Part shown: positions 1 to 64,000 of the stretch, one piece after another | Layout: the number at the start of each line of letters is the position of its first letter | Position numbering within the stretch: position 1 is the first letter of the stretch | Source of the DNA: Actinomycetota bacterium | GTDB taxonomy: Bacteria; Actinomycetota; Actinomycetes; Actinomycetales; Dermatophilaceae | Direction of reading: 5' to 3' | Assembly: GCA_020161845.1 (NCBI GenBank) | Contig: JAIUNK010000008.1 | Location: 62,001 to 126,000, forward strand | Length of the DNA: 64,000 bases | The notes under the pieces: generated by a model | Told to the model about the DNA's origin: nothing | Databases searched by the model: none | What the model saw: only the letters and a program-made list of their open reading frames with translations | Position numbers and translations under genes: made by a program

Positions 1-205
1 CGGCACGCCGCTCGGCATCGGCCTGTCGCTGTTCGTCGTCGGGCTCGCGGCGTACACCCTCGCGATGGACTTCGACTCCATCGACCAGGCGGTCCGCCAG
101 CAGATGCCGGAGAAGTACTCCTGGCTGCTCGCCCACGGCCTCATCGTGTCCGTGGTCTGGCTCTACCTGGAGATCCTGCGCCTCATCGCGCAGTTCCGCG
201 ACTGA
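1..205 (+). CDS. Bax inhibitor-1/YccA family membrane protein (C-terminal fragment)
   Basis: Only the last 67 residues lie in the window, read from base 2 to a TGA at 203. They contain two hydrophobic segments (starting LGIGLSLFVVGLAAYTLAMD and then HGLIVSVVWLYLEILRLI) separated by the motif DFDSIDQAV. This combination, with a charged end of the type RLIAQFRD, is what actinobacterial Bax-inhibitor-1/YccA proteins show in their last two transmembrane helices. Members are polytopic membrane proteins, linked in some systems to calcium leak or stress; a specific role here cannot be inferred. The N-terminal part lies upstream of the window, so start and total length are unknown. Confidence 0.75.
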   Translation, partial: GTPLGIGLSLFVVGLAAYTLAMDFDSIDQAVRQQMPEKYSWLLAHGLIVSVVWLYLEILRLIAQFRD

Positions 206-243
206 CGCCTCGACGTCGCGTCACTATCGCGGGCGGGATCGCC

Positions 244-558
244 ATGACCCCCTCGGCCGCGCCGCATCCGGTTCCGGATGCGGCGCGCGCCGAACTCGAG
301 CGCCTGGGTGCGCGGTGGCACACGCTGCCGCTGCCCCGGGCGCTCGAGCATGCTCCGGCGCTGCGTGCGCTCGCCCAGGAGTTCGCCGACGAATGCTCCG
401 GTACGCCGGGTGCCGCGCAGATCCCGGATCTCGGCCCGGCTGCGGCGTACGACCAGCTGGTCACCCTCACGTACGACGTCGCCCAACACCGCGCCCCGCA
501 ACCGAACGCCCGGGAGGCCCTGGCAGAGCGTCTGGCGCAGCTGCGCCAGGCGCTCTGA
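244..558 (+). CDS. small conserved-looking hypothetical protein, 104 aa
   Basis: A 104-residue soluble protein with no membrane segment or signal peptide. It begins 38 bases after the stop of the upstream membrane protein, with a GGGAT-type ribosome site before the ATG. The sequence is mostly predicted helix: a helix with RAELERLGARWHTLPLPRA, a central one with RALAQEFADE, and a C-terminal helix REALAERLAQLRQAL. Codon use is typical of the neighbourhood (third positions almost all G or C), and it fills the space up to the convergent SGNH gene. I do not recognise the family and assign no function. It may be co-transcribed with the Bax-inhibitor-like gene. Confidence 0.6.
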   Translation: MTPSAAPHPVPDAARAELERLGARWHTLPLPRALEHAPALRALAQEFADECSGTPGAAQIPDLGPAAAYDQLVTLTYDVAQHRAPQPNAREALAERLAQLRQAL

Positions 559-622
559 TCCGAACGGTCCCGCAGTCAGGGTCAGCGCACCGCTGCCCTC
601 GCATCGACCGTGCCCGACGCCC

Positions 623-1657
623 TCAGTCATCGTCGATGGCATCCTGCGCCATGACTCGGGCCGAGTCCGGGACCAGCCGAAGCCGCCGCCGGAGCATCGC
701 CCACCGGCCTCCGGGTCCGCGCTCGCGACCCCCCACGTCGGCTCCGCTGACCTCGCTGCCCGGCATCCGTACGGCGCGGGTCGCCGCGTCCGCCACGCTG
801 GTCACTCCCTCGCCGCGCAGCCGGTCCGGGTCGGGTTCCTCGGGGTCGACCGGCCACAGCCCGAGCGCAGTCGCCACGCTCGGCAGCAGCGCCGCCGCCG
901 CCTGCGCGTAGCCCGCCGGCGAGGGATGGAACCGGTCCGCGCTGAACATCTCCTCCGGCATCGCCACGAAGTGCGGCCCGAGCAGGTCGCCCAGCGAGAC
1001 GGTCCGGCCGCCGGCCTCCACCACCGCCACGGTCTGCGCGGCGGCCATGTCCCGGGCCCAGCGCCGCACCAGCAGCCGCAGCGGCTGCGCCAACGGCTCG
1101 ATGGTGCCCAGGTCGGGGCAGGTACCGACGACGACTTCGGCCCCGGTCTGCCGCAACCGTCGTACGGCGTGCTCCAGGTGACGCACCGACACCGCCCGGT
1201 CGATGCGGTGGGTGACGTCGTTGCCGCCGATCGAGATCACCGCGCAGTGCGGGGCCGGTACCTCGGCGAGGGCCCGGCTGACCTGCTCCTCAAGCCAGGA
1301 CGCTTCGGCACCGCTGGCCGCGACGTTGGTGAGTCGGACGGGCCGCCCGGCCAGGGCCGCGATCCCCACGGCGAGGATCCCGCCGATGGTCTCGTAGCGA
1401 CTCTGACTGCCTACGCCGGCCGCCAGGCTGTCGCCCAGCACCACCAGGTCGATGGGGTCGCCAACCCCCACGCCGTACCGGTCGCTGGCGTCGGGGAAGG
1501 TCTCGAACGGCTTGCCGATTCGCCGCCGGGCGTGCCGGGCCTCGGCCTTGATCGTCCAATAGCCCACCAGGCCCGCGGCGCCGACACCGGCGAAGCCCAG
1601 GCCCCCACCGTAGGCCGCGGCGGCGGCGATCCTGCGCGCGCGTCGGGCGCGTCCCAT
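623..1657 (-). CDS. SGNH/GDSL-type esterase or lipase, membrane-anchored
   Basis: A 344-residue SGNH hydrolase. Residues about 10-35 form an N-terminal hydrophobic Ala/Gly-rich segment after an Arg-rich start, so the protein is probably anchored to the membrane or exported. Block I is VVLGDSLAAG with the nucleophile Ser near residue 77; block III is ISIGGND (about 150-156); block V is DRFHPS (about 260), supplying the Asp and His. A roughly 80-residue hydrophilic tail follows. Family members hydrolyse ester or thioester bonds in lipids, glycans or small molecules; the substrate here is unknown. The ATG is preceded on the minus strand by GGAGGAG, which supports this start. It is divergent from the large hook-protein-like gene that starts at 1922. 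Confidence 0.85.
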   Translation of the reverse strand: MGRARRARRIAAAAAYGGGLGFAGVGAAGLVGYWTIKAEARHARRRIGKPFETFPDASDRYGVGVGDPIDLVVLGDSLAAGVGSQSRYETIGGILAVGIAALAGRPVRLTNVAASGAEASWLEEQVSRALAEVPAPHCAVISIGGNDVTHRIDRAVSVRHLEHAVRRLRQTGAEVVVGTCPDLGTIEPLAQPLRLLVRRWARDMAAAQTVAVVEAGGRTVSLGDLLGPHFVAMPEEMFSADRFHPSPAGYAQAAAALLPSVATALGLWPVDPEEPDPDRLRGEGVTSVADAATRAVRMPGSEVSGADVGGRERGPGGRWAMLRRRLRLVPDSARVMAQDAIDDD

Positions 1658-1751
1658 GAGCTCCTCCGAGTCGTGCGCTCCGGCCGTCCGGCGGGCGCGG
1701 GTAGGCGGGGCGAAACCACGCTATCTCAGCCCGGATCTGCACCGCGGATCG

Positions 1752-1779
1752 CTCAGGTCGGCGGCTCTCCTGCCGATCA
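1752..1779 (+). promoter_or_regulatory. possible WhiG/FliA-type promoter
   Basis: The octamer GCCGATCA (1772-1779) differs at one base from the GCCGATAA -10 element used by flagellar/sporulation sigma factors. CTCA lies 16 bases upstream (1752-1755), a poor match to TAAA. It sits about 143 bases before the flagellar-like gene at 1922, in the divergent intergenic region. The -35 is weak, so this is only suggestive. Confidence 0.25.
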
Positions 1780-1921
1780 GGACGACGTACTGGAGAAGTC
1801 TCGCCGGCCATCGCGTGCCGCCCGAGTCGATGCGCAACCTCCGGCAGGGCCCTTCCGTTCCCCGGTACGGCTATCGGACAGCTCTGGGCCCAGCGGGCCC
1901 ACACTCACGGATGAGACGGCC

Positions 1922-4591
1922 ATGGCGCACGGGAGCTTCTCGCTCGACCCCATCGGGACCCACCGGGTCACGCCGGTGCTTGCCGCGACCTCGGCGACCC
2001 GGGTGGGTGCCCGCCAAGAGGGGCGCGCCGGCGGTGGCGGGAGCGTGCCGAGCGCCACCCCGACCGTGACCCAGGCCAAGGTCGAACTACCGCCGCTCTC
2101 CGCGACCTCCCTGCGGGCCCAGGCCGTCAGCGGCCTGCTCGCGGCCCGCCGCAGCGACCTGGTCGGTGCCGAGCGGGCGGTCGCCGAACCCGGCGACGCC
2201 GCACGACGGAGCCTGGCGGACGTGTGGCCGGAGGCGGAGCGCGACCGCCCGGACGCGCGCGCCGCCCAAGACGTCAGCCTGACGAACCGCGACGACGAGT
2301 CCGAGCAGCGATCCGCCAGGTCTCGGCGCGAGGCTGCCATCCGAGCCGATCTGATCACCGCTGCGGCGCAGGCCGAGGCGGCCCGCGCGGCCGCCGCGCT
2401 GGCCGAGGCCCAGGGCGACCGAGCCGGCGCCGCCACTCGAAACGCCGCCGCCCGAAGCGATGCTGCGGCCCGTGATGACGCCGCGGCCCGAGCCGACGCC
2501 GCCGCTCGTGCCGACGCTGTCGAGGGTGCCCCGAGGCAGCCCGAGCGCGATCGCGAGCCCGACCCGGACGCCGCCCGCGACGCCGATGCCGTCCGGGCGA
2601 GTCTCGCGCGCGCCGCGGAGGACGTCCGCCGGCTGCGGCAGGCGGTCAACGACTACGCCGCCGTCGTGCGCGACGGGATCGCCCGTGCGGTGGGCGACGT
2701 GAACGATTCCTCGGCCCGGGTGGCCGACCTCAACAGCCGCATCGGCGCCGCCGTCGAGAGCGGCCGACCGATCCCCGACACCCTGGCCCGCCAGCGCGAA
2801 CAACTCGTCGTGTCGCTGGCCAGGTTGACCGGGGCCACGGCCACGTCGGCGACCCCCGCCGGGCTCGACGTCGCGGTCGCGGGCCGACCGCTGGTCAGTG
2901 GCGGGCAGGCCTACCCCCTGGAGGCCGGCACGGGCATCGACGGCGCGGCGCAGATCGCCTTCGCCGACGGTCGTCCGCTGGCGCCCTCCTCCGGCGTACT
3001 GGCGAGCCGCCTCGGCACCTACAACGGCATCCTGGCGGGGCTCAGCGGGACCGGTACGGCGGTCCTGAGCCTGCTCGCCGAGCAGGCCGGCGACCCGGCG
3101 GGCCCGACGGTACCCGGCGGCCCGGCCACCTCGGCGGCGCTGGGCGGCATGCTGCGCGAGCTGGCCCACGCCGCCGCGAGCAGCGCGGCGTACGCCCAGG
3201 TCGCCGCGGGCGTCGAGAACATCGTCTCCCGGCTCACGCAGGGCGATGTGCCCTCGGCGGTGCGCGGGTCGGACCTGCTGCTCGGCGCCATCGAGACCAG
3301 CGCGGTCGCCCCACCGCGGCCCTCCCCGGAGACCACCGTCGGCCCGCTGCGGGCGGCTCTCGCCGACCTCGGGACGGTGACTGCGGCGGCCACGGTGCCC
3401 GGAGCGACCGCCCCGGCGACGAGCGTGGTCTCGGGGGCGCCCGGCATCGCCACCCCGCATGTGAGCGGGGACGCACCGGCCGGTCTGGCCACCGTCCGCG
3501 TGCTCGCCGTCGCCGCCGGCGGGGTCGTGGCCACGGCCCAGTCGTTCCACCCGGACAGCCCGCTGGGCGATGGCCGCGAGACCACGATCGGGATCGTGGA
3601 ACGCCTCGGGACGGCGGCGGAGCTCACCACCGTGATCGACGTCGGTCGCTATCCCACGCCCGCCGACCTGGTCAGCTACATCAACCAGTCCAGCGCCGGG
3701 GTGCGTGCCTCGCTCAACCAGCTCACCGGCGGCACCGTGCAACTGCGCCTGGAGTCCCTCGCGAGCGGCCGCGGCGAGAACATCACGATCACCAATGGTC
3801 TGCAGCCACCGACCGCATCGTCCGTGCTGGGCCGCGCCGTGGCGCTCACCGCGGCGCACGACACGATGGTGGAGGTCCGGCAGCAGGGCCGCACCGCCGC
3901 CGTTCGCCAGTCGGCCACGAATGTTGTCGCCGACGTGCTGCCCGGGGTGACCCTCGAGGTGCACCGCGCCGATCCCGGCCGGGCCTTCGACATCGGCGTA
4001 CGCCGCCGCAATGGTGCCGCGGTCGACCTGGCCGCCCGGCTGGTGGACCGCTCCAGGGCCGTCATCGAAACGGCCACCGCCGCGGGCGCAACCGGCACGG
4101 CGGACAGCGTCCGGATCGCGCTGGGCCTCGGGCCGGCCGCGGGGCTGCCCGGCGCCGGTGCCGCCGGAGCTCCCGGTTCGGTCCCGGGCGAACCGGCCGA
4201 GGACGACGGGACGCGGCCCGGCGGACCTAGGACCCTGCCCGGACTGCACCTGGACCGCCGCGACCAGCCCGCGCTCGACCGGCGCGAACTGGCCGCCGCG
4301 TTCGACGCCGACGTCGAGGGCACGACGGGTCGCCTGACCGCGACCGCCCGGGCGCTGTCGGGCGTGGCCGCGAACACCGACGGGGCGACCTGGGAGGCCT
4401 ATGCGGCAGCCCGTGCCGCCCAGGGGCCCGACCCGCTGGGCACCTACACCCCGGACGCCCGCAAGACCGGCCGCGACGAGGCGGCGACCGCAGACCTCAC
4501 CCGCCGGGAGAAGGCCCTGTTGTCGGTGCTGACCAAGCTCCAGGATCAGGGCGATTGGCTGGGACGACAGGTGGCTTCGTCGCCCTCCTGA
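1922..4591 (+). CDS. FlgK-like/FliD-like hybrid flagellar hook-associated protein
   Basis: An 889-residue protein combining features of two flagellar proteins. The N-terminal half resembles FlgK: EPGD (89-92) followed by SLADVW and RPDARAA recalls the FlgK segment with EPGD, FWxAW and PxDxAAR, and residues 242-333 (VNDSSARVADLNSRIGAA, then LARQREQLVVSLARLTGAT, then PLVSGGQAYPL) follow the FlgK core. The C-terminal half resembles FliD: 524-620 looks like FliD_N, 634-690 carries DVLPGVTLEV, and the last 31 residues (starting LTRREKALLSVLTKLQDQG) match the FliD terminal helix. Ala-rich repeats of the type AAARADA lie at about 170-200. The usual FlgK terminal D0 helices are not evident. The ATG was chosen because the frame upstream is antisense to the SGNH gene. 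No other flagellar gene is in the window. Family calls are by motif memory. Confidence 0.6.
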   Translation: MAHGSFSLDPIGTHRVTPVLAATSATRVGARQEGRAGGGGSVPSATPTVTQAKVELPPLSATSLRAQAVSGLLAARRSDLVGAERAVAEPGDAARRSLADVWPEAERDRPDARAAQDVSLTNRDDESEQRSARSRREAAIRADLITAAAQAEAARAAAALAEAQGDRAGAATRNAAARSDAAARDDAAARADAAARADAVEGAPRQPERDREPDPDAARDADAVRASLARAAEDVRRLRQAVNDYAAVVRDGIARAVGDVNDSSARVADLNSRIGAAVESGRPIPDTLARQREQLVVSLARLTGATATSATPAGLDVAVAGRPLVSGGQAYPLEAGTGIDGAAQIAFADGRPLAPSSGVLASRLGTYNGILAGLSGTGTAVLSLLAEQAGDPAGPTVPGGPATSAALGGMLRELAHAAASSAAYAQVAAGVENIVSRLTQGDVPSAVRGSDLLLGAIETSAVAPPRPSPETTVGPLRAALADLGTVTAAATVPGATAPATSVVSGAPGIATPHVSGDAPAGLATVRVLAVAAGGVVATAQSFHPDSPLGDGRETTIGIVERLGTAAELTTVIDVGRYPTPADLVSYINQSSAGVRASLNQLTGGTVQLRLESLASGRGENITITNGLQPPTASSVLGRAVALTAAHDTMVEVRQQGRTAAVRQSATNVVADVLPGVTLEVHRADPGRAFDIGVRRRNGAAVDLAARLVDRSRAVIETATAAGATGTADSVRIALGLGPAAGLPGAGAAGAPGSVPGEPAEDDGTRPGGPRTLPGLHLDRRDQPALDRRELAAAFDADVEGTTGRLTATARALSGVAANTDGATWEAYAAARAAQGPDPLGTYTPDARKTGRDEAATADLTRREKALLSVLTKLQDQGDWLGRQVASSPS

Positions 4592-4713
4592 GCCGACCGC
4601 GGCCGGCGCGCCGATCGGGGTGCCCGACGCCGCTGGAATGACCCTGCGACACAGCAGTTCTCGTCACTGCCGGTCGAGCGCTGGCGAGTAGGATCGCAGC
4701 GGCAGGGGGGGCA

Positions 4714-5475
4714 GTGACAGGGGATGTGGTCATGATGCGGGGCTCGCGTCGCGGTGCGCGCCAACGGGGCGATGCCCGGCTCTCGTCGGTGGTTCTTTCT
4801 CCAGCGCGGCTCCCTTCAGCGTGGCTCTCCTCAGCGCGGCGGCCGACGGTGCTGGTGGCCGGGACGTTGGTGGCCGCGGGGCTGTGCGCGTCGGCCGGCG
4901 GCAGCGGGACGACGACACCCGGTCGGGACGCCCCGGCCGTGGCCTCGGCGAGCACCGCGCCATCTGCGCCGGACCAGCCGGCCGGGCCGGTCGCGACCGC
5001 GTCGCCGGCCACGCCGCTGGCGGGCCCGATCAGCACGGCGGGTGAGTCTCCGGTGGCCCCGACGTACCCTGCTGCGCCGGCGCCGCGGGGCCCGGCTCCC
5101 GCGACGTACCGCGCCGCGCGCCCCACCGCGACGGCCCCCCGACCCGAGCCGCCGACCTCACCTGGGACGACGTCGACCACCCGGATCCCGGCTCCGACCG
5201 GTGACGGGGGCGTCGGCGCCGCCTGCGCGGTGCGCCTGCCGGGCAGCGGGCGCGTGGTCGAAATCGACCGTGCCCGGACCGACCTGACCTGCGAGCAGGC
5301 CCGGCGGGTGCTGGAGACCTATCTCGCGATGCCGCTCGACGACGCGCACGGCAACGCCAACGTGCGCGAGGTCCTCGGCTGGACGTGTGCCATGCCGACC
5401 GCGGCGGCGGCGCAGCAGAGCGACACCTCGGTGCGGTGCGAGTCGGAGGGCCTGCGGATCACTGTGCGCCGCTGA
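4714..5475 (+). CDS. secreted or membrane-anchored protein with Pro/Ala/Thr-rich linker, unknown function
   Basis: A 253-residue protein starting at GTG, six bases after a strong AGGGGGG ribosome site. A basic N-terminus (RRGARQRGDAR) is followed by a hydrophobic stretch at about 44-58 (PTVLVAGTLVAAGLCASAGG), consistent with a signal peptide. The Cys there sits in AAGLC, which is not a proper lipobox because Leu precedes it. Residues 60-165 are a low-complexity Pro/Ala/Thr/Ser spacer, as in proteins that cross the cell wall. The last 85 residues form a compact domain with four Cys (AACAVRLPG, DLTCEQA, GWTCAMP, SVRCES), probably paired as disulfides outside the cell. I do not recognise the domain. 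Confidence 0.65.
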   Translation: MTGDVVMMRGSRRGARQRGDARLSSVVLSPARLPSAWLSSARRPTVLVAGTLVAAGLCASAGGSGTTTPGRDAPAVASASTAPSAPDQPAGPVATASPATPLAGPISTAGESPVAPTYPAAPAPRGPAPATYRAARPTATAPRPEPPTSPGTTSTTRIPAPTGDGGVGAACAVRLPGSGRVVEIDRARTDLTCEQARRVLETYLAMPLDDAHGNANVREVLGWTCAMPTAAAAQQSDTSVRCESEGLRITVRR

Positions 5476-5506
5476 TACGCGTCCCTGGTGGAGGCCGGGG
5501 CCGGGC

Positions 5507-6232
5507 TCAGGCGGGTGGGTCGAGGTCCATCTGCGCCGGGACGCCATCCGCACTGGTCACTCCGACCGGGCAGGTCAGCCCGTTGGGCCCGTGCAGGCAA
5601 TAGCCACCGGGGTTCTTCTCGAGGTATTGCTGGTGGTAGTCCTCGGCGAAGTAGAACGGCCCGGCGACCCCCTCGTCGCGACGCCGGTCGCCGCCGGCGG
5701 GCAGCAGTTCCGTGGTGATCGGGCGCGGGACGCCGGCCTCGCGCAGGACGGTGCCGAACGCGTCGTACGTCGTGCGGGCCGCGCGCTCCTGACCCGCGGT
5801 CGTCCAGTAGATCGCCGAACGATACTGCGTGCCGACGTCGTTGCCCTGGCGCATCCCCTGGGTCGGGTCATGGTTTTCCCAGAACGTCTTGAGCATCAGT
5901 TCGGCGCTGGTCGCGGCGGGGTCGTAAGCCACCAAGACGGTCTCGGTGTGCCCGGTGCAACCCGTGCAGACCTCGGTGTAAGAGGGATTCGGGGTGTAGC
6001 CGCCCATGTAGCCCGCGGCCGTGGAGACCACGCCGGGAAGCCGCCACATGATCCGTTCGGCGCCCCAGAAGCAGCCGAACGCCAGGTAGATCACCTCGGT
6101 GCCCGGGCGGAACTCGTGCATCGACGTCCCCAGGACGATATTGCGCTCGGGGATTCCGGGCAGCGGCCCCGGACGTCCCGGGATCGCACCCCGGGCATCC
6201 ACCATCGTCGTCTTGGTGCGCTCCTCGACCAT
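5507..6232 (-). CDS. msrA: peptide-methionine (S)-S-oxide reductase MsrA
   Basis: A 241-residue MsrA, which reduces methionine-S-sulfoxide in proteins and free Met, using thioredoxin-type reductants. The catalytic Cys54 lies in FGCFWGAER. Other hallmarks are GYMGGYTPNPSY, CTGHTE, FWENHDPTQGMRQGNDVGTQ and YFAEDYHQQYL. The C-terminal tail holds two further Cys (GGYCLHG and LTCPVG) for disulfide relay. The length and N-terminal extension (TTMVDARGAIPGRP) resemble the E. coli-type long form. The ATG at 6232 fits this; a second in-frame ATG at 6205 is possible. It is divergent from the membrane protein starting at 6279, only 46 bases away. Confidence 0.95.
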   Translation of the reverse strand: MVEERTKTTMVDARGAIPGRPGPLPGIPERNIVLGTSMHEFRPGTEVIYLAFGCFWGAERIMWRLPGVVSTAAGYMGGYTPNPSYTEVCTGCTGHTETVLVAYDPAATSAELMLKTFWENHDPTQGMRQGNDVGTQYRSAIYWTTAGQERAARTTYDAFGTVLREAGVPRPITTELLPAGGDRRRDEGVAGPFYFAEDYHQQYLEKNPGGYCLHGPNGLTCPVGVTSADGVPAQMDLDPPA

Positions 6233-6278
6233 GACGCCAGTGAAGCATGCGCGAGGTCCGCGGGATAGCCTGCGCTGC

Positions 6279-6956
6279 ATGGCCGACCTCGCCCCGCTCC
6301 CGGTGCGCGACCGGCCGATTCGCCGGCTCACCCAGCTCATGGTCGGTCTGGTGTTCTTCGGCGTGGGCGAGGCGCTGATGATGGCGGCCGGGTTGGGCGT
6401 GCTGCCGTGGGACGTGCTCTCCCAGGGGCTGGTCAACCACCTCGGCCTCACCGTCGGCGCGTGGTCCATCATCATCGGTGCGACGGTGCTGCTCGCGTGG
6501 ATCCCCCTGCGGGAACGACCCGGCCTCGGCACCATCGCGAACGTGCTGGTGATCGGCCTCGTGCTGGACGGCTGCCTGGCGGTGCTGCCCCGCCCGCAAC
6601 TCCTGCCCGCGCAGCTTCTGTTTCTTCTGGCGGGGGTGCTGATCAACGGGATCGCCTCCGGCGCCTATATCGGGGCCCGGCTCGGCCCCGGCCCGCGCGA
6701 CGGGCTGATGACCGGGCTGGTGCGGATCACCGGTCGCTCGGTTCGCCTGATCCGCACCAGCATCGAGGTTGCCGTGGTGATCGTCGGCTACCTACTCGGA
6801 GGCAACCTCGGTGTGGGCACGCTGCTCTATGCGCTGGCCATCGGCCCGATCATCCACGCCACGCTGCGCCATCTGCGGGTCAAGCCCTCCACCGCCCCGA
6901 CCGGCGGCGTCCCGGCCCGGTTCAGGCGGTGTAGGGCTTGGCGTCGAGAATCTTGA
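6279..6956 (+). CDS. YczE/YitT-like integral membrane protein
   Basis: A 225-residue protein with five or six hydrophobic segments (around 19-40, 55-75, 80-98, 108-125, 160-180 and 185-200). The motifs GEALMMAAGLGVLPWDVLSQGL near the start (broken here only by the segment end) and GPGPRDGLMTGL in the middle are typical of the bacterial YczE family, whose biochemical role is unclear; some members sit beside secondary-metabolite or regulator genes. The start was chosen at the ATG immediately after the divergent msrA start region. Its 3' end overlaps the end of the convergent greA gene by 35 bases, so the last residues (after HLRVKPS) are probably not conserved. Confidence 0.75.
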   Translation: MADLAPLPVRDRPIRRLTQLMVGLVFFGVGEALMMAAGLGVLPWDVLSQGLVNHLGLTVGAWSIIIGATVLLAWIPLRERPGLGTIANVLVIGLVLDGCLAVLPRPQLLPAQLLFLLAGVLINGIASGAYIGARLGPGPRDGLMTGLVRITGRSVRLIRTSIEVAVVIVGYLLGGNLGVGTLLYALAIGPIIHATLRHLRVKPSTAPTGGVPARFRRCRAWRRES

Positions 6957-7413
6957 CCGTGATCTCTTTGCCGTTCGGCGCGGTGTAGGTCGCGATTTCG
7001 CCGGACTTCTTGCCCATGATCGCCTCGCCCAGCGGTGACTTCTCGGAGTAGACGTCCAAGCCTTCCTCGGTGATCTCCCGGCTGCCGAGCAGGAATCGCT
7101 CCTTGTCGCCGAACATCTCCACGGTGACGAGCATCCCGGGCTCGACGATGCCGTCGTCGGGGGGCGTCTCACCGACGATCGCCGTGCTGAGCAGCTGCTG
7201 CAGCTGGCGGATCCGGGCCTCCATCTTGCCCTGCTCCTCCTTGGCCGCGTGGTAGCCGCCGTTCTCACGCAGGTCGCCCTCTTCGCGCGCCGACTCGATC
7301 CGTCGGGAGATCTCGGTGCGTCCCTCGCCGCTCAGGTGATCGAGCTCGGCCTTCAGTCGGTCGAAGGCGTCCTGGGTCAGGTAGCTGGCCTGGGGCGTCG
7401 TGGTGTCGGACAC
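6922..7413 (-). CDS. greA: transcription elongation factor GreA
   Basis: A 163-residue GreA. It inserts a coiled coil into the RNA polymerase secondary channel and promotes cleavage of backtracked transcripts. Residues 10-80 form the N-terminal coiled coil with the tip motif EEGDLRENGGYHAAKEEQ, whose acidic D and E residues coordinate the catalytic Mg. Residues 85-163 form the FKBP-like C-terminal domain (SEKSPLGEAIMGKKSGE). The GTG start (reading VSDTTTP) is nine bases after a perfect GGAGGAG on the minus strand. A good promoter lies about 175 bases upstream. The neighbours DUF4307 and mca follow a conserved actinobacterial order. Confidence 0.95.
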   Translation of the reverse strand: MSDTTTPQASYLTQDAFDRLKAELDHLSGEGRTEISRRIESAREEGDLRENGGYHAAKEEQGKMEARIRQLQQLLSTAIVGETPPDDGIVEPGMLVTVEMFGDKERFLLGSREITEEGLDVYSEKSPLGEAIMGKKSGEIATYTAPNGKEITVKILDAKPYTA

Positions 7414-7589
7414 GGATCTCACTCCTCCATCTATCGGGGCGCGTCTGGGGTGACGGGGCATCCGCGCCCGGGCCCGAGCCGGCTGCCCGTCGCGGTGCCG
7501 CCTGGTGACCGGTCGCGGGAATTCCGCAGTGGTGCAACCCCTGACGCGAGCGCACCCGGCGGCGGGCGCCGGGTGCGTACAAGTCATCA

Positions 7590-7618
7590 ACTATAGCCGC
7601 GGGTGTCCAGTTCGTCAG
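7590..7618 (-). promoter_or_regulatory. sigma-70-type promoter of greA
   Basis: On the minus strand, CTGACG (7613-7618) is separated by exactly 17 bases from TATAGT (7590-7595). Both hexamers are close to the housekeeping consensus. Transcription would begin near 7583 and leave a leader of about 170 bases before the greA GTG. Confidence 0.6.
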
Positions 7619-7708
7619 CCTGGCAGCCTGGCCGTGGCTCAGCGGTGTCGTGGTTCAGGGGTGTCGTGGGGCCGCCGTGGGGGCCGCCGGTGCGGCCGGG
7701 CGGGGTGC

Positions 7709-8164
7709 TCACCCGGCGTCGATCTCCCGGCAGTTGCGCAGCTTGCCGGCGATCGCCGGGGCGGTCGTGCGCAGCACCGTCCGATAGGTGCGCTCGCGAT
7801 CCGGCTGCGGACCGATCGTCACCTCCCGGGAGCCCACCAGGGCATGGTCGGCGCCGGAGGCCTCCACGACGCACTGCACGGTCATCTCCGCGGGCTTGCT
7901 CACCTGGTACGTCACCTCGATCTCGCGGTCGGAGCGGATATCCCAGGTGATCGTGGTCCAGTTCGGCTTGGTCAGGGTGGCGGCCAGCCCCCACCAGATC
8001 GCCACGGCGGTCGCGCCGAGCAGCAGCACCGTGGCCAGCACCCAGATCTTGCCCCGGCCCGGGGCCGGTCGAGGGATACGCACCCGGCCAGCGTAATCCG
8101 GGCCGGTGGCCAGCAGGCTCGGACGGATCGCGTCTGCGAGACTGGGACCACCGGTCGGGCCCAC
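7709..8164 (-). CDS. DUF4307 family membrane protein
   Basis: A 151-residue protein (as drawn) with one transmembrane helix (about 40-62, WVLATVLLLGATAVAIWWGL) and an extracytoplasmic beta-rich domain (ITWDIRSDREIEVTYQVSKP, CVVEASGADHALVGSREV). It ends with a Cys in LRNCREIDAG that probably pairs with the first Cys. This matches the actinobacterial DUF4307 family, which sits between greA and mca in M. tuberculosis (Rv1081c position). Function is unknown. The GTG at 8164 overlaps phased repeats at 8150-8200; an in-frame GTG at 8083 (reading VRIPRPAPG) would give 124 residues, clear the repeats, and may be the true start. Confidence 0.75.
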   Translation of the reverse strand: MGPTGGPSLADAIRPSLLATGPDYAGRVRIPRPAPGRGKIWVLATVLLLGATAVAIWWGLAATLTKPNWTTITWDIRSDREIEVTYQVSKPAEMTVQCVVEASGADHALVGSREVTIGPQPDRERTYRTVLRTTAPAIAGKLRNCREIDAG

Positions 8165-8200
8165 ACGCCGACCGGTCGGCGAATTGCGCCGACCGGTCCG
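8150..8200. promoter_or_regulatory. three helically phased ACCGGT-centred repeats (candidate operator)
   Basis: ACCGGTCGG occurs at 8150 and 8171, and ACCGGTCCG at 8192: three copies with an exact 21-base period. The middle copy lies inside a perfect 14-bp palindrome (GCCGACCGGTCGGC, 8167-8180). Exactly two helical turns separate the copies, so a regulator could bind them on one face. The array lies between the divergent DUF4307 and mca genes, and the third copy is directly upstream of a -10-like TATGCT. Confidence 0.55.
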
Positions 8201-8210
8201 CGCTCGGCCC

Positions 8211-8216
8211 TATGCT
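8211..8216 (+). promoter_or_regulatory. -10-like TATGCT before mca
   Basis: TATGCT lies 64 bases before the mca start and just after the third ACCGGT repeat. No good -35 is visible at the usual distance; the repeat occupies that place, which would suit either an activator-dependent or a repressed promoter. Confidence 0.35.
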
Positions 8217-8279
8217 CGACGACGGGCGGCGTGCCGCCCGGTGACTTCGCGAAATCCGACGGACGCAAGGGGGAGTGAT

Positions 8280-9227
8280 GTGACGCAGTCGGCGCAGTGG
8301 CGGCTCATGGCGGTGCACGCGCACCCCGACGACGAGTCCAGCAAGGGGGCGGCGACGTCCGCGATGTACGTCGCGGCCGGCGCGCGCGTCCTGGTCGTGT
8401 CCTGCACCGGCGGCGAGCGCGGCGACGTGCTCAACCCCCGGTTGAAGAACGACGCCGACCTGCTGCGCGACCTGCCCGAGTTCCGCCGGCACGAGATGGC
8501 CAAGGCCCAGGCCGTGCTCGGGGTCGAACACACCTGGCTGGGTTTCGTCGACTCGGGTCTGCCCGAGGGAGACCCGCTGCCGCCGCTGCCGCACGGCTGC
8601 TTCGCGCTGGAACCGATCGAGGTGACCACCGAAGCGCTGGTGCGGGTGATCCGCGAGTTCCGGCCGCACGTGCTCACGACGTACGACGAGCGGGGCGGCT
8701 ATCCGCACCCGGACCACGTGATGACTCACGTGGTGAGCCTGTCGGCGTTCCGGGCGGCGGGCGACGCCGCGGCGTATCCCCATGCCGGGCCGGCCTGGCA
8801 GCCCCTCAAGCTCTACTACAACCAGACGATTGCGCAGGATCGGATGCTGGCCCTGCATGCTGCGCTCGTGGCGGCCAAGCTGCCCTCGCCGTACGAGGAG
8901 TGGATCGAGCGGCGGCGCGCCATGCCCCAGCGGGTGGCGACCACCCGGGTGCCCTGCGCGGAGCACTTCGAGCAGCGCAACGCGGCGCTCCTGGCGCATG
9001 CCACCCAGATCGACCCCGACGGGTGGTGGTTCGCGGCGCCGCTGGAGATCGAGAAGCGGGTCTGGCCGCACGAAGACTTCGAGGCCGCGCTGAGCTACGT
9101 GCCCATCGCCGAAGGCGAGGACGACCTCTTCGCCGGGCTGGGCGATCCGGCCAGCGCTGACGAACTGTCCCGCCGCGTCCTCGCGGCAGGATCCAGACCC
9201 GTGTACGACGTCGTAAAGGAGGCATGA
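8280..9227 (+). CDS. mca: mycothiol S-conjugate amidase Mca
   Basis: A 315-residue zinc amidase of the MshB/Mca (LmbE-like) family. Mca cleaves mycothiol-electrophile conjugates to a mercapturic acid for export plus GlcN-inositol for recycling, so it detoxifies alkylating agents and antibiotics. The metal-binding motif HAHPDDESSKGAA starts at His13, and GGYPHPDHVMTH in the middle supplies the third ligand. TCTGGERGD-type residues (SCTGGERGDVLNPRLKND) are typical of Mca. The GTG start follows AAGGGGGAG by a short spacer. The 3' end overlaps the next small membrane gene (ATGA). Its place beside greA and DUF4307 agrees with M. tuberculosis Rv1080c-Rv1082. Confidence 0.93.
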   Translation: MTQSAQWRLMAVHAHPDDESSKGAATSAMYVAAGARVLVVSCTGGERGDVLNPRLKNDADLLRDLPEFRRHEMAKAQAVLGVEHTWLGFVDSGLPEGDPLPPLPHGCFALEPIEVTTEALVRVIREFRPHVLTTYDERGGYPHPDHVMTHVVSLSAFRAAGDAAAYPHAGPAWQPLKLYYNQTIAQDRMLALHAALVAAKLPSPYEEWIERRRAMPQRVATTRVPCAEHFEQRNAALLAHATQIDPDGWWFAAPLEIEKRVWPHEDFEAALSYVPIAEGEDDLFAGLGDPASADELSRRVLAAGSRPVYDVVKEA

Positions 9228-9580
9228 TGGGCGGCGCCAACCAGGCCGTCTCCGGCGGCATCGGTGGTTTTCTGGCGTTCTTTCTCTTGGCATGCGCGCT
9301 GTGGCTGTTGATGCGCAACATGAACAAGCGGCTGCGCAACATCAAGTACGACGAGGAGCTGGAGCAGCAGCGCCATCTCGCCGAGGCGAGTCAGGACACC
9401 CTGACTCGACCCCGGCGTCCGGGGCAGCGCGGCACCGGCACCGAGCCTGCGGGTCCTGGCGGTGACACTGGCGGCCGGGGAGCTGGCCGCCGTGACGTCG
9501 GCAGCAGGGGAATGGACCCCGGAGCCGGCCCGATCGATCCGGGAACCGGGACGCTGCACAGGGCGTCCGCGGGCTACTGA
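9224..9580 (+). CDS. small single-pass membrane protein downstream of mca
   Basis: A 118-residue protein with one transmembrane helix at about 13-30 (GGFLAFFLLACALWLLMR), followed by a basic coiled-coil-like stretch (NMNKRLRNIKYDEELEQQRH) and a Gly/Arg/Pro-rich disordered tail. It starts at an ATG overlapping the mca stop by four bases, eight bases after AAGGAGG, so it is translationally coupled to mca. M. tuberculosis has a similar small protein in this position (Rv1083). Function is unknown; coupling suggests it belongs with Mca or with the membrane step of conjugate handling. Confidence 0.75.
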   Translation: MMGGANQAVSGGIGGFLAFFLLACALWLLMRNMNKRLRNIKYDEELEQQRHLAEASQDTLTRPRRPGQRGTGTEPAGPGGDTGGRGAGRRDVGSRGMDPGAGPIDPGTGTLHRASAGY

Positions 9581-9609
9581 TCTGCTGAGCGCTACTGATC
9601 GCTACTGAT
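9573..9609 (+). repeat. three copies of the nonamer GCTACTGAT
   Basis: GCTACTGAT occurs at 9573-9581, 9591-9599 and 9601-9609, the first containing the stop codon of the small membrane gene. The copies end just before the GTG of the prenyltransferase. It looks like slippage duplication of a gene end; a regulatory role is not evident. Confidence 0.5.
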
Positions 9610-9617
9610 TCCTGGGG

Positions 9618-10388
9618 GTGCGGGCGGTGGGTCTGGGCGACCTGATCTACGGGGCGTACGCGCGACGGCTCGCGGCCGGCCTGCCCCCGGAGCGGGTGCC
9701 CCGCCACGTCGGGGTCATGCTCGACGGAAATCGGCGCTGGGCTCGGGAGAAGGGCGCCGGCACGGCGGCGGGTCATCAGGCCGGTGCAGACAACATCGTC
9801 CCGTTCCTGGAGTGGAGCGAGGAGGCGGGCGTCGAGATCGTCACCCTGTGGCTGTTGTCGACCGACAACCTGCGCCGCGGCGAGGACGAGCTGGCCCCCC
9901 TGCTCAAGATCATCGAGAAGGTGGTCGCCGACCTCGCCGAGGCGCGACGCTGGCGGGTCAACATCGTCGGGGCGGTGCGGCTGCTCCCGGCGCAGACCGC
10001 GCAGCGCCTGGTGGAGTGCGCGGCGACCACCGCGGACGTCGCGGGACTGGTCGTCAATATCGCGGTCGGCTACGGCGGGCGACGCGAGATCGCCGACGCC
10101 GTCCGGTCGTTGCTGCGGGAGGCCCAGGCCCAAGGCCGTACGCTGGCGGAGGTCGCGGACACCCTCGAGGTGACCGACATCGCCGACCACCTGTACACGA
10201 AGGGACAACCCGATCCGGATCTCGTGATCCGCACCTCGGGCGAGCAGCGGATCGGGGGATTCCTGCTGTGGCAGAGCACCCACAGCGAGTTCTACTTCTG
10301 CGAGGCCTACTGGCCGGACTTCCGCAGGGTGGACTACCTTCGGGCGCTGCGGTCGTTCGCCGACCGCGAGCGGCGCTACGGCAGTTGA
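9618..10388 (+). CDS. Z-(short-chain) isoprenyl diphosphate synthase, UppS family
   Basis: A 256-residue cis-prenyltransferase. Asp36 in MLDGNRRWAREKG is the catalytic/Mg ligand. LWLLSTDNLRR, DLVIRTSGEQRIGGFLLWQS and the C-terminal EFYFCEAYWPDFRRVDY are the conserved diphosphate-binding and dimer motifs. M. tuberculosis has two such enzymes; the one beside mca (Rv1086) makes short-chain Z,E-farnesyl diphosphate, which is then extended to decaprenyl phosphate, the carrier for peptidoglycan, arabinogalactan and mannosyl donors. The neighbourhood suggests the same role; a direct undecaprenyl/decaprenyl synthase cannot be excluded. The GTG start follows CTGGGG closely; an in-frame GTG nine bases later is an alternative. 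Confidence 0.85.
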   Translation: MRAVGLGDLIYGAYARRLAAGLPPERVPRHVGVMLDGNRRWAREKGAGTAAGHQAGADNIVPFLEWSEEAGVEIVTLWLLSTDNLRRGEDELAPLLKIIEKVVADLAEARRWRVNIVGAVRLLPAQTAQRLVECAATTADVAGLVVNIAVGYGGRREIADAVRSLLREAQAQGRTLAEVADTLEVTDIADHLYTKGQPDPDLVIRTSGEQRIGGFLLWQSTHSEFYFCEAYWPDFRRVDYLRALRSFADRERRYGS

Positions 10389-10434
10389 GCTGCGCGGCCG
10401 ACCCGGGGGCAGCCGTGGAACGAAGGAGCAGCAC

Positions 10435-12075
10435 GTGAGCGAGAGCGGCAGGACGGTGCCGCCGCGGCGTCCGCCGCGCCTGCCTCGGCCGAACCTGCCC
10501 ATCGCGCTGGCGTTCCTGCGCGCCGATCTCGTCCAGGCCTGGGCGATGCCGCTCGTCCGCCGCGGGCTGCTGGCCACCGCGCTGATCGCCCTGGGCTCGC
10601 CGACCCCGGCCTTCCTGCCGGTCGACAGCCGCGGTTCCACCTATGGCGCGCCGATCGTGCAGCAATTGCACCTGCAGTGGCTGCAGGACGGCTTCGGCCG
10701 CTTCACCGCCACCGTGGTGCTCTCCGCCGGGGTGATCCTGCTGCTCGACACCTGGTTGCGGCTGCGGCCGATCGCCTCGGCGAGCACCGCGCCCCCGGTC
10801 ACCTGGGCGATCTGGGCGCTGCCGCTGTTGCTGTGCCCCCCGCTGTTCAGCCGGGACGCCTACAGCTATGCCGCCCAGGGCATGATCGTGATGCGCGGCA
10901 TGGACCCCTACCAGAGCGGTCCGATGGCGCTGCCGGGCAGCGAATACGCCGACCAGGTCGATCTGATGTGGTTCTGGACCCCTGCGCCGTACGGCCCGTT
11001 GGCCCTGCAGGTGCAGCACCTCATCGTCTGGCTCACCGAGGGCAATGCCTACCTCGGCGCGCTCGCGATGCGGGTGCCGGCGTTGGCGTCGATGGCGCTG
11101 ATCGCCTACGCGCTGCCGCGCCTGGCGGGCCGGGTCGGGGTGAGTCGGCAGCAGGCCGTCTGGTTGGGCGTGCTGAACCCGCTCGCCGTCATGCACATCG
11201 TCGGCGGCATGCACAACGACGCCATGATGATCGCGCTGACCGTGTTCGCGCTGCTGCTGGCCAGCCGCGGGCATCTGTTGCTCGGCTGCATGGCCCTGGC
11301 CGGCGCCGCGAGCGTGAAGCAGACCGCGGTGATGGCGATCATCGGGGTGGTGGCGCTCGGGATCCGCTATCGGACGGGGTCGGTGCAGCGGCGGCCCTAC
11401 CTGCTGGGACTGGCGGCCGGTACGGCGGTCTGGCTGGTCACCTTCCAGGCCATCACGATGGCCACCGGACTGGGCTGGGGGTGGATCCCGAACCTGTCGG
11501 TGCCCGCCTCGATCCGCTCGCTGCTGGCACCGACGACGTTGGTGGGCAGCATCTTCGAGGGGATCTTCTACCTGCTGGGGTTGCCGCGCAGCGTGCAGAT
11601 GGTGCCGGTGCCGCTGATGAACAGCATCGGCATGGTGACCTTCGCCGGCCTGGCCCTGTGGTTGACATTCAGCCTGGCGCCGCGGCGGCCGGTGATGGCC
11701 AGCTCGCTGGCCCTGATCGGGTTCTGCCTGTGCGGTCCGGTGATCCACCCCTGGTACATGCTGTGGGGTGGCATGCTGCTGGCCTCGACGAAGATGGATC
11801 GCCGGACCTTCCGGGCCGCGGTCTACGTCTCCCTCTTCCTGTGCACCTATTCGATGATCGACGCCGCCGTGAGCAACGGCCTGTCGGCGCTGATCGTCTC
11901 GACGCTGGCCCTGATCGCCTGGAGCGTCCAGGGGCTGTTCCGGCGGACTCCCGTCGCGAACACCCCGGGCGGCCTGCTCGGCGCCAACCCCTGGGCGGTC
12001 GGCGCCCCGCAGGAGCTCCCGTCGGCCGGCGCGCGACCTCCCGAGCCGACGGCCCCGGAGCCGCGCCGGCGCTGA
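10435..12075 (+). CDS. mptB: polyprenol-phosphomannose-dependent alpha-1,6-mannosyltransferase (MptB-like)
   Basis: A 546-residue GT-C glycosyltransferase with about 12 hydrophobic segments. The first large loop holds the catalytic-type acidic residues (FSRDAYSYAAQGMIVMRG then DPYQSGP), and WFWTPAPYGPLALQ and NPLAVMHIVGGMHNDAMMIAL are signature regions of the MptA/MptB group, which build the alpha-1,6-mannan backbone of lipomannan from polyprenyl-phosphate-mannose outside the membrane. The cytoplasmic C-terminal tail is Pro/Ala-rich. The GTG start lies eight bases after GAAGGAG. It directly follows the prenyl diphosphate synthase, which fits a shared need for polyprenyl carriers. MptA is an alternative assignment. 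Confidence 0.8.
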   Translation: MSESGRTVPPRRPPRLPRPNLPIALAFLRADLVQAWAMPLVRRGLLATALIALGSPTPAFLPVDSRGSTYGAPIVQQLHLQWLQDGFGRFTATVVLSAGVILLLDTWLRLRPIASASTAPPVTWAIWALPLLLCPPLFSRDAYSYAAQGMIVMRGMDPYQSGPMALPGSEYADQVDLMWFWTPAPYGPLALQVQHLIVWLTEGNAYLGALAMRVPALASMALIAYALPRLAGRVGVSRQQAVWLGVLNPLAVMHIVGGMHNDAMMIALTVFALLLASRGHLLLGCMALAGAASVKQTAVMAIIGVVALGIRYRTGSVQRRPYLLGLAAGTAVWLVTFQAITMATGLGWGWIPNLSVPASIRSLLAPTTLVGSIFEGIFYLLGLPRSVQMVPVPLMNSIGMVTFAGLALWLTFSLAPRRPVMASSLALIGFCLCGPVIHPWYMLWGGMLLASTKMDRRTFRAAVYVSLFLCTYSMIDAAVSNGLSALIVSTLALIAWSVQGLFRRTPVANTPGGLLGANPWAVGAPQELPSAGARPPEPTAPEPRRR

Positions 12076-12191
12076 GACAGCGCGGGTGCTGAGGTGGCGC
12101 GGCGCGGCGCGGCGCGGGCGCTGAGGCGGCGCAGGCGCTGGGCGCAAGGTGCCCGGCCGGTTTCCCGGAGGTGAACAGTTGCCCGCTCCCA

Positions 12192-12218
12192 CGCCCGGCG
12201 GCGGTGTGCCGCCGGGCG
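12192..12218. terminator. GC-rich hairpin after the mannosyltransferase gene
   Basis: An 11-bp perfect stem (CGCCCGGCGGC at 12192-12202 and its complement at 12208-12218) with a GGTGT loop lies 117 bases after the stop. There is no T-run, so it may be an actinobacterial-type terminator or a processing structure in the leader of phoH2. The bases before it (12100-12140) are a simple GGCGC-rich run. Confidence 0.4.
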
Positions 12219-12315
12219 CGACCGGCGCACCGCCCGTAGCGTGGAAACGTCAGCGCCGGCGCGGGTGGGCTCGTCCCGCCAGGGTCGGTGTCGTCACCGC
12301 CGAGAGGTTCGTTGC

Positions 12316-13695
12316 ATGACCGCACCCCGCCCGCCCCGCAGCACCGAACACCAGCCCGCCACGGGGAGCGGCGGGGGCAGTGCCGGGAGCCGGGCCGGGG
12401 GCACGGACACCCTGACCTACGTGCTCGATACCTCGGTGCTGTTGTCCGACCCGCGCGCGATGCTGCGCTTCGCCGAACACGACGTCGTCCTGCCGGTGGC
12501 GGTCATCACCGAGCTGGAGGCCAAGCGGCATCACCCGGAGCTGGGCTACTTCGCCCGATCGGCGCTGCGCCTGCTGGACGACCTGCGGATCGCGCACGGG
12601 CACCTCGACCAGCCGGTGCCGGTGGGCGAGTCGGGCGGCAGCCTGCACGTGGAGCTGAACCACCAGGACCAGACCCACCTGCCCGCGGGTTTCCGCCTCG
12701 GCGACAACGACACCCGGATCCTGGCGGTCGCCAAGAACCTGTCGGTCGGGGGCCGGCAGGTCGTGGTGGTCAGCAAGGACCTGCCGATGCGGATCAAGGC
12801 CTCGGCGATGGGGCTGGACGCCCAGGAGTACCGGGCCGAACTCGCCGTCGACTCCGGTTGGACGGGGATGGCCGAGCTGGAGGTCGGGGCGCAGGAGATC
12901 GATGAGCTCTACGAGCACGGCCGGGTGCTCCTGGAGGGCGCGCAGGAGTTGCCGGTGCACACGGGGCTGGTGCTGGTCTCCCCGCGGGGCCACGCGCTGG
13001 GCCGGGTGGCGCCGGACGGGGCGGTGCGGCTGGTCCGCGGCGACCGGGACGCGTTCGGCCTGCACGGCCGCAGCGCCGAGCAGCGCATCGCCCTCGATCT
13101 GCTGCTGGATCCGGACGTGGGGATCGTCAGCCTCGGCGGCCGCGCGGGAACCGGCAAGAGCGCCCTGGCGATGTGCGCCGGTCTGGAGGCGGTCCTGGAA
13201 CGTCGGCAGCACCGGCGGGTGCTGATCTTCCGGCCGATGTACGCCGTGGGCGGCCAGGACCTCGGCTACCTGCCGGGCACCGAGGCGGAGAAGATGAACC
13301 CCTGGGCGCAGGCGGTGTTCGACACGCTGTCGGCGGTGGTGAGCAGCGAGGTGGTCGACGAGGTGCTCGACCGGGGGATGCTCGAGGTTTTGCCGCTGAC
13401 GCACATCCGGGGAAGGTCCCTGCATGACGCGTTCGTCATCGTCGACGAGGCCCAGTCGCTGGAACGCAATGTGCTGCTGACCGTGCTGTCCCGAATCGGG
13501 CAGAACTCGCGGGTGGTGTTGACGCACGACGTCGCGCAGCGTGACAACCTGCGGGTCGGCCGGCACGACGGGGTCGCGGCGGTGATCGAGACGCTCAAGG
13601 GCAACCCGTTGTTCGCGCACGTCACGCTGACCCGCAGTGAGCGCAGCCCGATCGCGGCGCTGGTGACCGAGCTGCTGGAGGGCGGCGAACCCTGA
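12316..13695 (+). CDS. phoH2: PhoH2: PIN-domain ribonuclease fused to PhoH ATPase
   Basis: A 459-residue fusion. Residues about 32-170 are a PIN domain with acidic metal ligands ([36 protein letters not shown]). Residues about 250-450 are a PhoH P-loop ATPase with Walker [11 protein letters not shown] at about 275-284 and Walker [12 protein letters not shown] at about 374-384. Actinobacterial PhoH2 proteins are ATP-dependent, sequence-specific RNA helicase/RNases, sometimes paired with a PhoAT antitoxin. I see no separate antitoxin ORF upstream, although the divergence is GC-rich. The ATG at 12316 is preceded by GAGAGG; the upstream in-frame stretch looks non-coding. M. tuberculosis Rv1095 is the counterpart. 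Confidence 0.92.
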
Positions 13696-13736
13696 CCCGC
13701 CCGGCCGCCCCGTCGGTGCCCCGCGACCAGCGAATT

Positions 13737-13763
13737 GGACGAACGTCCGACTTTGCTGCAAAG
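13737..13763. promoter_or_regulatory. two adjacent short palindromes upstream of the transglycosylase gene
   Basis: GGACGAACGTCC (13737-13748, arms GGACG/CGTCC) and CTTTGCTGCAAAG (13751-13763, arms CTTTG/CAAAG) lie two bases apart, about 117 bases before the GTG at 13880. They could be an operator pair. I could not match the leader to the c-di-AMP riboswitch often found before such wall hydrolases. Confidence 0.35.
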
Positions 13764-13879
13764 CTGGCCCAGGTCTCGAACCGGTAACGGCGAGCGCAAC
13801 GGTGGTGGGGGCCGCCGAGCGCGGGGCGCAGATGATCGCCGTCGGTCGGCTCGGACGTCCCCGACGACGGAGGTCAGCA

Positions 13880-14629
13880 GTGTCCCAGCCTCGTGGTGCC
13901 CATCGCGCCGCGTCCACTCCCGAGGTGTCCGCGTCCCCCTGGTCGCGCCTGCGCGCCGCGGTCGGCGCCCGGTGGCAGGGTCGCCCGCGCGGCCGGCACG
14001 CCGCTCCCCGCCGGTACGCGGTGCGCCGCGGGGGCACGTACGCCGTCGCCGGGCTGACCACCCTGGGCCTTGCCGGGGCGTTGGCCTGGAACGGCGAGCT
14101 GCCCGCGACCGCCCAGGTCGCCGCGCTGATCCCGCAGGTCACCGCGTCGGCTCAGGGGGCCGGGGGCGACTCGGACGGGCGGGCCGACGCCTCGCGGCCG
14201 CCGAGTGTCCCCGTCGGTAGCTGGCTCGCCGCCCGCGCCCGCGAGGTCCAGCAGGCCGAGCGCTCGGCAGCGCAGGCCAAGGCGGCCGCTGCGGCCGAGG
14301 CCGCCGCCAAGGCGCTCGCCGCCGCGCAGGCCGATCCGCGCGGCACGGCGCGCCAGCTGGCCGCCGACCGCGGCTGGACCGGTGCCGAATTCGGCTGTCT
14401 GGAGACGCTGTGGACCAAGGAGAGCCACTGGAGCCACACGGCTACGAATCCCAGCTCGGGCGCTTACGGGATCCCGCAATCGCTGCCGGCCGAGAAGATG
14501 GCCACGGCCGGGGCGGACTGGAAGGTCAACCCGGCCACCCAGATCACGTGGGGGCTGGGGTACATCAAGGCGGCGTACGGCACGCCCTGCCGGGCCCTGA
14601 ACTTCCACCTCGGCCACAACTGGTACTGA
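13880..14629 (+). CDS. secreted lytic-transglycosylase-like cell-wall protein
   Basis: A 249-residue protein. After a basic N-terminus a hydrophobic segment (about 56-72, TYAVAGLTTLGLAGALAW) acts as signal or anchor. An Ala/Lys-rich helical coiled-coil region (about 110-150) follows, and then a C-terminal lysozyme-fold domain: FGCLETLWTKESHWSHTATNP with the candidate catalytic Glu, SSGAYGIPQSLPAEKMATAG, ITWGLGYIKAAYGTPCRA, with two Cys that probably pair. This domain is widespread in actinobacterial wall-remodelling proteins. The GTG at 13880 has GGAGG seven bases upstream and is preferred to the earlier GTG at 13802. Exact bond specificity is not shown. Confidence 0.82.
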   Translation: MSQPRGAHRAASTPEVSASPWSRLRAAVGARWQGRPRGRHAAPRRYAVRRGGTYAVAGLTTLGLAGALAWNGELPATAQVAALIPQVTASAQGAGGDSDGRADASRPPSVPVGSWLAARAREVQQAERSAAQAKAAAAAEAAAKALAAAQADPRGTARQLAADRGWTGAEFGCLETLWTKESHWSHTATNPSSGAYGIPQSLPAEKMATAGADWKVNPATQITWGLGYIKAAYGTPCRALNFHLGHNWY

Positions 14630-14699
14630 TCCGGCCCGCTGCCTCGACCCGACCTACCCCGCACGCGCCGTGCACCCGGCGCCCTGAAACTCGGCGGCT

Positions 14700-14724
14700 C
14701 CGTGGACATCCCTCCGTTCCACGG
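14700..14724. terminator. hairpin after the transglycosylase gene
   Basis: CCGTGGA (14700-14706) and TCCACGG (14718-14724) form a 7-bp stem with an 11-base loop, 71 bases after the stop. There is no T-run. It could help terminate the plus-strand transcript before the tandem hairpins. Confidence 0.35.
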
Positions 14725-14752
14725 GGCCGCCGGCCGCCCGCCCACCGCCCTC

Positions 14753-14883
14753 GCTCGGCGCGCCCCCGCTCATACCACGGTATGGAGTGGGCTGCGCCGA
14801 GCGGTCGGTGTCGGCGTGCCCATGCCGCTGGGCGCGCCCCCGCTCATACCACGGTATGGAGTGGGCCGCGCCGAGCGGTCGGT
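14753..14883. repeat. tandemly duplicated hairpin between convergent genes
   Basis: A 57-base unit at 14753-14809 recurs at 14827-14883 (period 74) with only two differences (C14757/G14831 and T14793/C14867). Each unit folds on itself: the core CATACC-AC-GGTATG is flanked by C-rich/G-rich complements, and copy 1 has outer arms GCTCGGCGC/GCGCCGAGC. The second copy ends exactly at the last base of the coaA stop codon. The position suggests a duplicated bidirectional terminator or a REP-like extragenic palindrome. Confidence 0.75.
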
Positions 14884-15836
14884 CAGAGCTTGCGCAGCCG
14901 GACGTTCTGCACGCTGTGGTCGGCGCCCTTGGTCAGCACCAGCGTTGCGCGGGCCCGAGTCAGTTGGACGTTCTGGCGCAGGTTGGGCTCGTTGATCGAC
15001 TCCCAGATGGTCGCCGCCGTCGCGACGGCCTCCTCGTCCGAGAGCGAGGCGTAGCGGTGGAAGTAGCTGCCCGGGTCGGCGAACGCCGTACGGCGCAGCT
15101 TGAGGAACCGCTCGACGTACCACTTCTTGATGTGTTCGACCCGCGCATCGACATAGACGGAGAAGTCGAAGAAGTCCGACACGGCCAGCCCGTACCGGCC
15201 GTCCGGGCGCAGCCGCGGGCCCTGCAGCACGTTGAGACCCTCGACGATCAGCACGTCGGGGCGGTGCACCTCGATCTTGGCGCCCGGGATGATGTCGTAG
15301 ACCAGGTGACTGTAGACCGGCGCCGTGACCCGCTCCGCGCCGGCCTTGACCTCGGCGACGAAGCGCAGCAGCGCCCGCTGGTCATAGCTCTCCGGGAAAC
15401 CCTTGCGGGCCAAAATGCCGCGCCGTTCCAGTTCGGCGTTCGGATAGAGGAATCCGTCGGTGGTCACCAATTCGACGTGCGGAGTGCTCGGCCAGCGGGC
15501 CAGCATCTCGCGCAGCAGCCGCGCCGTCGTCGACTTGCCCACGGCCACCGACCCGGCGACGCCCAGCACGAACGGCGTACGCTCCGGCCGTTCCCCGAGG
15601 AAGTTGCTGGTCACCGTGTGCAGCGAGCTGACGCCCTCGACATAGAAACTGAGCAGTCGCGACAACGGCAGGTAGACGTCCTCCACCTCGCGCAGGTCGA
15701 TCTGCTCGCCGAGGCCGGCGAGCCGGGCGACGTCGTCGTCGGTGAGCTGCAGCGGGCGGGTTTCCCGCAGGCGGGCCCAGTCGGACCGATCCAGTGCGAC
15801 ATAGGGCGACGGGATCGCGTCATGGGAGTGCGACAC
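14883..15836 (-). CDS. coaA: type I pantothenate kinase CoaA
   Basis: A 317-residue pantothenate kinase, the first committed and usually feedback-controlled step of coenzyme A synthesis. The P-loop is [12 protein letters not shown] (about 92-103). [10 protein letters not shown] carries the catalytic Asp, [14 protein letters not shown] and the pantothenate/CoA pocket ([22 protein letters not shown]) follow, and [18 protein letters not shown] ends the domain. Length and motifs match the P-loop CoaA family closely. The GTG at 15836 gives the usual N-terminus ([15 protein letters not shown]). A further upstream ATG at 15929 would overlap the divergent glmS start and is unlikely. Its 3' end abuts a tandem hairpin repeat. 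Confidence 0.95.
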
Positions 15837-15914
15837 GCGGGCATTCTTCCGTACCGGCACCGCGCAGCGGGCCGGAACGCCCGCGTCGGGAAAGGGCCCG
15901 TGCCCTGCGCCGGT

Positions 15915-15920
15915 TAGAGT
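15915..15920 (+). promoter_or_regulatory. -10 element TAGAGT for glmS, leaderless spacing
   Basis: TAGAGT ends seven bases before the glmS ATG. This spacing places the transcription start at or next to the start codon, as in leaderless actinobacterial genes. No clear -35 is seen. Confidence 0.45.
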
Positions 15921-15927
15921 CGGGGGC

Positions 15928-17787
<1,860 letters not shown>

Positions 17788-17794
17788 GCTGCGG

Positions 17795-18151
17795 GTGATC
17801 GTCGGCATAGGCGTGGATGTCTGCGACATCGCGCGGATGGCGCGCTCGCTGGAGCGTACGCCGCGGCTGCGCGAGCGGCTGTTCAGCCCGGCGGAGGCCG
17901 ACCTGCCGGTGGAGTCGCTGGCGGCCCGGTTCGCCGCGAAGGAAGCCGTGGCCAAGGCGTTGACCACCCGCGGGGGCCTGGGCTGGCGCGATGTCGAGAT
18001 CCGCCGTGGCGAGCATGGTCAGCCGATCCTGCACGTCAGCGGTACCGTGGCGGCCAGGGCGGCTGAGCTGGGCGTCACCAGGTGGCAGGTCTCGCTGTCG
18101 CACGATGCGGGCGTGGCCCTGGCGTTCGTCGTCGCGGAGGGAGGGTCGTAG
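17795..18151 (+). CDS. acpS: holo-[acyl-carrier-protein] synthase
   Basis: A 118-residue 4'-phosphopantetheinyl transferase that moves the phosphopantetheine arm from CoA to acyl carrier protein. The Mg ligands are Asp8 in [11 protein letters not shown] and Glu in [12 protein letters not shown] (about 49-57). The WRDVEI and [15 protein letters not shown] motifs complete the fold. It is eight bases after glmS and overlaps the nnr start (TAGTG), so the three are probably one transcript. The start is GTG. CoA for this reaction depends on coaA, whose gene lies divergent to glmS. Confidence 0.95.
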
Positions 18152-19662
18152 TGCTGCAGGCGTGGTCGGTGAGCGACGTACGGGCGGCCGAGGCCGTCGC
18201 GATGGCGGCCCTGCCGGACGGTGCGCTGATGCAGCGGGCGGCCCGGGGCCTGGCCGCGGTGGCCCGGGCCCGACTGCGGGACCGGGCAGGTCAGCGGCGC
18301 GTGGTCGGCCTGGTCGGGTCTGGCGGCAACGGCGGCGACACCCTCTATGCGCTGGCCCGGCTCGCCCGCAAGGGGCCCACGGCCGGCGTGACGGCGGTGT
18401 TGGTCTCGCAGCGTGGGGTGCATTCGGGGGGGCTGCGGGCGGCCCGGCGGCACGGCGTACGGATCATCGACACCGCCACCACCCCCCACGTCGAGGCGAC
18501 CACGGCGATCGCCGACGCCGACCTGCTGCTGGACGGCCTGACCGGGATCGGCGGCCGAGCCGGGTGGGCGCCGGGACTGGCGGAGCGGATCGAGGAGCTG
18601 CTCGGCGCCGTCCGCGACGACTGTTATGTGCTGGCCGTCGACCTGCCCAGCGGTGCCGATCCCGCCGGGGAGGTCGTGGCCTCGCCGGGCGTATGGGCCG
18701 ATGAGACGGTCACGTTCGGGGTGCCGAAGCCGGTGCATGTGCTCGGGACCGAGCCGCGGTGTGGGGCCCTGACGGTCCTGGACATCGGGCTGGTGATGAC
18801 CACCGGGCCGGTCGCGGAGCGGCTCGACCATGATGACGTTCGCCGATTGTGGCCGGTGCCGGGGCCGCTGGACGACAAGTACCGCCGTGGCGTGCTCGGC
18901 GTGGTCGCCGGCGGGGAGGGCTACCCGGGGGCGGCGGTGCTCGCGGTGACCGCGGCGGTGTGCGCCGGGGCGGGGATGGTGCGGTACGTCGGGCCGCCGA
19001 CCCCGACCGGGCTGGTCCGCACCCTGGTGCCCGAGGCGGTGTCCGGGATGCCGGGGGAGGGGCAGCGGGTTCAGGCGTGGCTGGTCGGACCGGGGCTGGA
19101 CCCGCAGGACGACTCTGCCGCCGGCCGGGAGCAGCTGGCGCAAGCCCGCGAGGCGCTGGATTCGGGGCTGCCGTGCGTCGTGGACGCCGGCGGGCTCGCG
19201 CTCCTCGACGGGCCGCGGGCCGGCGCGGGGGCGCGGACGCTGCTCACCCCGCACGCCGGGGAGCTGGCGCGGTTGCTCGCGCGGCTGGAGGGCGCGGAGG
19301 TCACGCGCGACGAGGTGGTCGCCGACCCCGTCGGGCACGCCCGCCGAGCGGCCGCGGCGCTGCATGCGACGGTGCTGCTCAAGGGCCACACGACGTACAT
19401 CGTGCCGCCCCCGGCGAGTGGCCTGCCCGTGCGGGCACAGGCGGACGCGCCGGCGTGGCTCGGTACGGCGGGTTCGGGGGACGTCCTGGCCGGTCTGGCG
19501 GGGACCCTGCTCGCGGCGGGCCTGGACCCGCTGGAGGCCGGTTCGCTGGCGGCGTTGGTGCACGGCGTCGCGGGGGAGGCGGCCAATCCGGGCGGCCCGG
19601 TGCGGGCGTGGGACGTGGCGCACGCCCTGGGCCCGGCCGTGGCGGCGCTGCTGCGTCGCTGA
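18151..19662 (+). CDS. nnr: bifunctional NAD(P)HX epimerase/dehydratase
   Basis: A 503-residue fusion that repairs hydrated NADH and NADPH. Residues 1-215 are the NnrE epimerase domain (DVRAAEAVAMAAL, VGSGGNGGDTLYALARL, VDLPSGADP, TVTFGVPKPVHVL). Residues about 235-503 are the NnrD dehydratase, a ribokinase-like fold (DKYRRGVLGVVAGG, WLVGPGL, LLTPHAGELARLL, VLLKGHTTYI, WLGTAGSGDVLAGLAGTLLA). The catalytic Asp lies in GSGD. The GTG overlaps the acpS stop by one base and is preceded by GGAGGGAGGG. M. tuberculosis also keeps nnr close to glmS. A hairpin 25 bases downstream may terminate the transcript. Confidence 0.95.
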   Translation: MLQAWSVSDVRAAEAVAMAALPDGALMQRAARGLAAVARARLRDRAGQRRVVGLVGSGGNGGDTLYALARLARKGPTAGVTAVLVSQRGVHSGGLRAARRHGVRIIDTATTPHVEATTAIADADLLLDGLTGIGGRAGWAPGLAERIEELLGAVRDDCYVLAVDLPSGADPAGEVVASPGVWADETVTFGVPKPVHVLGTEPRCGALTVLDIGLVMTTGPVAERLDHDDVRRLWPVPGPLDDKYRRGVLGVVAGGEGYPGAAVLAVTAAVCAGAGMVRYVGPPTPTGLVRTLVPEAVSGMPGEGQRVQAWLVGPGLDPQDDSAAGREQLAQAREALDSGLPCVVDAGGLALLDGPRAGAGARTLLTPHAGELARLLARLEGAEVTRDEVVADPVGHARRAAAALHATVLLKGHTTYIVPPPASGLPVRAQADAPAWLGTAGSGDVLAGLAGTLLAAGLDPLEAGSLAALVHGVAGEAANPGGPVRAWDVAHALGPAVAALLRR

Positions 19663-19687
19663 GCGGAGCGCTTTCCCGGTTAACTGT

Positions 19688-19719
19688 GGCGAAAGGCGGC
19701 GCCGGCACCGCCCTTCGCC
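19688..19719 (+). terminator. hairpin after nnr
   Basis: A 12-bp stem with one mismatch (GGCGAAAGGCGG at 19688-19699 and CCGCCCTTCGCC at 19708-19719) and an 8-base loop lies 25 bases after the nnr stop. There is no T-run, so this would be an actinobacterial-type GC-only terminator. Confidence 0.45.
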
Positions 19720-19847
19720 GCAGTGACGTCGCCGGGTCCGCTCGGCCGACCGGCAGCGGCCCACGAGGGAGGGTCGAACGACCGGATGCTGGTCGTGCGT
19801 GCTGAATCACGTGCGGGAGGTTGGGCCTGGTGTCGCCGTAGATCCCT

Positions 19848-21107
19848 GTGCTGGGCCAGACTGGGGAGGTGACCGATCGGTTTGTGACGGCTGTGGCGCC
19901 GACCCGCGCCACCGACGTCATCCGCGCCGCCCGTGAGCCCGGTGGCTCCACCCGGGTCGGTCCCGCGCGCCTGATCATCGATCTCGACGCCATCCGGGCC
20001 AACACCGCCGAGCTGTGCCGCCGGGCGGGCCGCGCCCAGGTGATGGCCGTCGTCAAGGCCGACGGCTACGGTCATGGCCTCGTGCCCAGTGCTCGGGCCG
20101 CGTTGGCCGGCGGGGCCACCTGGCTCGGAACGGCTCTGCTCGGTGAGGCCCTGGAGCTGCGCCGGCAGGGCGTCGGCGGCCGGATCCTGTCCTGGCTGCA
20201 CACGCCCGGGGAGCCGTTCGCGGACGCCGTACGCGCCGACGTCGACCTCGCCGCCGCCGCACCCTGGGCCCTGGATGAGATCGCCGCGGCCGCCCAACAG
20301 GCGGCGACCACTGCGCGGGTGCACCTCAAGTTCGACACGGGGCTGGGGCGCAACGGCGCCTATGGTCCGGGCGCCGAGCAGCTGATTCGCCGCGCCGCGG
20401 AGCTCGACTCGGCCGGCATCCTGTCGATTGTCGGGGTGATGAGCCATTTCGCGTACGCCGATGCGCCCGGCCATCCGACGGTGCGGGCGCAGCGGGAGAC
20501 CTTCGAGAGATACGTCGAGACCTGCGAGCGCGCCGGCCTCGACGTCCAGGTCCGCTCGCTGGCCAATTCGGCCGCCACGCTCACCGACCCCAGCTGCGCC
20601 TTCGACCTGGTCCGACCCGGCCTGGCGGTCTACGGCCTGTCCCCGGTGCCCCAGCTGGGCGGTCCCCAGGAGTTCGGGCTGCGCCCGGCCATGACCTGCT
20701 CGGCCGACCTCGCGCTGGTCAAGGACATCCCGGCGGGGCAGGGCCTGTCCTACGGGCACGACTACGTCCCGGCCCAGGACACCCGGATCGGGATCGTGCC
20801 GATGGGTTATGCGGACGGGGTGCCCCGCGGGGCCGGCAACGTCGGTCCTGTCGCCGTTCGCCAGCGGGACGGCGACCTGCGCCGAGTCACGGTGTCCGGT
20901 CGGGTGTGCATGGATCAGGTCGTGCTCGACCTCGGCGCCGCGACGCGGGCGCGGGAGGGCGACGAGGTGGTCCTTTTCGGCGACCCCGCAACCGGCGTAC
21001 CATCCGCCCAGGACTGGGCCGAGGCGACAAACACGATCAGCTACGAAATCATCACTCGAATGAGCACCCGACTTCCGCGGGTGTTTCACGGAGAGGGGGA
21101 CGCGTGA
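19848..21107 (+). CDS. alr: alanine racemase
   Basis: A 419-residue (as drawn) PLP-dependent alanine racemase that supplies D-alanine for peptidoglycan. The PLP Lys70 lies in VMAVVKADGYGHG. Other motifs are LKFDTGLGRNG, LANSAAT, DLVRPGLAVYGLSP, GQGLSYGHDYV with the second catalytic Tyr, PMGYADGVPR and VSGRVCMDQVVLDLG. The N-terminus is uncertain: GTG codons at 19848, 19869 and 19884 are all in frame, none with a well-spaced ribosome site, and the conserved part begins near LIIDLDAIRAN. Its stop overlaps the start of the alpha/beta hydrolase by four bases. The gene order alr, hydrolase, tsaE, tsaB, rimI, tsaD is common in actinobacteria. Confidence 0.95.
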   Translation: MLGQTGEVTDRFVTAVAPTRATDVIRAAREPGGSTRVGPARLIIDLDAIRANTAELCRRAGRAQVMAVVKADGYGHGLVPSARAALAGGATWLGTALLGEALELRRQGVGGRILSWLHTPGEPFADAVRADVDLAAAAPWALDEIAAAAQQAATTARVHLKFDTGLGRNGAYGPGAEQLIRRAAELDSAGILSIVGVMSHFAYADAPGHPTVRAQRETFERYVETCERAGLDVQVRSLANSAATLTDPSCAFDLVRPGLAVYGLSPVPQLGGPQEFGLRPAMTCSADLALVKDIPAGQGLSYGHDYVPAQDTRIGIVPMGYADGVPRGAGNVGPVAVRQRDGDLRRVTVSGRVCMDQVVLDLGAATRAREGDEVVLFGDPATGVPSAQDWAEATNTISYEIITRMSTRLPRVFHGEGDA

Positions 21108-22330
21108 GCACGGCCGGTTCATCGGGGGGCTCCCCAGTCGGCGCGATCCGCGCGCTGACCGGGCTGGGCCTCGGGCTAGCGGCGGCGGGCCTGACGGCTG
21201 CCGCCGGGGCAGCGGCCGACCGCCTCAGTCGTGACCGACGGGTTGCGCTGGCGCTCGACGCGGAGGCCGGGGTCACCCGGCGCTCGACGTACTTCGAAGC
21301 CCCCGACCACGAACAGATCGTGTACTCCAGCGACGGCGTACCGCTGCACGTCGTGATCGACGAGCCGCGCGGCCCCGAACTGAACGAGGAGAACGGCGCC
21401 GTCAAGCCGACCGTCGTCTTCAGCCACGGCTACTGCCTGTCGCTGGACTGCTGGGTCTTCCAGCGGCGGGCGCTGCGCGAGGCCGGCTATCGCGTCGTGC
21501 TCTGGGACCAGCGCGGACACGGTCTGTCCGGCACCGGCGAGACGGACAGCTACCACATCGATCAGTTGGGTCGGGACCTGAAATACGTGCTCGACGCCGT
21601 CGTTCCCGAGGGGCCCATCATCTTGATCGGGCACTCCATGGGCGGGATGACGATCATGGCGCTCGGGCTGGACTTCCCGGCCTACACCAAGGAGCGCGTC
21701 GTCGGGGCGGCCTTCGTCGCCACCAGCACCGGTGGTCTGTCCTCGGTGTCCTACGGCCTGGGCGCCGCGGCCGGCAAGGCCGTGCACGCGTTCGGCCCGG
21801 CGGCTGCCGGCCGGTTGGCCCGCTTCCAGGAGGCCGTCGACGGCACCGTGCGGGCCAGCAAGGACGTCGTCAACTTCATCGTGGACTGGGGTTCGTTCGG
21901 CTCGCCGGTGCCGATGAGCATCGCCGAACTCACCGCCGAGATGATCTTCTCGACCCGCATGGAGGTCATCTCCGCGCTGATGCCGCACTTCGACCGGCAC
22001 GACAAGCGCGAGGCGCTGAACTCCTTCCGCGGCATCGAGACCCTCGTCTTCAACGGCGCGGCGGACAAGCTCACCCCGCCCGCGCACAGCGACGCGATCG
22101 TCCGGCTGTTGCCGGGTGCCGAGCACGTGGTGATCGAGGAGGCCGGGCACGTCATCATGCTCGAACACCCGGTCATCCTCAACGAGCAGCTGCTCGCGCT
22201 CGGCCAGCGGGCCTGTCGGGCTGCGGCGGTCGGGCACGCGTCCGAGGAGACGCGGGCCCCGGTGCACTACCTGGACGTGGGTCGGCGGCAGAACGCCAAG
22301 CGGATCGCCCGCCGGCTGCGGCAGGCCTGA
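21104..22330 (+). CDS. alpha/beta hydrolase, membrane-associated
   Basis: A 408-residue alpha/beta hydrolase. A hydrophobic Ala/Leu-rich N-terminal segment (about 12-38) suggests membrane association or export. The fold is clear: oxyanion region VVFSHGYCLSLDCWVFQ, WDQRGHGLSG, nucleophile Ser near 178 in LIGHSMGGMTIMAL, acid in FNGAADKLTPP and catalytic His in EEAGHVIMLEHP. A basic C-terminal tail (RRQNAKRIARRLRQ) follows. Such genes between alr and tsaE are frequent in actinobacteria, but the substrate is not known. The GTG start is coupled to the alr stop (GTGA) and follows GAGAGGGGG. Confidence 0.88.
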   Translation: MSTAGSSGGSPVGAIRALTGLGLGLAAAGLTAAAGAAADRLSRDRRVALALDAEAGVTRRSTYFEAPDHEQIVYSSDGVPLHVVIDEPRGPELNEENGAVKPTVVFSHGYCLSLDCWVFQRRALREAGYRVVLWDQRGHGLSGTGETDSYHIDQLGRDLKYVLDAVVPEGPIILIGHSMGGMTIMALGLDFPAYTKERVVGAAFVATSTGGLSSVSYGLGAAAGKAVHAFGPAAAGRLARFQEAVDGTVRASKDVVNFIVDWGSFGSPVPMSIAELTAEMIFSTRMEVISALMPHFDRHDKREALNSFRGIETLVFNGAADKLTPPAHSDAIVRLLPGAEHVVIEEAGHVIMLEHPVILNEQLLALGQRACRAAAVGHASEETRAPVHYLDVGRRQNAKRIARRLRQA

Positions 22331-22407
22331 GCGCGGCGGCCGGCTGGTAGGGCGTCGGCTGGCGGCTGGCTGGTACGCCGACCGCCGGGGCGCGTCGACA
22401 TCCGGCG

Positions 22408-22413
22408 TACGGT
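22408..22413 (+). promoter_or_regulatory. -10-like TACGGT for tsaE, leaderless spacing
   Basis: TACGGT ends six bases before the tsaE GTG, the TANNNT spacing of leaderless starts. There is no ribosome site upstream of this GTG. Confidence 0.35.
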
Positions 22414-22419
22414 GGCCCG

Positions 22420-22974
22420 GTGAGCATCGAGCTGGCCCCGCCCACGGAATTGCCCGGCGCGGACGATACGCGCGCCTGGGGGCAGGCGCTCGCGGCGCGA
22501 TTGCGGGCGGGTGATGTCGTCGTCCTGACCGGGGAGCTCGGCGCCGGCAAGACCACGCTCACCCAGGGCCTGGCCGATGGCCTGGGGGTGCGCGGGCCGA
22601 TCACCAGCCCCACGTTCGTCATCGCCCGGGTGCATCCGTCGCTGGTGGGCGGTCCGGCGCTGGTCCACGTGGACGCCTATCGGCTCGGCGGTGCCCCGGA
22701 GCTGGACGACCTGGACCTGGACGCCTCGACGCAGGACAGCGTGACGGTGGTCGAGTGGGGTCACGGGTTGGCCGAGGCGCTGGCCGACAGCTGGTTGGAG
22801 GTCGAGTTGACCCGCGCGCTGGCCGACGATCCGCGGCCGGGTAACCCGCACCTGCAGGTTCCGAGCCCTGAGGACTCGAACCACCTGAACCACCCGAACC
22901 ACTTGGAGGACCCGAGCCCGGAGGACCCTCGCGTGGTTCGGCTCGTGGGTCACGGTCCGCGCTGGGAGTCGTGA
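22420..22974 (+). CDS. tsaE: tRNA t6A synthesis ATPase TsaE, with repeat insertion
   Basis: A 184-residue TsaE, the P-loop ATPase that drives the TsaB-TsaD complex making N6-threonylcarbamoyladenosine at position 37 of ANN-decoding tRNAs. Walker A is TGELGAGKTTL (37-47), switch region ITSPTFVIAR, DAYRLG with the Asp, and VVEWGHGLAE. The domain normally ends soon after LEVEL; here a polar repeat (PSPEDSNHLNHPNHLEDPSP-type, about 147-169) is inserted before the final VVRLVGHGPRWES. It is built from short imperfect DNA repeats (CACC/GAACCAC units, 22870-22925), so it looks like slippage. The GTG appears leaderless. A long inverted repeat separates it from tsaB. Confidence 0.93.
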   Translation: MSIELAPPTELPGADDTRAWGQALAARLRAGDVVVLTGELGAGKTTLTQGLADGLGVRGPITSPTFVIARVHPSLVGGPALVHVDAYRLGGAPELDDLDLDASTQDSVTVVEWGHGLAEALADSWLEVELTRALADDPRPGNPHLQVPSPEDSNHLNHPNHLEDPSPEDPRVVRLVGHGPRWES

Positions 22975-22993
22975 AGGTCCTGAGAGCTTCGAC

Positions 22994-23110
22994 CTGTCGG
23001 GCGAGGACGTACAGTACTCGATTCGCGACCCGCCACGAGATCGCGCGACCTGCGGTTTTGTCGAGTCGGAGGGGCTCTGCGGGCGACTACTGTACGTCCG
23101 CAGCCGACAG
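22994..23110. repeat. 117-base inverted-repeat element between tsaE and tsaB
   Basis: Arms of 23 bases (22994-23016 and 23088-23110) are complementary at 20 of 23 positions, including a perfect ACGTACAGTA/TACTGTACGT run. A second, nested pair ACTCGA (23016-23021) and TCGAGT (23061-23066) lies inside. The element fills most of the gap between two functionally linked genes that are otherwise tightly packed. It may be a miniature inverted-repeat element, a structured RNA or a terminator; no coding potential is seen. Confidence 0.7.
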
Positions 23111-23138
23111 GGCGACCGGCCCGGGCGGCGCCGTGGAT

Positions 23139-23144
23139 TAGCCT
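23139..23144 (+). promoter_or_regulatory. -10-like TAGCCT for tsaB, leaderless spacing
   Basis: TAGCCT ends six bases before the tsaB GTG, the same spacing as before tsaE. It lies 28 bases after the right arm of the inverted-repeat element. Confidence 0.35.
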
Positions 23145-23150
23145 GGGCGG

Positions 23151-23885
23151 GTGCTCCTGCTGGCCATCGACACCGCCACCAGCGCCATTACCGTTGCCCT
23201 GCACGACGGGGCGCGCGTGCTGGCGCAGGAGTCCGTCGTCGACCCGCGGGCCCACGGCGAACAGCTCGCCCCCGCCGTGCAGCGGGCGCTGAGCGCCGGC
23301 GGCGTGACCCCCGCCGACGTCACACACGTCGTGGCGGGCATCGGGCCGGGCCCCTTCACCGGCCTGCGGGTCGGGCTGGTCACGGCTCGAGCGTTCGCCT
23401 GGGCGCGGGGCCTGCCGGCCTACGGCGTCTGCAGCCTGGACGCCCTGGCCCAGGCAGCATATGAGCCTCGTCCGGACGGCGACCCCGTCCCGCCCGGCGC
23501 AACCGGCACGCACCCCCTGTTGGTCGCCACCGACGCACGACGCCGCGAAATCTATTGGGCGCGTTATGAACTGGCGTCCGATCGGCGGCTCGTCCGGACG
23601 GCCGGCCCCGCGGTCGGGCGCGCCGCCGACCTGCCGGAGGAGGTGCGGGCGCTGCCGTGCGCCGGCCGCGGACCCCTGCTCTACCCCGACGCGCTCACGA
23701 ACCCGCACGGGCCGCTCGACGTGGCGGCGGGGGCGCTGGCGGATCTTGCCGTGGCCCGCCTGGCCGCCGGGGAGAACCTCGACCCCCCGGAGCCGCTCTA
23801 CCTGCGCCGTCCCGACGCCGTCCCCACGCCCGCCAAGCCGGTCTCGGCGTCGGAGCCGGCGCCCGCCGGACGGCCGACCCGGTGA
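23151..23885 (+). CDS. tsaB: tRNA threonylcarbamoyladenosine synthesis protein TsaB
   Basis: A 244-residue ASKHA-fold protein, non-catalytic partner of TsaD in t6A synthesis. Signature parts are [16 protein letters not shown] at the start, [35 protein letters not shown] (about 64-84) and [15 protein letters not shown]. The last about 35 residues (after [13 protein letters not shown]) are a disordered Pro/Ala/Ser tail not typical of the family core. The gene overlaps rimI by four bases. Its own leaderless-type -10 suggests it begins a tsaB-rimI-tsaD transcript. Confidence 0.95.
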
Positions 23886-24349
23886 GTGTCGCCGTGGCGG
23901 TCACCCTGCGCGCGGCGGCCTGGACCGACATCGCGGCCCTGGCGGCGCTCGACGCGGCCCTGTTCGGTGCCGATGGCTGGTCGGAGGCGACCTGGTGGGC
24001 GGAGTTCGCCGGGCGACCGCGCCGAACCTACGCCGTGCTGGTGGCCGACCCCGACGAGATCATCGGCTACGCCGGGGCGGACTTGGCCGGCGACGTCGCC
24101 GACGTCATGACCATCGCGGTGACGCCGGGTCGGCGCGGCGGGGGCCACGGCCGTCGGTTGCTGAGCTGGCTGGAGGAGGTCGCCCGCGACTCCGGTGCCC
24201 AGCACCTCATGCTGGAGGTCCGCGCGGACAACGCCGCGGCGCTGGCCCTCTACGAGCAGGCCGGCTTCGCCACGATCTCGCGTCGCCGCCGCTACTACCA
24301 ACCCGGCGACATCGACGCCGTCATCATGCGAAAGGACCTGCGATCGTGA
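23882..24349 (+). CDS. rimI: ribosomal protein S18 alanine N-acetyltransferase RimI
   Basis: A 155-residue GNAT acetyltransferase, probably acetylating the N-terminal Ala of S18 or related N-termini. The N-terminal part has [20 protein letters not shown], typical of RimI. The acetyl-CoA loop is [17 protein letters not shown] (about 80-96), then [29 protein letters not shown] and a final [10 protein letters not shown]. It overlaps tsaB and tsaD by four bases each (GTGA), so the three are translationally coupled. Confidence 0.93.
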
Positions 24350-25431
24350 CCGATGGCCCCTTGGTTCTGGGCATCGAGACCAGCTGCGACGAGACCGGCG
24401 TCGGGATCATCCGGGGCGAGACGCTGCTGGTCGACGCGGTGGCCAGCAGCGTGCAGGAACACGCCCGGTTCGGCGGGGTGGTGCCCGAGGTGGCCAGCCG
24501 GGCGCACCTGGAGGCCATGGTGCCGACCCTGGAGCGGGCCTGCCGGGAGGCCGGCGTACGGCTGGACGATCTCGACGCGATCGCCGTCACCGCCGGTCCC
24601 GGGCTGGCCGGCGCCCTGCTCGTGGGCGCCGCGGCCGCGAAGGGGTTGGCCGTGGCGTTGGGCAAACCGCTGTACGGGGTGAACCACCTCGCCGGCCACG
24701 TCGCTGTCGACGTCGTGGAGCACGGCCCGCTGCCCGAGCCCACGATGGCCCTGCTCGTGTCCGGGGGCCACTCCTCGCTGCTGCTCGTCCCCGACGTCAC
24801 CGCCGATATCACCAGCCTCGGCGCCACCATCGACGATGCCGCCGGCGAGGCGTTCGACAAGGTCGCCCGCGTCCTCGGCCTGCCGTTCCCGGGCGGGCCG
24901 TGGGTGGACAAGGCGGCCCGGGGCGCCGAGGGGGTGCCGGGGGTCGATCCGGCGGCCGGCCCGGGCGACACGGCGTACGTCACCTTCCCCCGAGGCCTCA
25001 CCAGCGGCCGTGACATGGAGCGACACCGGTTCGACTTCAGCTTCTCGGGCCTGAAGACCGCGGTCGCGCGCTGGGTGGAGGCGCGCCAACGGGCCGGCGA
25101 GGACGTCCCGGTCGCGCACGTCGCGGCGAGCTTCCAGGAGGCCGTCACCGATGTCCTGACCCGCAAGGCGATCCTGGCCTGCCGGGAGCACGGGGTCGAG
25201 GACCTGCTGATCGGGGGTGGGGTCGCGGCGAACTCGCGGCTGCGGGCGATGGCGGCGCAGCGCTGCGCGGACGCCGGGATCCGGCTACGGGTGCCGCGGC
25301 CGGGCCTGTGCACCGACAACGGCGCGATGATCGCGGCCCTCGGGGCGCTGTGCGTGGCCCGCGGCCGGGCTCCCTCCGACCTGGCCCTGCCCGCCGACTC
25401 CTCGATGCCGGTCACCCTGGTGCAGGCATGA
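24346..25431 (+). CDS. tsaD: tRNA N6-adenosine threonylcarbamoyltransferase TsaD
   Basis: A 361-residue TsaD (Kae1/Gcp), the catalytic subunit that transfers threonylcarbamoyl from its AMP adduct to A37. The metal ligands are His114 and His118 in [11 protein letters not shown], with a C-terminal Asp in [53 protein letters not shown] and [11 protein letters not shown] are the ASKHA motifs. The GTG start overlaps the rimI stop. Together with tsaE and tsaB it gives three of the four core t6A genes; tsaC is not in this window. Confidence 0.97.
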
Positions 25432-25459
25432 GCCGCGGGCCGGCCGGAAGGGCCGCGGC

Positions 25460-26389
25460 GTGAGTGGCCGGGTCGTCGTCGCGGGCGGCGTCGGGGTGGA
25501 GCGGATCGTGCGGTACGACGTCGTCGGCGCGGGCGGTGCTCTGCGCCTCGCGGAGACGTTGGCGGTGTCGGTGGCCGGTACGGCCGCGTGGGCCTCGGTC
25601 GCCGCGGCGGCTGCCGGGGCTCGACCTCGATGCGTCGCGCGGGTGGGCACCGATCCGGCGGGCCGGGCGCTCCGGCAGGGCCTGGCCAGGGCCGATGTCG
25701 ATGTCACCATGATCCGCCCGGTGCCCGGCGAATCGGCGCGGTTGCTGCGGTCGCTGGGCGGCGAGGGTGTTGTCGGCGAGGAGACGCTGGTGATCCCCGG
25801 CGCCGCATGGGGCCCGGGCGAGGGGCCGGCTGACGGGCCGGGCGAGGGGCCGGGAGGGGGACCAGGTGAGGGTCAGGATGCTCTGGCCGGCTGTCAGCCC
25901 GGCGACGTCCTGCTCCTGGACTGGACCGCGCTGGCCGACGGCCGTGCGCTGATCGAGGCCGCGTACGCCCGGGACCTGCAGATCCTCGCCCTGCTCGCGC
26001 CGTACCCGCGAACCCTCACCGATTCCGCCACCGATCTGGTCGACGTCGTCGTCGCCGACCAGGCGGGCGCCGCGGCCCTCGCCGACGCCGGCGTCCTGCC
26101 GCCGTCGCTGTGCGTGGTCGTCGGCGCGGTCGGCCTCTCCTGGGACGGCGCGACGACCCTCGTGCCGGGGGGCGCGGCGCCGGTCGCGATGCCCGGTCCG
26201 GCCGGCGCAGCCGGGGCGAGGCTGCCGGACCGCGCGTACGCCGTGCTGGCCGGCACCCTGGCCGCCCGGCTCGCGCTCGGCGACGACCGGCCGGAGGCCG
26301 CGCAGGCTGCCCTGTCGGCTGCGATCAGCGTGCTGCCCCGGGCGATTCCCTATCCGGACCTGCGCCTGGCCGAGGAGGATCTCGGGTGA
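25460..26389 (+). CDS. PfkB/ribokinase-fold protein, apparently catalytically degenerate
   Basis: A 309-residue protein with the general course of a PfkB sugar kinase: an N-terminal GGVGVERIVRYD, a gly/ala-rich region like the substrate loop (AGTAAWASVAAAAAGARPRCVARVGTDPAGRALRQGL), a middle DVLLLDWTALADGRALIEAA and a late VVVGAVGLSWDGATTLVPG. The signature GAGD anion hole with the catalytic Asp is missing: where it should be, the sequence reads PAGAAGARLPDRAYAVLAG. A low-complexity Gly/Pro/Glu insert lies at about 119-137. It overlaps menD by four bases. It may have a binding or regulatory role, or be decaying. Family assignment is by fold pattern only. Confidence 0.55.
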   Translation: MSGRVVVAGGVGVERIVRYDVVGAGGALRLAETLAVSVAGTAAWASVAAAAAGARPRCVARVGTDPAGRALRQGLARADVDVTMIRPVPGESARLLRSLGGEGVVGEETLVIPGAAWGPGEGPADGPGEGPGGGPGEGQDALAGCQPGDVLLLDWTALADGRALIEAAYARDLQILALLAPYPRTLTDSATDLVDVVVADQAGAAALADAGVLPPSLCVVVGAVGLSWDGATTLVPGGAAPVAMPGPAGAAGARLPDRAYAVLAGTLAARLALGDDRPEAAQAALSAAISVLPRAIPYPDLRLAEEDLG

Positions 26390-28236
26390 ACCCGTCGACC
26401 GCGCTGGCGGCAGTCCTGGTCGATGAGCTGGTCCGGCTCGGGTGCCGGCACGCGGTGCTCTGTCCGGGATCGCGCTCGGCGCCCCTGGCCTACGCGCTCG
26501 CCGAGGCCGACGCCGCGGGCCGCCTGCGGTTGCACGTGCGGGTCGACGAGCGATCAGCCGCGTTCCTTGCGCTCGGGCTGGCCAAGGCGGGCGGGGTTCC
26601 GGTGCCGGTGGTCACGACGTCCGGTACGGCGGTCGCCGAGTTGCACCCGGCCGTTCTGGAGGCGAGCCACGGCCGGGTGCCGCTGCTCCTGATCACGGCG
26701 GACCGGCCGCCGGAGCTGCGCGGTACCGAGGCCAACCAGACCACCGACCAGGTGCAGATCTTCGGCGGCGCGGTGCGCTGGCAGCACGACCTCGGCGCGC
26801 CGGATCAGCGCAGTGGCCAACCGGCGTCATGGCGGACCGCGGCCGACCGGGCCTGGGCGGCCGCGCTCGGCGAACTGCGCGGGGAGCCCGGTCCGGCGCA
26901 CCTGAACGTGCCGCTGCGCGAGCCGCTCGTGCCGGACCTGGCCGGGGCGGCTGGCGCGGCCGGGGCGGCTGGTGCGGCCGGGGCGGCTGCCCGCGCCGAG
27001 GATCCGCCGTGGGTGCAGGAGCTCGGCGGCCGCCCCGACGGCGGCCCCTGGACCCGGACCGGCGCCAGCTCCCGGGCGCCCTGGTGGTCGGCCCGGGCTG
27101 GGACCGGGGTGGAGGCGGTCGCCGACATCCCGCGCACGCTGCTCGTCCTGGGCGATCTCGACGCGCCGGCCGCGACCCGGCAGGTGCTCCGGCTGGCCCA
27201 GGCGCACGGCTGGCCGGTGCTGGCCGAGCCGTTCGGCTGCCGCGACGCCGGGTCGGCCATCCCGCACGCCCCGCTGGTGGCCGGGCTGCCCGGCCTGCTC
27301 GCGGCGTTCGCGCCGCAGCGGATCCTCGTCGTCGGGCGTCTCTCGTTGACCCGCGCGCTGGCCGGCCTGCTGCGTGAGCAGGCCGCCCGCGGCGGGTCGG
27401 TGGAACTGGTCACGCGGCGGGCGTCGTGGCCGGATCCCGGGCACGTCGTCGACCGGGTGCACCCCTATGCGGCCCTGACCGTGCGCGACAACCTCGGGCG
27501 GCAGCAGGTTCGCTCCGAAAGCGACGAGGCCTGGTACGCCGCCTGGGGACGCCTCGGCGCAGCCGTGGCTGCGGGGGTTGCGCGGGGGCTGACCTGGTCC
27601 GATCCGGGACAGCCGAGCGGGCCCGCGCTCGCGGCGGCCGTGCTGGGCGCGCTGCCGGACGGGGCGCGCCTGTTCCTCGGTTCCTCGAACGCGGCCCGCG
27701 ACGTCGACATGGCCCGGACGCGGGACCGACTGGAGGTGGTGGCCAATAGGGGTCTCGCCGGGATCGACGGCTGTGTCTCGACGGCCGCCGGGATGGCGCT
27801 GGCGGACGGCGTACCCAGCTATGCCCTCGTCGGTGACCTGACCTTCCTGCACGACGCGAACGCGCTGCTGGTGGGCCCGGCCGAGCCTCGCCCGAATCTG
27901 ACGATCGTGGTGGCCAACGACGATGGTGGCGGCATCTTCGGGACGCTGGAATACGGCGAACCGGGCCGGGAGGCGCAATTCGAGCGGATCTTCGGCACGC
28001 CGACGGCCACCGATCTGGCGGCGCTGGCCGCCGCGCACGGCGTACCGCATCTGCGGGTGACCACCCGCGACCAGCTGGCCCAGGCGCTGCGCGAGCCGCC
28101 CGCTGGGTTGCGCGTCGTGGAAGTGCCGATCGCGCGGGGGACGCACCGGGCGACGTACGCCGCGCTGCGGCAGGCCGCCGCGGCGGCCGCCCGGCTGCCA
28201 GAGGAGGGGCTGCCAGAGGCGGTGCGGGGCGCTTAG
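26386..28236 (+). CDS. menD: SEPHCHC synthase MenD (menaquinone biosynthesis)
   Basis: A 616-residue ThDP enzyme joining 2-oxoglutarate to isochorismate. The N-terminal motif HAVLCPGSRSAPLAYAL and DERSAAFLALGLAK hold the Pyr-domain Glu; TSGTAVAELHPAVLEA and ITADRPPELRGTEANQT follow. The C-terminal PP domain has VVANRGLAGIDG, ALVGDLTFLHDANALL and VVANDDGGGIFGTLEYG. An Ala/Gly repeat at about 185-200 comes from an 18-base DNA unit repeated nearly three times. The GTG overlaps the upstream gene's stop. Its stop overlaps the convergent beta-glucosidase stop by four bases. menF, menG and menJ lie a few kb downstream. Confidence 0.95.
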   Translation: MNPSTALAAVLVDELVRLGCRHAVLCPGSRSAPLAYALAEADAAGRLRLHVRVDERSAAFLALGLAKAGGVPVPVVTTSGTAVAELHPAVLEASHGRVPLLLITADRPPELRGTEANQTTDQVQIFGGAVRWQHDLGAPDQRSGQPASWRTAADRAWAAALGELRGEPGPAHLNVPLREPLVPDLAGAAGAAGAAGAAGAAARAEDPPWVQELGGRPDGGPWTRTGASSRAPWWSARAGTGVEAVADIPRTLLVLGDLDAPAATRQVLRLAQAHGWPVLAEPFGCRDAGSAIPHAPLVAGLPGLLAAFAPQRILVVGRLSLTRALAGLLREQAARGGSVELVTRRASWPDPGHVVDRVHPYAALTVRDNLGRQQVRSESDEAWYAAWGRLGAAVAAGVARGLTWSDPGQPSGPALAAAVLGALPDGARLFLGSSNAARDVDMARTRDRLEVVANRGLAGIDGCVSTAAGMALADGVPSYALVGDLTFLHDANALLVGPAEPRPNLTIVVANDDGGGIFGTLEYGEPGREAQFERIFGTPTATDLAALAAAHGVPHLRVTTRDQLAQALREPPAGLRVVEVPIARGTHRATYAALRQAAAAAARLPEEGLPEAVRGA

Positions 28237-29720
28237 GGGGTGGGTCCGCCGTCGCCCCGGTGCGCCACGAAGTCGCGATAGGGCGGCGGGTCCGCGGGCA
28301 GCCGGCGGGTGCGGGCGAGGTCGGCGTACCAGCGGGCTGACCGCTTCGGGGTCCGATGACCGGTGCCGAAGTCGACGTGGACGAGCCCGAACCGGGGCCG
28401 GTAGCCGCAGGCCCACTCGAAGTTGTCCAGCAGCGACCAGGCGCAATAGGCCTGCACCGGGATTCCGTCCGCGCCCGCCAGCGCCACCTCGGCGAGGTGG
28501 TCGTGCAGGTAGCGGACGCGGTCGACGTCGTCGAGCTGCCTCGCGGGATCGAGCACGGCGGGCGGCTCGTTGGTCGCCGTGCCGTTTTCGGTGACGACCA
28601 GGGGCAAGCCGGTGCGCTCGTGGGCGGTACGCAGCAGCCGGCCCAGCCCTCGCGGCTCCACCCACCAGCCCATCTCCGTGCGCGGCGCGTCGGTCGGCGA
28701 GGCTACCTCGTCGCCCGCGATGTCCTGCCAGCGACCGGCCAGCGAGGGCGAGTCGGGGCCGCGTGGCGCGAGCAACCGCGGGAAGTAGTAGTTGATCCCG
28801 GTGAAGTCGAGCGGCGTGGCGGCAATCTCCGTGTCGCCGGGGCGGACCCAGTCCCAGGCCCCCGAACTGGGGCGGGCCAGTTCGATGAGTTCCTCGGAGT
28901 AGCGGCCGTCGACGAGCGGCCCCAGCCAGATCTCGTTGTGAACCAGGTCGGCGAGGCGGGCCGCCTCGCGGTGCGCGCGCGTGTCCTGCGCGGGAAGGTT
29001 GACCTGGAGGTTCAGGGCGGTACCGATCCGGCGCGCGCCCTTGTCGCGCAGCCGCTGCACCGCCAGCCCGTGCGCGAGATTCAGGTGGTGGGCCACCCGC
29101 AGCGCCGCCCGGGTGTCCCGCAGGCCGGGGGCGTGCAGGCCGGTGTCGTGGCCGAGCCAGGCGATGCAGGCCGGCTCGTTGATGGGGATCCACGCGTCGA
29201 CCAGGTCGCCCAGCCGCTCGACCGCCAGACTGACGTACCGGGCGAAGGCCTCCACGGTGCTTCGGTTGCGCCAGCCGCCCTCGTCTTCGAGGTCTTGGGG
29301 CAGGTCCCAGTGGTAGAGGGTGACGTACGTGGAGATGCCCGCCTCGCGCAGCGCCGTGAGCAGGTTGCGGTAGAACACCACGCCCTCGGCGTTGAGCTCG
29401 CCGCGGCCCCGGGGGAGCAGCCGCGGCCAGGACAGCGACAGCCGGTAACAGTGCAGCCCCAGCGAGGCCATCAGCTGCACGTCTTCGCGGTAGCGGGCCA
29501 CATGCTCGCAGGCCACGTCCCCGGTCTCCCCGCGCTCGACCCGGCCCGGCAGGCGCGCGAAGGAGTCCCAGATGTTCTGGCCGCGGCCGACCCGGGCGCC
29601 CTCGATCTGATGGCTGGAGGTCGCCGTGCCGAACTCGAAGCCGGCCGGGAAGGCGGGGATCGACGTGCCGGTGCGAGGGGGCGGGGGCAGCGGGTCGTAG
29701 GGAGCGGGGAGCGGGACCAT
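28233..29720 (-). CDS. beta-glucosidase, glycoside hydrolase family 1
   Basis: A 495-residue GH1 retaining glycosidase without signal peptide, so probably cytoplasmic. The acid/base Glu182 lies in IPINEPACIAW and the nucleophile Glu378 in VVTENGTATNE. Other motifs are FEFGTATSSHQIEG, RLSLSWPRLLP, YVTLYHWDLPQDLED, DFTGINYYFPRLL and WSLLDNFEWACGYRPRFGLVHVDF. Likely substrates are beta-glucosides or other short beta-glycosides; no transporter or regulator is next to it. Position between menD and menF interrupts an otherwise menaquinone-related block. On the minus strand the ATG is preceded by CAGAGT at a leaderless-like distance. Confidence 0.93.
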   Translation of the reverse strand: MVPLPAPYDPLPPPPRTGTSIPAFPAGFEFGTATSSHQIEGARVGRGQNIWDSFARLPGRVERGETGDVACEHVARYREDVQLMASLGLHCYRLSLSWPRLLPRGRGELNAEGVVFYRNLLTALREAGISTYVTLYHWDLPQDLEDEGGWRNRSTVEAFARYVSLAVERLGDLVDAWIPINEPACIAWLGHDTGLHAPGLRDTRAALRVAHHLNLAHGLAVQRLRDKGARRIGTALNLQVNLPAQDTRAHREAARLADLVHNEIWLGPLVDGRYSEELIELARPSSGAWDWVRPGDTEIAATPLDFTGINYYFPRLLAPRGPDSPSLAGRWQDIAGDEVASPTDAPRTEMGWWVEPRGLGRLLRTAHERTGLPLVVTENGTATNEPPAVLDPARQLDDVDRVRYLHDHLAEVALAGADGIPVQAYCAWSLLDNFEWACGYRPRFGLVHVDFGTGHRTPKRSARWYADLARTRRLPADPPPYRDFVAHRGDGGPTP

Positions 29721-29801
29721 GGGTGCCACTCTGCCGTGCCTCCTCACGAGCGCCAACTGCCGCGCCGGTGGCGTTCGTTGGCTCCGTCGGACGCGGACGG
29801 G

Positions 29802-30379
29802 ATGTGTTTGAGTGGCCGAGTGGACGCCTCCCGATCGCAGCCGCTCATTCGACTCGCCCACCACGGCGACCTCGGCGATCTGTCGGCCGTCGAGGCCTCC
29901 GCCGATGCGCAGTTCCGGTCGGTGGGCATGGCCATGGTGGCCGATGCCGAGCCGCCGGGCCCGGCGGTCCACGCCCCGGCCGCCGCGGCGGGTCGCCTGT
30001 GGGTCGCCGAGGTGACCGATGACGCCGGGGTGACCGATGACGGGGTCGCCGAGGTCGTGGGTTTCATCCGGGTCGAGATCGTCGACGGCGTGCCGCACGT
30101 CGAGCAGCTCAGCGTCATCCCTCGTCACCAGCGACACGGCATCGGGTCAGCGCTCCTCGCCGCGGCAACGATCTGGGCGCGCGCTGCTGGCTTTGCGCGA
30201 ATGACGCTGCGGACGTTCCGGGACGTCCCCTTCAACGGCCCTTTCTACGCGCGCCGCGGCTGGCGGGCCATCTCCGGGCCGATGCGGACACCGGCCCGGA
30301 GATGGCCGCCTTGCGTAGCACCGAAGAGCGGCTCGGCCTGCTCGTCTGGCCCCGCCAGACGATGGTCAAGGCCGTGTGA
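29802..30379 (+). CDS. GNAT family N-acetyltransferase with apparent -1 frameshift near the C-terminus
   Basis: A GNAT acetyltransferase of about 190 residues. The first frame gives LIRLAHHGDLGDLSAVEASAD, VVGFIRVEIVDGVPHVEQLSVIPRHQRHGIGSALLAAA with the acetyl-CoA loop, then MTLRTFRDVPFNGPFYARRGWR. There the protein should continue, but this frame turns into Arg/Pro/Ser-rich sequence to a stop at 30438. In the -1 frame, from about 30266, the codons read PEMAALRSTEERLGLLVWPR to a TGA at 30377, exactly the usual GNAT ending. A one-base insertion in the GGG at 30265-30267 would explain it. Either a natural mutation or a sequence error. Start could also be GTG 29820. Confidence 0.7.
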
Positions 30380-30404
30380 CCAGCCAGGCGTCACCAGAGG
30401 CGGT

Positions 30405-30418
30405 CCCGACGCGTCGGG
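30405..30418. terminator. palindrome CCCGACGCGTCGGG after the GNAT gene
   Basis: A perfect 14-base palindrome 26 bases after the restored GNAT stop. It could form a short hairpin in either transcript but has no T-run. Confidence 0.3.
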
Positions 30419-30460
30419 GACGGGGGTGCTGAGCGGATGACGCGACACTCGGCCGGCGTG

Positions 30461-30545
30461 CCCAAACCGATATCGCAATGGCTCGAGCGTGGACCGCGAC
30501 CAGGCCTTTTGCCGGCAGGGGACGCCAATGCGATATCGGTTTGGG
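30461..30545. repeat. 85-base element with 22-base terminal inverted repeats
   Basis: Arms at 30461-30482 (beginning CCCAAACCGATATCGCAATG) and 30524-30545 are complementary at 21 of 22 positions, with a 41-base centre. Each arm contains the palindrome CGATATCG. The AT-richer arms stand out from the surroundings. It resembles a miniature inverted-repeat element or a strong hairpin terminator after the GNAT gene. No flanking target duplication was recognised. Confidence 0.7.
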
Positions 30546-30609
30546 TCGGCCCGCCGAACCTGGGAGGAGGCCGACGAGCCGTCGGCGCCATGAGCGACCG
30601 CCATGTCCG

Positions 30610-30834
30610 ACTGACGCCCCGTCACCTCGACTGGCGCCCCGGTACCCCGACTGACGCCCCGTCACCTCGACTGGCGCCTGTTCGTCCCACTGGCGCCCTG
30701 TTCGTCCCACTGGCGCCCCGCTTGAAGAAGGGCGCCAGTGGGGGAAAGAGGGCGGCAGTGCGAGAAGGAGGGCGGCAGTGCGGAAATGGGGCATCAGCTG
30801 GGCAGGACGTCAGTGCGGGAAAGGGGGCGCCAGT
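30610..30834. repeat. mirrored array of 20-base repeats with core ACTGGCGCCC/GGGCGCCAGT
   Basis: Six cores reading ACTGRCGCC(C/T) start at 30610, 30630, 30650, 30670, 30689 and 30709; six in the opposite orientation, GGGCGNCAGT or a degenerate form, start at 30730, 30750, 30770, 30789, 30805 and 30825. The usual period is 20. The 10 bases between cores vary (GTCACCTCG and TGTTCGTCC recur on the left). The innermost pair makes a perfect 13-bp stem (30706-30718 with 30730-30742) around an 11-base loop. The array lies between the convergent GNAT and menF genes. It has no coding sense since the period is not a multiple of three. Confidence 0.8.
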
Positions 30835-30855
30835 GCGGGGATAGATGCCGCGGCG

Positions 30856-32286
30856 TCAGGGTGCCAGCGGGCCCGCGGCCAGGGCGGAGCGCATCGGCAC
30901 CAGTTTGGCGGCCGATTCGGCCAGTTCGGACGCCGGGTCCGAGCCCGCCACGATCCCGCACCCAGCGAACAGCCGAACCCGGCGCGGATCGGTGGCGTCC
31001 AGCTCGCCGCACCGCAGCGCGATGCCCCACTCCCCGTCGCCAGCCGCGTCGACCCAGCCCACCGGCCCGGCATAGCGGCGCCGGTCCATCCCCTCCAGCT
31101 CATCGATCAACGCCGAAGCCCGATCGCGGGGCGTGCCGCACACCGCCGCCGACGGGTGCAGCGCTGCCGCCAGCGAGATCGAGGTGGCTCCGTTGGTCAG
31201 TCGGCCGGTCACGTCGGTGGCCAGGTGCATCACGTTCGGCAGGTGCAGCACGAACGGCGACTCGGGGGTGTTCATCGAGGTGCAATGCGGGGCCAAGGCA
31301 TCGGCGACGGAGCGTACCGCGTACTCGTGTTCCTCCAGGTCCTTGCTGCTGCGCGCCAGCGAGGCGGCCAGCGCCAGATCGCGCTCGTCGTCCCCGCTGC
31401 GTCGGATCGTGCCGGCCAGCACCCGGGACGTGACCAGCCCGCGCTCCAAGCGGCACAGCATCTCCGGCGTCGCGCCGACCAGCCCATCGACAGCGAAGAC
31501 CCAGGTGCTCTCGTACTCCGCCGCCAGCCGCCGCAGCAGCCAGCGCGGCTCGACGGGCGCGGCGGCCTCCGCATACAGGTCGCGGGCCAGGACCACCTTG
31601 TCGAGTTCGCCGGCGCCGATCCGCGCCACCGCGGTCGCCACCGCGGACTGCCACGCCGGCCCGGACCGGGCTCCGTCCGAGAACGCCACCTCGCCCGGCG
31701 CCTGCGGCAGCGGGAGCTCCGGCTCCGACCCCGTAGCGGGCTCGCCCGTCGAAATGGGGGCGGTCGCCCAGTACGCCGCGTGGGCCGCGTCGAGTTCCGC
31801 GGGATCGCCCGGCTCGGCCAGCGTGCCCAGGTCGACCACGGTCGTCACGCTGGCCGTGGCGCCGCAGCGTCGCACCGTGATCGCCGGCACCCGCAACACA
31901 CCCCCAGCGGGGGAGTGCGCGGCGAACGCGAACGACCCGAACGCCACCAGGCCGTCCACGCCCTCGAGCGCGCCGGCCACGGCCACGACCTGCCGCCACC
32001 AGGACTCGGCCTGGGCAAATCGTTGCGGCCCGGCCGTGTGGACCTGCGCCGCGCAGCCCCAGCCGACCCGGCCCTCGCCGCGCCGCACCCAGGCGGCCAG
32101 CACGTCGCGGGAGGTTTCGGCGGGCAATACCGACAGCAGCTCCGGTACCTCGGCAAGCGGGCGCGTGCGCACCGACAACTCCGGGACCACCGCGGCGGAC
32201 CCGGCGTCGGGCGCGGGGAGGGCGTCGGGGGCGGCAAGGAACCCGCTGGTGGCGGGCGTCGACGGGGCGGATGCGGCAGCGTGCAT
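30856..32286 (-). CDS. menF: isochorismate synthase (MenF/EntC family)
   Basis: A 476-residue chorismate-binding enzyme that converts chorismate to isochorismate, the substrate of MenD. The conserved C-terminal half carries ELDKVVLARDL, AVDGLVGATPEMLCRLERG, VLAGTIRRSGD, SSKDLEEHEYAVRSV, HLATDVTGRL, LHPSAAVCGTPRD and GPVGWVDAAGDGEWGIALRC followed by RLFAGCGIVAGSDP. The N-terminal half is variable as usual. It is divergent from menG with about 200 bases between, and its 3' end runs towards the mirrored repeat array. Specificity for isochorismate rather than salicylate is inferred from the men neighbours. Confidence 0.9.
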   Translation of the reverse strand: MHAAASAPSTPATSGFLAAPDALPAPDAGSAAVVPELSVRTRPLAEVPELLSVLPAETSRDVLAAWVRRGEGRVGWGCAAQVHTAGPQRFAQAESWWRQVVAVAGALEGVDGLVAFGSFAFAAHSPAGGVLRVPAITVRRCGATASVTTVVDLGTLAEPGDPAELDAAHAAYWATAPISTGEPATGSEPELPLPQAPGEVAFSDGARSGPAWQSAVATAVARIGAGELDKVVLARDLYAEAAAPVEPRWLLRRLAAEYESTWVFAVDGLVGATPEMLCRLERGLVTSRVLAGTIRRSGDDERDLALAASLARSSKDLEEHEYAVRSVADALAPHCTSMNTPESPFVLHLPNVMHLATDVTGRLTNGATSISLAAALHPSAAVCGTPRDRASALIDELEGMDRRRYAGPVGWVDAAGDGEWGIALRCGELDATDPRRVRLFAGCGIVAGSDPASELAESAAKLVPMRSALAAGPLAP

Positions 32287-32321
32287 GTCGGAGAAAGCGT
32301 ACGGCGTGCGCCGGCCCCCTG

Positions 32322-32364
32322 CCCGCCCAGGGCGGCGAGCCGCCCCGCCCAGGGCGGCGAGCCG
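32322..32364. repeat. two copies of a 21-base GC-rich unit in the menF-menG gap
   Basis: The unit CCCGCCCAGGGCGGCGAGCC(G) is at 32322-32342 and 32344-32364. Each copy contains the self-complementary CCGCCC/GGGCGG. It is followed (32375-32465) by imperfect C-rich decamers of the type GACCGCCCCGA and GACCACCCCGA. The region holds the divergent promoters of menF and menG, but I see no convincing -10. Confidence 0.6.
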
Positions 32365-32485
32365 CGACGCGACCGGGCCGGGACCGCCCCGACGCCAGCC
32401 CTACGCCACCCCGAGACCGCCCTGAGACCGCCCCGACGCCACCCCAAGACCACCCCGACACGACCCCACCAGCGCGTCTGCAAGG

Positions 32486-33187
32486 ATGGCCGACGTGATC
32501 CGCGCCGGCCTGGACAAGCAGCCCCGTGACGTGGCGACGATGTTCGACGGCGTCGCGCGCCGGTACGACCTGATGAACACCCTGATGACCGCCGGGATCG
32601 ACCGCCGCTGGCGGGCGGGCATGGTGGCCGCGGTCGAGGCCCGGCCCGGGCAGACGGTTCTCGACATCGCGGCCGGCACCGGTGTGTCGTCGCTACCCTT
32701 CCACCGGGCCGGCGTGCACGTGGTCGCCGCCGACTTCTCGCTCGGAATGCTGCGCACGGGGGCCTCCAAGAACCCGCAGCTGCCCTTCGTCGCGGCGGAC
32801 GCGACCCGGTTGCCGTTCGCCGATGCCTGCTTCGACGCCGTGACGATGTCCTACGGGCTGCGCAACGTCCGCGACTACCCGGCTGCGCTCGCCGAGTTCG
32901 CCCGCGTCACCAAGCCGGGCGGCACCCTCGTGGTCAACGAGTTCTCCCAGCCGGTGAATGCGGCCCTGCGCCGCGGCTACGTGGAGTATCTGATGGCGGC
33001 CATCCCCGCCCTGGCGCGGCGCTTCAGCTCCAACCCCGACTCCTACGTCTATCTGGCCGAGTCCATCCAGGCTTGGCCGGATCAGCGCGACCTGGCCCGC
33101 GCCATCCGCGATGCCGGGTGGGTCGAGGTGCAGTGGCGCAACCTCGCGGGCGGGATCGTCGCGCTGCACCGTGCGCGGCGCCCCTGA
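32486..33187 (+). CDS. menG: demethylmenaquinone methyltransferase
   Basis: A 233-residue SAM-dependent methyltransferase of the UbiE/MenG family that methylates demethylmenaquinone to menaquinone. Family hallmarks: [25 protein letters not shown] at the start (broken here for length), SAM motif [14 protein letters not shown] (about 57-69), [25 protein letters not shown] and a C-terminal [22 protein letters not shown]. Length is normal. It is followed after 150 bases by menJ on the same strand; the gap holds CCAGCCCAG repeats. Confidence 0.94.
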
Positions 33188-33337
33188 CGAACGGCAGCGC
33201 ACCAACGGGTCGGGTAGGGTCGGATCGTTTGGCCGTCCGGCGCCCACCCCCACCGCCGTAGCTCCCAAGGACCAGCCCAGCACGGTCCCCAAAATCCAGA
33301 CCAGCCCAGCCAGCCCAGCCCAGCACGGAAGGACGAC

Positions 33338-34702
33338 GTGTCCCAGCCCACGTCCCCGCAGGAGGCCCCCCCACCCGGGGACCACCCGAACCGGGAGTAC
33401 GCCGACGTCATCGTCGTCGGTGCCGGCCCCGGCGGCTCCGCCACGGCGGCCTATCTGGCGATGGCCGGGCTCGACGTCGTCCTGTTGGAAAAGGCCCGGT
33501 TCCCCCGAGACAAGATCTGTGGCGACGGCCTGACGCCGCGCGCGGTGCGCGAGCTGGCCCAGCTCGGCGTACCCACCCCCGAGCAAGACGGGTGGACCCG
33601 CACCAAGGGGCTGCGGATCGTCGGCGGGGGACACCGCTTCCAACTCGACTGGCCGGAGACCGACCACTTCCCGCCGTACGGCCTGGTCCGCAAGCGCGTC
33701 GAGCTCGATGAGATCCTCGCCCGGTACGCCGTGGCCAAGGGCGCCCGGCTCGTCGAGGGCGCCAACGTCACGGGGGCGCTGCGCGCCGAGGGCACCGGCC
33801 GCATCACCGGCGTCACCGTCAAGCGGATGGGTGCGGACGGCAAGGCCACCGGCGCGAGCGCGAGCTACCACGCCCCCGTCGTCGTCGCCGCCGATGGCGT
33901 GTCCTCCCGGCTGGCCACCGCGATGGGGCGGCAGAAGCGCGCCGACCGCCCGATGGGCGTGGCCGTGCGCACCTATTACGAATCCAGCGTGCGCAGCGCC
34001 GACGACTACATGGAGTCCTGGCTGGAGCTGTGGGTCCCCGCGGACCCGCAGGCCGACCCGGGCGATCCCTCCGCGCGGAAGATCCTGCTGCCGGGCTACG
34101 GCTGGCTGTTCGCCTGCGGCGACGGTACGGCGAACGTGGGTCTGGGCATGCTGGACACCTCGCCGGCGTTCGGGCAGGTCGACTACCGCGACGTGATGCG
34201 CCGCTGGGTCGCGACGCTGCCGCCGGACTGGACGCTGACGCCCGACACGATGACCGCGCCGATCCGGGGCGCGGCGCTGCCGATGGCGTTCAACCGCCAG
34301 CCCCTCTATGCCGACGGTTTGATGCTGGTCGGCGACGCCGGCGGGATGGTGAACCCGTTCAACGGCGAGGGCATCGACTACGCGTTGGAGGCCGGGCGCA
34401 CCGCGGCCGAGATCATCGTCCAGGCCAAGGCGCGCACCGACGGCGCCGGCCAGGAGCGGGTGCTCACGTCGTACAACGCGGTGATGAAGGAACACCTGGG
34501 CGGCTACTACACGCTGGGGCGAGGGTTCGCGAGCCTGATCGGCAAGCCGGAGGTGATGCGGCTGTGCGTCAAGTACGGCCTGCCGATCACCCCGCTGATG
34601 AGGGTGCTGCTCAAGACGATGGCCAACCTGGCGCAGCCCCGCGGCGGACGGATCGACGACCGCCTCATCACCGCCCTGTCCCGGCTGGCGCCTTCGGCCT
34701 AA
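33338..34702 (+). CDS. menJ: geranylgeranyl reductase-family flavoprotein, MenJ-like menaquinone reductase
   Basis: A 454-residue FAD protein. The N-terminal Rossmann motif is VIVVGAGPGGSATAAYLA (about 25-42), followed by EKARFPRDKICGDGLTPRA, typical of the geranylgeranyl reductase family, VVAADGVSS and LMLVGDAGGMVNPFNGEGIDYALEAG with the second FAD contact. In mycobacteria MenJ (Rv0561c) saturates the beta isoprene of menaquinone and lies near menG and grcC1, as here. So it probably produces partially saturated MK-n(H2) or higher. Start GTG; ribosome site GGAAGGACG just upstream. A nested palindrome overlaps its stop. Confidence 0.88.
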   Translation: MSQPTSPQEAPPPGDHPNREYADVIVVGAGPGGSATAAYLAMAGLDVVLLEKARFPRDKICGDGLTPRAVRELAQLGVPTPEQDGWTRTKGLRIVGGGHRFQLDWPETDHFPPYGLVRKRVELDEILARYAVAKGARLVEGANVTGALRAEGTGRITGVTVKRMGADGKATGASASYHAPVVVAADGVSSRLATAMGRQKRADRPMGVAVRTYYESSVRSADDYMESWLELWVPADPQADPGDPSARKILLPGYGWLFACGDGTANVGLGMLDTSPAFGQVDYRDVMRRWVATLPPDWTLTPDTMTAPIRGAALPMAFNRQPLYADGLMLVGDAGGMVNPFNGEGIDYALEAGRTAAEIIVQAKARTDGAGQERVLTSYNAVMKEHLGGYYTLGRGFASLIGKPEVMRLCVKYGLPITPLMRVLLKTMANLAQPRGGRIDDRLITALSRLAPSA

Positions 34703-34723
34703 TGACCCATGGGATTCATTAGG
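34698..34723. promoter_or_regulatory. nested palindrome upstream of the nuo operon (candidate operator)
   Basis: Arms CCTAATGA (34698-34705) and TCATTAGG (34716-34723) are perfectly complementary; between them lies the perfect palindrome CCCATGGG (34706-34713). The site covers the menJ stop codon and is 134 bases before nuoA. It is AT-rich for this genome and suits a dimeric regulator of complex I expression; a short terminator is an alternative. Confidence 0.45.
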
Positions 34724-34857
34724 ATGACGACGGGCGACGGCCCCGGTGCGCCTGCACCACGGGGCATCCGGCCCGCGAGAGACTCCAGCGAGACCGCCGA
34801 CGTGACGCAGCCGAGCACGCACCGCCGCACGAGCCACCGAAAGGGGAGCGCGTCGAA

Positions 34858-35220
34858 ATGACCAGCCCCTATCTGCCGATCCTGTTCTTCTTCGCGTGTG
34901 GTGTCGGGTTCGCCGCCGCGTCGGTCCTGGCGTTCGCCTTCGTCGGGCCCCGGCGCTACAACAAGGTGAAGCTGGACGCCTACGAGTGTGGGATCCAGCC
35001 GTCGCCCCAGGCGGAGGCGGGCGGCCGCATCCCGGTGAAGTACTACACGACGGCGATGCTCTTCATCATCTTCGACGTCGAGTCGATCTTCCTCTTCCCG
35101 TTCGCGGTCGGGTTCGACCGCCTGGGGCTGTTCGCCCTGGTGGAGATGGTGCTCTTCGTGCTGACGGTGTTCATCGCCTACGCCTACGTGTGGCGTCGCG
35201 GCGGATTGGAGTGGGACTGA
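34858..35220 (+). CDS. nuoA: NADH-quinone oxidoreductase subunit A
   Basis: A 120-residue membrane subunit of respiratory complex I, with three helices (about 8-28, 62-82, 90-112). The conserved loop [24 protein letters not shown] contains the quinone-site Cys in YECG, followed by the acidic [16 protein letters not shown]. The ATG has AAAGGGGAG upstream. It is the first gene of a complete nuoA-N set read in one direction with overlaps or very short gaps. Complex I here must reduce menaquinone, consistent with menD, menF, menG and menJ upstream. Confidence 0.97.
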
Positions 35221-35221
35221 C

Positions 35222-35779
35222 ATGGTCGACATCGAGAAGTACCCCTCGGGGGTCTACACCACCAAGATCAGCGAGGCCATCGGCTTCCTGCTCAAGACGT
35301 CGATCTGGCCCGCGACGTTCGGCCTGGCCTGCTGCGCGATCGAGATGATGGCCTCGGGCACGCCCGACTACGACATCGCCCGGTTCGGCTCGGAGCGGTT
35401 CGCGGCCACGCCGCGGCAGGCGGACTGCATGATCGTCGCCGGCCGGGTGAGCCAGAAATTCGCGCCGGTCGTGCGCCAGGTCTACGACCAGATGACCGAG
35501 CCCAAGTGGGTCATCTCGATGGGCGTCTGCGCCTCCAGCGGCGGGATGTTCAACAACTACGCGATCGTGCAGGGCGTCGACCACATCGTGCCGGTCGATG
35601 TCTACCTGCCCGGCTGTCCGCCGCGCCCCGAGATGCTGCTCAACGCGCTGATCACACTGCACCACCAGATGATGAACACGCCCTACACCCCGGGCAAGCG
35701 CAAGGAGTGGACGCGGGCCGCCGAGGAGGCGGCGCTCAATGCCACCCCGCTGATCGACCAGAAGGGCCTGCTGGCATGA
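35222..35779 (+). CDS. nuoB: NADH-quinone oxidoreductase subunit B
   Basis: A 185-residue subunit carrying the last cluster, N2, next to the quinone pocket. Ligand Cys pairs are visible: tandem Cys in [12 protein letters not shown], Cys in [13 protein letters not shown] and Cys in [13 protein letters not shown]. The N-terminal VEKYPSG-type start ([15 protein letters not shown]) and C-terminal extension are normal for actinobacteria. It begins one base after the nuoA stop and overlaps nuoC by four bases. Confidence 0.98.
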
Positions 35780-36522
35780 CGGAACACACGGGCAAGCCGG
35801 CGACCCAGGCCGCCCAGGAGACCGGCGGGGGCGGCAACCTGCCGACCCAGGCCACCACCCCGGAGGTGCGGGGCGAGCGCCGCGGCATGTTCGGCGCGAC
35901 GAGGGGGTCCGACACCACCGGGTACGGCGGGTTGGTGGCGCCGATTCTGTTCCCGGGGGCCGCCGAGCGTCCTTACGGCGGATACTTCGACGTCGTCGCG
36001 GACGAGCTGGGCAAGGCGCTGGCCGGTGGCGATGCGACGTACGAGCAGGCGATCGAGAAGGTGGTCATCGACCGCGGGGAGATGACGGTCTTCGTCCGCC
36101 GCGAGCACCTGCCGACCGTGGCCCGCGCCCTGCGGGACGAGCCGGGCCTGCGCTTCGAGATCTGCTCCGGCGTCTCCGGGGTGCACTACCCGGCCGACGC
36201 GGGCCGCGAGCTGCACGCCGTCTATCACTTCCTCTCGATCACGCACGGCTCTCGCCGGCTGCGCATCGAGGTGACCTGCCCCGACGCGGATCCGCACATC
36301 CCCAGCATCGTCGAGACCTACCCGAGCAACACCTGGCACGAGCGGGAGACCTGGGACTTCTTCGGGATCGTCTTCGACGATCACCCGGCCCTGACCCGGA
36401 TCCTCATGCCGGACGACTGGCCCGGGCACCCCCAGCGCAAGGACTACCCCCTCGGCGGCATTCCCGTGGAGTTCAAGGGCGCCACCATTCCCGCCCCCGA
36501 CCAGCGGAGGTCGTACAACTGA
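35776..36522 (+). CDS. nuoC: NADH-quinone oxidoreductase subunit C
   Basis: A 248-residue 30-kDa-type subunit of the peripheral arm. After a disordered Thr/Gly/Pro-rich stretch of about 45 residues, the domain shows [73 protein letters not shown] (in two linked blocks) and RKDYPLGG. C and D are separate genes here, as usual in actinobacteria. The ATG overlaps the nuoB stop; its stop shares a base with the nuoD ATG. Confidence 0.96.
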
Positions 36523-37877
36523 TGGCTACGGCGAGCGAGAAGGTTCACGCGACGCGGGGCGCGGGCACCGACGAGGGTCCGCGGGACCACTACCTGCAGG
36601 CCGAGGGCGGCGACTGGGACGCGCTGGCGGCGGAGGCCATCGAGCACTCCGACGAGCGCATCGTGGTCAACATGGGCCCGCAGCACCCGTCCACGCACGG
36701 CGTACTGCGGCTCATCCTGGAGCTCGACGGCGAGACCGTCACCGAGGCGCGGGTGGGCATCGGCTACCTGCACACCGGCATCGAGAAGACGATGGAGTTC
36801 CGCACGTTCACCCAGGGCGTCACGCTGTGCACCCGGATGGACTATCTGACCCCGATGTTCCAGGAGACGGCCTACTGCCTGGCCATCGAGCGGCTGCTGG
36901 GCATCGAGGACCAGATCCCCGAGCGGGCCACCCTGATCCGGGTGCTGATGATGGAGTGCACCCGGATCTCCAGCCACCTGGTCTGCCTCGGCACCGGCGG
37001 CATGGAGCTGGGCGCGACCACGGTGATGACCATCGGCTTCCGGGAGCGCGAGCGGCTGTTCCGCCTGATCGAGGCGACCACCGGCCTGCGGATGAACAAC
37101 GGCTACATCCGCCCCGGCGGGGTCAGCAACGACCTGCCGAGCAACTGGAAGGCGATCATCGACGACCAGTGGCCGCTGCTGCGCCAGGGCATCAAGGAGC
37201 TGGAGGAGCTCACCCTGGAGAACCCGATCGTCAAGGGCCGGATGATGGACGTCGGCTACCTCGACCTGACCGGCTGCATGGCGCTCGGGGTGACCGGGCC
37301 GATGCTCAAGGCCGCGGGCATGCCCTACGACCTGCGCAAGAGCGCCCCCTACTGCGGTTACGAGCGATTCGATTTCGAGGTGCCCACCTGGGACTCCGCC
37401 GACTCCTACGGCCGCATGCGGGTCCGCTTCCTGGAGATGTGGGAGAGCCTGAAGATCATCGACCAGGTGATCGAGCGGCTGGAGGCGTGCGAGGGCGAAC
37501 CGGTGATGGTGGCCGACAAGAAGATCGCCTGGCCTGCGCAGTTGTCCGTGGGCGCCGACGGTCAGGGCAACAGCCTGGAGCACATCAGGGAGATCATGGG
37601 CACCTCGATGGAGGCCCTGATCCACCACTTCAAGCTCGTCACCGAGGGTTTCCGGGTGCCGGCGGGCCAGGCGTACGTCGCGGTCGAGTCGCCGAAGGGC
37701 GAACTGGGCTGCCATCTGGTCAGCGACGGCGGGACACGGCCCTACCGGGCGCATTTCCGCGATCCGGCCTTCAACAACCTGCAGGCGGCTGCAGCCCTGA
37801 TCGAGGGCGGCGCCGTCGCCGACACTGTCGTGGCCCTGGCCTCGATCGACCCCGTCCTGGGAGGTGTGGACCGCTGA
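36522..37877 (+). CDS. nuoD: NADH-quinone oxidoreductase subunit D
   Basis: A 451-residue 49-kDa-type subunit that forms the quinone-binding cavity with NuoB. Motifs: [22 protein letters not shown] with the quinone-contacting His, [42 protein letters not shown] and the C-terminal [20 protein letters not shown], with [14 protein letters not shown] and DPVLGGVDR at the end. Length is normal for actinobacteria. It overlaps nuoC and nuoE by one base each. Confidence 0.98.
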
Positions 37878-38754
37878 TGGCGCACGGTCACCAGCCGAAC
37901 TACGGCAGCCAGCCGATCGTCCTGTCCGAGCCGTACCCCGAGGACACCCTCGTCGGGTTGACGATCGACGCCGCCGAGGTCGTCGCCCGCTATCCCGACA
38001 AGCGGTCCGCCCTGCTGCCGCTGCTGCACCTGGTGCAGAGCGTCGACGGTTATGTGAGCACCCGGGGCATCGAGTTCTGCGCGCAGACCACCGGCCTCAC
38101 CCCGGCCGAGGTCAGCGGCGTCGCGACCTTCTACACCCAATACAAGCGGCACCCCAACGGCGAATACACCGTCGGCGTCTGCACCAACACGCTGTGCGCG
38201 ATCATGGGCGGCGACGCCATCTGGGATCGGGTCAGCGCCCACCTGGGCATCGGGCACGACGAGACGACGGCCGACGGCAAGATCACGCTGGAGCGGGTCG
38301 AGTGCAACGCGGGCTGCGACTACGCCCCGGTCGTGATGGCGAACTGGGAGTTCTTCGACAACCAGACCCCCGAATCCGTCACCGCCCTGGTCGATTCGTT
38401 GCGCGCGGGCTACTCGGTCAGCCCCACCCGCGGCGCCGACACGGTCGCGACGTTCAAGGAGGTCAGCCGTGTGCTGGCCGGCTTCCACGACGGCCGTGCG
38501 ATCGAGGGCCAGACGGCGGGACCGGCCACGGTGGTGGGCCTGAAGCTCGCCAAGGAGCGCGGTTGGGCCGCCCCGCCCGCGCACCACTCCGGCGCGGCAC
38601 CCGGCAGCGGCGGCAGCACGCCGAGCCAGGCCCAGGCCACCCCGGCGGCCACGCCCGAGAAGACGGTGGGCAGCCAGGACACCCCCTCGAACGCCCCCCA
38701 CGACAAGCCCGGCACCGGCGAGGTCCGCTCGGCCGGCGAGACGAAGGCGGACTG

Positions 38755-38755
<1 letters not shown>
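37877..38755 (+). CDS. nuoE: NADH-quinone oxidoreductase subunit E, extended C-terminus
   Basis: A 292-residue 24-kDa-type subunit with the N1a [2Fe-2S] cluster. Ligands are in VCTNTLCAI (Cys-x4-Cys) and VECNAGCDYAPV (Cys-x3-Cys). The thioredoxin-like part ends near residue 185 (TPESVTALVDSL). The remaining about 100 residues are an extension: a segment resembling the usual actinobacterial tail (GLKLAKERGW) and a Pro/Ser/Thr/Gly-rich disordered end. Starts at ATG overlapping the nuoD stop. Confidence 0.96.
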
Positions 38756-40061
<1,306 letters not shown>

Positions 40062-40065
<4 letters not shown>

Positions 40066-42548
40066 CCGTTCAGAACAGCCCGGCCTCGGGCGCCAACAGC
40101 GTCGACGACGGCGGCACCGCCGAGATGCCGCCGCCCGTCGAGATGGTGACGCTGACGATCGACGGCGTCCCGGTCTCGGTGCCGAAGGGTTCGCTGGTGA
40201 TCCGCGCGGCGGAGCGGCTCGGCGTCGAGATCCCCCGGTTCTGCGACCACCCGCTGCTGGACCCGGTCGGCGCCTGCCGGCAGTGCCTGGTGGACATCGC
40301 CACCCCCGGCCCCGACGGCTCGCTGCGCAAGATGCCCAAGCCGCAGGCCGCCTGCACCACGACGGTCTCGGCCGGGATGGCGGTGGAGACCCAGCACACC
40401 TCCGAGGTCGCCGACCAGGCGCAGAAGGGCGTGCTGGAGTTCCTGCTCATCAACCACCCCCTGGACTGCCCGGTCTGCGACAAGGGCGGGGAGTGCCCGC
40501 TGCAGAACCAGGCCCTCTCGCACGGGCGGCCGACCAGCCGCTTCGACGACGTCAAGCGCACCTTCGCCAAGCCGGTCAACGTCTCCAGCCAGGTGCTGCT
40601 GGACCGCGAACGGTGTGTGCTGTGCCAGCGCTGCACCCGGTTCTCCGACCAGATCGCCGGCGACCCGTTCATCGCCCTGGTCGAGCGCGGGGCGATGCAG
40701 CAGATCGGCGTCTACCAGGAGGAGCCGTTCGAGAGCTACTTCTCCGGAAACACGGTGCAGATCTGTCCGGTGGGTGCGCTCACCGGCGCGGCGTACCGGT
40801 TCCGGTCGCGCCCGTTCGACCTCATCAGTACGTCGAGTGCGTGCGAGCACTGCGCCAGCGGCTGCGCCCTGCGCGTCGACCACCGGCGGGGCACCGTGCT
40901 GCGGCGCATGGCCATCGACAACCCGGCGGTCAACGAGGAGTGGAACTGCGACAAGGGCCGGTGGGCGTTCCCCTATGCCACCCAGCCGGACCGCATCCCC
41001 ACCCCGATGATTCGCGAGGACGGCGAACTGCGGCCCGCGAGCTGGCCCGAGGCCCTGGCGGCGGCCGCCGACGGCCTGGCCCGGGCGCGGTCCGAGGGCG
41101 GGGTGGGGGTCCTCACCGGTGGCCGGTTGGCCGCCGAGGACGCCTACGCCTACGCCAAGTTCGCCCGTCTGGTGCTGGGCACCAACGACATCGACTTCCG
41201 GGCCCGCCCGCACTCGGCGGAGGAGGCCCAGTTCCTGGGCTCCCTCGTCGCGGGCACCGGTCCCGGCGACGGGGTCAGCTACGCCGACCTGGAGTCGGCG
41301 GCGGCGGTCTTCCTGGTGGGCCTGGAGCCCGAGGAGGAGTCGCCGATGGTGTTCCTGCGGCTTCGCAAGGCGTGGCGCAAGAACAAGACGGCGGTCTATG
41401 CGATCGCGCCGTACGCCTCCCGCGGCCTGACCAAGCTCGGCGGGGCCCTGATCCAAGCGGCCCCCGGCACCGAGACCGAGGTGCTGCACGCGCTGCGCGA
41501 ACGGCGCGCCGAGCTGGAGGGCCCGGCCGCGGCGATCGTCGAGGGCACCATCTTCCTGGTCGGGGAGCGGCTGGGCGCCGTGCCCGGCGCGCTGTCCGCG
41601 GTGGCGATGCTCGCCAAGACCAACGGCGGGCGGATCGCCTGGATCCCCCGGCGGGCCGGTGAGCGCGGCGCGCTGGAGGCGGGCTGCCTGCCCGACCTCC
41701 TCCCGGGCGGACGCCCCGCGCGCGACCCGCAGGCCCGGGCCGAGCTGCAGGGCCTCTGGGACGCCGAGCACCTCCCCGCCCCCGGTGGTCGGGACGGTCA
41801 CGACATCGTCCGGGCTGCCGCTGGTGGTCAGCTCGCCGGCCTGTTGATCGGCGGCGTCGAAGTCAGCGACCTGCCCGACCAGGATCTGGTGAAGCAGGCC
41901 CTGGATCGCGCATTCGTGGTCAGCCTGGAACTACGCGACAGCATCGCGACCGCCGCCGCCGACGTGGTGCTGCCCGTGGCGCCGGTCGCGGAGAAGTCGG
42001 GCGCGTTCCTGAACTGGGAGGGTCGGGTCGTCCCGTTCACGGTGGCGCTGGCCACTCCCGCGATGGGCGATCACCGCGTGCTCGATCTCCTCGCGGCCGA
42101 GCTGGATGTCTTCCTCGGCACCCAGTCCGTCGACGGGATCCGGGCCGAGCTGTCCCGCCTGCGGCCGTGGACCGGACGCAAGCTGGCGACCCCGACCGCG
42201 GACTCCCGGCCGGTGCCCAGCCTGGCCCCCGGCCAGGCGGTGCTGGCCACCTGGCATCAGCTCCTGGACGCGGGCCGGATGCAGGACGGCGAGCCCTATC
42301 TGGCGGGCACGGCGCCGTTGGCCGTGGTCCGGCTGTCCGAGGCCACGGCGGGACTGCTCGACGTCGTCGACGGGATGGCCGTGACGGTCTCCACGGCGCG
42401 CGGGTCGATCACGCTCCCGGCGCAGATCACGCCGATGGTGGACCACGTGGTGTGGCTGCCGACGAACTCCGCGGGCTCGCGGGTGCGCGCCACGCTCGGC
42501 GTCGACGCCGGTGACGTGGTCACGGTCACGAAGGGTGGTGCGTCATGA
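40062..42548 (+). CDS. nuoG: NADH-quinone oxidoreductase subunit G
   Basis: An 828-residue 75-kDa-type subunit. The [2Fe-2S] N1b ligands are in [18 protein letters not shown] and a Cys in AACTTTV; [4Fe-4S] N4/N5 ligands in [28 protein letters not shown] and QICPVGAL. A further set, [13 protein letters not shown] plus WNCDKGRW, matches the extra N7 cluster found in some bacteria. The long molybdopterin-oxidoreductase-like domain (about 290-828) is structural and has no active site. It overlaps nuoF and nuoH by four bases. Confidence 0.97.
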
Positions 42549-44014
42549 TCCTGGCCTCGGTGGTCCCGGCGAACGCGATGCCGGCGGGTCTGGCGTCGGC
42601 ATCGGCGGTCATGGTGCCGGCCAACATCGAGTTGCCCGACTTCAGCGACACGCCCTGGTGGCTGTCGCTGATCAAGGCGGTCGGCATCTTCGTCTACCTG
42701 ATGCTGCAGGTCGTGGTCGTGATCTGGTTCGAACGCCGGGTCATCGGCCGGATGCAGCAGCGACCCGGTCCCAACCGGTTCGGCCCGTGGGGCATCCTGC
42801 AGGAGGTCGCGGATGCCTTCAAGCTGATCTGGAAGGAACTGTTCATCCCGCGCCAGGCGGACAAGGTCATGTATCTGGTGGCGCCGATCCTGTCCGGGGC
42901 CATCGCCTTCATCAGCTTCGCGATCATCCCGCTCGGCGGCATGGTCTACATGTTCGGACACCACACTCCGCTGCAGCTCACCGAGACGCCGGTGTCGGTC
43001 CTGCTCGTGCTGGCCGCGGCGGGCATCGGTGCCTACGGGATCCTGTTGGCCGGGTGGTCGTCGGGCTCGACGTACCCGCTGCTCGGTGGGCTGCGTTCCA
43101 CCGCGCAGGTGATCAGCTACGAAATCGCGATGGGGCTGTCCCTGGTCGCGGTCTTCCTGTACGCCGGGTCGATGCGCACCAGCGACATCGTCGCCGCCCA
43201 GGACCGGGTGTGGTACATGTTCCCGCTGGTGGTGAGCTTCGTCGTCTACGTCATCACGATGGTCGGCGAGACCAACCGGCTCCCGTTCGACCTGGCCGAG
43301 GGTGAGGGCGAGCTGGTCGCCGGATTCCACACCGAATACTCCGGGATGCGGTTCGGCATGTTCTTCCTGGGGGAGTACGTCAACATGTTCACGGTCGCGG
43401 CGCTGGCCTCGACGCTGTTCATGGGCGGCTACCAGGCGCCGTTCGGCCTGCACTACCTCTGGGACGGTCGCCTCTCGGCCGGCTGGCTGGGCCTGTTGTG
43501 GTTCACCGCCAAGCTGTGGGTCTTCATGTGGTTCTTCGTCTGGCTGCGGGGCACGCTGCCGCGGACCCGCTACGACCAGTTCATGAAGTTCGGCTGGAAG
43601 TTCCTCATCCCGGTCACGCTGTTCTGGGTGATGGCCGCCGCGTTCATCAAGGGCGCGCAGAGCGGCCTGTTCGGCACCGCCGCGTGGGGTCCGTTCAACC
43701 TGGTCCTGATCCCGATCCTGCTGGTCGTCATGCTGATCGCCTGGGCGGCCATCACGGCCTGGGATCGTGCGATGCAGGATCGGGACGTGATGACGGTGGT
43801 GCCGAGCGAGGTGGACCCGTTCGCCGGCGGCTACCCCGTACCACCGTTGCCCGGCCAGAGCCTGCGCGAGCCCGACGCCGCCGACCGGATGACGGCCCGC
43901 CTGGCTGGCTCGCGCGCCGCGGCCGTGCCGGGCGAGCAGACCGCCGGCGTCCTCACGCAGGAGGCGGTCCGCCCATCCGTTGCCAGCCCCGATACCGAGG
44001 AGACCGACAAGTGA
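42545..44014 (+). CDS. nuoH: NADH-quinone oxidoreductase subunit H
   Basis: A 489-residue membrane subunit at the base of the quinone channel, with eight or nine helices. Conserved loops: [20 protein letters not shown] (about 61-80), [45 protein letters not shown] (in two parts) with the acidic residues lining the E-channel, and [18 protein letters not shown]. The C-terminal about 90 residues are a hydrophilic extension common in actinobacteria. An unusually long N-terminal segment (about 25 residues, Ala/Met/Val-rich) precedes the first helix. Confidence 0.97.
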
Positions 44015-44042
44015 TCGCCGATCACGACCGCGAGGTGAGGTC

Positions 44043-44741
44043 ATGAGCGAAGAGAACAAGGATCCGCAGGAGAAGCCGCGGGGTTTCTTCGCCGACCTGT
44101 TCGCCCCGGTGGCGGGCTTCGGGGTCTCCTTCAAGACCCAGTTCCGTAAGGTCGCGACGGTCGAATACCCCGAGGTCAAGGCCCCGACAGCGCCGCGCTA
44201 TCACGGCCGCCACCAGCTCAACCGGCATCCGGATGGACTGGAGAAGTGCGTTGGCTGTGAGCTGTGTGCCTGGGCCTGCCCCGCGGACGCGATCTACGTC
44301 GAGGGGGCGGACAACGACGACACGCCGGTGGAGCAGGGCGGCGTCGGACGGTTCTCCCCGGGCGAGCGCTACGGGCGCGTCTACCAGATCAACTACCTGC
44401 GCTGCATCTTCTGCGGGTTGTGCATCGAGGCCTGCCCGACCCGGGCCCTGACGATGACCAACTTCTACGAGTTGGCCGACCACACCCGCGCCGACCTGAT
44501 CTTCGAGAAGCACCAACTGCTCGCCCCGCTCGGCGAGGGGATGGTGCAGCCGCCGCACCCGATGGTCGACGGCATGGAGGAGCGGGACTACTACCAGGGC
44601 AAGGTCGCCAAGGGCACGCTCGAGCAGCGCAAATATGTCGAGCACCTGGCGTCCCGAGCCGACGCGGCCGGCGATCACGCCGACGATCAGGCAACCCCGC
44701 GCGCGGGCGGGCCCACTGTCGAAGGCGGTGACGCGAAGTGA
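44043..44741 (+). CDS. nuoI: NADH-quinone oxidoreductase subunit I
   Basis: A 232-residue ferredoxin-like subunit with clusters N6a and N6b. Two ligand sets are seen: [20 protein letters not shown] and [20 protein letters not shown]. The amphipathic N-terminus ([20 protein letters not shown]) contacts the membrane arm. A polar tail of about 60 residues after HPMVDGM is typical of actinobacterial NuoI. The ATG is 28 bases after nuoH and has GAGGT upstream; it overlaps nuoJ by four bases. Confidence 0.97.
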
Positions 44742-45523
44742 CCGACGCAGGGATGCTCTCCGGCGGCGAGTCGGTGTTCTTCTGGATCGCCGCGACCCTC
44801 ATGGTCGCGGGTGGTCTGGGGCTGCTGTTCGCCCGCAAGGCGGTCTACGCCGCCATGTCGATGGCGCTGGTCATGGTGATACAGGGCATCGTCTACCTCG
44901 CGCTGAACGCCGACTTCCTCGGCGTCGTGCACATCTTCGTCTACACCGGCGCGGTGATGATGCTCTTCCTGTTCGTCATCATGCTGATCGGCGTCGAGGC
45001 CAGCGAGTCGATGGTGGACACCATCAAGGGCCACCGCTGGCTCGCGCTGCTGTTCGCGGCGGGCCTCGGACTGCTGCTCGTCTCCGTCATCGGTCGGACC
45101 CGGTTCCTGGCGATGCCGGGCGGCCTGGAGGCCGCCAACCGCGAGGGCAATGTCGCGGGCGTCGCGGGTCTGGTGTTCGGTCCGTACGTCTGGGTCTTCG
45201 AGGCCACCAGCGCGCTGCTGGTCACCGCCGCCCTCGCGGCGATGATGTTGGCGCACCGCGAGCGGCTGGTGCCCCGGCCGAAGCAGCGCGAGTGGTCGAT
45301 CCGCCGGGTCCGGGACAACCGCTACGTGGCCGGCTTGCCCGCGCCCGGCGTCTACGCCCGGCACAACGCGGTCGACACCCCCGCGTTGCTGCCCGACGGC
45401 ACGCCCAGCGAGCTCTCGGTCAGCCGGATCCTCACCGCGCGCCGTCAGGTCACCGGGCCGAAGGCGTTCCAGGATGCGGTCGAGTTCGTGGATCACGAGA
45501 TCGAGGAGGGCTCGCACCGATGA
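44738..45523 (+). CDS. nuoJ: NADH-quinone oxidoreductase subunit J
   Basis: A 261-residue membrane subunit with five helices in the first about 175 residues, including [22 protein letters not shown] (about 66-87), the pi-bulge helix thought to link quinone chemistry to proton pumping. The rest (about 175-261) is a hydrophilic tail, as often in actinobacteria. GTG start overlapping nuoI; its end overlaps nuoK by four bases. Confidence 0.95.
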
Positions 45524-45819
45524 GCCTCATGGCCTACATCTACCTGGCGGCGATCCTGTTCACCATCGGGGCAGCCACGGTGCTGACCCGGCGGAACTCG
45601 ATCGTGGTCTTCATGGGCATCGAACTGATGCTCAACGCCGTGAACCTCGTCTTCGTGACCTTCTCGCGCATCAACGGCGCCCTCGACGGCCAGGTCATCG
45701 CCTTGATCGTCATGGTGGTCGCCGCCGCCGAGGTGGTCGTCGGACTGGCGATCATCATGGCCATCTACCGTGCCCGCCGCTCGGCCTCGGTCGACGACGC
45801 CAACCTGCTGAAGCTGTAA
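45520..45819 (+). CDS. nuoK: NADH-quinone oxidoreductase subunit K
   Basis: A 99-residue subunit with three helices. The key acidic residues are in [18 protein letters not shown] (helix 2, Glu) and [19 protein letters not shown] (helix 3, Glu), parts of the E-channel and the proton path. Normal length. ATG overlaps nuoJ; nuoL starts 13 bases after the stop. Confidence 0.96.
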
Positions 45820-45832
45820 GGAGCGAGAAGGC

Positions 45833-47785
45833 GTGCAACTGATCTCCTCGGCCGTCGACCTCCTCGCGGCCTCCCCATCCGTCCCGGAGGCGGCCGCCGC
45901 CTCCGGCCCCGCCGCCTTCGGCTGGCTCCTCGTCGGGTTGCCCCTGCTGGGTGCCGCCGTGCTGCTGATCGGTGGGCGCCGAACCGATGACTTCGGTCCG
46001 GTGCTGGCCACCGTGCTGTCCTGGGTGAGCTTCGGGGTAGGCGCCTCGATCCTGCTGCAGATGCTCGGGCAGGAGCCCGAGGCCCGCGCGCATCACCTGA
46101 AGCTCTTCTCCTGGATCACGGCGGGCTCCCTGGACCTGTCCGCCGGCCTGCTGATCGACCAGCTCTCGATCACCTTCGTCCTGCTGGTGACCTTCGTCGG
46201 CTCACTCATCCACGTGTACTCCCTGGGCTACATGGAGCATGACAAGGACAAGCGGCGGTTCTTCGCCTATCTCAACCTCTTCGTCGCGGCGATGCTGCTG
46301 CTGGTCCTGGCCGACAGCTACCTCCTGCTGTATGTCGGGTGGGAGGGCGTGGGTCTGGCGTCGTACCTGCTCATCGGCTTCTGGAACTGGAACCCGCCGT
46401 ACGCCTCCGCGGCCAACAAGGCCTTCATCGCCAACCGCGTCGGCGACTTCGGGCTGGGCCTGGCGATCATGATGATGTTCTTCACCTTCGGCCGCGTGGA
46501 CTATGCGGGCGTGTTCGCGGCGGCCGGCAACGGCAGCGAGACCGCGCTGACGATCATCGGTCTGCTGCTGCTCCTCGGCGCCTGCGGCAAGTCGGCGCAG
46601 TTCCCGTTGCAGAGCTGGCTGGGTGACGCGATGGCCGGCCCGACCCCGGTGTCCGCCCTGATCCACGCGGCGACCATGGTCACCGCGGGCGTCTACCTCG
46701 TGGTGCGCAGCCATGCGATCTACAACCTGGCGCCCACCGCCCAACTCGCGGTGGTCATCATCGGTGCGATCACGCTGACCCTGGGCGCCATCATCGGTTG
46801 CGCCAAGGACGACATCAAGAAGGCGCTGGCGGCCTCGACGATGAGCCAGATCGGCTACATGATGCTGGCTGCCGGGCTGGGCCCGGTCGGCTACGCGTTC
46901 GCGATCTTCCACCTCGTCACGCACGGCTTCTTCAAGGCCGGCATGTTCCTGGGGGCGGGCTCGGTCATGCACGGGATGGGCAACCGGGTGAACATGCGCA
47001 CCTTCGGGGCGCTGAGCACCCAGATGAAGATCACCTGGGCGACCTTCCTGGCCGGCTGGCTGGCGATCATCGGCTTCCCGCTGCTGTCCGGCTTCTGGAG
47101 CAAGGACAAGATCATCGAATCCGCGTTCATCGGCGAGGGCTGGCGGCCCTGGGTCTTCGGTGGCCTGGCGATGCTCGTGGCGGGTCTGACCGCGTTCTAC
47201 ATGTCGCGGCTGTTCTTCATGACCTTCCATGGCGAACCGCGCTGGCTGCCGGGCGACCACCCCCACGAGTCGCCGACCACGATGACCGTGCCGATGGTCG
47301 TGCTGGCGCTCGGCTCGGTCTTCGCCGGTGGGCTGATGACGCTGACCGGGTTCACCGGCTGGCTCGCCCCGGCGGTCGGCGTCGAGGCTCACGGCGAGGA
47401 GCACCACCCGGTGCTGCCCGCGCTGGTCATCACGGTGCTCACGCTGGCTCTGGTGGCCGCTGGAGTGTTCCTGGCCTACCGCAAATACGTCCAGAGCCCG
47501 GTCGGCGCCCCCGCCACCGGTGCCTTGGCCGCCATGGCGCGCAACGACTTCTTCCAGGACGACGTCAACGACATCGCGCTCGTCGGTCCGGGCAATGCGC
47601 TGGTGCGCGGGACGGTGCTGACCGATACCGGCGGCGTCGACCGATCTTTGCTCGGCCTGGCCGGGGGCATCTCCGCCATCAGCGGCGGATTGCGCCGACT
47701 CCAGAACGGGTTCGTGCGTTCCTACGCCCTGACGATGCTCGTCGGCATCGTCGTCCTCCTCGGTGCCGTCTGGGTGGTGCAGTGA
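45833..47785 (+). CDS. nuoL: NADH-quinone oxidoreductase subunit L
   Basis: A 650-residue antiporter-like subunit, the most distal proton pump. Motifs: FVGSLIHVYSLGYMEHDKDKRRFFAYLNLF (in order), YVGWEGVGLASYLLIGFW with the key Glu, FQ-type QFPLQSWLGDAMAGPTPVSALIHAATMVTAGVYL (two overlapping blocks) with the pumping Lys and His, and TLGAIIGCAKDDIKKALAASTMSQIGYM. The long lateral helix is represented by the last about 100 residues. GTG start after AAGGAG. Confidence 0.97.
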   Translation: MQLISSAVDLLAASPSVPEAAAASGPAAFGWLLVGLPLLGAAVLLIGGRRTDDFGPVLATVLSWVSFGVGASILLQMLGQEPEARAHHLKLFSWITAGSLDLSAGLLIDQLSITFVLLVTFVGSLIHVYSLGYMEHDKDKRRFFAYLNLFVAAMLLLVLADSYLLLYVGWEGVGLASYLLIGFWNWNPPYASAANKAFIANRVGDFGLGLAIMMMFFTFGRVDYAGVFAAAGNGSETALTIIGLLLLLGACGKSAQFPLQSWLGDAMAGPTPVSALIHAATMVTAGVYLVVRSHAIYNLAPTAQLAVVIIGAITLTLGAIIGCAKDDIKKALAASTMSQIGYMMLAAGLGPVGYAFAIFHLVTHGFFKAGMFLGAGSVMHGMGNRVNMRTFGALSTQMKITWATFLAGWLAIIGFPLLSGFWSKDKIIESAFIGEGWRPWVFGGLAMLVAGLTAFYMSRLFFMTFHGEPRWLPGDHPHESPTTMTVPMVVLALGSVFAGGLMTLTGFTGWLAPAVGVEAHGEEHHPVLPALVITVLTLALVAAGVFLAYRKYVQSPVGAPATGALAAMARNDFFQDDVNDIALVGPGNALVRGTVLTDTGGVDRSLLGLAGGISAISGGLRRLQNGFVRSYALTMLVGIVVLLGAVWVVQ

Positions 47786-49377
47786 TGAAGAGCGTCGATT
47801 GGCTGACCGTCATGATGGTCGTCCCGCTGGTCGGGGCGCTCGTCGTGGCGTTCCTTCCCAAGGGCGGCGGTCGGCCGGCCCGGCCGGTGGCCCTGGGTGT
47901 CTCGCTCCTCGTCCTGGTCGGCGCGCTGATCGCCTGGCTCGGGGTCTATGACACCGGCTCCACGGAGCAGTTCCAGCTGAAGGCCACCCACGAGTGGATC
48001 CCGCAGTGGGGGATCAGCTATGCCCTCGGCGTCGACGGCATGGCGCTGGCGATGATCGTGATGTCGGCGATCCTCGTGCCCATCTGCATCCTTGCCGCCT
48101 GGGACGACATGCCCGCCGACGGCACCCGCGACAACGGCTACTTCGCCTGGATCCTGGTGCTCGAGGCCTTCATGATCGGCGTCTTCGCCGCCGTCGATGT
48201 CTTCCTGTTCTACGTCTTCTTCGAGGCGATGCTGATCCCGGTGTACTTCCTGATCGCCTCGTACGGCGTGGGGGCGCAGCGGCGCCGGGCGGCGCTGAAG
48301 TTCCTGCTGTTCTCGCTCGCCGGCGGCCTCGTGATGCTGGCTGCGGTCATCGGCGTCTACGTGCAGGGACAGGGCGGCTCCACCGGCTTCCTGGTCAGCT
48401 CGCTGACCGGCCTGCAGATGGACGCGACCACGGAGCGACTGCTCTTCCTCGGCTTCTTCATCGCGTTCGCGATCAAGGCCCCGATGGTCCCGCTGCACAC
48501 CTGGCTGCCGGATGCGGCCGAGGCGGCGACCCCCGCGACCAGCACACTGCTCGTCGGCGTGCTCGACAAGGTGGGCACCTTCGGAATGATCCGGTTCTGC
48601 CTGCAGCTGTTCCCGAACGCCAGCCAGTGGGCCACCCCGGTCGTCATCGCCCTGGCGCTGCTGTCGATCGTCTACGGCGGTCTGGCCGCCATCGGGCAGC
48701 AGCACATGATGCGCCTGGTGGCGTTCACCTCGGTGAGCCACTTCGGGTTCATCGTGCTGGGCATCTTCGCGTTCACCCGGATGGGCGGCCAGGGCAGCGT
48801 GCTCTACATGCTCAACCACGGATTCGCCACCGCCGGACTGTTCCTCATCGCGGGCATGCTGATCGCCCGGCACGGCAGCCCGTTCATCCGGGATTACGGC
48901 GGCTGGCAGCGGGTCACGCCGCTGCTCGCGGGCAGCTTCCTCGTCTCCGGCCTGGCCGGGCTGGCCCTTCCGGGCCTGTCCAGCTTCGTCTCGGAGTTCC
49001 TGGTGATGATGGGCACGTTCCAGCGCTATCCGCTGGTGGCGGCCGTCTCCTCGACCGGCATCATCCTTGCCGCGCTCTACATCCTGCTCTGGTATCAGCG
49101 GGTCTTCACCGGGCCTGCGCCGGGCACTCGGGTCGTGGACCGGGACGGCGCCGTGGTCACCGAGGACGACCCGGCCAGGCCAGCCCTGCGGATCCCGGAC
49201 CTGGTCTCCCGCGAGCGCCTCGTCGTGGCCCCGTTGATCGCGCTGTTCGTCCTGCTGGGCTGCTACCCCAATGTCGCCCTGCACGTGATCAACCCGGCCA
49301 TCGAGAAGACCCTGTCCATCGTCGGTGTGCAGGACCCGGCCCCCAGCGCGGGGACCGCTGAGGGGAGTGCGAAGTGA
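47785..49377 (+). CDS. nuoM: NADH-quinone oxidoreductase subunit M
   Basis: A 530-residue antiporter-like subunit, the second proton pump, with about 14 helices. The key Glu is in VFFEAMLIPVYFLI, and the pumping Lys/His elements in FFIAFAIKAPMVPLHTWLPDAAEAA, TSTLLVGVLDKVGTFGMIRF and MMRLVAFTSVSHFGFIVLGIFA. A short hydrophilic tail ends the protein. ATG overlaps the nuoL stop by one base; the end overlaps nuoN. Confidence 0.97.
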   Translation: MKSVDWLTVMMVVPLVGALVVAFLPKGGGRPARPVALGVSLLVLVGALIAWLGVYDTGSTEQFQLKATHEWIPQWGISYALGVDGMALAMIVMSAILVPICILAAWDDMPADGTRDNGYFAWILVLEAFMIGVFAAVDVFLFYVFFEAMLIPVYFLIASYGVGAQRRRAALKFLLFSLAGGLVMLAAVIGVYVQGQGGSTGFLVSSLTGLQMDATTERLLFLGFFIAFAIKAPMVPLHTWLPDAAEAATPATSTLLVGVLDKVGTFGMIRFCLQLFPNASQWATPVVIALALLSIVYGGLAAIGQQHMMRLVAFTSVSHFGFIVLGIFAFTRMGGQGSVLYMLNHGFATAGLFLIAGMLIARHGSPFIRDYGGWQRVTPLLAGSFLVSGLAGLALPGLSSFVSEFLVMMGTFQRYPLVAAVSSTGIILAALYILLWYQRVFTGPAPGTRVVDRDGAVVTEDDPARPALRIPDLVSRERLVVAPLIALFVLLGCYPNVALHVINPAIEKTLSIVGVQDPAPSAGTAEGSAK

Positions 49378-50978
49378 GTGCGGTCATCCCGGCGGTCGCC
49401 CAGATGGACATCTCGGCGGCTGCGCCGTTCACCAAGGTCGAGATCTCCTATGCCGCGATCGCGCCCATGCTCGTGGTCTTCGGTGGCGCCCTGGTCGGCG
49501 TCCTCGTCGAGGCCTTCGCGGCCCGTCGGGGCCGGCACGAGACCCAGATCGGCGTCGTGGTGGTCACCCTGCTGGGAGCGCTCGCTGCGCTGGTGTTCCT
49601 GGCCCGGCCCAACCAGACCTCGACCATGGCCGGTGCGGTCGTCATCGACGGGGTGGCGCTGTTCCTGCAGGGCCTGCTCGTGGTCCTGTCGCTCGTCTCG
49701 ATCCTGATCATGGGCGACCGGCTCTCGGGCCGGACGGCCGATGCCTTCACGCCGTCGGGTTCGGCGATCCCCGGCAGCAAGCAGGAGGAGATCGCCCAGC
49801 GCCTGGGTGCCTCCACCACCGAGGCGTTCCCGCTGGCCCTGTTCGCCACGGCCGGGATGATGATGTTCGTCTCCGCGGGCGACCTGCTCACGATGTTCGT
49901 GGCGCTGGAGGTGCTCTCGCTGCCGCTGTACGTGCTGACGGCGCTGTCCCGGCGGCGCCGGCTGCTGAGCCAGGAGGCGGCGCTGAAGTACTTCCTGCTG
50001 GGATCCTTCAGCTCGGCCTTCTTCCTGTTCGGTGCAGCGCTGCTGTACGGCTTCGCGGGCACGATCTCGCTGTCGGGGATCGCCGCCGCGGTGGGTCGCA
50101 CGGACAACCCGGGCCTGCTGGTCCCGGGCACCCTGTTCGTTCTGTTCGGGGTGCTGTTCAAGATCGGCGCCTGGCCGTTCCACAGCTGGGTGCCGGACGT
50201 CTACCAGGGCGCCCCCACCCCCGTCACCGGATTCATGGCCGCCTGCACCAAGGTGGCGGCCTTCGGTGCGCTGCTGCGGCTGGTGTACGTCGGGATCGGT
50301 GCGACCCGATGGGACTGGTCCGCCGCCCTGTGGGTGGTGGCCGGCCTCACCATGATCGTCGGCTCGGTCCTCACCGTCACCCAGACCGACATCAAGCGGC
50401 TGCTCGCCTACTCCTCGATCGCCCACGCGGGATTCATCCTCGTCGGCTTCCTGGCCTTCGATCGCAGCGGCGTCAACGGCGTGCTCTTCTACCTGGCGGC
50501 ATACGGCTTCACCACCGTCGCGGCCTTCGGAATGTCCTTCCTGGTTCGCGACGGCGGCACCGAGGCCACCTCGCTGACGCAGTGGACCGGGCTGGGCCGC
50601 CGGCACCCCAAGTTCGCGGCGGTCTTCTTCGTGCTGCTGCTGGCGTTCGCCGGCATTCCGTTGACCAGCGGATTCACGGCTAAGGTCGCCGCCTTCGTGC
50701 CGGCCGTGGCGCACGGTGGGGCGGCCGGTGCTGTCCTGGTGGTGATCGGCGTGCTGTGCAGCCTGATCACGGCGTACGCGTACTTCCGGGTGGCGGGGCT
50801 GATGTTCCGTTCCCCGGAGCGGGGCGAGGGCTCCTCGGCCGGGGTGGTGGAGGTCGTCACGCCCTCCACCGTGACCACCTTCGCGCTGGCCATCGGCGTG
50901 GTCGTCACGCTGGTCCTGGGCGTCTTCCCCGCGCCACTGCTGAACGTCTTCGATACGACCACGCAGTTCCTGCCATGA
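49374..50978 (+). CDS. nuoN: NADH-quinone oxidoreductase subunit N
   Basis: A 534-residue antiporter-like subunit, closing the three-pump membrane arm. The key acidic site is in MFVALEVLSLPLYVL, and QEAALKYFLLGSFSSAFFLFG, FKIGAWPFHSWVPDVYQGAPTPVTGFMA and TQTDIKRLLAYSSIAHAGFILV carry the Lys and His residues. GTG start overlaps nuoM; its stop overlaps the ATG of the polyprenyl synthase, so a quinone side-chain enzyme is translationally coupled to the last complex I subunit. Confidence 0.97.
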   Translation: MSAVIPAVAQMDISAAAPFTKVEISYAAIAPMLVVFGGALVGVLVEAFAARRGRHETQIGVVVVTLLGALAALVFLARPNQTSTMAGAVVIDGVALFLQGLLVVLSLVSILIMGDRLSGRTADAFTPSGSAIPGSKQEEIAQRLGASTTEAFPLALFATAGMMMFVSAGDLLTMFVALEVLSLPLYVLTALSRRRRLLSQEAALKYFLLGSFSSAFFLFGAALLYGFAGTISLSGIAAAVGRTDNPGLLVPGTLFVLFGVLFKIGAWPFHSWVPDVYQGAPTPVTGFMAACTKVAAFGALLRLVYVGIGATRWDWSAALWVVAGLTMIVGSVLTVTQTDIKRLLAYSSIAHAGFILVGFLAFDRSGVNGVLFYLAAYGFTTVAAFGMSFLVRDGGTEATSLTQWTGLGRRHPKFAAVFFVLLLAFAGIPLTSGFTAKVAAFVPAVAHGGAAGAVLVVIGVLCSLITAYAYFRVAGLMFRSPERGEGSSAGVVEVVTPSTVTTFALAIGVVVTLVLGVFPAPLLNVFDTTTQFLP

Positions 50979-51976
50979 CGGGGAACCCCCCGCTGGCACT
51001 ACCCGACGTCGAGCCCGGCCTCGCAGGCAGCCTGCAGGCCGGGCTCGCGGCGGTCGAGGATTACCTGCGGCGCCGGGTCGACCATGACGATCCGTTCGTC
51101 GCCGAGGCGAGTGGCCACCTGCTGGCCGCGGGAGGCAAGCGATTCCGGCCGGTGCTGACGCTGCTGGCGGCGCACCTGGGCCGCGGCGTGAGCGAGCAGG
51201 TCATCGCGGCCGCCGCGGCGGTGGAACTGACTCACCTGGCCTCGCTGTATCACGACGATGTGATGGACGAGGCGCTCGTCCGTCGTCACGTGCCCAGCGC
51301 CAATGCGGCGTACGGCAATTCCACCGCCATCCTCGTCGGCGACCTGCTCTTCGGGACCGCCAGCTCCATCGTCGCCGACCTGGGGCCGGACGCCGTGAAG
51401 ATCCAGGCCGAGACGTTCGTTCGGCTGTGTGCCGGGCAGATCCGCGACGCCCGACCGGGCCCGCCGGGTCAGGACGGCGTCGACTACTACCTCGGGGTCC
51501 TGGCCGACAAGACGGGGGTGTTGATCGCGACGGCGGCGCGGTATGGGGCCATGTTCTCCGGCTGCGACGAGGCCACCGTGGAGATCATGCGGGGTTACGG
51601 CGAGCGGCTGGGCATGGCCTTCCAGCTGGCCGACGACCTGTTGGACATCGCCTCGGAGGGGCAGACCTCCGGGAAGATGCCGGGCACGGACCTGCGCGAA
51701 GGGGTGGCGACGCTGCCCGTGCTCTATGTACGGCGGGCGGCGCGGGCCACCGACGCCGAACTGCTGGAGCTGCTCGGTCGGGACCTGCGCGACGACGACG
51801 CCGGGGTGGCCCGCGCGCTGGAGCTGTTGCGCGCTCATCCGGCGTTGCAGGAGGCTCGGGCGACCACCCGCGCGGTGGCCCAGGAAGCTCGGGATCTGTT
51901 GCGGCCGTTGGGAATCGGGCCGGCGGTCCGGGCCCTCGACGGGCTCGCCGCGGGGGTCGCGGACCGCAACGCCTGA
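50975..51976 (+). CDS. all-trans polyprenyl diphosphate synthase (probable menaquinone side-chain synthase)
   Basis: A 333-residue E-prenyltransferase. GGKRFRPVLTLLAAHLG, the first Asp-rich motif LYHDDVMDEALVRR (DDxxD, about 89-97), GDLLFGTAS and the second Asp-rich motif FQLADDLLDI with the following TSGKMPGTDLREGVATLPVLY are classical. Residues before the first DD are small or medium, consistent with a long-chain product. It overlaps nuoN by four bases and lies near menG/menJ, the place of grcC1 (Rv0562) in M. tuberculosis, so it most likely makes the menaquinone tail; chain length cannot be read from the sequence. Confidence 0.9.
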   Translation: MTGNPPLALPDVEPGLAGSLQAGLAAVEDYLRRRVDHDDPFVAEASGHLLAAGGKRFRPVLTLLAAHLGRGVSEQVIAAAAAVELTHLASLYHDDVMDEALVRRHVPSANAAYGNSTAILVGDLLFGTASSIVADLGPDAVKIQAETFVRLCAGQIRDARPGPPGQDGVDYYLGVLADKTGVLIATAARYGAMFSGCDEATVEIMRGYGERLGMAFQLADDLLDIASEGQTSGKMPGTDLREGVATLPVLYVRRAARATDAELLELLGRDLRDDDAGVARALELLRAHPALQEARATTRAVAQEARDLLRPLGIGPAVRALDGLAAGVADRNA

Positions 51977-52297
51977 GCCGAACGGTCGGTCTGACGGGGT
52001 GTGCGCACGAGCTGACCTGTGGCTCAGAGATATGTCAGCCGTCCGGCGCTTGAGCCGGCCGTCTTGAACGGCGACCGAGTACGATGTACCCGACCTGACG
52101 GGCTGGATCTGCCGGCTCGCGGGCCCGCTCCTGGCCGACCAAAGTTGGACGAAAGACCATGTTGCGCATCGCAATTGCGCACAGGTCCCGGACTCTCCCG
52201 CTCGGCGAGGCGCACGCTTTCATAATGTGCACTGTCGGTTAAGGTGGGGGCGGCGCGGGAAGGCCCGCGTTGTGAGTCATGGTCCTGAGGTGGTCTT
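51977..52297. promoter_or_regulatory. 321-base gap before the TetR gene: hairpin and candidate operator
   Basis: No gene is evident. A hairpin with arms CCGGC/GCCGG near 52045-52060 may end the nuo transcript. The palindrome TTGCGCATCGCAA (52162-52174; arms TTGCG/CGCAA), directly followed by TTGCGCA, is a candidate operator for the regulator downstream. CATAAT at 52221-52226 is a possible -10 but no good -35 is seen. The stretch is less GC-rich than the coding sequence around it, as expected of a promoter region. Confidence 0.4.
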
Positions 52298-52933
52298 ATG
52301 TCGCGAGTTCCGGCCGATCAGCGTCGCGAGCAGCTCATCGAGGCGACGATCGAACTGGCCATTCGCGAAGGTCTTGCGGCAGCCTCGGTGCGCCGTATCG
52401 CGGATGAGGCGAATGTATCGCTCGGCGTCGTGCACTACTGCTTCAGCAGCAAAGAGGCACTGCTCAACGCCGTCGCCGAATCGTTCATCAAGCCGATCCT
52501 CAACGCGGTGAATGCGGTCCTCGACGACCACCGCGGCACGTTCGAGGAGAAGACCTTCGACGCGTTCAAGGCGTTCTGGGACCACACCCAGACCCAGCCG
52601 GGTCGCCAGCTGCTCTCCTACGAGTTGGCCGCCTGGTCCATCCGCGGCGACGGGGAGTCGGCACGCCTGCTCTACAAGACCTATCTCGACGCCATCGAGC
52701 AGATGATCACCGAGGAGATGGGGATTCGGGGCTCCGAGGGCCTGCCCACCCGGACGCTGGCTCGCATGGTGCTGGCGGTCTGCGACGGGGTCATGCTCAG
52801 CTGGCTCGTCGACCATGACGACGAGGCCACCTTCGACGTCCTCCAAGGCTTCATCGGCGTCCTGCTTGCCGTGGTCGAGCAGGCCCGCGGCGCCGGCTTC
52901 GTGACGGTTGCGGAGCCGCAGCCGGTCTCCTGA
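52298..52933 (+). CDS. TetR/AcrR family transcriptional regulator (BetI-like)
   Basis: A 211-residue regulator. Residues 8-55 form the DNA-binding domain: RREQLIEATIELAIREGLAAASVRRIADEANVSLGVVHYCFSSKEALLNAV (in order), with the recognition helix around NVSLGVVHYCF. The ligand-binding C-terminal domain has BetI/TetR_C-like features (KAFWDHTQTQPGRQLLSYELAAW, ARMVLAVCDGVMLSWLVDHD). The ligand and targets are unknown; a palindrome about 125 bases upstream could be its own site. The convergent rarD gene, separated by a hairpin, need not be its target. Confidence 0.9.
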   Translation: MSRVPADQRREQLIEATIELAIREGLAAASVRRIADEANVSLGVVHYCFSSKEALLNAVAESFIKPILNAVNAVLDDHRGTFEEKTFDAFKAFWDHTQTQPGRQLLSYELAAWSIRGDGESARLLYKTYLDAIEQMITEEMGIRGSEGLPTRTLARMVLAVCDGVMLSWLVDHDDEATFDVLQGFIGVLLAVVEQARGAGFVTVAEPQPVS

Positions 52934-52964
52934 CCGCGAAGTCTCCCCTGACCGCGACGTCCCG

Positions 52965-52995
52965 CTGACAGCGGCGGCGCCGACGCTGTTGTCAG
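52965..52995. terminator. hairpin between convergent tetR and rarD
   Basis: ACAGCG (52968-52973) and CGCTGT (52984-52989) form a stem, extended by CTGACA/TGTCAG (52965-52970 and 52990-52995). It fills the 62-base gap between the two convergent stops and could terminate both transcripts. Confidence 0.4.
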
Positions 52996-53922
52996 TCAGC
53001 GGTCGATGACGGCGCGCGCCCGCAGGCCCTGCCGGGTGATGTCGAGCACGAGCACCGCCAGGGCGAGCCAGACGATTCCGAACCCGACCCATCGGCCGGC
53101 CGACAGACGCTCCCCGAGCGCCAGGGCGCAGAGGAACTGCAGGACCGGCGCGACGAACTGCAGCAGACCGACCGTGACGAGGGTGACCCGGCGCGCGGCG
53201 GCGGCGAAGAGCAGCAGGGGCACGGCGGTCATCAGGCCGGTCGACGCGAGCAGGACGGCGTGCAGCCCGCCGTACCCCCCGAACGTCGCGGTGCCCTGCG
53301 TGCCCACCACGGCGAGCACGACGGCCGCGGCGGGCGCGAGCACCGCGGTTTCCCCGGTCAGGCTCTGCACGGCGGTGAGCCGGCCGCCGAGGCGATTCTT
53401 CACCAGCCCGTAGGTGCCGAACGAGAACGCCAGCAGCAGCGGGATCACCGGCACGGCGTGCGCCTCGACCGCCAGCACCACGGCTGCCACGGCGCCGATG
53501 GCGACGGCCGTCGCCTGCAGGGGGCGCAGCCGCTCGCGCAGCACGATCAGGCCGAGGCCGACGCTGACGAGCGGGTTGAGGAAGTAGCCCAGCGCGGCCT
53601 CGGTGATCCGACCGGTGGTCACCGCGATCAGATAGACGATCCAGTTCACCGAGATCAGCAGGCCCGCGAGCGTGACGGCGCCGAGCGTGCGGGGCCGGCG
53701 CATGGTGACCCAGAAGTCCGTCAGCCCGCGGCCGGCCGCGAGCACCACGAGGCAGCACAGCCCGGACCACAGGATCCGCTGCCCGAGGATCTCCACTGCC
53801 CCGGCGGGCTGAAGCGCCCGGATATAGAGCGGGAACGAGCCCCAGATGAGGTAGGCGGCCAATCCGAAGACGACCCCGCGGGCTCGCTCCCGTTCCTCGG
53901 CGTCGGCGCCGCCGACCGTCAC
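52996..53922 (-). CDS. rarD: RarD-like EamA-family transporter
   Basis: A 308-residue DMT-superfamily permease with ten predicted helices. It begins GVVFGLAAYLIWGSFPLYIRAL, typical of RarD, and has the internal motif NWIVYLIAVTTGRITEAALGYFLNPLVSVGLGLIVLRERL (in two blocks). RarD is linked to chloramphenicol sensitivity in Pseudomonas, but its substrate is unknown. The GTG at 53922 overlaps the korB stop (GTGA), so the gene is co-transcribed with korA-korB; an upstream ATG inside korB is less likely. Confidence 0.88.
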   Translation of the reverse strand: MTVGGADAEERERARGVVFGLAAYLIWGSFPLYIRALQPAGAVEILGQRILWSGLCCLVVLAAGRGLTDFWVTMRRPRTLGAVTLAGLLISVNWIVYLIAVTTGRITEAALGYFLNPLVSVGLGLIVLRERLRPLQATAVAIGAVAAVVLAVEAHAVPVIPLLLAFSFGTYGLVKNRLGGRLTAVQSLTGETAVLAPAAAVVLAVVGTQGTATFGGYGGLHAVLLASTGLMTAVPLLLFAAAARRVTLVTVGLLQFVAPVLQFLCALALGERLSAGRWVGFGIVWLALAVLVLDITRQGLRARAVIDR

Positions 53923-54992
53923 GAACCGTCGTCCTCCACGACCCATGGGTCGCGGCCGGCGAAGAGGTTGTTGAGGTCGTCGTCGGTGGGCCGACCGCCG
54001 GCCTCGATCGCGGCGTCGATCTGCGCGCGGACCTGGTCGTCGTACGCCGGGCGAGAGATGTCGCGGAACACCCCGACGGGGACGTGCGACATGTCGCCGG
54101 GGTCCATCCAGGCCAGGGTGAAGGCCCGGCTCGGGTCCGGATCGCGCGGGTCGTGGATGAGCACCTGCTCGTCCTGGACGGAGTCTCGGGGCACCAGCTC
54201 CAGGCCCCGGGTTCCGGAGATGACCGCCCGGTCGGCGGTGACCAGCGGCTGGCCCTCCTCCATGCGCAGCAGTCGGGCCTGGGCCTGTTCCGCGTCCCGC
54301 AGCACGTCGAACGCGCCGTCGTTGAAGATCGGGCAGTTCTGATAGATCTCGACGAAGGCCGCGCCCCGGTGCGCCGCAGCGGCCCGCAGAATCCCGGCCA
54401 GGTGGTCGCGGTCGGAGGCCATCGTGCGGGCCACGAAGGTCGCCTGGGAGCCCAGCGCGAGCGCGACGGGGTTGAACGGTGCGTCCAGGGAGCCCTGGGG
54501 GGAGGACTTCGTGACGATGCCGACCGGCGAGGTGGGCGAGTACTGCCCCTTGGTCAGCCCGTAGATCCTGTTGTTGAACATCAGGATCTTCAGGTTGACG
54601 TTGCGGCGCAGCGCGTGGATCAGGTGGTTGCCGCCGATCGAGAGGGCGTCGCCATCGCCGGTGACCACCCAGACCGACAGATCCTCGCGGGCCGTGGCCA
54701 GCCCGGTGGCGATCGCCGGGGCGCGGCCGTGGATGGAGTGCATGCCGTAGGCGTCCACGTAGTACGGGAAGCGCGAGCTGCAGCCGATGCCCGAGACGAC
54801 GGCGATGTTCTCGCGGCGGATCCCCAGCTCGGGCATGACGGCCTGGAAGGTGGCCAGGATGGCGTAGTCGCCGCAGCCCGGGCACCAGCGCACCTCTTGA
54901 TCGGAGGTGAAGTCCTTGCGGGTCAGGGTCTGACCCTCGGGGACGGTCGGTACGCCGTGCAGGCCGGGCAGGGGCAGGTCGACGGTGGTCAT
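53919..54992 (-). CDS. korB: 2-oxoglutarate:ferredoxin oxidoreductase, beta subunit
   Basis: A 357-residue ThDP-binding subunit. Cluster ligands are in VRWCPGCGDYAIL (Cys-x2-Cys), with other Cys in GIGCSSRFPYY and in NCPIFNDG. ThDP/Mg binding is shown by VTGDGDALSIGGNHLIHALRRNVNLKILMFNNRIYGLTKGQYSP (in two blocks). The last about 40 residues are an added tail. With KorA it decarboxylates 2-oxoglutarate to succinyl-CoA, reducing ferredoxin; it can work with, or instead of, the NAD-linked dehydrogenase. It starts one base after the korA stop. Confidence 0.95.
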   Translation of the reverse strand: MTTVDLPLPGLHGVPTVPEGQTLTRKDFTSDQEVRWCPGCGDYAILATFQAVMPELGIRRENIAVVSGIGCSSRFPYYVDAYGMHSIHGRAPAIATGLATAREDLSVWVVTGDGDALSIGGNHLIHALRRNVNLKILMFNNRIYGLTKGQYSPTSPVGIVTKSSPQGSLDAPFNPVALALGSQATFVARTMASDRDHLAGILRAAAAHRGAAFVEIYQNCPIFNDGAFDVLRDAEQAQARLLRMEEGQPLVTADRAVISGTRGLELVPRDSVQDEQVLIHDPRDPDPSRAFTLAWMDPGDMSHVPVGVFRDISRPAYDDQVRAQIDAAIEAGGRPTDDDLNNLFAGRDPWVVEDDGS

Positions 54993-54993
54993 C

Positions 54994-56913
54994 TCAGGAC
55001 TCCTGGGCTCCGGTGCGGACGGAATGCGGACCGTGCAGCTTGCGCATCTCGCCCTCGATCATCTCCCGGATCTGCAGCGGGACGAAGGGCAGGCCGCGGA
55101 CCTGGGTGAACGAGGCGATGTCGACGAGGAACTTCCCGCGCAGCACGAGCGCGAGCTGGCCGAGGTTCATCTCCGGCAGGACCACCCGGCGGTAGGAGCG
55201 CAGCACCTCGCCGGTGTTGTGCGGCAGCGGCGCGATGTGCCGCAGGTGCGCCTGGGCCACCTGCAGGCCGTCGCGGCGCATGTTGCGCACGGCGGCGGTG
55301 ATCGGTCCGTACGTCGAGCCCCACCCGATGACCAGCAGCTCGGCGGAGCCGCTGGGGTCATCGACCTCCAGGGGCGGGATGCCGTCGGCCATCTTCTCCA
55401 GCTTGGCCGCCCGCAGCAGCGTCATGGTCTCGTGGTTGGCGGAGTCGTAGCTGATCGCCCCGTGTCCGTCGGCCTTCTCGATGCCGCCGATGCGGTGCTC
55501 CAGGCCCGGGACGCCCGGCGGGGCCCACGGCCGGGCCAGCGTGATCTGGTCTCGGGCGTAGGGGTGGAACGTCGGCCGGCCGGCCGCATCGACGGCATTG
55601 GGGCCTGTCGCGAACGCCGGGTCGATCGGCGGCAGTTCCTTGATGTCGGGCAGGCGCCACGGCTCGGACCCGTTGGCGAGGTAGCCGTCGGTCAGCAGGA
55701 TGACCGGGTGGCGGTAGGTGATGGCCAGGCGGCAGGCCTCGTACGCCGCATCGAAGCAGTCCGTCGGCGACTTGGCCGCAATGACCGCCACCGGGGACTC
55801 GCCGTTGCGTCCGTAGAGCGCCTGCAGCAGGTCGGCCTGCTCGGTCTTGGTGGGCAGACCGGTCGAGGGGCCGCCGCGCTGGACGTCGACGACGACGAGC
55901 GGCAGCTCGGTGGAGACGGCCAGGCCGATGGCCTCGCTCTTCAGGCACAGCCCTGGACCGCTGGTCGTTGTCACGCCGAGGGAGCCGCCGAAGCTGGCGC
56001 CCAGGGCGATCCCGGCGCCGGCGATCTCGTCCTCGGCCTGGACCGTGGTCACGCCGTACCGCTTCATCCCGGACAAAACGTGCAGGATCTCCGACGCGGG
56101 GGTGATCGGGTAGGACCCCAGCAGCAGTTTCAGGCCGGCCCGGTGGGCGGCGGCGACGAGCCCGTATGCCGTGGCGGTGTTGCCGGTGACATTGCGGTAG
56201 CGGCCCGCGCGCATCGGCGCGGGCGCGACCTCGTAGCGCACGTCGAAGGCCTCGGTGGTCTCGCCGTAGCTCCAACCCGCCTCCAGCGCCTTGAGGTTGG
56301 CGGCCAGGATGTCCGGCTTCTTGGCGAACTTGCTCTTCAGGAAGTCCTTGGTGCCATCCAGATTGCGGCTGTACATCCACTCCAGCAGGCCCAGGGCGAA
56401 CATGTTCTTCGCCCGTTCCTTTTCCTTGCGGGACAGCGCGGAGTCGGCGAGCGCCTCGACGGTGACGCTGGTCAGCGGGACCGCGTGCAGCCGGTAGTCC
56501 TCCAGGCTGCCGTCGTCCAGCGGGCTGACCGCATAGCCGACCTTGGCGAGGTTGCGCTTGGTGAACTCATCGGAATCGGCCAGGATCACCCCGCCGCGCG
56601 GCAGGTCGCCGAGATTGGCCTTGAGGGCCGCCGGGTTCATCGCGACAAGCACATCGGGCGCGTCGCCGGGGGTCAGCACGTCGAAGCTGGCGAAGTGCAG
56701 CTGGAAGGAGCTCACGCCGTGCAGCGTGCCCTGCGGGGCGCGGATCTCGGCCGGATAGTTGGGCAGGGTGGCCAGGTCGTTGCCGAGTCCGGCCGTGTCC
56801 GAGGTGAACCGATCGCCGGTGAGCTGCATCCCGTCGCCGGAGTCACCCGCGAATCGGATGACGACGCGATCGACGGTGCGGACCTGGGTGGACTCGACGG
56901 TGTTCATGTTCAC
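54994..56913 (-). CDS. korA: 2-oxoglutarate:ferredoxin oxidoreductase, alpha subunit (fused gamma domain)
   Basis: A 639-residue protein with the gamma domain at the N-terminus (VVIRFAGDSGDGMQLTGDRF, about 17-36, to about 200) and the alpha Pyr domain after it (GNTATAYGLVAAAHRAGLKLLLGSYPITPASEIL, AEDEIAGAGIALGASFGG, TTTSGPGLCLKSEAIGLAV, DVQRGGPSTGLPTKTEQADLLQ). The C-terminal transketolase-like part has LLVIGWGSTYGPI. This gamma-alpha fusion is the actinobacterial KorA form. Start GTG 56913 or ATG 56907, after AGAGG. The upstream gap to htpX (56914-57148) is relatively AT-rich and must hold both divergent promoters. Confidence 0.95.
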   Translation of the reverse strand: MNMNTVESTQVRTVDRVVIRFAGDSGDGMQLTGDRFTSDTAGLGNDLATLPNYPAEIRAPQGTLHGVSSFQLHFASFDVLTPGDAPDVLVAMNPAALKANLGDLPRGGVILADSDEFTKRNLAKVGYAVSPLDDGSLEDYRLHAVPLTSVTVEALADSALSRKEKERAKNMFALGLLEWMYSRNLDGTKDFLKSKFAKKPDILAANLKALEAGWSYGETTEAFDVRYEVAPAPMRAGRYRNVTGNTATAYGLVAAAHRAGLKLLLGSYPITPASEILHVLSGMKRYGVTTVQAEDEIAGAGIALGASFGGSLGVTTTSGPGLCLKSEAIGLAVSTELPLVVVDVQRGGPSTGLPTKTEQADLLQALYGRNGESPVAVIAAKSPTDCFDAAYEACRLAITYRHPVILLTDGYLANGSEPWRLPDIKELPPIDPAFATGPNAVDAAGRPTFHPYARDQITLARPWAPPGVPGLEHRIGGIEKADGHGAISYDSANHETMTLLRAAKLEKMADGIPPLEVDDPSGSAELLVIGWGSTYGPITAAVRNMRRDGLQVAQAHLRHIAPLPHNTGEVLRSYRRVVLPEMNLGQLALVLRGKFLVDIASFTQVRGLPFVPLQIREMIEGEMRKLHGPHSVRTGAQES

Positions 56914-57148
56914 CGAACCTCTGCTGGCGGGCTGGCGTCGCGGATGGCGCCCGGACGGGGCTTCCCGAGACCAACCATCCTAGAGAAAGTCCCCGGGACC
57001 GAAGCGTTAGACCGAACTCTAGCCATAGTTACATGGACTCTTCTAGTAGTTGATCCGACATTTTCGCGACCCGGTGCCGTCTGCCTCCGTTGGGCCGGGT
57101 GATGGCCGCGGCGGGAACGGAATGAGGCGTCCTGGCGTTGCCCCGACT

Positions 57149-58003
57149 ATGCATCGGCACTACAACGGCGTGAAGACCGCCGCTCTGTTCGGCGGCATCT
57201 GGGCCCTCCTGCTCGGCCTCGGGGCGCTGATCGGCGGTGGCCGGTTCGTGTGGCTCTTCGCGCTGGTGGGCGTGGCGATGACGGCGTACGGCTATTGGAA
57301 CAGCGACAAGATCGCCATCCGCGCGATGCGCGCCTACCCGGTGACCCCGCAGCAGCAGCCGACGATGTATCGGATCGTCGCCGAACTGTCCCAGCGGGCC
57401 GGCCAGCCCATGCCGCGGCTCTACGTCTCCCCGACCGAGGCGCCGAACGCCTTCGCGACCGGTCGCAACCCCAGCAACGCCGCGGTCTGCTGCACCGAGG
57501 GCATCCTGCGCCTGCTCGACGAGCGGGAACTGCGCGGTGTCCTCGGCCACGAGCTCATGCACGTCTACAACCGCGACATCCTCACCTCCTCCGTGGCGGC
57601 GGCGATCGCCGGGGTCATCACCTCCGTGGCGCAGATGGCGCTGTTCTTCGGCGGCGGCAGCGACGAGGACCGGCCCAACCCGATCGCGATGCTCGCGTTG
57701 GCCCTGCTCGCGCCGCTCGCGGCCTCAGTGATCCAGCTGGCCATCAGCCGCACCCGGGAGTACGACGCGGACGAGGACGGCGCAAAGCTCACCGGCGACC
57801 CGTTGGCGCTGGCCAGCGCGCTGCGCAAGCTGGAATCGGGCACCTCGCGGGCGCCGCTGCCGCCGCAGCAGGACCTCGTCAACGCCAGCCACCTGATGAT
57901 CGCCAACCCCTTTCGCGCCAAAGACGCCTCGGGCCTGTTCAGCACGCACCCGCCGATGGCGCAGCGGATCGACCGGTTGGAGAAGATGGCGGGCCGCCGC
58001 TGA
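57149..58003 (+). CDS. htpX: membrane zinc metalloprotease HtpX
   Basis: A 284-residue M48 protease for quality control of membrane proteins. Zinc motif HELMH is at 134-138 ([15 protein letters not shown]), with the third ligand Glu in [16 protein letters not shown]. Two N-terminal helices (about 14-50) and two central ones (about 148-168 and 183-203) anchor it. [32 protein letters not shown] and LMIANPFRA match M. tuberculosis HtpX (Rv0563), which also neighbours grcC1. The ATG at 57149 gives the usual N-terminus; ATG 57122 is an in-frame alternative with a better ribosome site. Confidence 0.95.
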
Positions 58004-58027
58004 TCCGGTCGTGCCAGAGTTGGCCCC

Positions 58028-60544
58028 GTGTCCGCACTGACCCATGACGAGGCCCGGCAGCGGGCCCGATTGCTCACGATCACGGCGTACACCGTCGAAC
58101 TCGACCTGACCACCGCTCTCGCCGACGGCCCGGACGGGGAGACCTTCACCTCCAGAACCGTCGTCTCCTTCCGCTGCGCCGAGCCCGGCGCCAACACATT
58201 CATCGACCTCAAGGCCCATCGCGTCGACCGGATCCGACTCAACGGCGTCGACCTGGACCCGGAGAGCGTCGCGGCCGGACAGCTCCCGTTGCCGGGGTTG
58301 AGCGCCGAGAACGAGCTGGTCGTCGAGGCAGCGATGGCCTACCGCCGGGACGGGCAGGGGCTGCACCGCGCGGTGGACCCGGCGGACGGCCATCGCTACA
58401 TCTTCGGGCACCTGTTCCTCGACGCCGCCCCGCGCGTGTTCGCGTGCTTCGACCAGCCGGACCTCAAGGCGCCGTACGACGTGGCGGTCCGCGTCCCCCC
58501 AGACTGGGTGGTGATCGGCAACGGCGAGGCCACCCAGGGCCCCGACGGCTGGTGGCGGCTCGCGACGACCCCGCCCCTGTCGACGTACTTCGTCACCGTC
58601 TGTGCGGGGCCGTATGCGCGGGTGGGCGCGGAGCACCGGGGGATCCGCCTGGGCCTGTTCGCGCGGGCCTCACTGGCCGAGCAGCTCGCCGACCAGGGGC
58701 CCGAACTGCTGGCCGTGACGCGCGCCGGGCTGGACTATTACCAGGATCTGTTCGGCATCGACTACCCGTTCGGGGGCTACGACCAGGTCTTCGTCCCCGA
58801 GTTCAACGCCGGCGCGATGGAGAACCCGGGCTGCGTCGTGCTGCGCGATCAGATGATCTTCCGCGGCACCGTCGGCGAGGCCGAGCGGATGTCCCGCGCC
58901 AACACGGTGCTGCACGAGATGGCGCACATGTGGTTCGGCGACCTGGTGACGATGCGGTGGTGGGACGACCTGTGGCTGAACGAGTCGTTCGCGGAATACC
59001 TGGCGCATCGCAGTGCGACCGCCATCACCGAGCTCGGCTCGCCCTGGGCTGATTTCACGATCATGCGCAAGACCTGGGGGTACGCCGCGGAGCGCAGTCC
59101 CTCGACGCACCCCGTCGCGGGTCATCCGCCGGCCGACGCGGCGGCCGCGCTGCAGAACTTCGACGGCATCTCCTACGCCAAGGGCGCGGTGGTCCTGGGC
59201 CAGCTCGTGGCCTACCTGGGGGAGGCGGGATTCATCGCCGGGGTCCGGGCGCACCTGGCCGCGCACGCCTACGGCAATGCCGACCTGGCCGACTTCCTGG
59301 CCGCGATGGCGGCCGCGACGGGCCGCGACGTCGGCGCCTGGGCGCGGGCGTGGCTGCGGACCGCGGGCCTCGACGAGATCGTGGTCGACCTGCGCAGCGA
59401 CGGGACGGGGGTCGGCGGGGCGACCGTACGCCGTGGCCAGCCGGGCGGTCGCGAACCCGCCGACCGGCCGCACGCGGTGGCGGTGGCGGGATATCAGAAC
59501 GGCCGAGAACTGTGGCGCCGTTCGGTGCTGCTGGACGACGACGAGGTCGAGGTGCCCGACCTCGCCGGCGCGGCGGTGCCGGCGCTCGTCATCCCCGACC
59601 CGGGCTCGGCGACGTGGGCGACGATCCGGCTGTCCCCAGCCAGCCTCGCGGCGCTGCCGCGGGAATTGCCCCTGGTGGAGGACCCGGTCGCGCGGGCGGT
59701 GGTCTGGGCGGCCGTGCTCGACGGGGTCCGCGACGCCCGCATCGATCCGCGCGAGGTGATCGCGCTGGCCGAGGCGGCCCTGCCGGCCGAGACCGATCCC
59801 GGGCTGCTGCACGGCATCCTCACCACGGTGCTGCGGCCGATCGTGCGGGTCTATCTGACGCCGACGGACCGGGCGGTGGCGTTGCCCCGGTTGGCGGCGG
59901 TGGGCCGCGCCTTGACCGCCGGACATGCGCCGGGGGAGTCCGGCTACCTGGTCGGGGTCCGCGCCCGGGCCTGGTGGGAGACCGACATCGACTACCTGCG
60001 CGGCCTGCTGACCGGGGACACCGCGGTCGAGCCGCTCGCGGGGGACGCGGACCTGCGCTGGATGGCGGCGACGACGCTGGCCCAGCGGGGACTCCTCGAC
60101 CTCGCGACGCTGGATCGGCAGCACGATCAGGACCGCACGCTCGCCGGCAGCCTGGCCTATCTCACCGCGCGGGCGGCCCTGCCCGGCCGCGACGCCAAGG
60201 CCTGGGCCTGGCAGGAGCTCACCGCGCGCCCGGACCTGTCCAACTACGAACGCAACGCCCTCGCGACCGGCTTCTGGCTCACCGACGACCCGACGCCGCT
60301 GCGCGACTACGTGGCGCGCTACTTCACGGACATCCCGGCGCTGTCGGGTCACGTGGGCGAGGACGCGTTGGCCCGGATCGCCTGGCTCGCGTTCCCCTCG
60401 GTCGTGGTCGAGGAGGCCACCGCGCAGGCCGCGCGGCGCGCGCTCGACTCGGGTCGGCTCAGCGACGCCGTACGCCGGGAGATCGTCGACGGCCTCGCCA
60501 CCCTGGAACAGCCGCTGGCCTCGCGGGCGCGCTACTCCTGCTGA
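58028..60544 (+). CDS. pepN: aminopeptidase N (M1 metallopeptidase)
   Basis: An 838-residue M1 aminopeptidase, cytoplasmic, that trims N-terminal residues from peptides. Substrate-recognition motif GAMEN is at about 262-266 (EFNAGAMENPG), and the zinc motif HEMAHMWFGDLV begins at about 296 with the third ligand in NESFAEYL. The C-terminal ERAP1-like helical domain (about 520-838) is complete. Length is normal for the actinobacterial PepN. Start GTG, 25 bases after htpX. Confidence 0.96.
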   Translation: MSALTHDEARQRARLLTITAYTVELDLTTALADGPDGETFTSRTVVSFRCAEPGANTFIDLKAHRVDRIRLNGVDLDPESVAAGQLPLPGLSAENELVVEAAMAYRRDGQGLHRAVDPADGHRYIFGHLFLDAAPRVFACFDQPDLKAPYDVAVRVPPDWVVIGNGEATQGPDGWWRLATTPPLSTYFVTVCAGPYARVGAEHRGIRLGLFARASLAEQLADQGPELLAVTRAGLDYYQDLFGIDYPFGGYDQVFVPEFNAGAMENPGCVVLRDQMIFRGTVGEAERMSRANTVLHEMAHMWFGDLVTMRWWDDLWLNESFAEYLAHRSATAITELGSPWADFTIMRKTWGYAAERSPSTHPVAGHPPADAAAALQNFDGISYAKGAVVLGQLVAYLGEAGFIAGVRAHLAAHAYGNADLADFLAAMAAATGRDVGAWARAWLRTAGLDEIVVDLRSDGTGVGGATVRRGQPGGREPADRPHAVAVAGYQNGRELWRRSVLLDDDEVEVPDLAGAAVPALVIPDPGSATWATIRLSPASLAALPRELPLVEDPVARAVVWAAVLDGVRDARIDPREVIALAEAALPAETDPGLLHGILTTVLRPIVRVYLTPTDRAVALPRLAAVGRALTAGHAPGESGYLVGVRARAWWETDIDYLRGLLTGDTAVEPLAGDADLRWMAATTLAQRGLLDLATLDRQHDQDRTLAGSLAYLTARAALPGRDAKAWAWQELTARPDLSNYERNALATGFWLTDDPTPLRDYVARYFTDIPALSGHVGEDALARIAWLAFPSVVVEEATAQAARRALDSGRLSDAVRREIVDGLATLEQPLASRARYSC

Positions 60545-60611
60545 GGAACTCGTTTCTCGGTCGCGCCGGCTCCCGCGATGTCGGTCCGTGCTGGCATGCT
60601 GCGGCGGACAG

Positions 60612-60647
60612 GAGGGATACGAGGGATCCGAGGGATCCGAGGGAGAC
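60612..60647 (+). repeat. four 9-base purine-rich repeats before the DUF2786 gene
   Basis: GAGGGATAC, GAGGGATCC, GAGGGATCC and GAGGGAGAC are consecutive from 60612 to 60647. Each resembles a Shine-Dalgarno sequence, and the real ribosome site GGGGGAG follows immediately. If the upstream in-frame ATG at 60588 were used they would encode an EGSEGS-type repeat. Confidence 0.6.
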
Positions 60648-60656
60648 GGGGGAGCA

Positions 60657-62066
60657 ATGGGTCAGAACAACCGGCAACGGCGCGCGGCGAAGCAGAAGGA
60701 TCGGGTTCGGGCTCGAGCTGCCGCGACGGCTCGGGACCAGGCGGCGGGTCGGTCCAGAGCCGGTGCCGGGTCTTCGGATGGCGTCGGGCCGGGGCTTGCG
60801 GACGTGGTCCGGCTGAGGTCTCGCTGTGCCGCGCTCCTGGAGGAGGCGTGCGTCGCGCTCGCGGTGGGGCGCCGGGTCGACGCGGCGATGGCCGAGCTCG
60901 TGGAGCTGGGCACGACGCCGGAGAGCCTCGCGGTCGTCCGCGACGTCGTGGCCGGCCAGCTGAGCGGCCAGGTGCGGGCCGTCTGGGCGCGCGGGTGGCA
61001 GCCGCGGGACCTGCAGGAGTTCCTGGGGCGCAGCCAGGAGCGGCCCGAGCTGGAGCTGTTGGGCGACGTGATGGCGGCCGATCTGGCGACCTATCCCAGA
61101 TTGAGCGTGGACGACCGCTGGTTCGACCAGCTCACGGCCTACGGGGCCACGCTCTGGTGGCCGGCGTCGAGCTCCTTCCTGGCCGCACGTGCCGCGCGCG
61201 TCGGCAGCTGGCCCGTGGTGCTCGAGCTGGCCGTCCGGGTGCTGGCGGGGCTGCGGCGGTTGGGGCGGTTGGAGGCGTTCCTGCCGCCGCCGGGCACCGC
61301 GTCGTCGGCTCGGTCTCGGCCTCGGCCGGCACAGGTCGACGACAAGATGCTCTTCCGGGTCCGGCAGATGCTGGCCAAGGCGGAGTCGACGACCTTTGAG
61401 GCCGAGGCGGAGGCCTTTACGGCAGCGGCGCAGAAGCTGATGGCGCGTCACAGCATCGATCAGGCGATGCTGACGGCCGCCGACCCGGCTCAGCGATCCG
61501 GCGGACCGACCGGGCGCCGGGTGTGGCTCGCCACGCCCTATGTCAAGGAGAAGGTGCTCCTGTTGGGTGCCGTGGCCCGCGCCAATCGGGTGCAGACGGT
61601 GTGGAGTTCGGCGGACGACATGGTCACGCTGCTGGGCTACGACGTGGATCTGGAAGCGGTCGACACGCTGTTCACGTCGCTGCTGCTGCAGGCCACTCAG
61701 GCGATGCACGCCGAGGGCAAGCGGGTGACCCGGGGTGGGAGCTCGCGGACCCGGTCGTTCCGGGCGTCCTTCCTGGCGGCGTACGCGGTCCGGATCGGTG
61801 AGCGCCTCGCGGCGGCGGTGGACGCGGAGACGGAGGCCGCGGCCACGGACTATCGGACGTCCAGCGGCGCGGAGCTGGTCCCCGTGCTGTCGGCACGCAC
61901 GGAGGAGGTCGAGGACTACGCCGCCCAGGTCTTTCCGCACGTCGTGCACAAGCCGGTGAGCATGGGCCGCGACCGTGAGGGCTGGGCGAAGGGTCGTCAG
62001 GCCGCCGACCAGGCCCAGCTGCGCTGGGGCGAGGCCCTGTCAGGCAGGCACGTTGACGACCGATAG
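60657..62066 (+). CDS. DUF2786-containing protein
   Basis: A 469-residue protein. The N-terminus is basic (NNRQRRAAKQKDRVRARAAA). Residues about 225-265 contain the DUF2786 signature: DKMLFRVRQMLAKAESTTFEAEAEAFTAAAQKLMARHSID (in order), followed by a conserved region (KEKVLLLGAVARANRVQTVW, LGYDVDLEAVDTLFTSLLLQ, SFRASFLAAYAVRIGERL). Function of the family is unknown; a role in stress or phage-related contexts has not been established to my knowledge. ATG 60657 has GGGGGAG six bases upstream and is preferred to the ATG at 60588. Confidence 0.8.
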   Translation: MGQNNRQRRAAKQKDRVRARAAATARDQAAGRSRAGAGSSDGVGPGLADVVRLRSRCAALLEEACVALAVGRRVDAAMAELVELGTTPESLAVVRDVVAGQLSGQVRAVWARGWQPRDLQEFLGRSQERPELELLGDVMAADLATYPRLSVDDRWFDQLTAYGATLWWPASSSFLAARAARVGSWPVVLELAVRVLAGLRRLGRLEAFLPPPGTASSARSRPRPAQVDDKMLFRVRQMLAKAESTTFEAEAEAFTAAAQKLMARHSIDQAMLTAADPAQRSGGPTGRRVWLATPYVKEKVLLLGAVARANRVQTVWSSADDMVTLLGYDVDLEAVDTLFTSLLLQATQAMHAEGKRVTRGGSSRTRSFRASFLAAYAVRIGERLAAAVDAETEAAATDYRTSSGAELVPVLSARTEEVEDYAAQVFPHVVHKPVSMGRDREGWAKGRQAADQAQLRWGEALSGRHVDDR

Positions 62067-62081
62067 GCTCGTGAGTACATT
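62053..62081 (+). promoter_or_regulatory. promoter and probable operator of the toxin-antitoxin pair
   Basis: TTGACG (62053-62058) is 17 bases from TACATT (62076-62081), a good housekeeping-type promoter inside the last codons of the DUF2786 gene. GTACATTGTAC (two GTAC palindromes around ATT, 62075-62085) overlaps the -10, a suitable site for autorepression by the antitoxin. Confidence 0.6.
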
Positions 62082-62113
62082 GTACATACGTAACGACAGA
62101 AGGCGACGATGTC

Positions 62114-62413
62114 ATGGCCTCACGTATCGCAGCCACACAGAAGACTGAGCGCATCAACCTGCGTGCCACGCAGCGACAAGAGGCCCTGCTCCGGCAGGCC
62201 GCTGAAGCCGCCGACACGTCGATGAGCGACTTCATCCTGAGCAGTGCCGTCGTCCAAGCCGAGCGCGTTCTTGCTGACCGGCGGTGGTTCGTGGCCACGC
62301 AAGAGCAGTACGACGAGTTCGTGCGTCTTCTGGATGCGCCGATGGAGACGCCGAAGCTAGCTGCGCTCTTCGCCGAGGAATCGCCGTTCGGCAAGCCGTT
62401 CCCGCTCGAATGA
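62114..62413 (+). CDS. DUF1778 (ribbon-helix-helix) antitoxin, TacA-like
   Basis: A 99-residue antitoxin. The N-terminal ribbon-helix-helix (KTERINLRATQRQEALLRQAAEAADTSMSDFILSSAV, about 10-46, two blocks) binds DNA; the C-terminal tail (FVRLLDAPMETPKLAALFAEESPFGKP) is the typical toxin-neutralising segment of DUF1778 proteins. It overlaps the toxin start (ATGATG) by four bases. Base composition is clearly lower in GC than the neighbours and third positions are less biased, which points to acquisition. It probably represses its own promoter together with the toxin. Confidence 0.9.
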   Translation: MASRIAATQKTERINLRATQRQEALLRQAAEAADTSMSDFILSSAVVQAERVLADRRWFVATQEQYDEFVRLLDAPMETPKLAALFAEESPFGKPFPLE

Positions 62414-62922
62414 TGTCGACGAGCACGCTTAGCCGGCCACGTAAGCTGCGGAAAGACGATGGGAAATCCCTGTCGTCCTTCCGCAGTGGCGTTGCTGAGC
62501 TGGACGAGTGGTTCCAGGACTACGCCTGGGAGAGTCAGCAGGCCCATAATGCGATTACCTACATCACGACGCTCGATGAAGGCGTCGTCGTCGGGTGCTA
62601 CGCGCTCTCTTCGGCCGGCATCAGTCGGAACCATGCGCCGGCGAAGTTCGCTATAGGTAGGCCACGCGATATTCCCTGCATCCTTCTGGCGCGGCTGGCC
62701 GTGGATCAGCGATATCAGGGACGACACGTGGGTCGTCATCTCGTACGCGACGCGATCAGCCGGGCCGTCACGGCGAGCGATTCCATCGGGGCGGCCTGCT
62801 TGCTCATCCATGCTCGCGACGAGGACGCGAAAGCCTTCTATCTTCGGCAGGCGGACTTCCAGCAGTCGCCCATCAACGCCTTGCACCTTGTGCTGCCGAT
62901 GAAGGTTGCTCGGCAGCTTTAG
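62410..62922 (+). CDS. GNAT-type toxin, TacT/AtaT-like tRNA acetyltransferase
   Basis: A 170-residue GNAT toxin. Known relatives acetylate the amino group of aminoacyl-tRNAs and so stop translation. The acetyl-CoA motif is ARLAVDQRYQGRHVGRHLV (about 97-115); FRSGVAELDEWFQDYAWESQ at the start and HARDEDAKAFYLRQADF (catalytic-type Tyr) near the end are typical of this toxin group. Starts at ATG 62410 or 62413, coupled to the antitoxin. Low GC like its partner. A good intrinsic terminator lies 49 bases downstream. Confidence 0.9.
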   Translation: MMSTSTLSRPRKLRKDDGKSLSSFRSGVAELDEWFQDYAWESQQAHNAITYITTLDEGVVVGCYALSSAGISRNHAPAKFAIGRPRDIPCILLARLAVDQRYQGRHVGRHLVRDAISRAVTASDSIGAACLLIHARDEDAKAFYLRQADFQQSPINALHLVLPMKVARQL

Positions 62923-62970
62923 CGAGGTTGAACCGATCAACCCAATCTCCGGGCCCGCGCGTCGTAATCT

Positions 62971-63010
62971 CGACGCCGGCCGATCAGACCGGCGTCGCCA
63001 GGCGCTTTTT
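62971..63010 (+). terminator. intrinsic terminator after the toxin-antitoxin operon
   Basis: A perfect 9-bp stem, CGACGCCGG (62971-62979) with CCGGCGTCG (62989-62997), and a 9-base loop is followed by a run of five T at 63006-63010. The T-run is eight bases from the stem, so it is not perfectly canonical, but it is the best such structure in the window. Confidence 0.6.
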
Positions 63011-63023
63011 CGCCCGGCCTGCC

Positions 63024-63173
63024 TCACCCGAAGTGCCTCACCAGAGCCGGGTCGTCACGTCGGGCGGGGCACCCGCGGACGAGCCTCGCCTCGCGGGTCT
63101 CGCGCAGGTCGCGAAGAGTCAAGGCATCGACGAGAAGCGAGCTGTCGATGACGACGGGTTCAGCGGCCGTCAC
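63024..63173 (-). pseudogene. remnant of a PIN-domain (VapC-like) toxin
   Basis: On the minus strand a GTG at 63173 opens a 49-codon frame starting VTAAEPVVIDSSLLVDALTL, which has the pattern of a PIN-domain N-terminus (first catalytic Asp in VVIDSS). After about 20 codons it loses resemblance and stops at 63024, far short of the usual about 130 residues. The GTG overlaps the end of an antitoxin-like frame by 14 bases, as in intact pairs. This looks like a decayed toxin gene; the call rests on a short match. Confidence 0.4.
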
Positions 63174-63318
63174 GGTCCGCCCGGATCAGGTCCACGCTCG
63201 ACATCAGGGCCGACTCGGACCGGAGGTCGACCCGCGCCAGGACGTCGGCCACATCGGGTGTCGCGGTCAGGTTGGCCAGGCGCGCCGCCTCAACGCTGTG
63301 TCGGTGCCTCAGGAGCTT
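63160..63318 (-). pseudogene. remnant of an antitoxin partner
   Basis: The minus-strand frame ending at 63160 reads RHRHSVEAARLANLTATPDV, then ADVLARVDLRSESALMSSVD and LIRADRDGR. Helical composition and an overlap with the PIN-like frame suggest the C-terminal half of a VapB/FitA-type antitoxin. There is no ATG or GTG before its middle, and the frame runs back into the asparaginase gene, so the 5' part is missing. Function is inferred only from the pairing with the PIN remnant. Confidence 0.35.
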
Positions 63319-64000
63319 CAGTGGGTGTCGAAGATCTCCTGGATGTGCGCCGAATCCGTTGTCTTAGTCAGCGCAAGCGCCAGCAGGATGCGCGCCTTCG
63401 GCGAGGTGAGGTCGTCCCCGGCGATCAGGCCCAGCGCGCTGTCGGGCACGGCCCCGTCGCGCGCCACGACCCCTTCGCCGACCCGGGACGTCCGGACGAC
63501 CGGCACCCCGGCGGCCGCGATCTGCGCCAACGCGTCCCGCAGGTCGAGCGGGATGTTGCCCCCGCCGTGCCCGACGTAGACCAGGCCACAGGCCCCGGAC
63601 GCGACGTAGGCCTGCAGGATCGACGCGGGCAGCCCGGCCCGCCCATAGACCGTCTCGACCGGTGGCAGGGATTCGGGCAGCCCGGCCAGGCCCACGGCGC
63701 TCGCGAAGCCGAATCGCCGCGCCGGCTGCTGGTAGTAGGTCACGCAGTGGTCGGTGACCTCCCCGATCGGGCCGTGTGCCGAGGCGAACGCATCGACGCG
63801 CGAGGTGTGCCGTTTGGCCAGGTCCCGGGCCGAGTGGATAGCCCCGCCAAGGACGACGAGGGTGCCGCGGCCGGTCGACTCGCTGCAGGCCGCGGTGCGT
63901 ACTGCAGCAAGCAGGTTCGCCGGGCCGTCCGCCCCGGGCGCGTCGGCCGGGCGCATCGCACCGACCAGCACCGCGGGCTTGGCGGACGGCAACACCAGGT
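63318..64000 (-). CDS. L-asparaginase (type II-like), C-terminal part
   Basis: The last about 227 residues of an asparaginase; the N-terminal part, with the first catalytic Thr, lies beyond the window end. Visible motifs are VLVGAMRPADAPGADGPANLL (second catalytic Thr/Lys region modified: the usual TGAMR reads VGAMR here), VVLGGAIHSARDLAKRHT, and in the smaller domain VYVGHGGGNIPLDLRDAL and VPVVRTSRVGEG. The protein hydrolyses asparagine to aspartate and ammonia. The replacement of Thr by Val in the TGAMR motif is worth noting, since that Thr is near the substrate. Confidence 0.8.
   Translation of the reverse strand, partial: LVLPSAKPAVLVGAMRPADAPGADGPANLLAAVRTAACSESTGRGTLVVLGGAIHSARDLAKRHTSRVDAFASAHGPIGEVTDHCVTYYQQPARRFGFASAVGLAGLPESLPPVETVYGRAGLPASILQAYVASGACGLVYVGHGGGNIPLDLRDALAQIAAAGVPVVRTSRVGEGVVARDGAVPDSALGLIAGDDLTSPKARILLALALTKTTDSAHIQEIFDTH

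Follow-up and report, generated by a model that had tools for sequence, protein, structure and literature searches.

Mirrored arrays of 20-bp units at ten intergenic loci of one high-GC bacterial genome as candidate docking sites for a DNA-binding protein

The 64,000-nucleotide stretch of DNA analysed in this study (the window) carries, in the gap between two convergent genes, an array of six direct and six inverted half-sites facing each other across a short centre, and arrays with the same layout recur elsewhere in the genome. Comparison of their sequences leads us to favour, tentatively and with rather less than full conviction, the reading that the window array, which belongs to a set of ten intergenic elements scattered through this genome and specific to its lineage, is a docking site for a putative sequence-specific, oligomerising DNA-binding protein. 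Of the three options offered by the initial annotation, a protein-binding array, a bidirectional terminator and a recombination product, the protein-binding array fits the results best.

The left arm of the window array (30610-30718, + strand) consists of six direct half-sites ACTGVCGCCC starting at 30610, 30630, 30650, 30670, 30689 and 30709. It is followed by an 11-nt centre (30719-30729) of the form NNN-WTSAW-NNN with its dyad at 30724, and by a right arm (30730-30834, - strand) of six inverted half-sites starting at 30730, 30750, 30770, 30789, 30805 and 30825. The layout of six half-sites facing six across a centre near 30724 was described before and is confirmed here, with 30724 itself as the dyad base, and the near-strict 20-base spacing reported with it agrees with our measurements (20, 20, 20, 19 and 20 bp on the left, 21 bp across the centre, and 20, 20, 19, 16 and 20 bp on the right). 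Nine of the twelve half-sites match ACTGVCGCCC exactly, five on the left and four on the right, while those at 30670 and 30805 carry one mismatch each and that at 30789 carries two. Comparison of centres delimits a 71-bp module of two plus two half-sites with 20-21-20 spacing (30689-30759). The signal of the array lies in this periodic, facing arrangement and not in the core by itself. The longest same-strand run of half-sites, counted with at most one mismatch and a spacing of 17-23 bp, is six in the window versus no more than two in 60 first-order Markov shuffles, whereas the core alone shows no excess either in the window (127 occurrences with at most two mismatches versus 198 in shuffles) or genome-wide (122 + 137 with at most one mismatch versus 214 + 220 in the reversed control).

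The exact centre pattern matches 12 times in the genome that contains the window (4,392,256 bp, 4.39 Mb, in 82 contigs) and never in the reversed control, and the looser pattern CGCCCNNNWTSAWNNNGGGCG likewise gives 12 matches and none in its control. The search for further arrays that had been proposed therefore reveals recurrence within the genome, with the 12 centres falling at ten loci: two at C13 (C13a and C13b), one at C38 with three centres, and one each at C14, C15, C42, C54, C55 (the window array), C63 and C64. The modules at C38, three local duplicates that hardly differ, are not independent. The centre is 11 nt long at all 12 centres, as found by the pattern, and at 11 of them four intact half-sites make up the 71-bp module, with two direct ones spaced 20 bp, a step of 21 bp across the centre and two inverted ones again spaced 20 bp; the exception is C38b, where the outer left site is degenerate. 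Outward copies beyond this module vary in number among arrays. In total the ten arrays hold 63 perfect half-sites, and lone perfect half-sites outside them are not in excess (11 in about 0.8 Mb, against a rough composition estimate of about 20). The initial annotation had named assembly collapse as a possible source of the structure; this is unlikely, as the layout is present at ten loci whose spacers differ.

Comparison of the 12 centres supports the earlier suggestion that the core is under selection, since the cores are near-invariant while the spacers have diverged. The sequence ACTGVCGCCC is matched at all 24 innermost half-sites and at 23 of the 24 second ones (47 of 48 together), and at 5 of 13 third, 3 of 8 fourth, 2 of 4 fifth and 2 of 2 sixth half-sites, in an outer tally that stops, in each arm, once a site within 17-23 bp exceeds three mismatches, misses sites past longer gaps (such as C15 left) and may include some chance sites with three mismatches. 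At core position 5 the 24 inner half-sites carry G in 15, C in 8 and A in 1, and the remaining nine positions are invariant. The spacers have T at -8 in 19 of 24 and at -7 in 22 of 24, their other positions being variable. Conservation is compared only among copies of one genome because the relatives lack the element, and copies that were made or spread recently could give a false impression of constraint. Within the same arm, adjacent spacers share on average 6.6 of 10 positions on the left and 5.0 on the right, whereas spacers of different arrays share 5.1 and 4.6. Three arms, the left ones of C14 and C55 and the right one of C63, have identical adjacent spacers. The identity of neighbouring units in some arms indicates growth by tandem duplication.

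The two arms of an array show little sign of having evolved as partners. Over the 12 centres, the left and right spacers of the same array pair at 6.0 of 10 positions versus 6.39 across arrays, and permutation of the arms over ten centres (C38b and C38c dropped) gives p 0.89 for spacers and p 0.21 for cores, the latter value leaving room for what may be weak pairing. RNAalifold predicts 19 pairs with a covariation term of +0.26. The innermost position-5 pair is unchanged at six of the 12 centres, broken at four, and changed on both sides with pairing kept at two, the last being a point in favour of pairing. Since spacers of one array show no pairing advantage over spacers from different arrays, and since position 5, the one variable core position, forms no pair at four of the 12 centres, we favour recognition of the sequence over base pairing. 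The very large hairpin proposed in the initial annotation is thermodynamically possible, since the window array folds as RNA at -147.8 kcal/mol (z -7.06) and as DNA with z -6.63, but the arms do not coevolve as that structure would lead one to expect. Neither a gathering-score Rfam match at any array nor covarying stems, the mark of a conserved structured RNA, in the 12 centres were found.

Four features taken together, namely invariant base identity (at A-T pairs too), constraint that falls outward, fixed spacing and arms that do not coevolve, favour a protein that would recognise double-stranded DNA and nucleate at the dyad. The inner half-sites near the dyad are almost invariant, and the outer units decay and differ in number. 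We suggest that a dimer or a pair of dimers would read the central dyad and that further subunits would add outward, one per 20 bp, a step of about 1.9 helical turns that would place them nearly on one face of the DNA. Each half-site contact would comprise ACTGVCGCCC and the TT that lies a few bases nearer to the centre. Such a putative complex might act in local chromosome organisation, in gene insulation or in the service of a mobile element's own protein. If the arrays do seat a protein, they offer a ready bait, with a 71-bp module, ten loci and natural variants at position 5 and in the outer units, and such a bait would target a putative DNA-binding protein of a high-GC bacterium, perhaps one that spreads along the DNA.

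The genes around the arrays have been compared as well. By gene content and composition, the organism is probably a high-GC actinobacterium. By Pfam, the window array is flanked by a GNAT acetyltransferase gene (29898-30440, + strand, where 29898 is the start of the scanned piece and not of the gene) and a chorismate-binding, MenF-like gene (30856-32286, - strand), both pointing toward the array. The Pfam-matching GNAT frame is open to 30440, and a C-terminus like that of the congener G002 lies in another frame and ends at 30379 (region 30250-30440); a frameshift or a sequence error is possible. Two further repeats lie close by: inverted repeats of the CCCAAACCGATATCGCA type about 85 bp apart (30460-30546), MITE-like, which recur as paired copies at some nine further places in the genome, several of them weak matches, and a tandem repeat of about 11 bp (CCCCGACGCCA) at 32371-32468, between the MenF-like gene and the gene beyond it. 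With a purpose-made ORF caller based on codon usage, the arrays are intergenic at all ten loci; at C13b a weak ORF that matches no Pfam family extends into the array. Among the nine loci that can be oriented (C13a is unassigned), three lie between convergent genes (C13b, C42 and C55), four between tandem genes (C14, C54, C63 and C64) and two between divergent genes (C15 and C38), the last two provisionally because their left-hand ORFs have no Pfam match. Pfam domains in 20 proteins near the arrays include an ABC ATPase, PNPase, L17, a pseudouridine synthase, PPDK, a HypB-like protein, a P450 and others; the flanking genes have no common theme, and the arrays therefore do not mark an ordinary regulon. 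An msiK RNA (RF01747) lies at L023:2572-2631, upstream of the ABC ATPase gene that adjoins the C14 array.

From sequence searches the arrays appear to be lineage-specific, with about ten in one genome and almost none found in relatives. The exact centre is absent from all 185 other genomes of the family, and the looser pattern occurs once or twice in 36 of 395 other genomes of the order, versus 12 times here. A pattern requiring three correctly spaced half-sites matches one of the 185 family genomes, the congener G001, and two others gave one control match each. The G001 candidate has RCTGGRGGCC half-sites in the 20-21-20 layout, lies 3' of a gene, and has perfectly complementary arms, spacers included (34 pairs, with 68 of 71 positions self-complementary). 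Its geometry score of four mismatches is weak, as shuffling this sequence yielded a match with five. It is only suggestive of a diverged relative. A looser tandem pattern matched three of 57 other genomes (G027, G037 and G048); the G027 matches were rejected as arrays, being largely a 9-bp repeat, and so was that of G037, an 18-bp repeat judged probably coding. In the contig databases, from which the own or a very near genome may have been excluded, the centre pattern matched six stretches of genome_contigs, none with arms by eye, and none of viral_contigs. A BLAST search with the window array (E up to 10) gave no more than 19% query cover among the best 20 of 31 plasmid records and the best 20 of 37 phage records, with a lowest E of 0.2 over both. 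Among the matches listed from the open-access literature, we recognised no described element with this layout or half-site.

It is quite possible, although doubtful as the main account, that the arrays are interspersed palindromic repeats like REP, BIME or MITE elements, either selfish or inert, in which a hairpin-centred sequence was copied to intergenic sites without host function, with arms lengthened by slippage and core identity owed to the copying machinery or to recent spread. Being dispersed, intergenic and lineage-specific, the elements fit this picture, and the mixed orientation of the neighbouring genes is like that reported for REPs in PMC3733652. Conservation of position between the same genes, which had been put forward as a check, is not borne out: in G002 a gap of 9 bp, with no array, separates GNAT from menF, versus 476 bp in the window (30380-30855), or 415 bp with the frame open to 30440. 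At the C14 locus, too, G001 lacks the array, and both absences are what a spreading repeat would leave. The MITE-like inverted-repeat family about 60 bp to the left of the window array and at some nine other places indicates that this genome accumulates such elements. Because this family adjoins the array and the element is lineage-specific, the selfish repeat ranks close behind protein docking. However, the spacers have diverged between arrays while the cores have not, which is unlike recent copies; no outer end or tag is conserved; the single unit is not palindromic; and no transposase domain is found in the 20 neighbour proteins, four of which match nothing in Pfam. If the arrays are selfish, they would represent a repeat class with a conserved centre and arms growing outward, which searches for REP or MITE ends could miss.

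An RNA-level element, in which long nested hairpins terminate transcription bidirectionally or shield the 3' ends of mRNAs, appears distinctly unlikely. The stable RNA fold of the window array is consistent with it, and at least one gene ends toward the array at seven of the nine orientable loci. The perfect arm pairing of the possible G001 relative, a 34-bp hairpin 3' of a gene, counts toward a hairpin reading. Nevertheless, the bidirectional terminator of the initial annotation finds little support, since two of the nine orientable arrays lie apparently between divergent genes (with left-hand ORFs that have no Pfam match), three adjoin separate strong hairpins, seen by eye at C14, C54 and C64, and covariation is lacking. 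The C14 gap in G001 contains a hairpin and no array. No terminator-like site was found in 30250-31050 in a search admitting loops of 3-8 nt, and thus not the 11-nt loop of the array, and by eye no T-run follows either window arm. A partition-like or transposon-end-like site built of ~20-bp iterons, such as ParR/parC or TnsB-type ends, would have a similar unit length, but it is very improbable in view of ten loci, mirrored arms, a fixed inner and variable outer boundary, no par or transposase domain in the 20 neighbour proteins and no convincing plasmid or phage match among the matches listed.

A scan independent of the core reveals a second family with the same kind of layout. A first scan for mirrored arrays was too loose (88 matches in 0.40 Mb of the own genome versus 24 in 0.20 Mb shuffled). 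A periodic version, run on about 0.94 Mb of the own genome, 0.4 Mb from each of the congeners G001 and G003 and as much from one other genus, gave 31 matches in the 0.94 Mb (small overlaps included) and none in 0.80 Mb shuffled. Its background per 0.40 Mb was 1 in G003, 2 in G001 and 4 in G137, so that real sequence exceeds shuffles. Thirteen of the 31 matches belong to the ACTGVCGCCC arrays (family A) or to the second family (family B); seven of the other 18 were inspected and none is a 20-bp mirrored array. One of these seven is a 21-bp direct repeat of 4.5 copies, GACGACTCTGTCGCGATAGCC, at L225:11134-11227 (C49). Family B has 19-20-bp units with the core CGAGGGCCAG, mirrored about a 10-nt centre, at two C28 loci, L193:11505-11691 and L194:1950-2405 (at about 51.5 and 62 kb), the second with two modules; lying 10 kb apart, the two may share common descent. 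CTGGC is common to both cores and in family B adjoins the centre. BLAST found no further strong copy in the own genome, and against plasmids it gave six records with a lowest E of 0.1. The exact family B centre occurs once each in five of the 185 other genomes of the family; as the reversed control also matches several, this does not exceed chance. That one layout appears with two different cores is the most striking point. It raises the broader and rather unlikely idea that mirrored, dyad-nucleated arrays of non-palindromic units of about 20 bp are a new type of nucleoprotein site on the chromosome, with a polarity that flips at the centre, subunits that would spread outward and a spacing that persists while the core can change (ACTGVCGCCC in A, CGAGGGCCAG in B and possibly RCTGGRGGCC in the congener).

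ParR-binding parC centromeres and replication iterons are short direct repeats that seat one protein per repeat. The present arrays differ in being inverted about a dyad, in occurring at ten loci and in having no par or rep gene seen alongside; in particular, no adjacent parM or parR was found in the 20 nearby proteins, four of them without a Pfam match. Hairpin-cluster terminators, as described in PMC8355165, are similar as strong hairpins between genes; the arrays depart from them in lying apparently also between divergent genes, with separate hairpins at three loci and no covariation. The hairpin with a T-tract at a gene 3' end that marks an intrinsic terminator was likewise not found, the T-tract being judged at the window locus. 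REPINs and MITEs (PMC3116915) are alike as inverted repeats spread in one genome, and the arrays contrast with them in conserving the centre rather than the ends and in extending outward as direct repeats. The arrays also share features with REP and BIME elements (PMC3733652, PMC2817692), which are short intergenic palindromes repeated within one genome and sometimes clustered; in intergenic position all ten arrays agree with them. REP and BIME copies usually number more than 100 per genome, against 12 centres and 63 perfect half-sites here, and the tag GTAG/CGTC at their stem base is absent from the arrays, where beyond ACTG/CAGT no bases are conserved over the 12 centres. The array unit, unlike these palindromes, is not self-complementary when position 5 is C. 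Whereas each REP or BIME unit is a hairpin and orientations alternate, the units described here run direct within an arm, with one inversion per module and a fixed 20-21-20 geometry.
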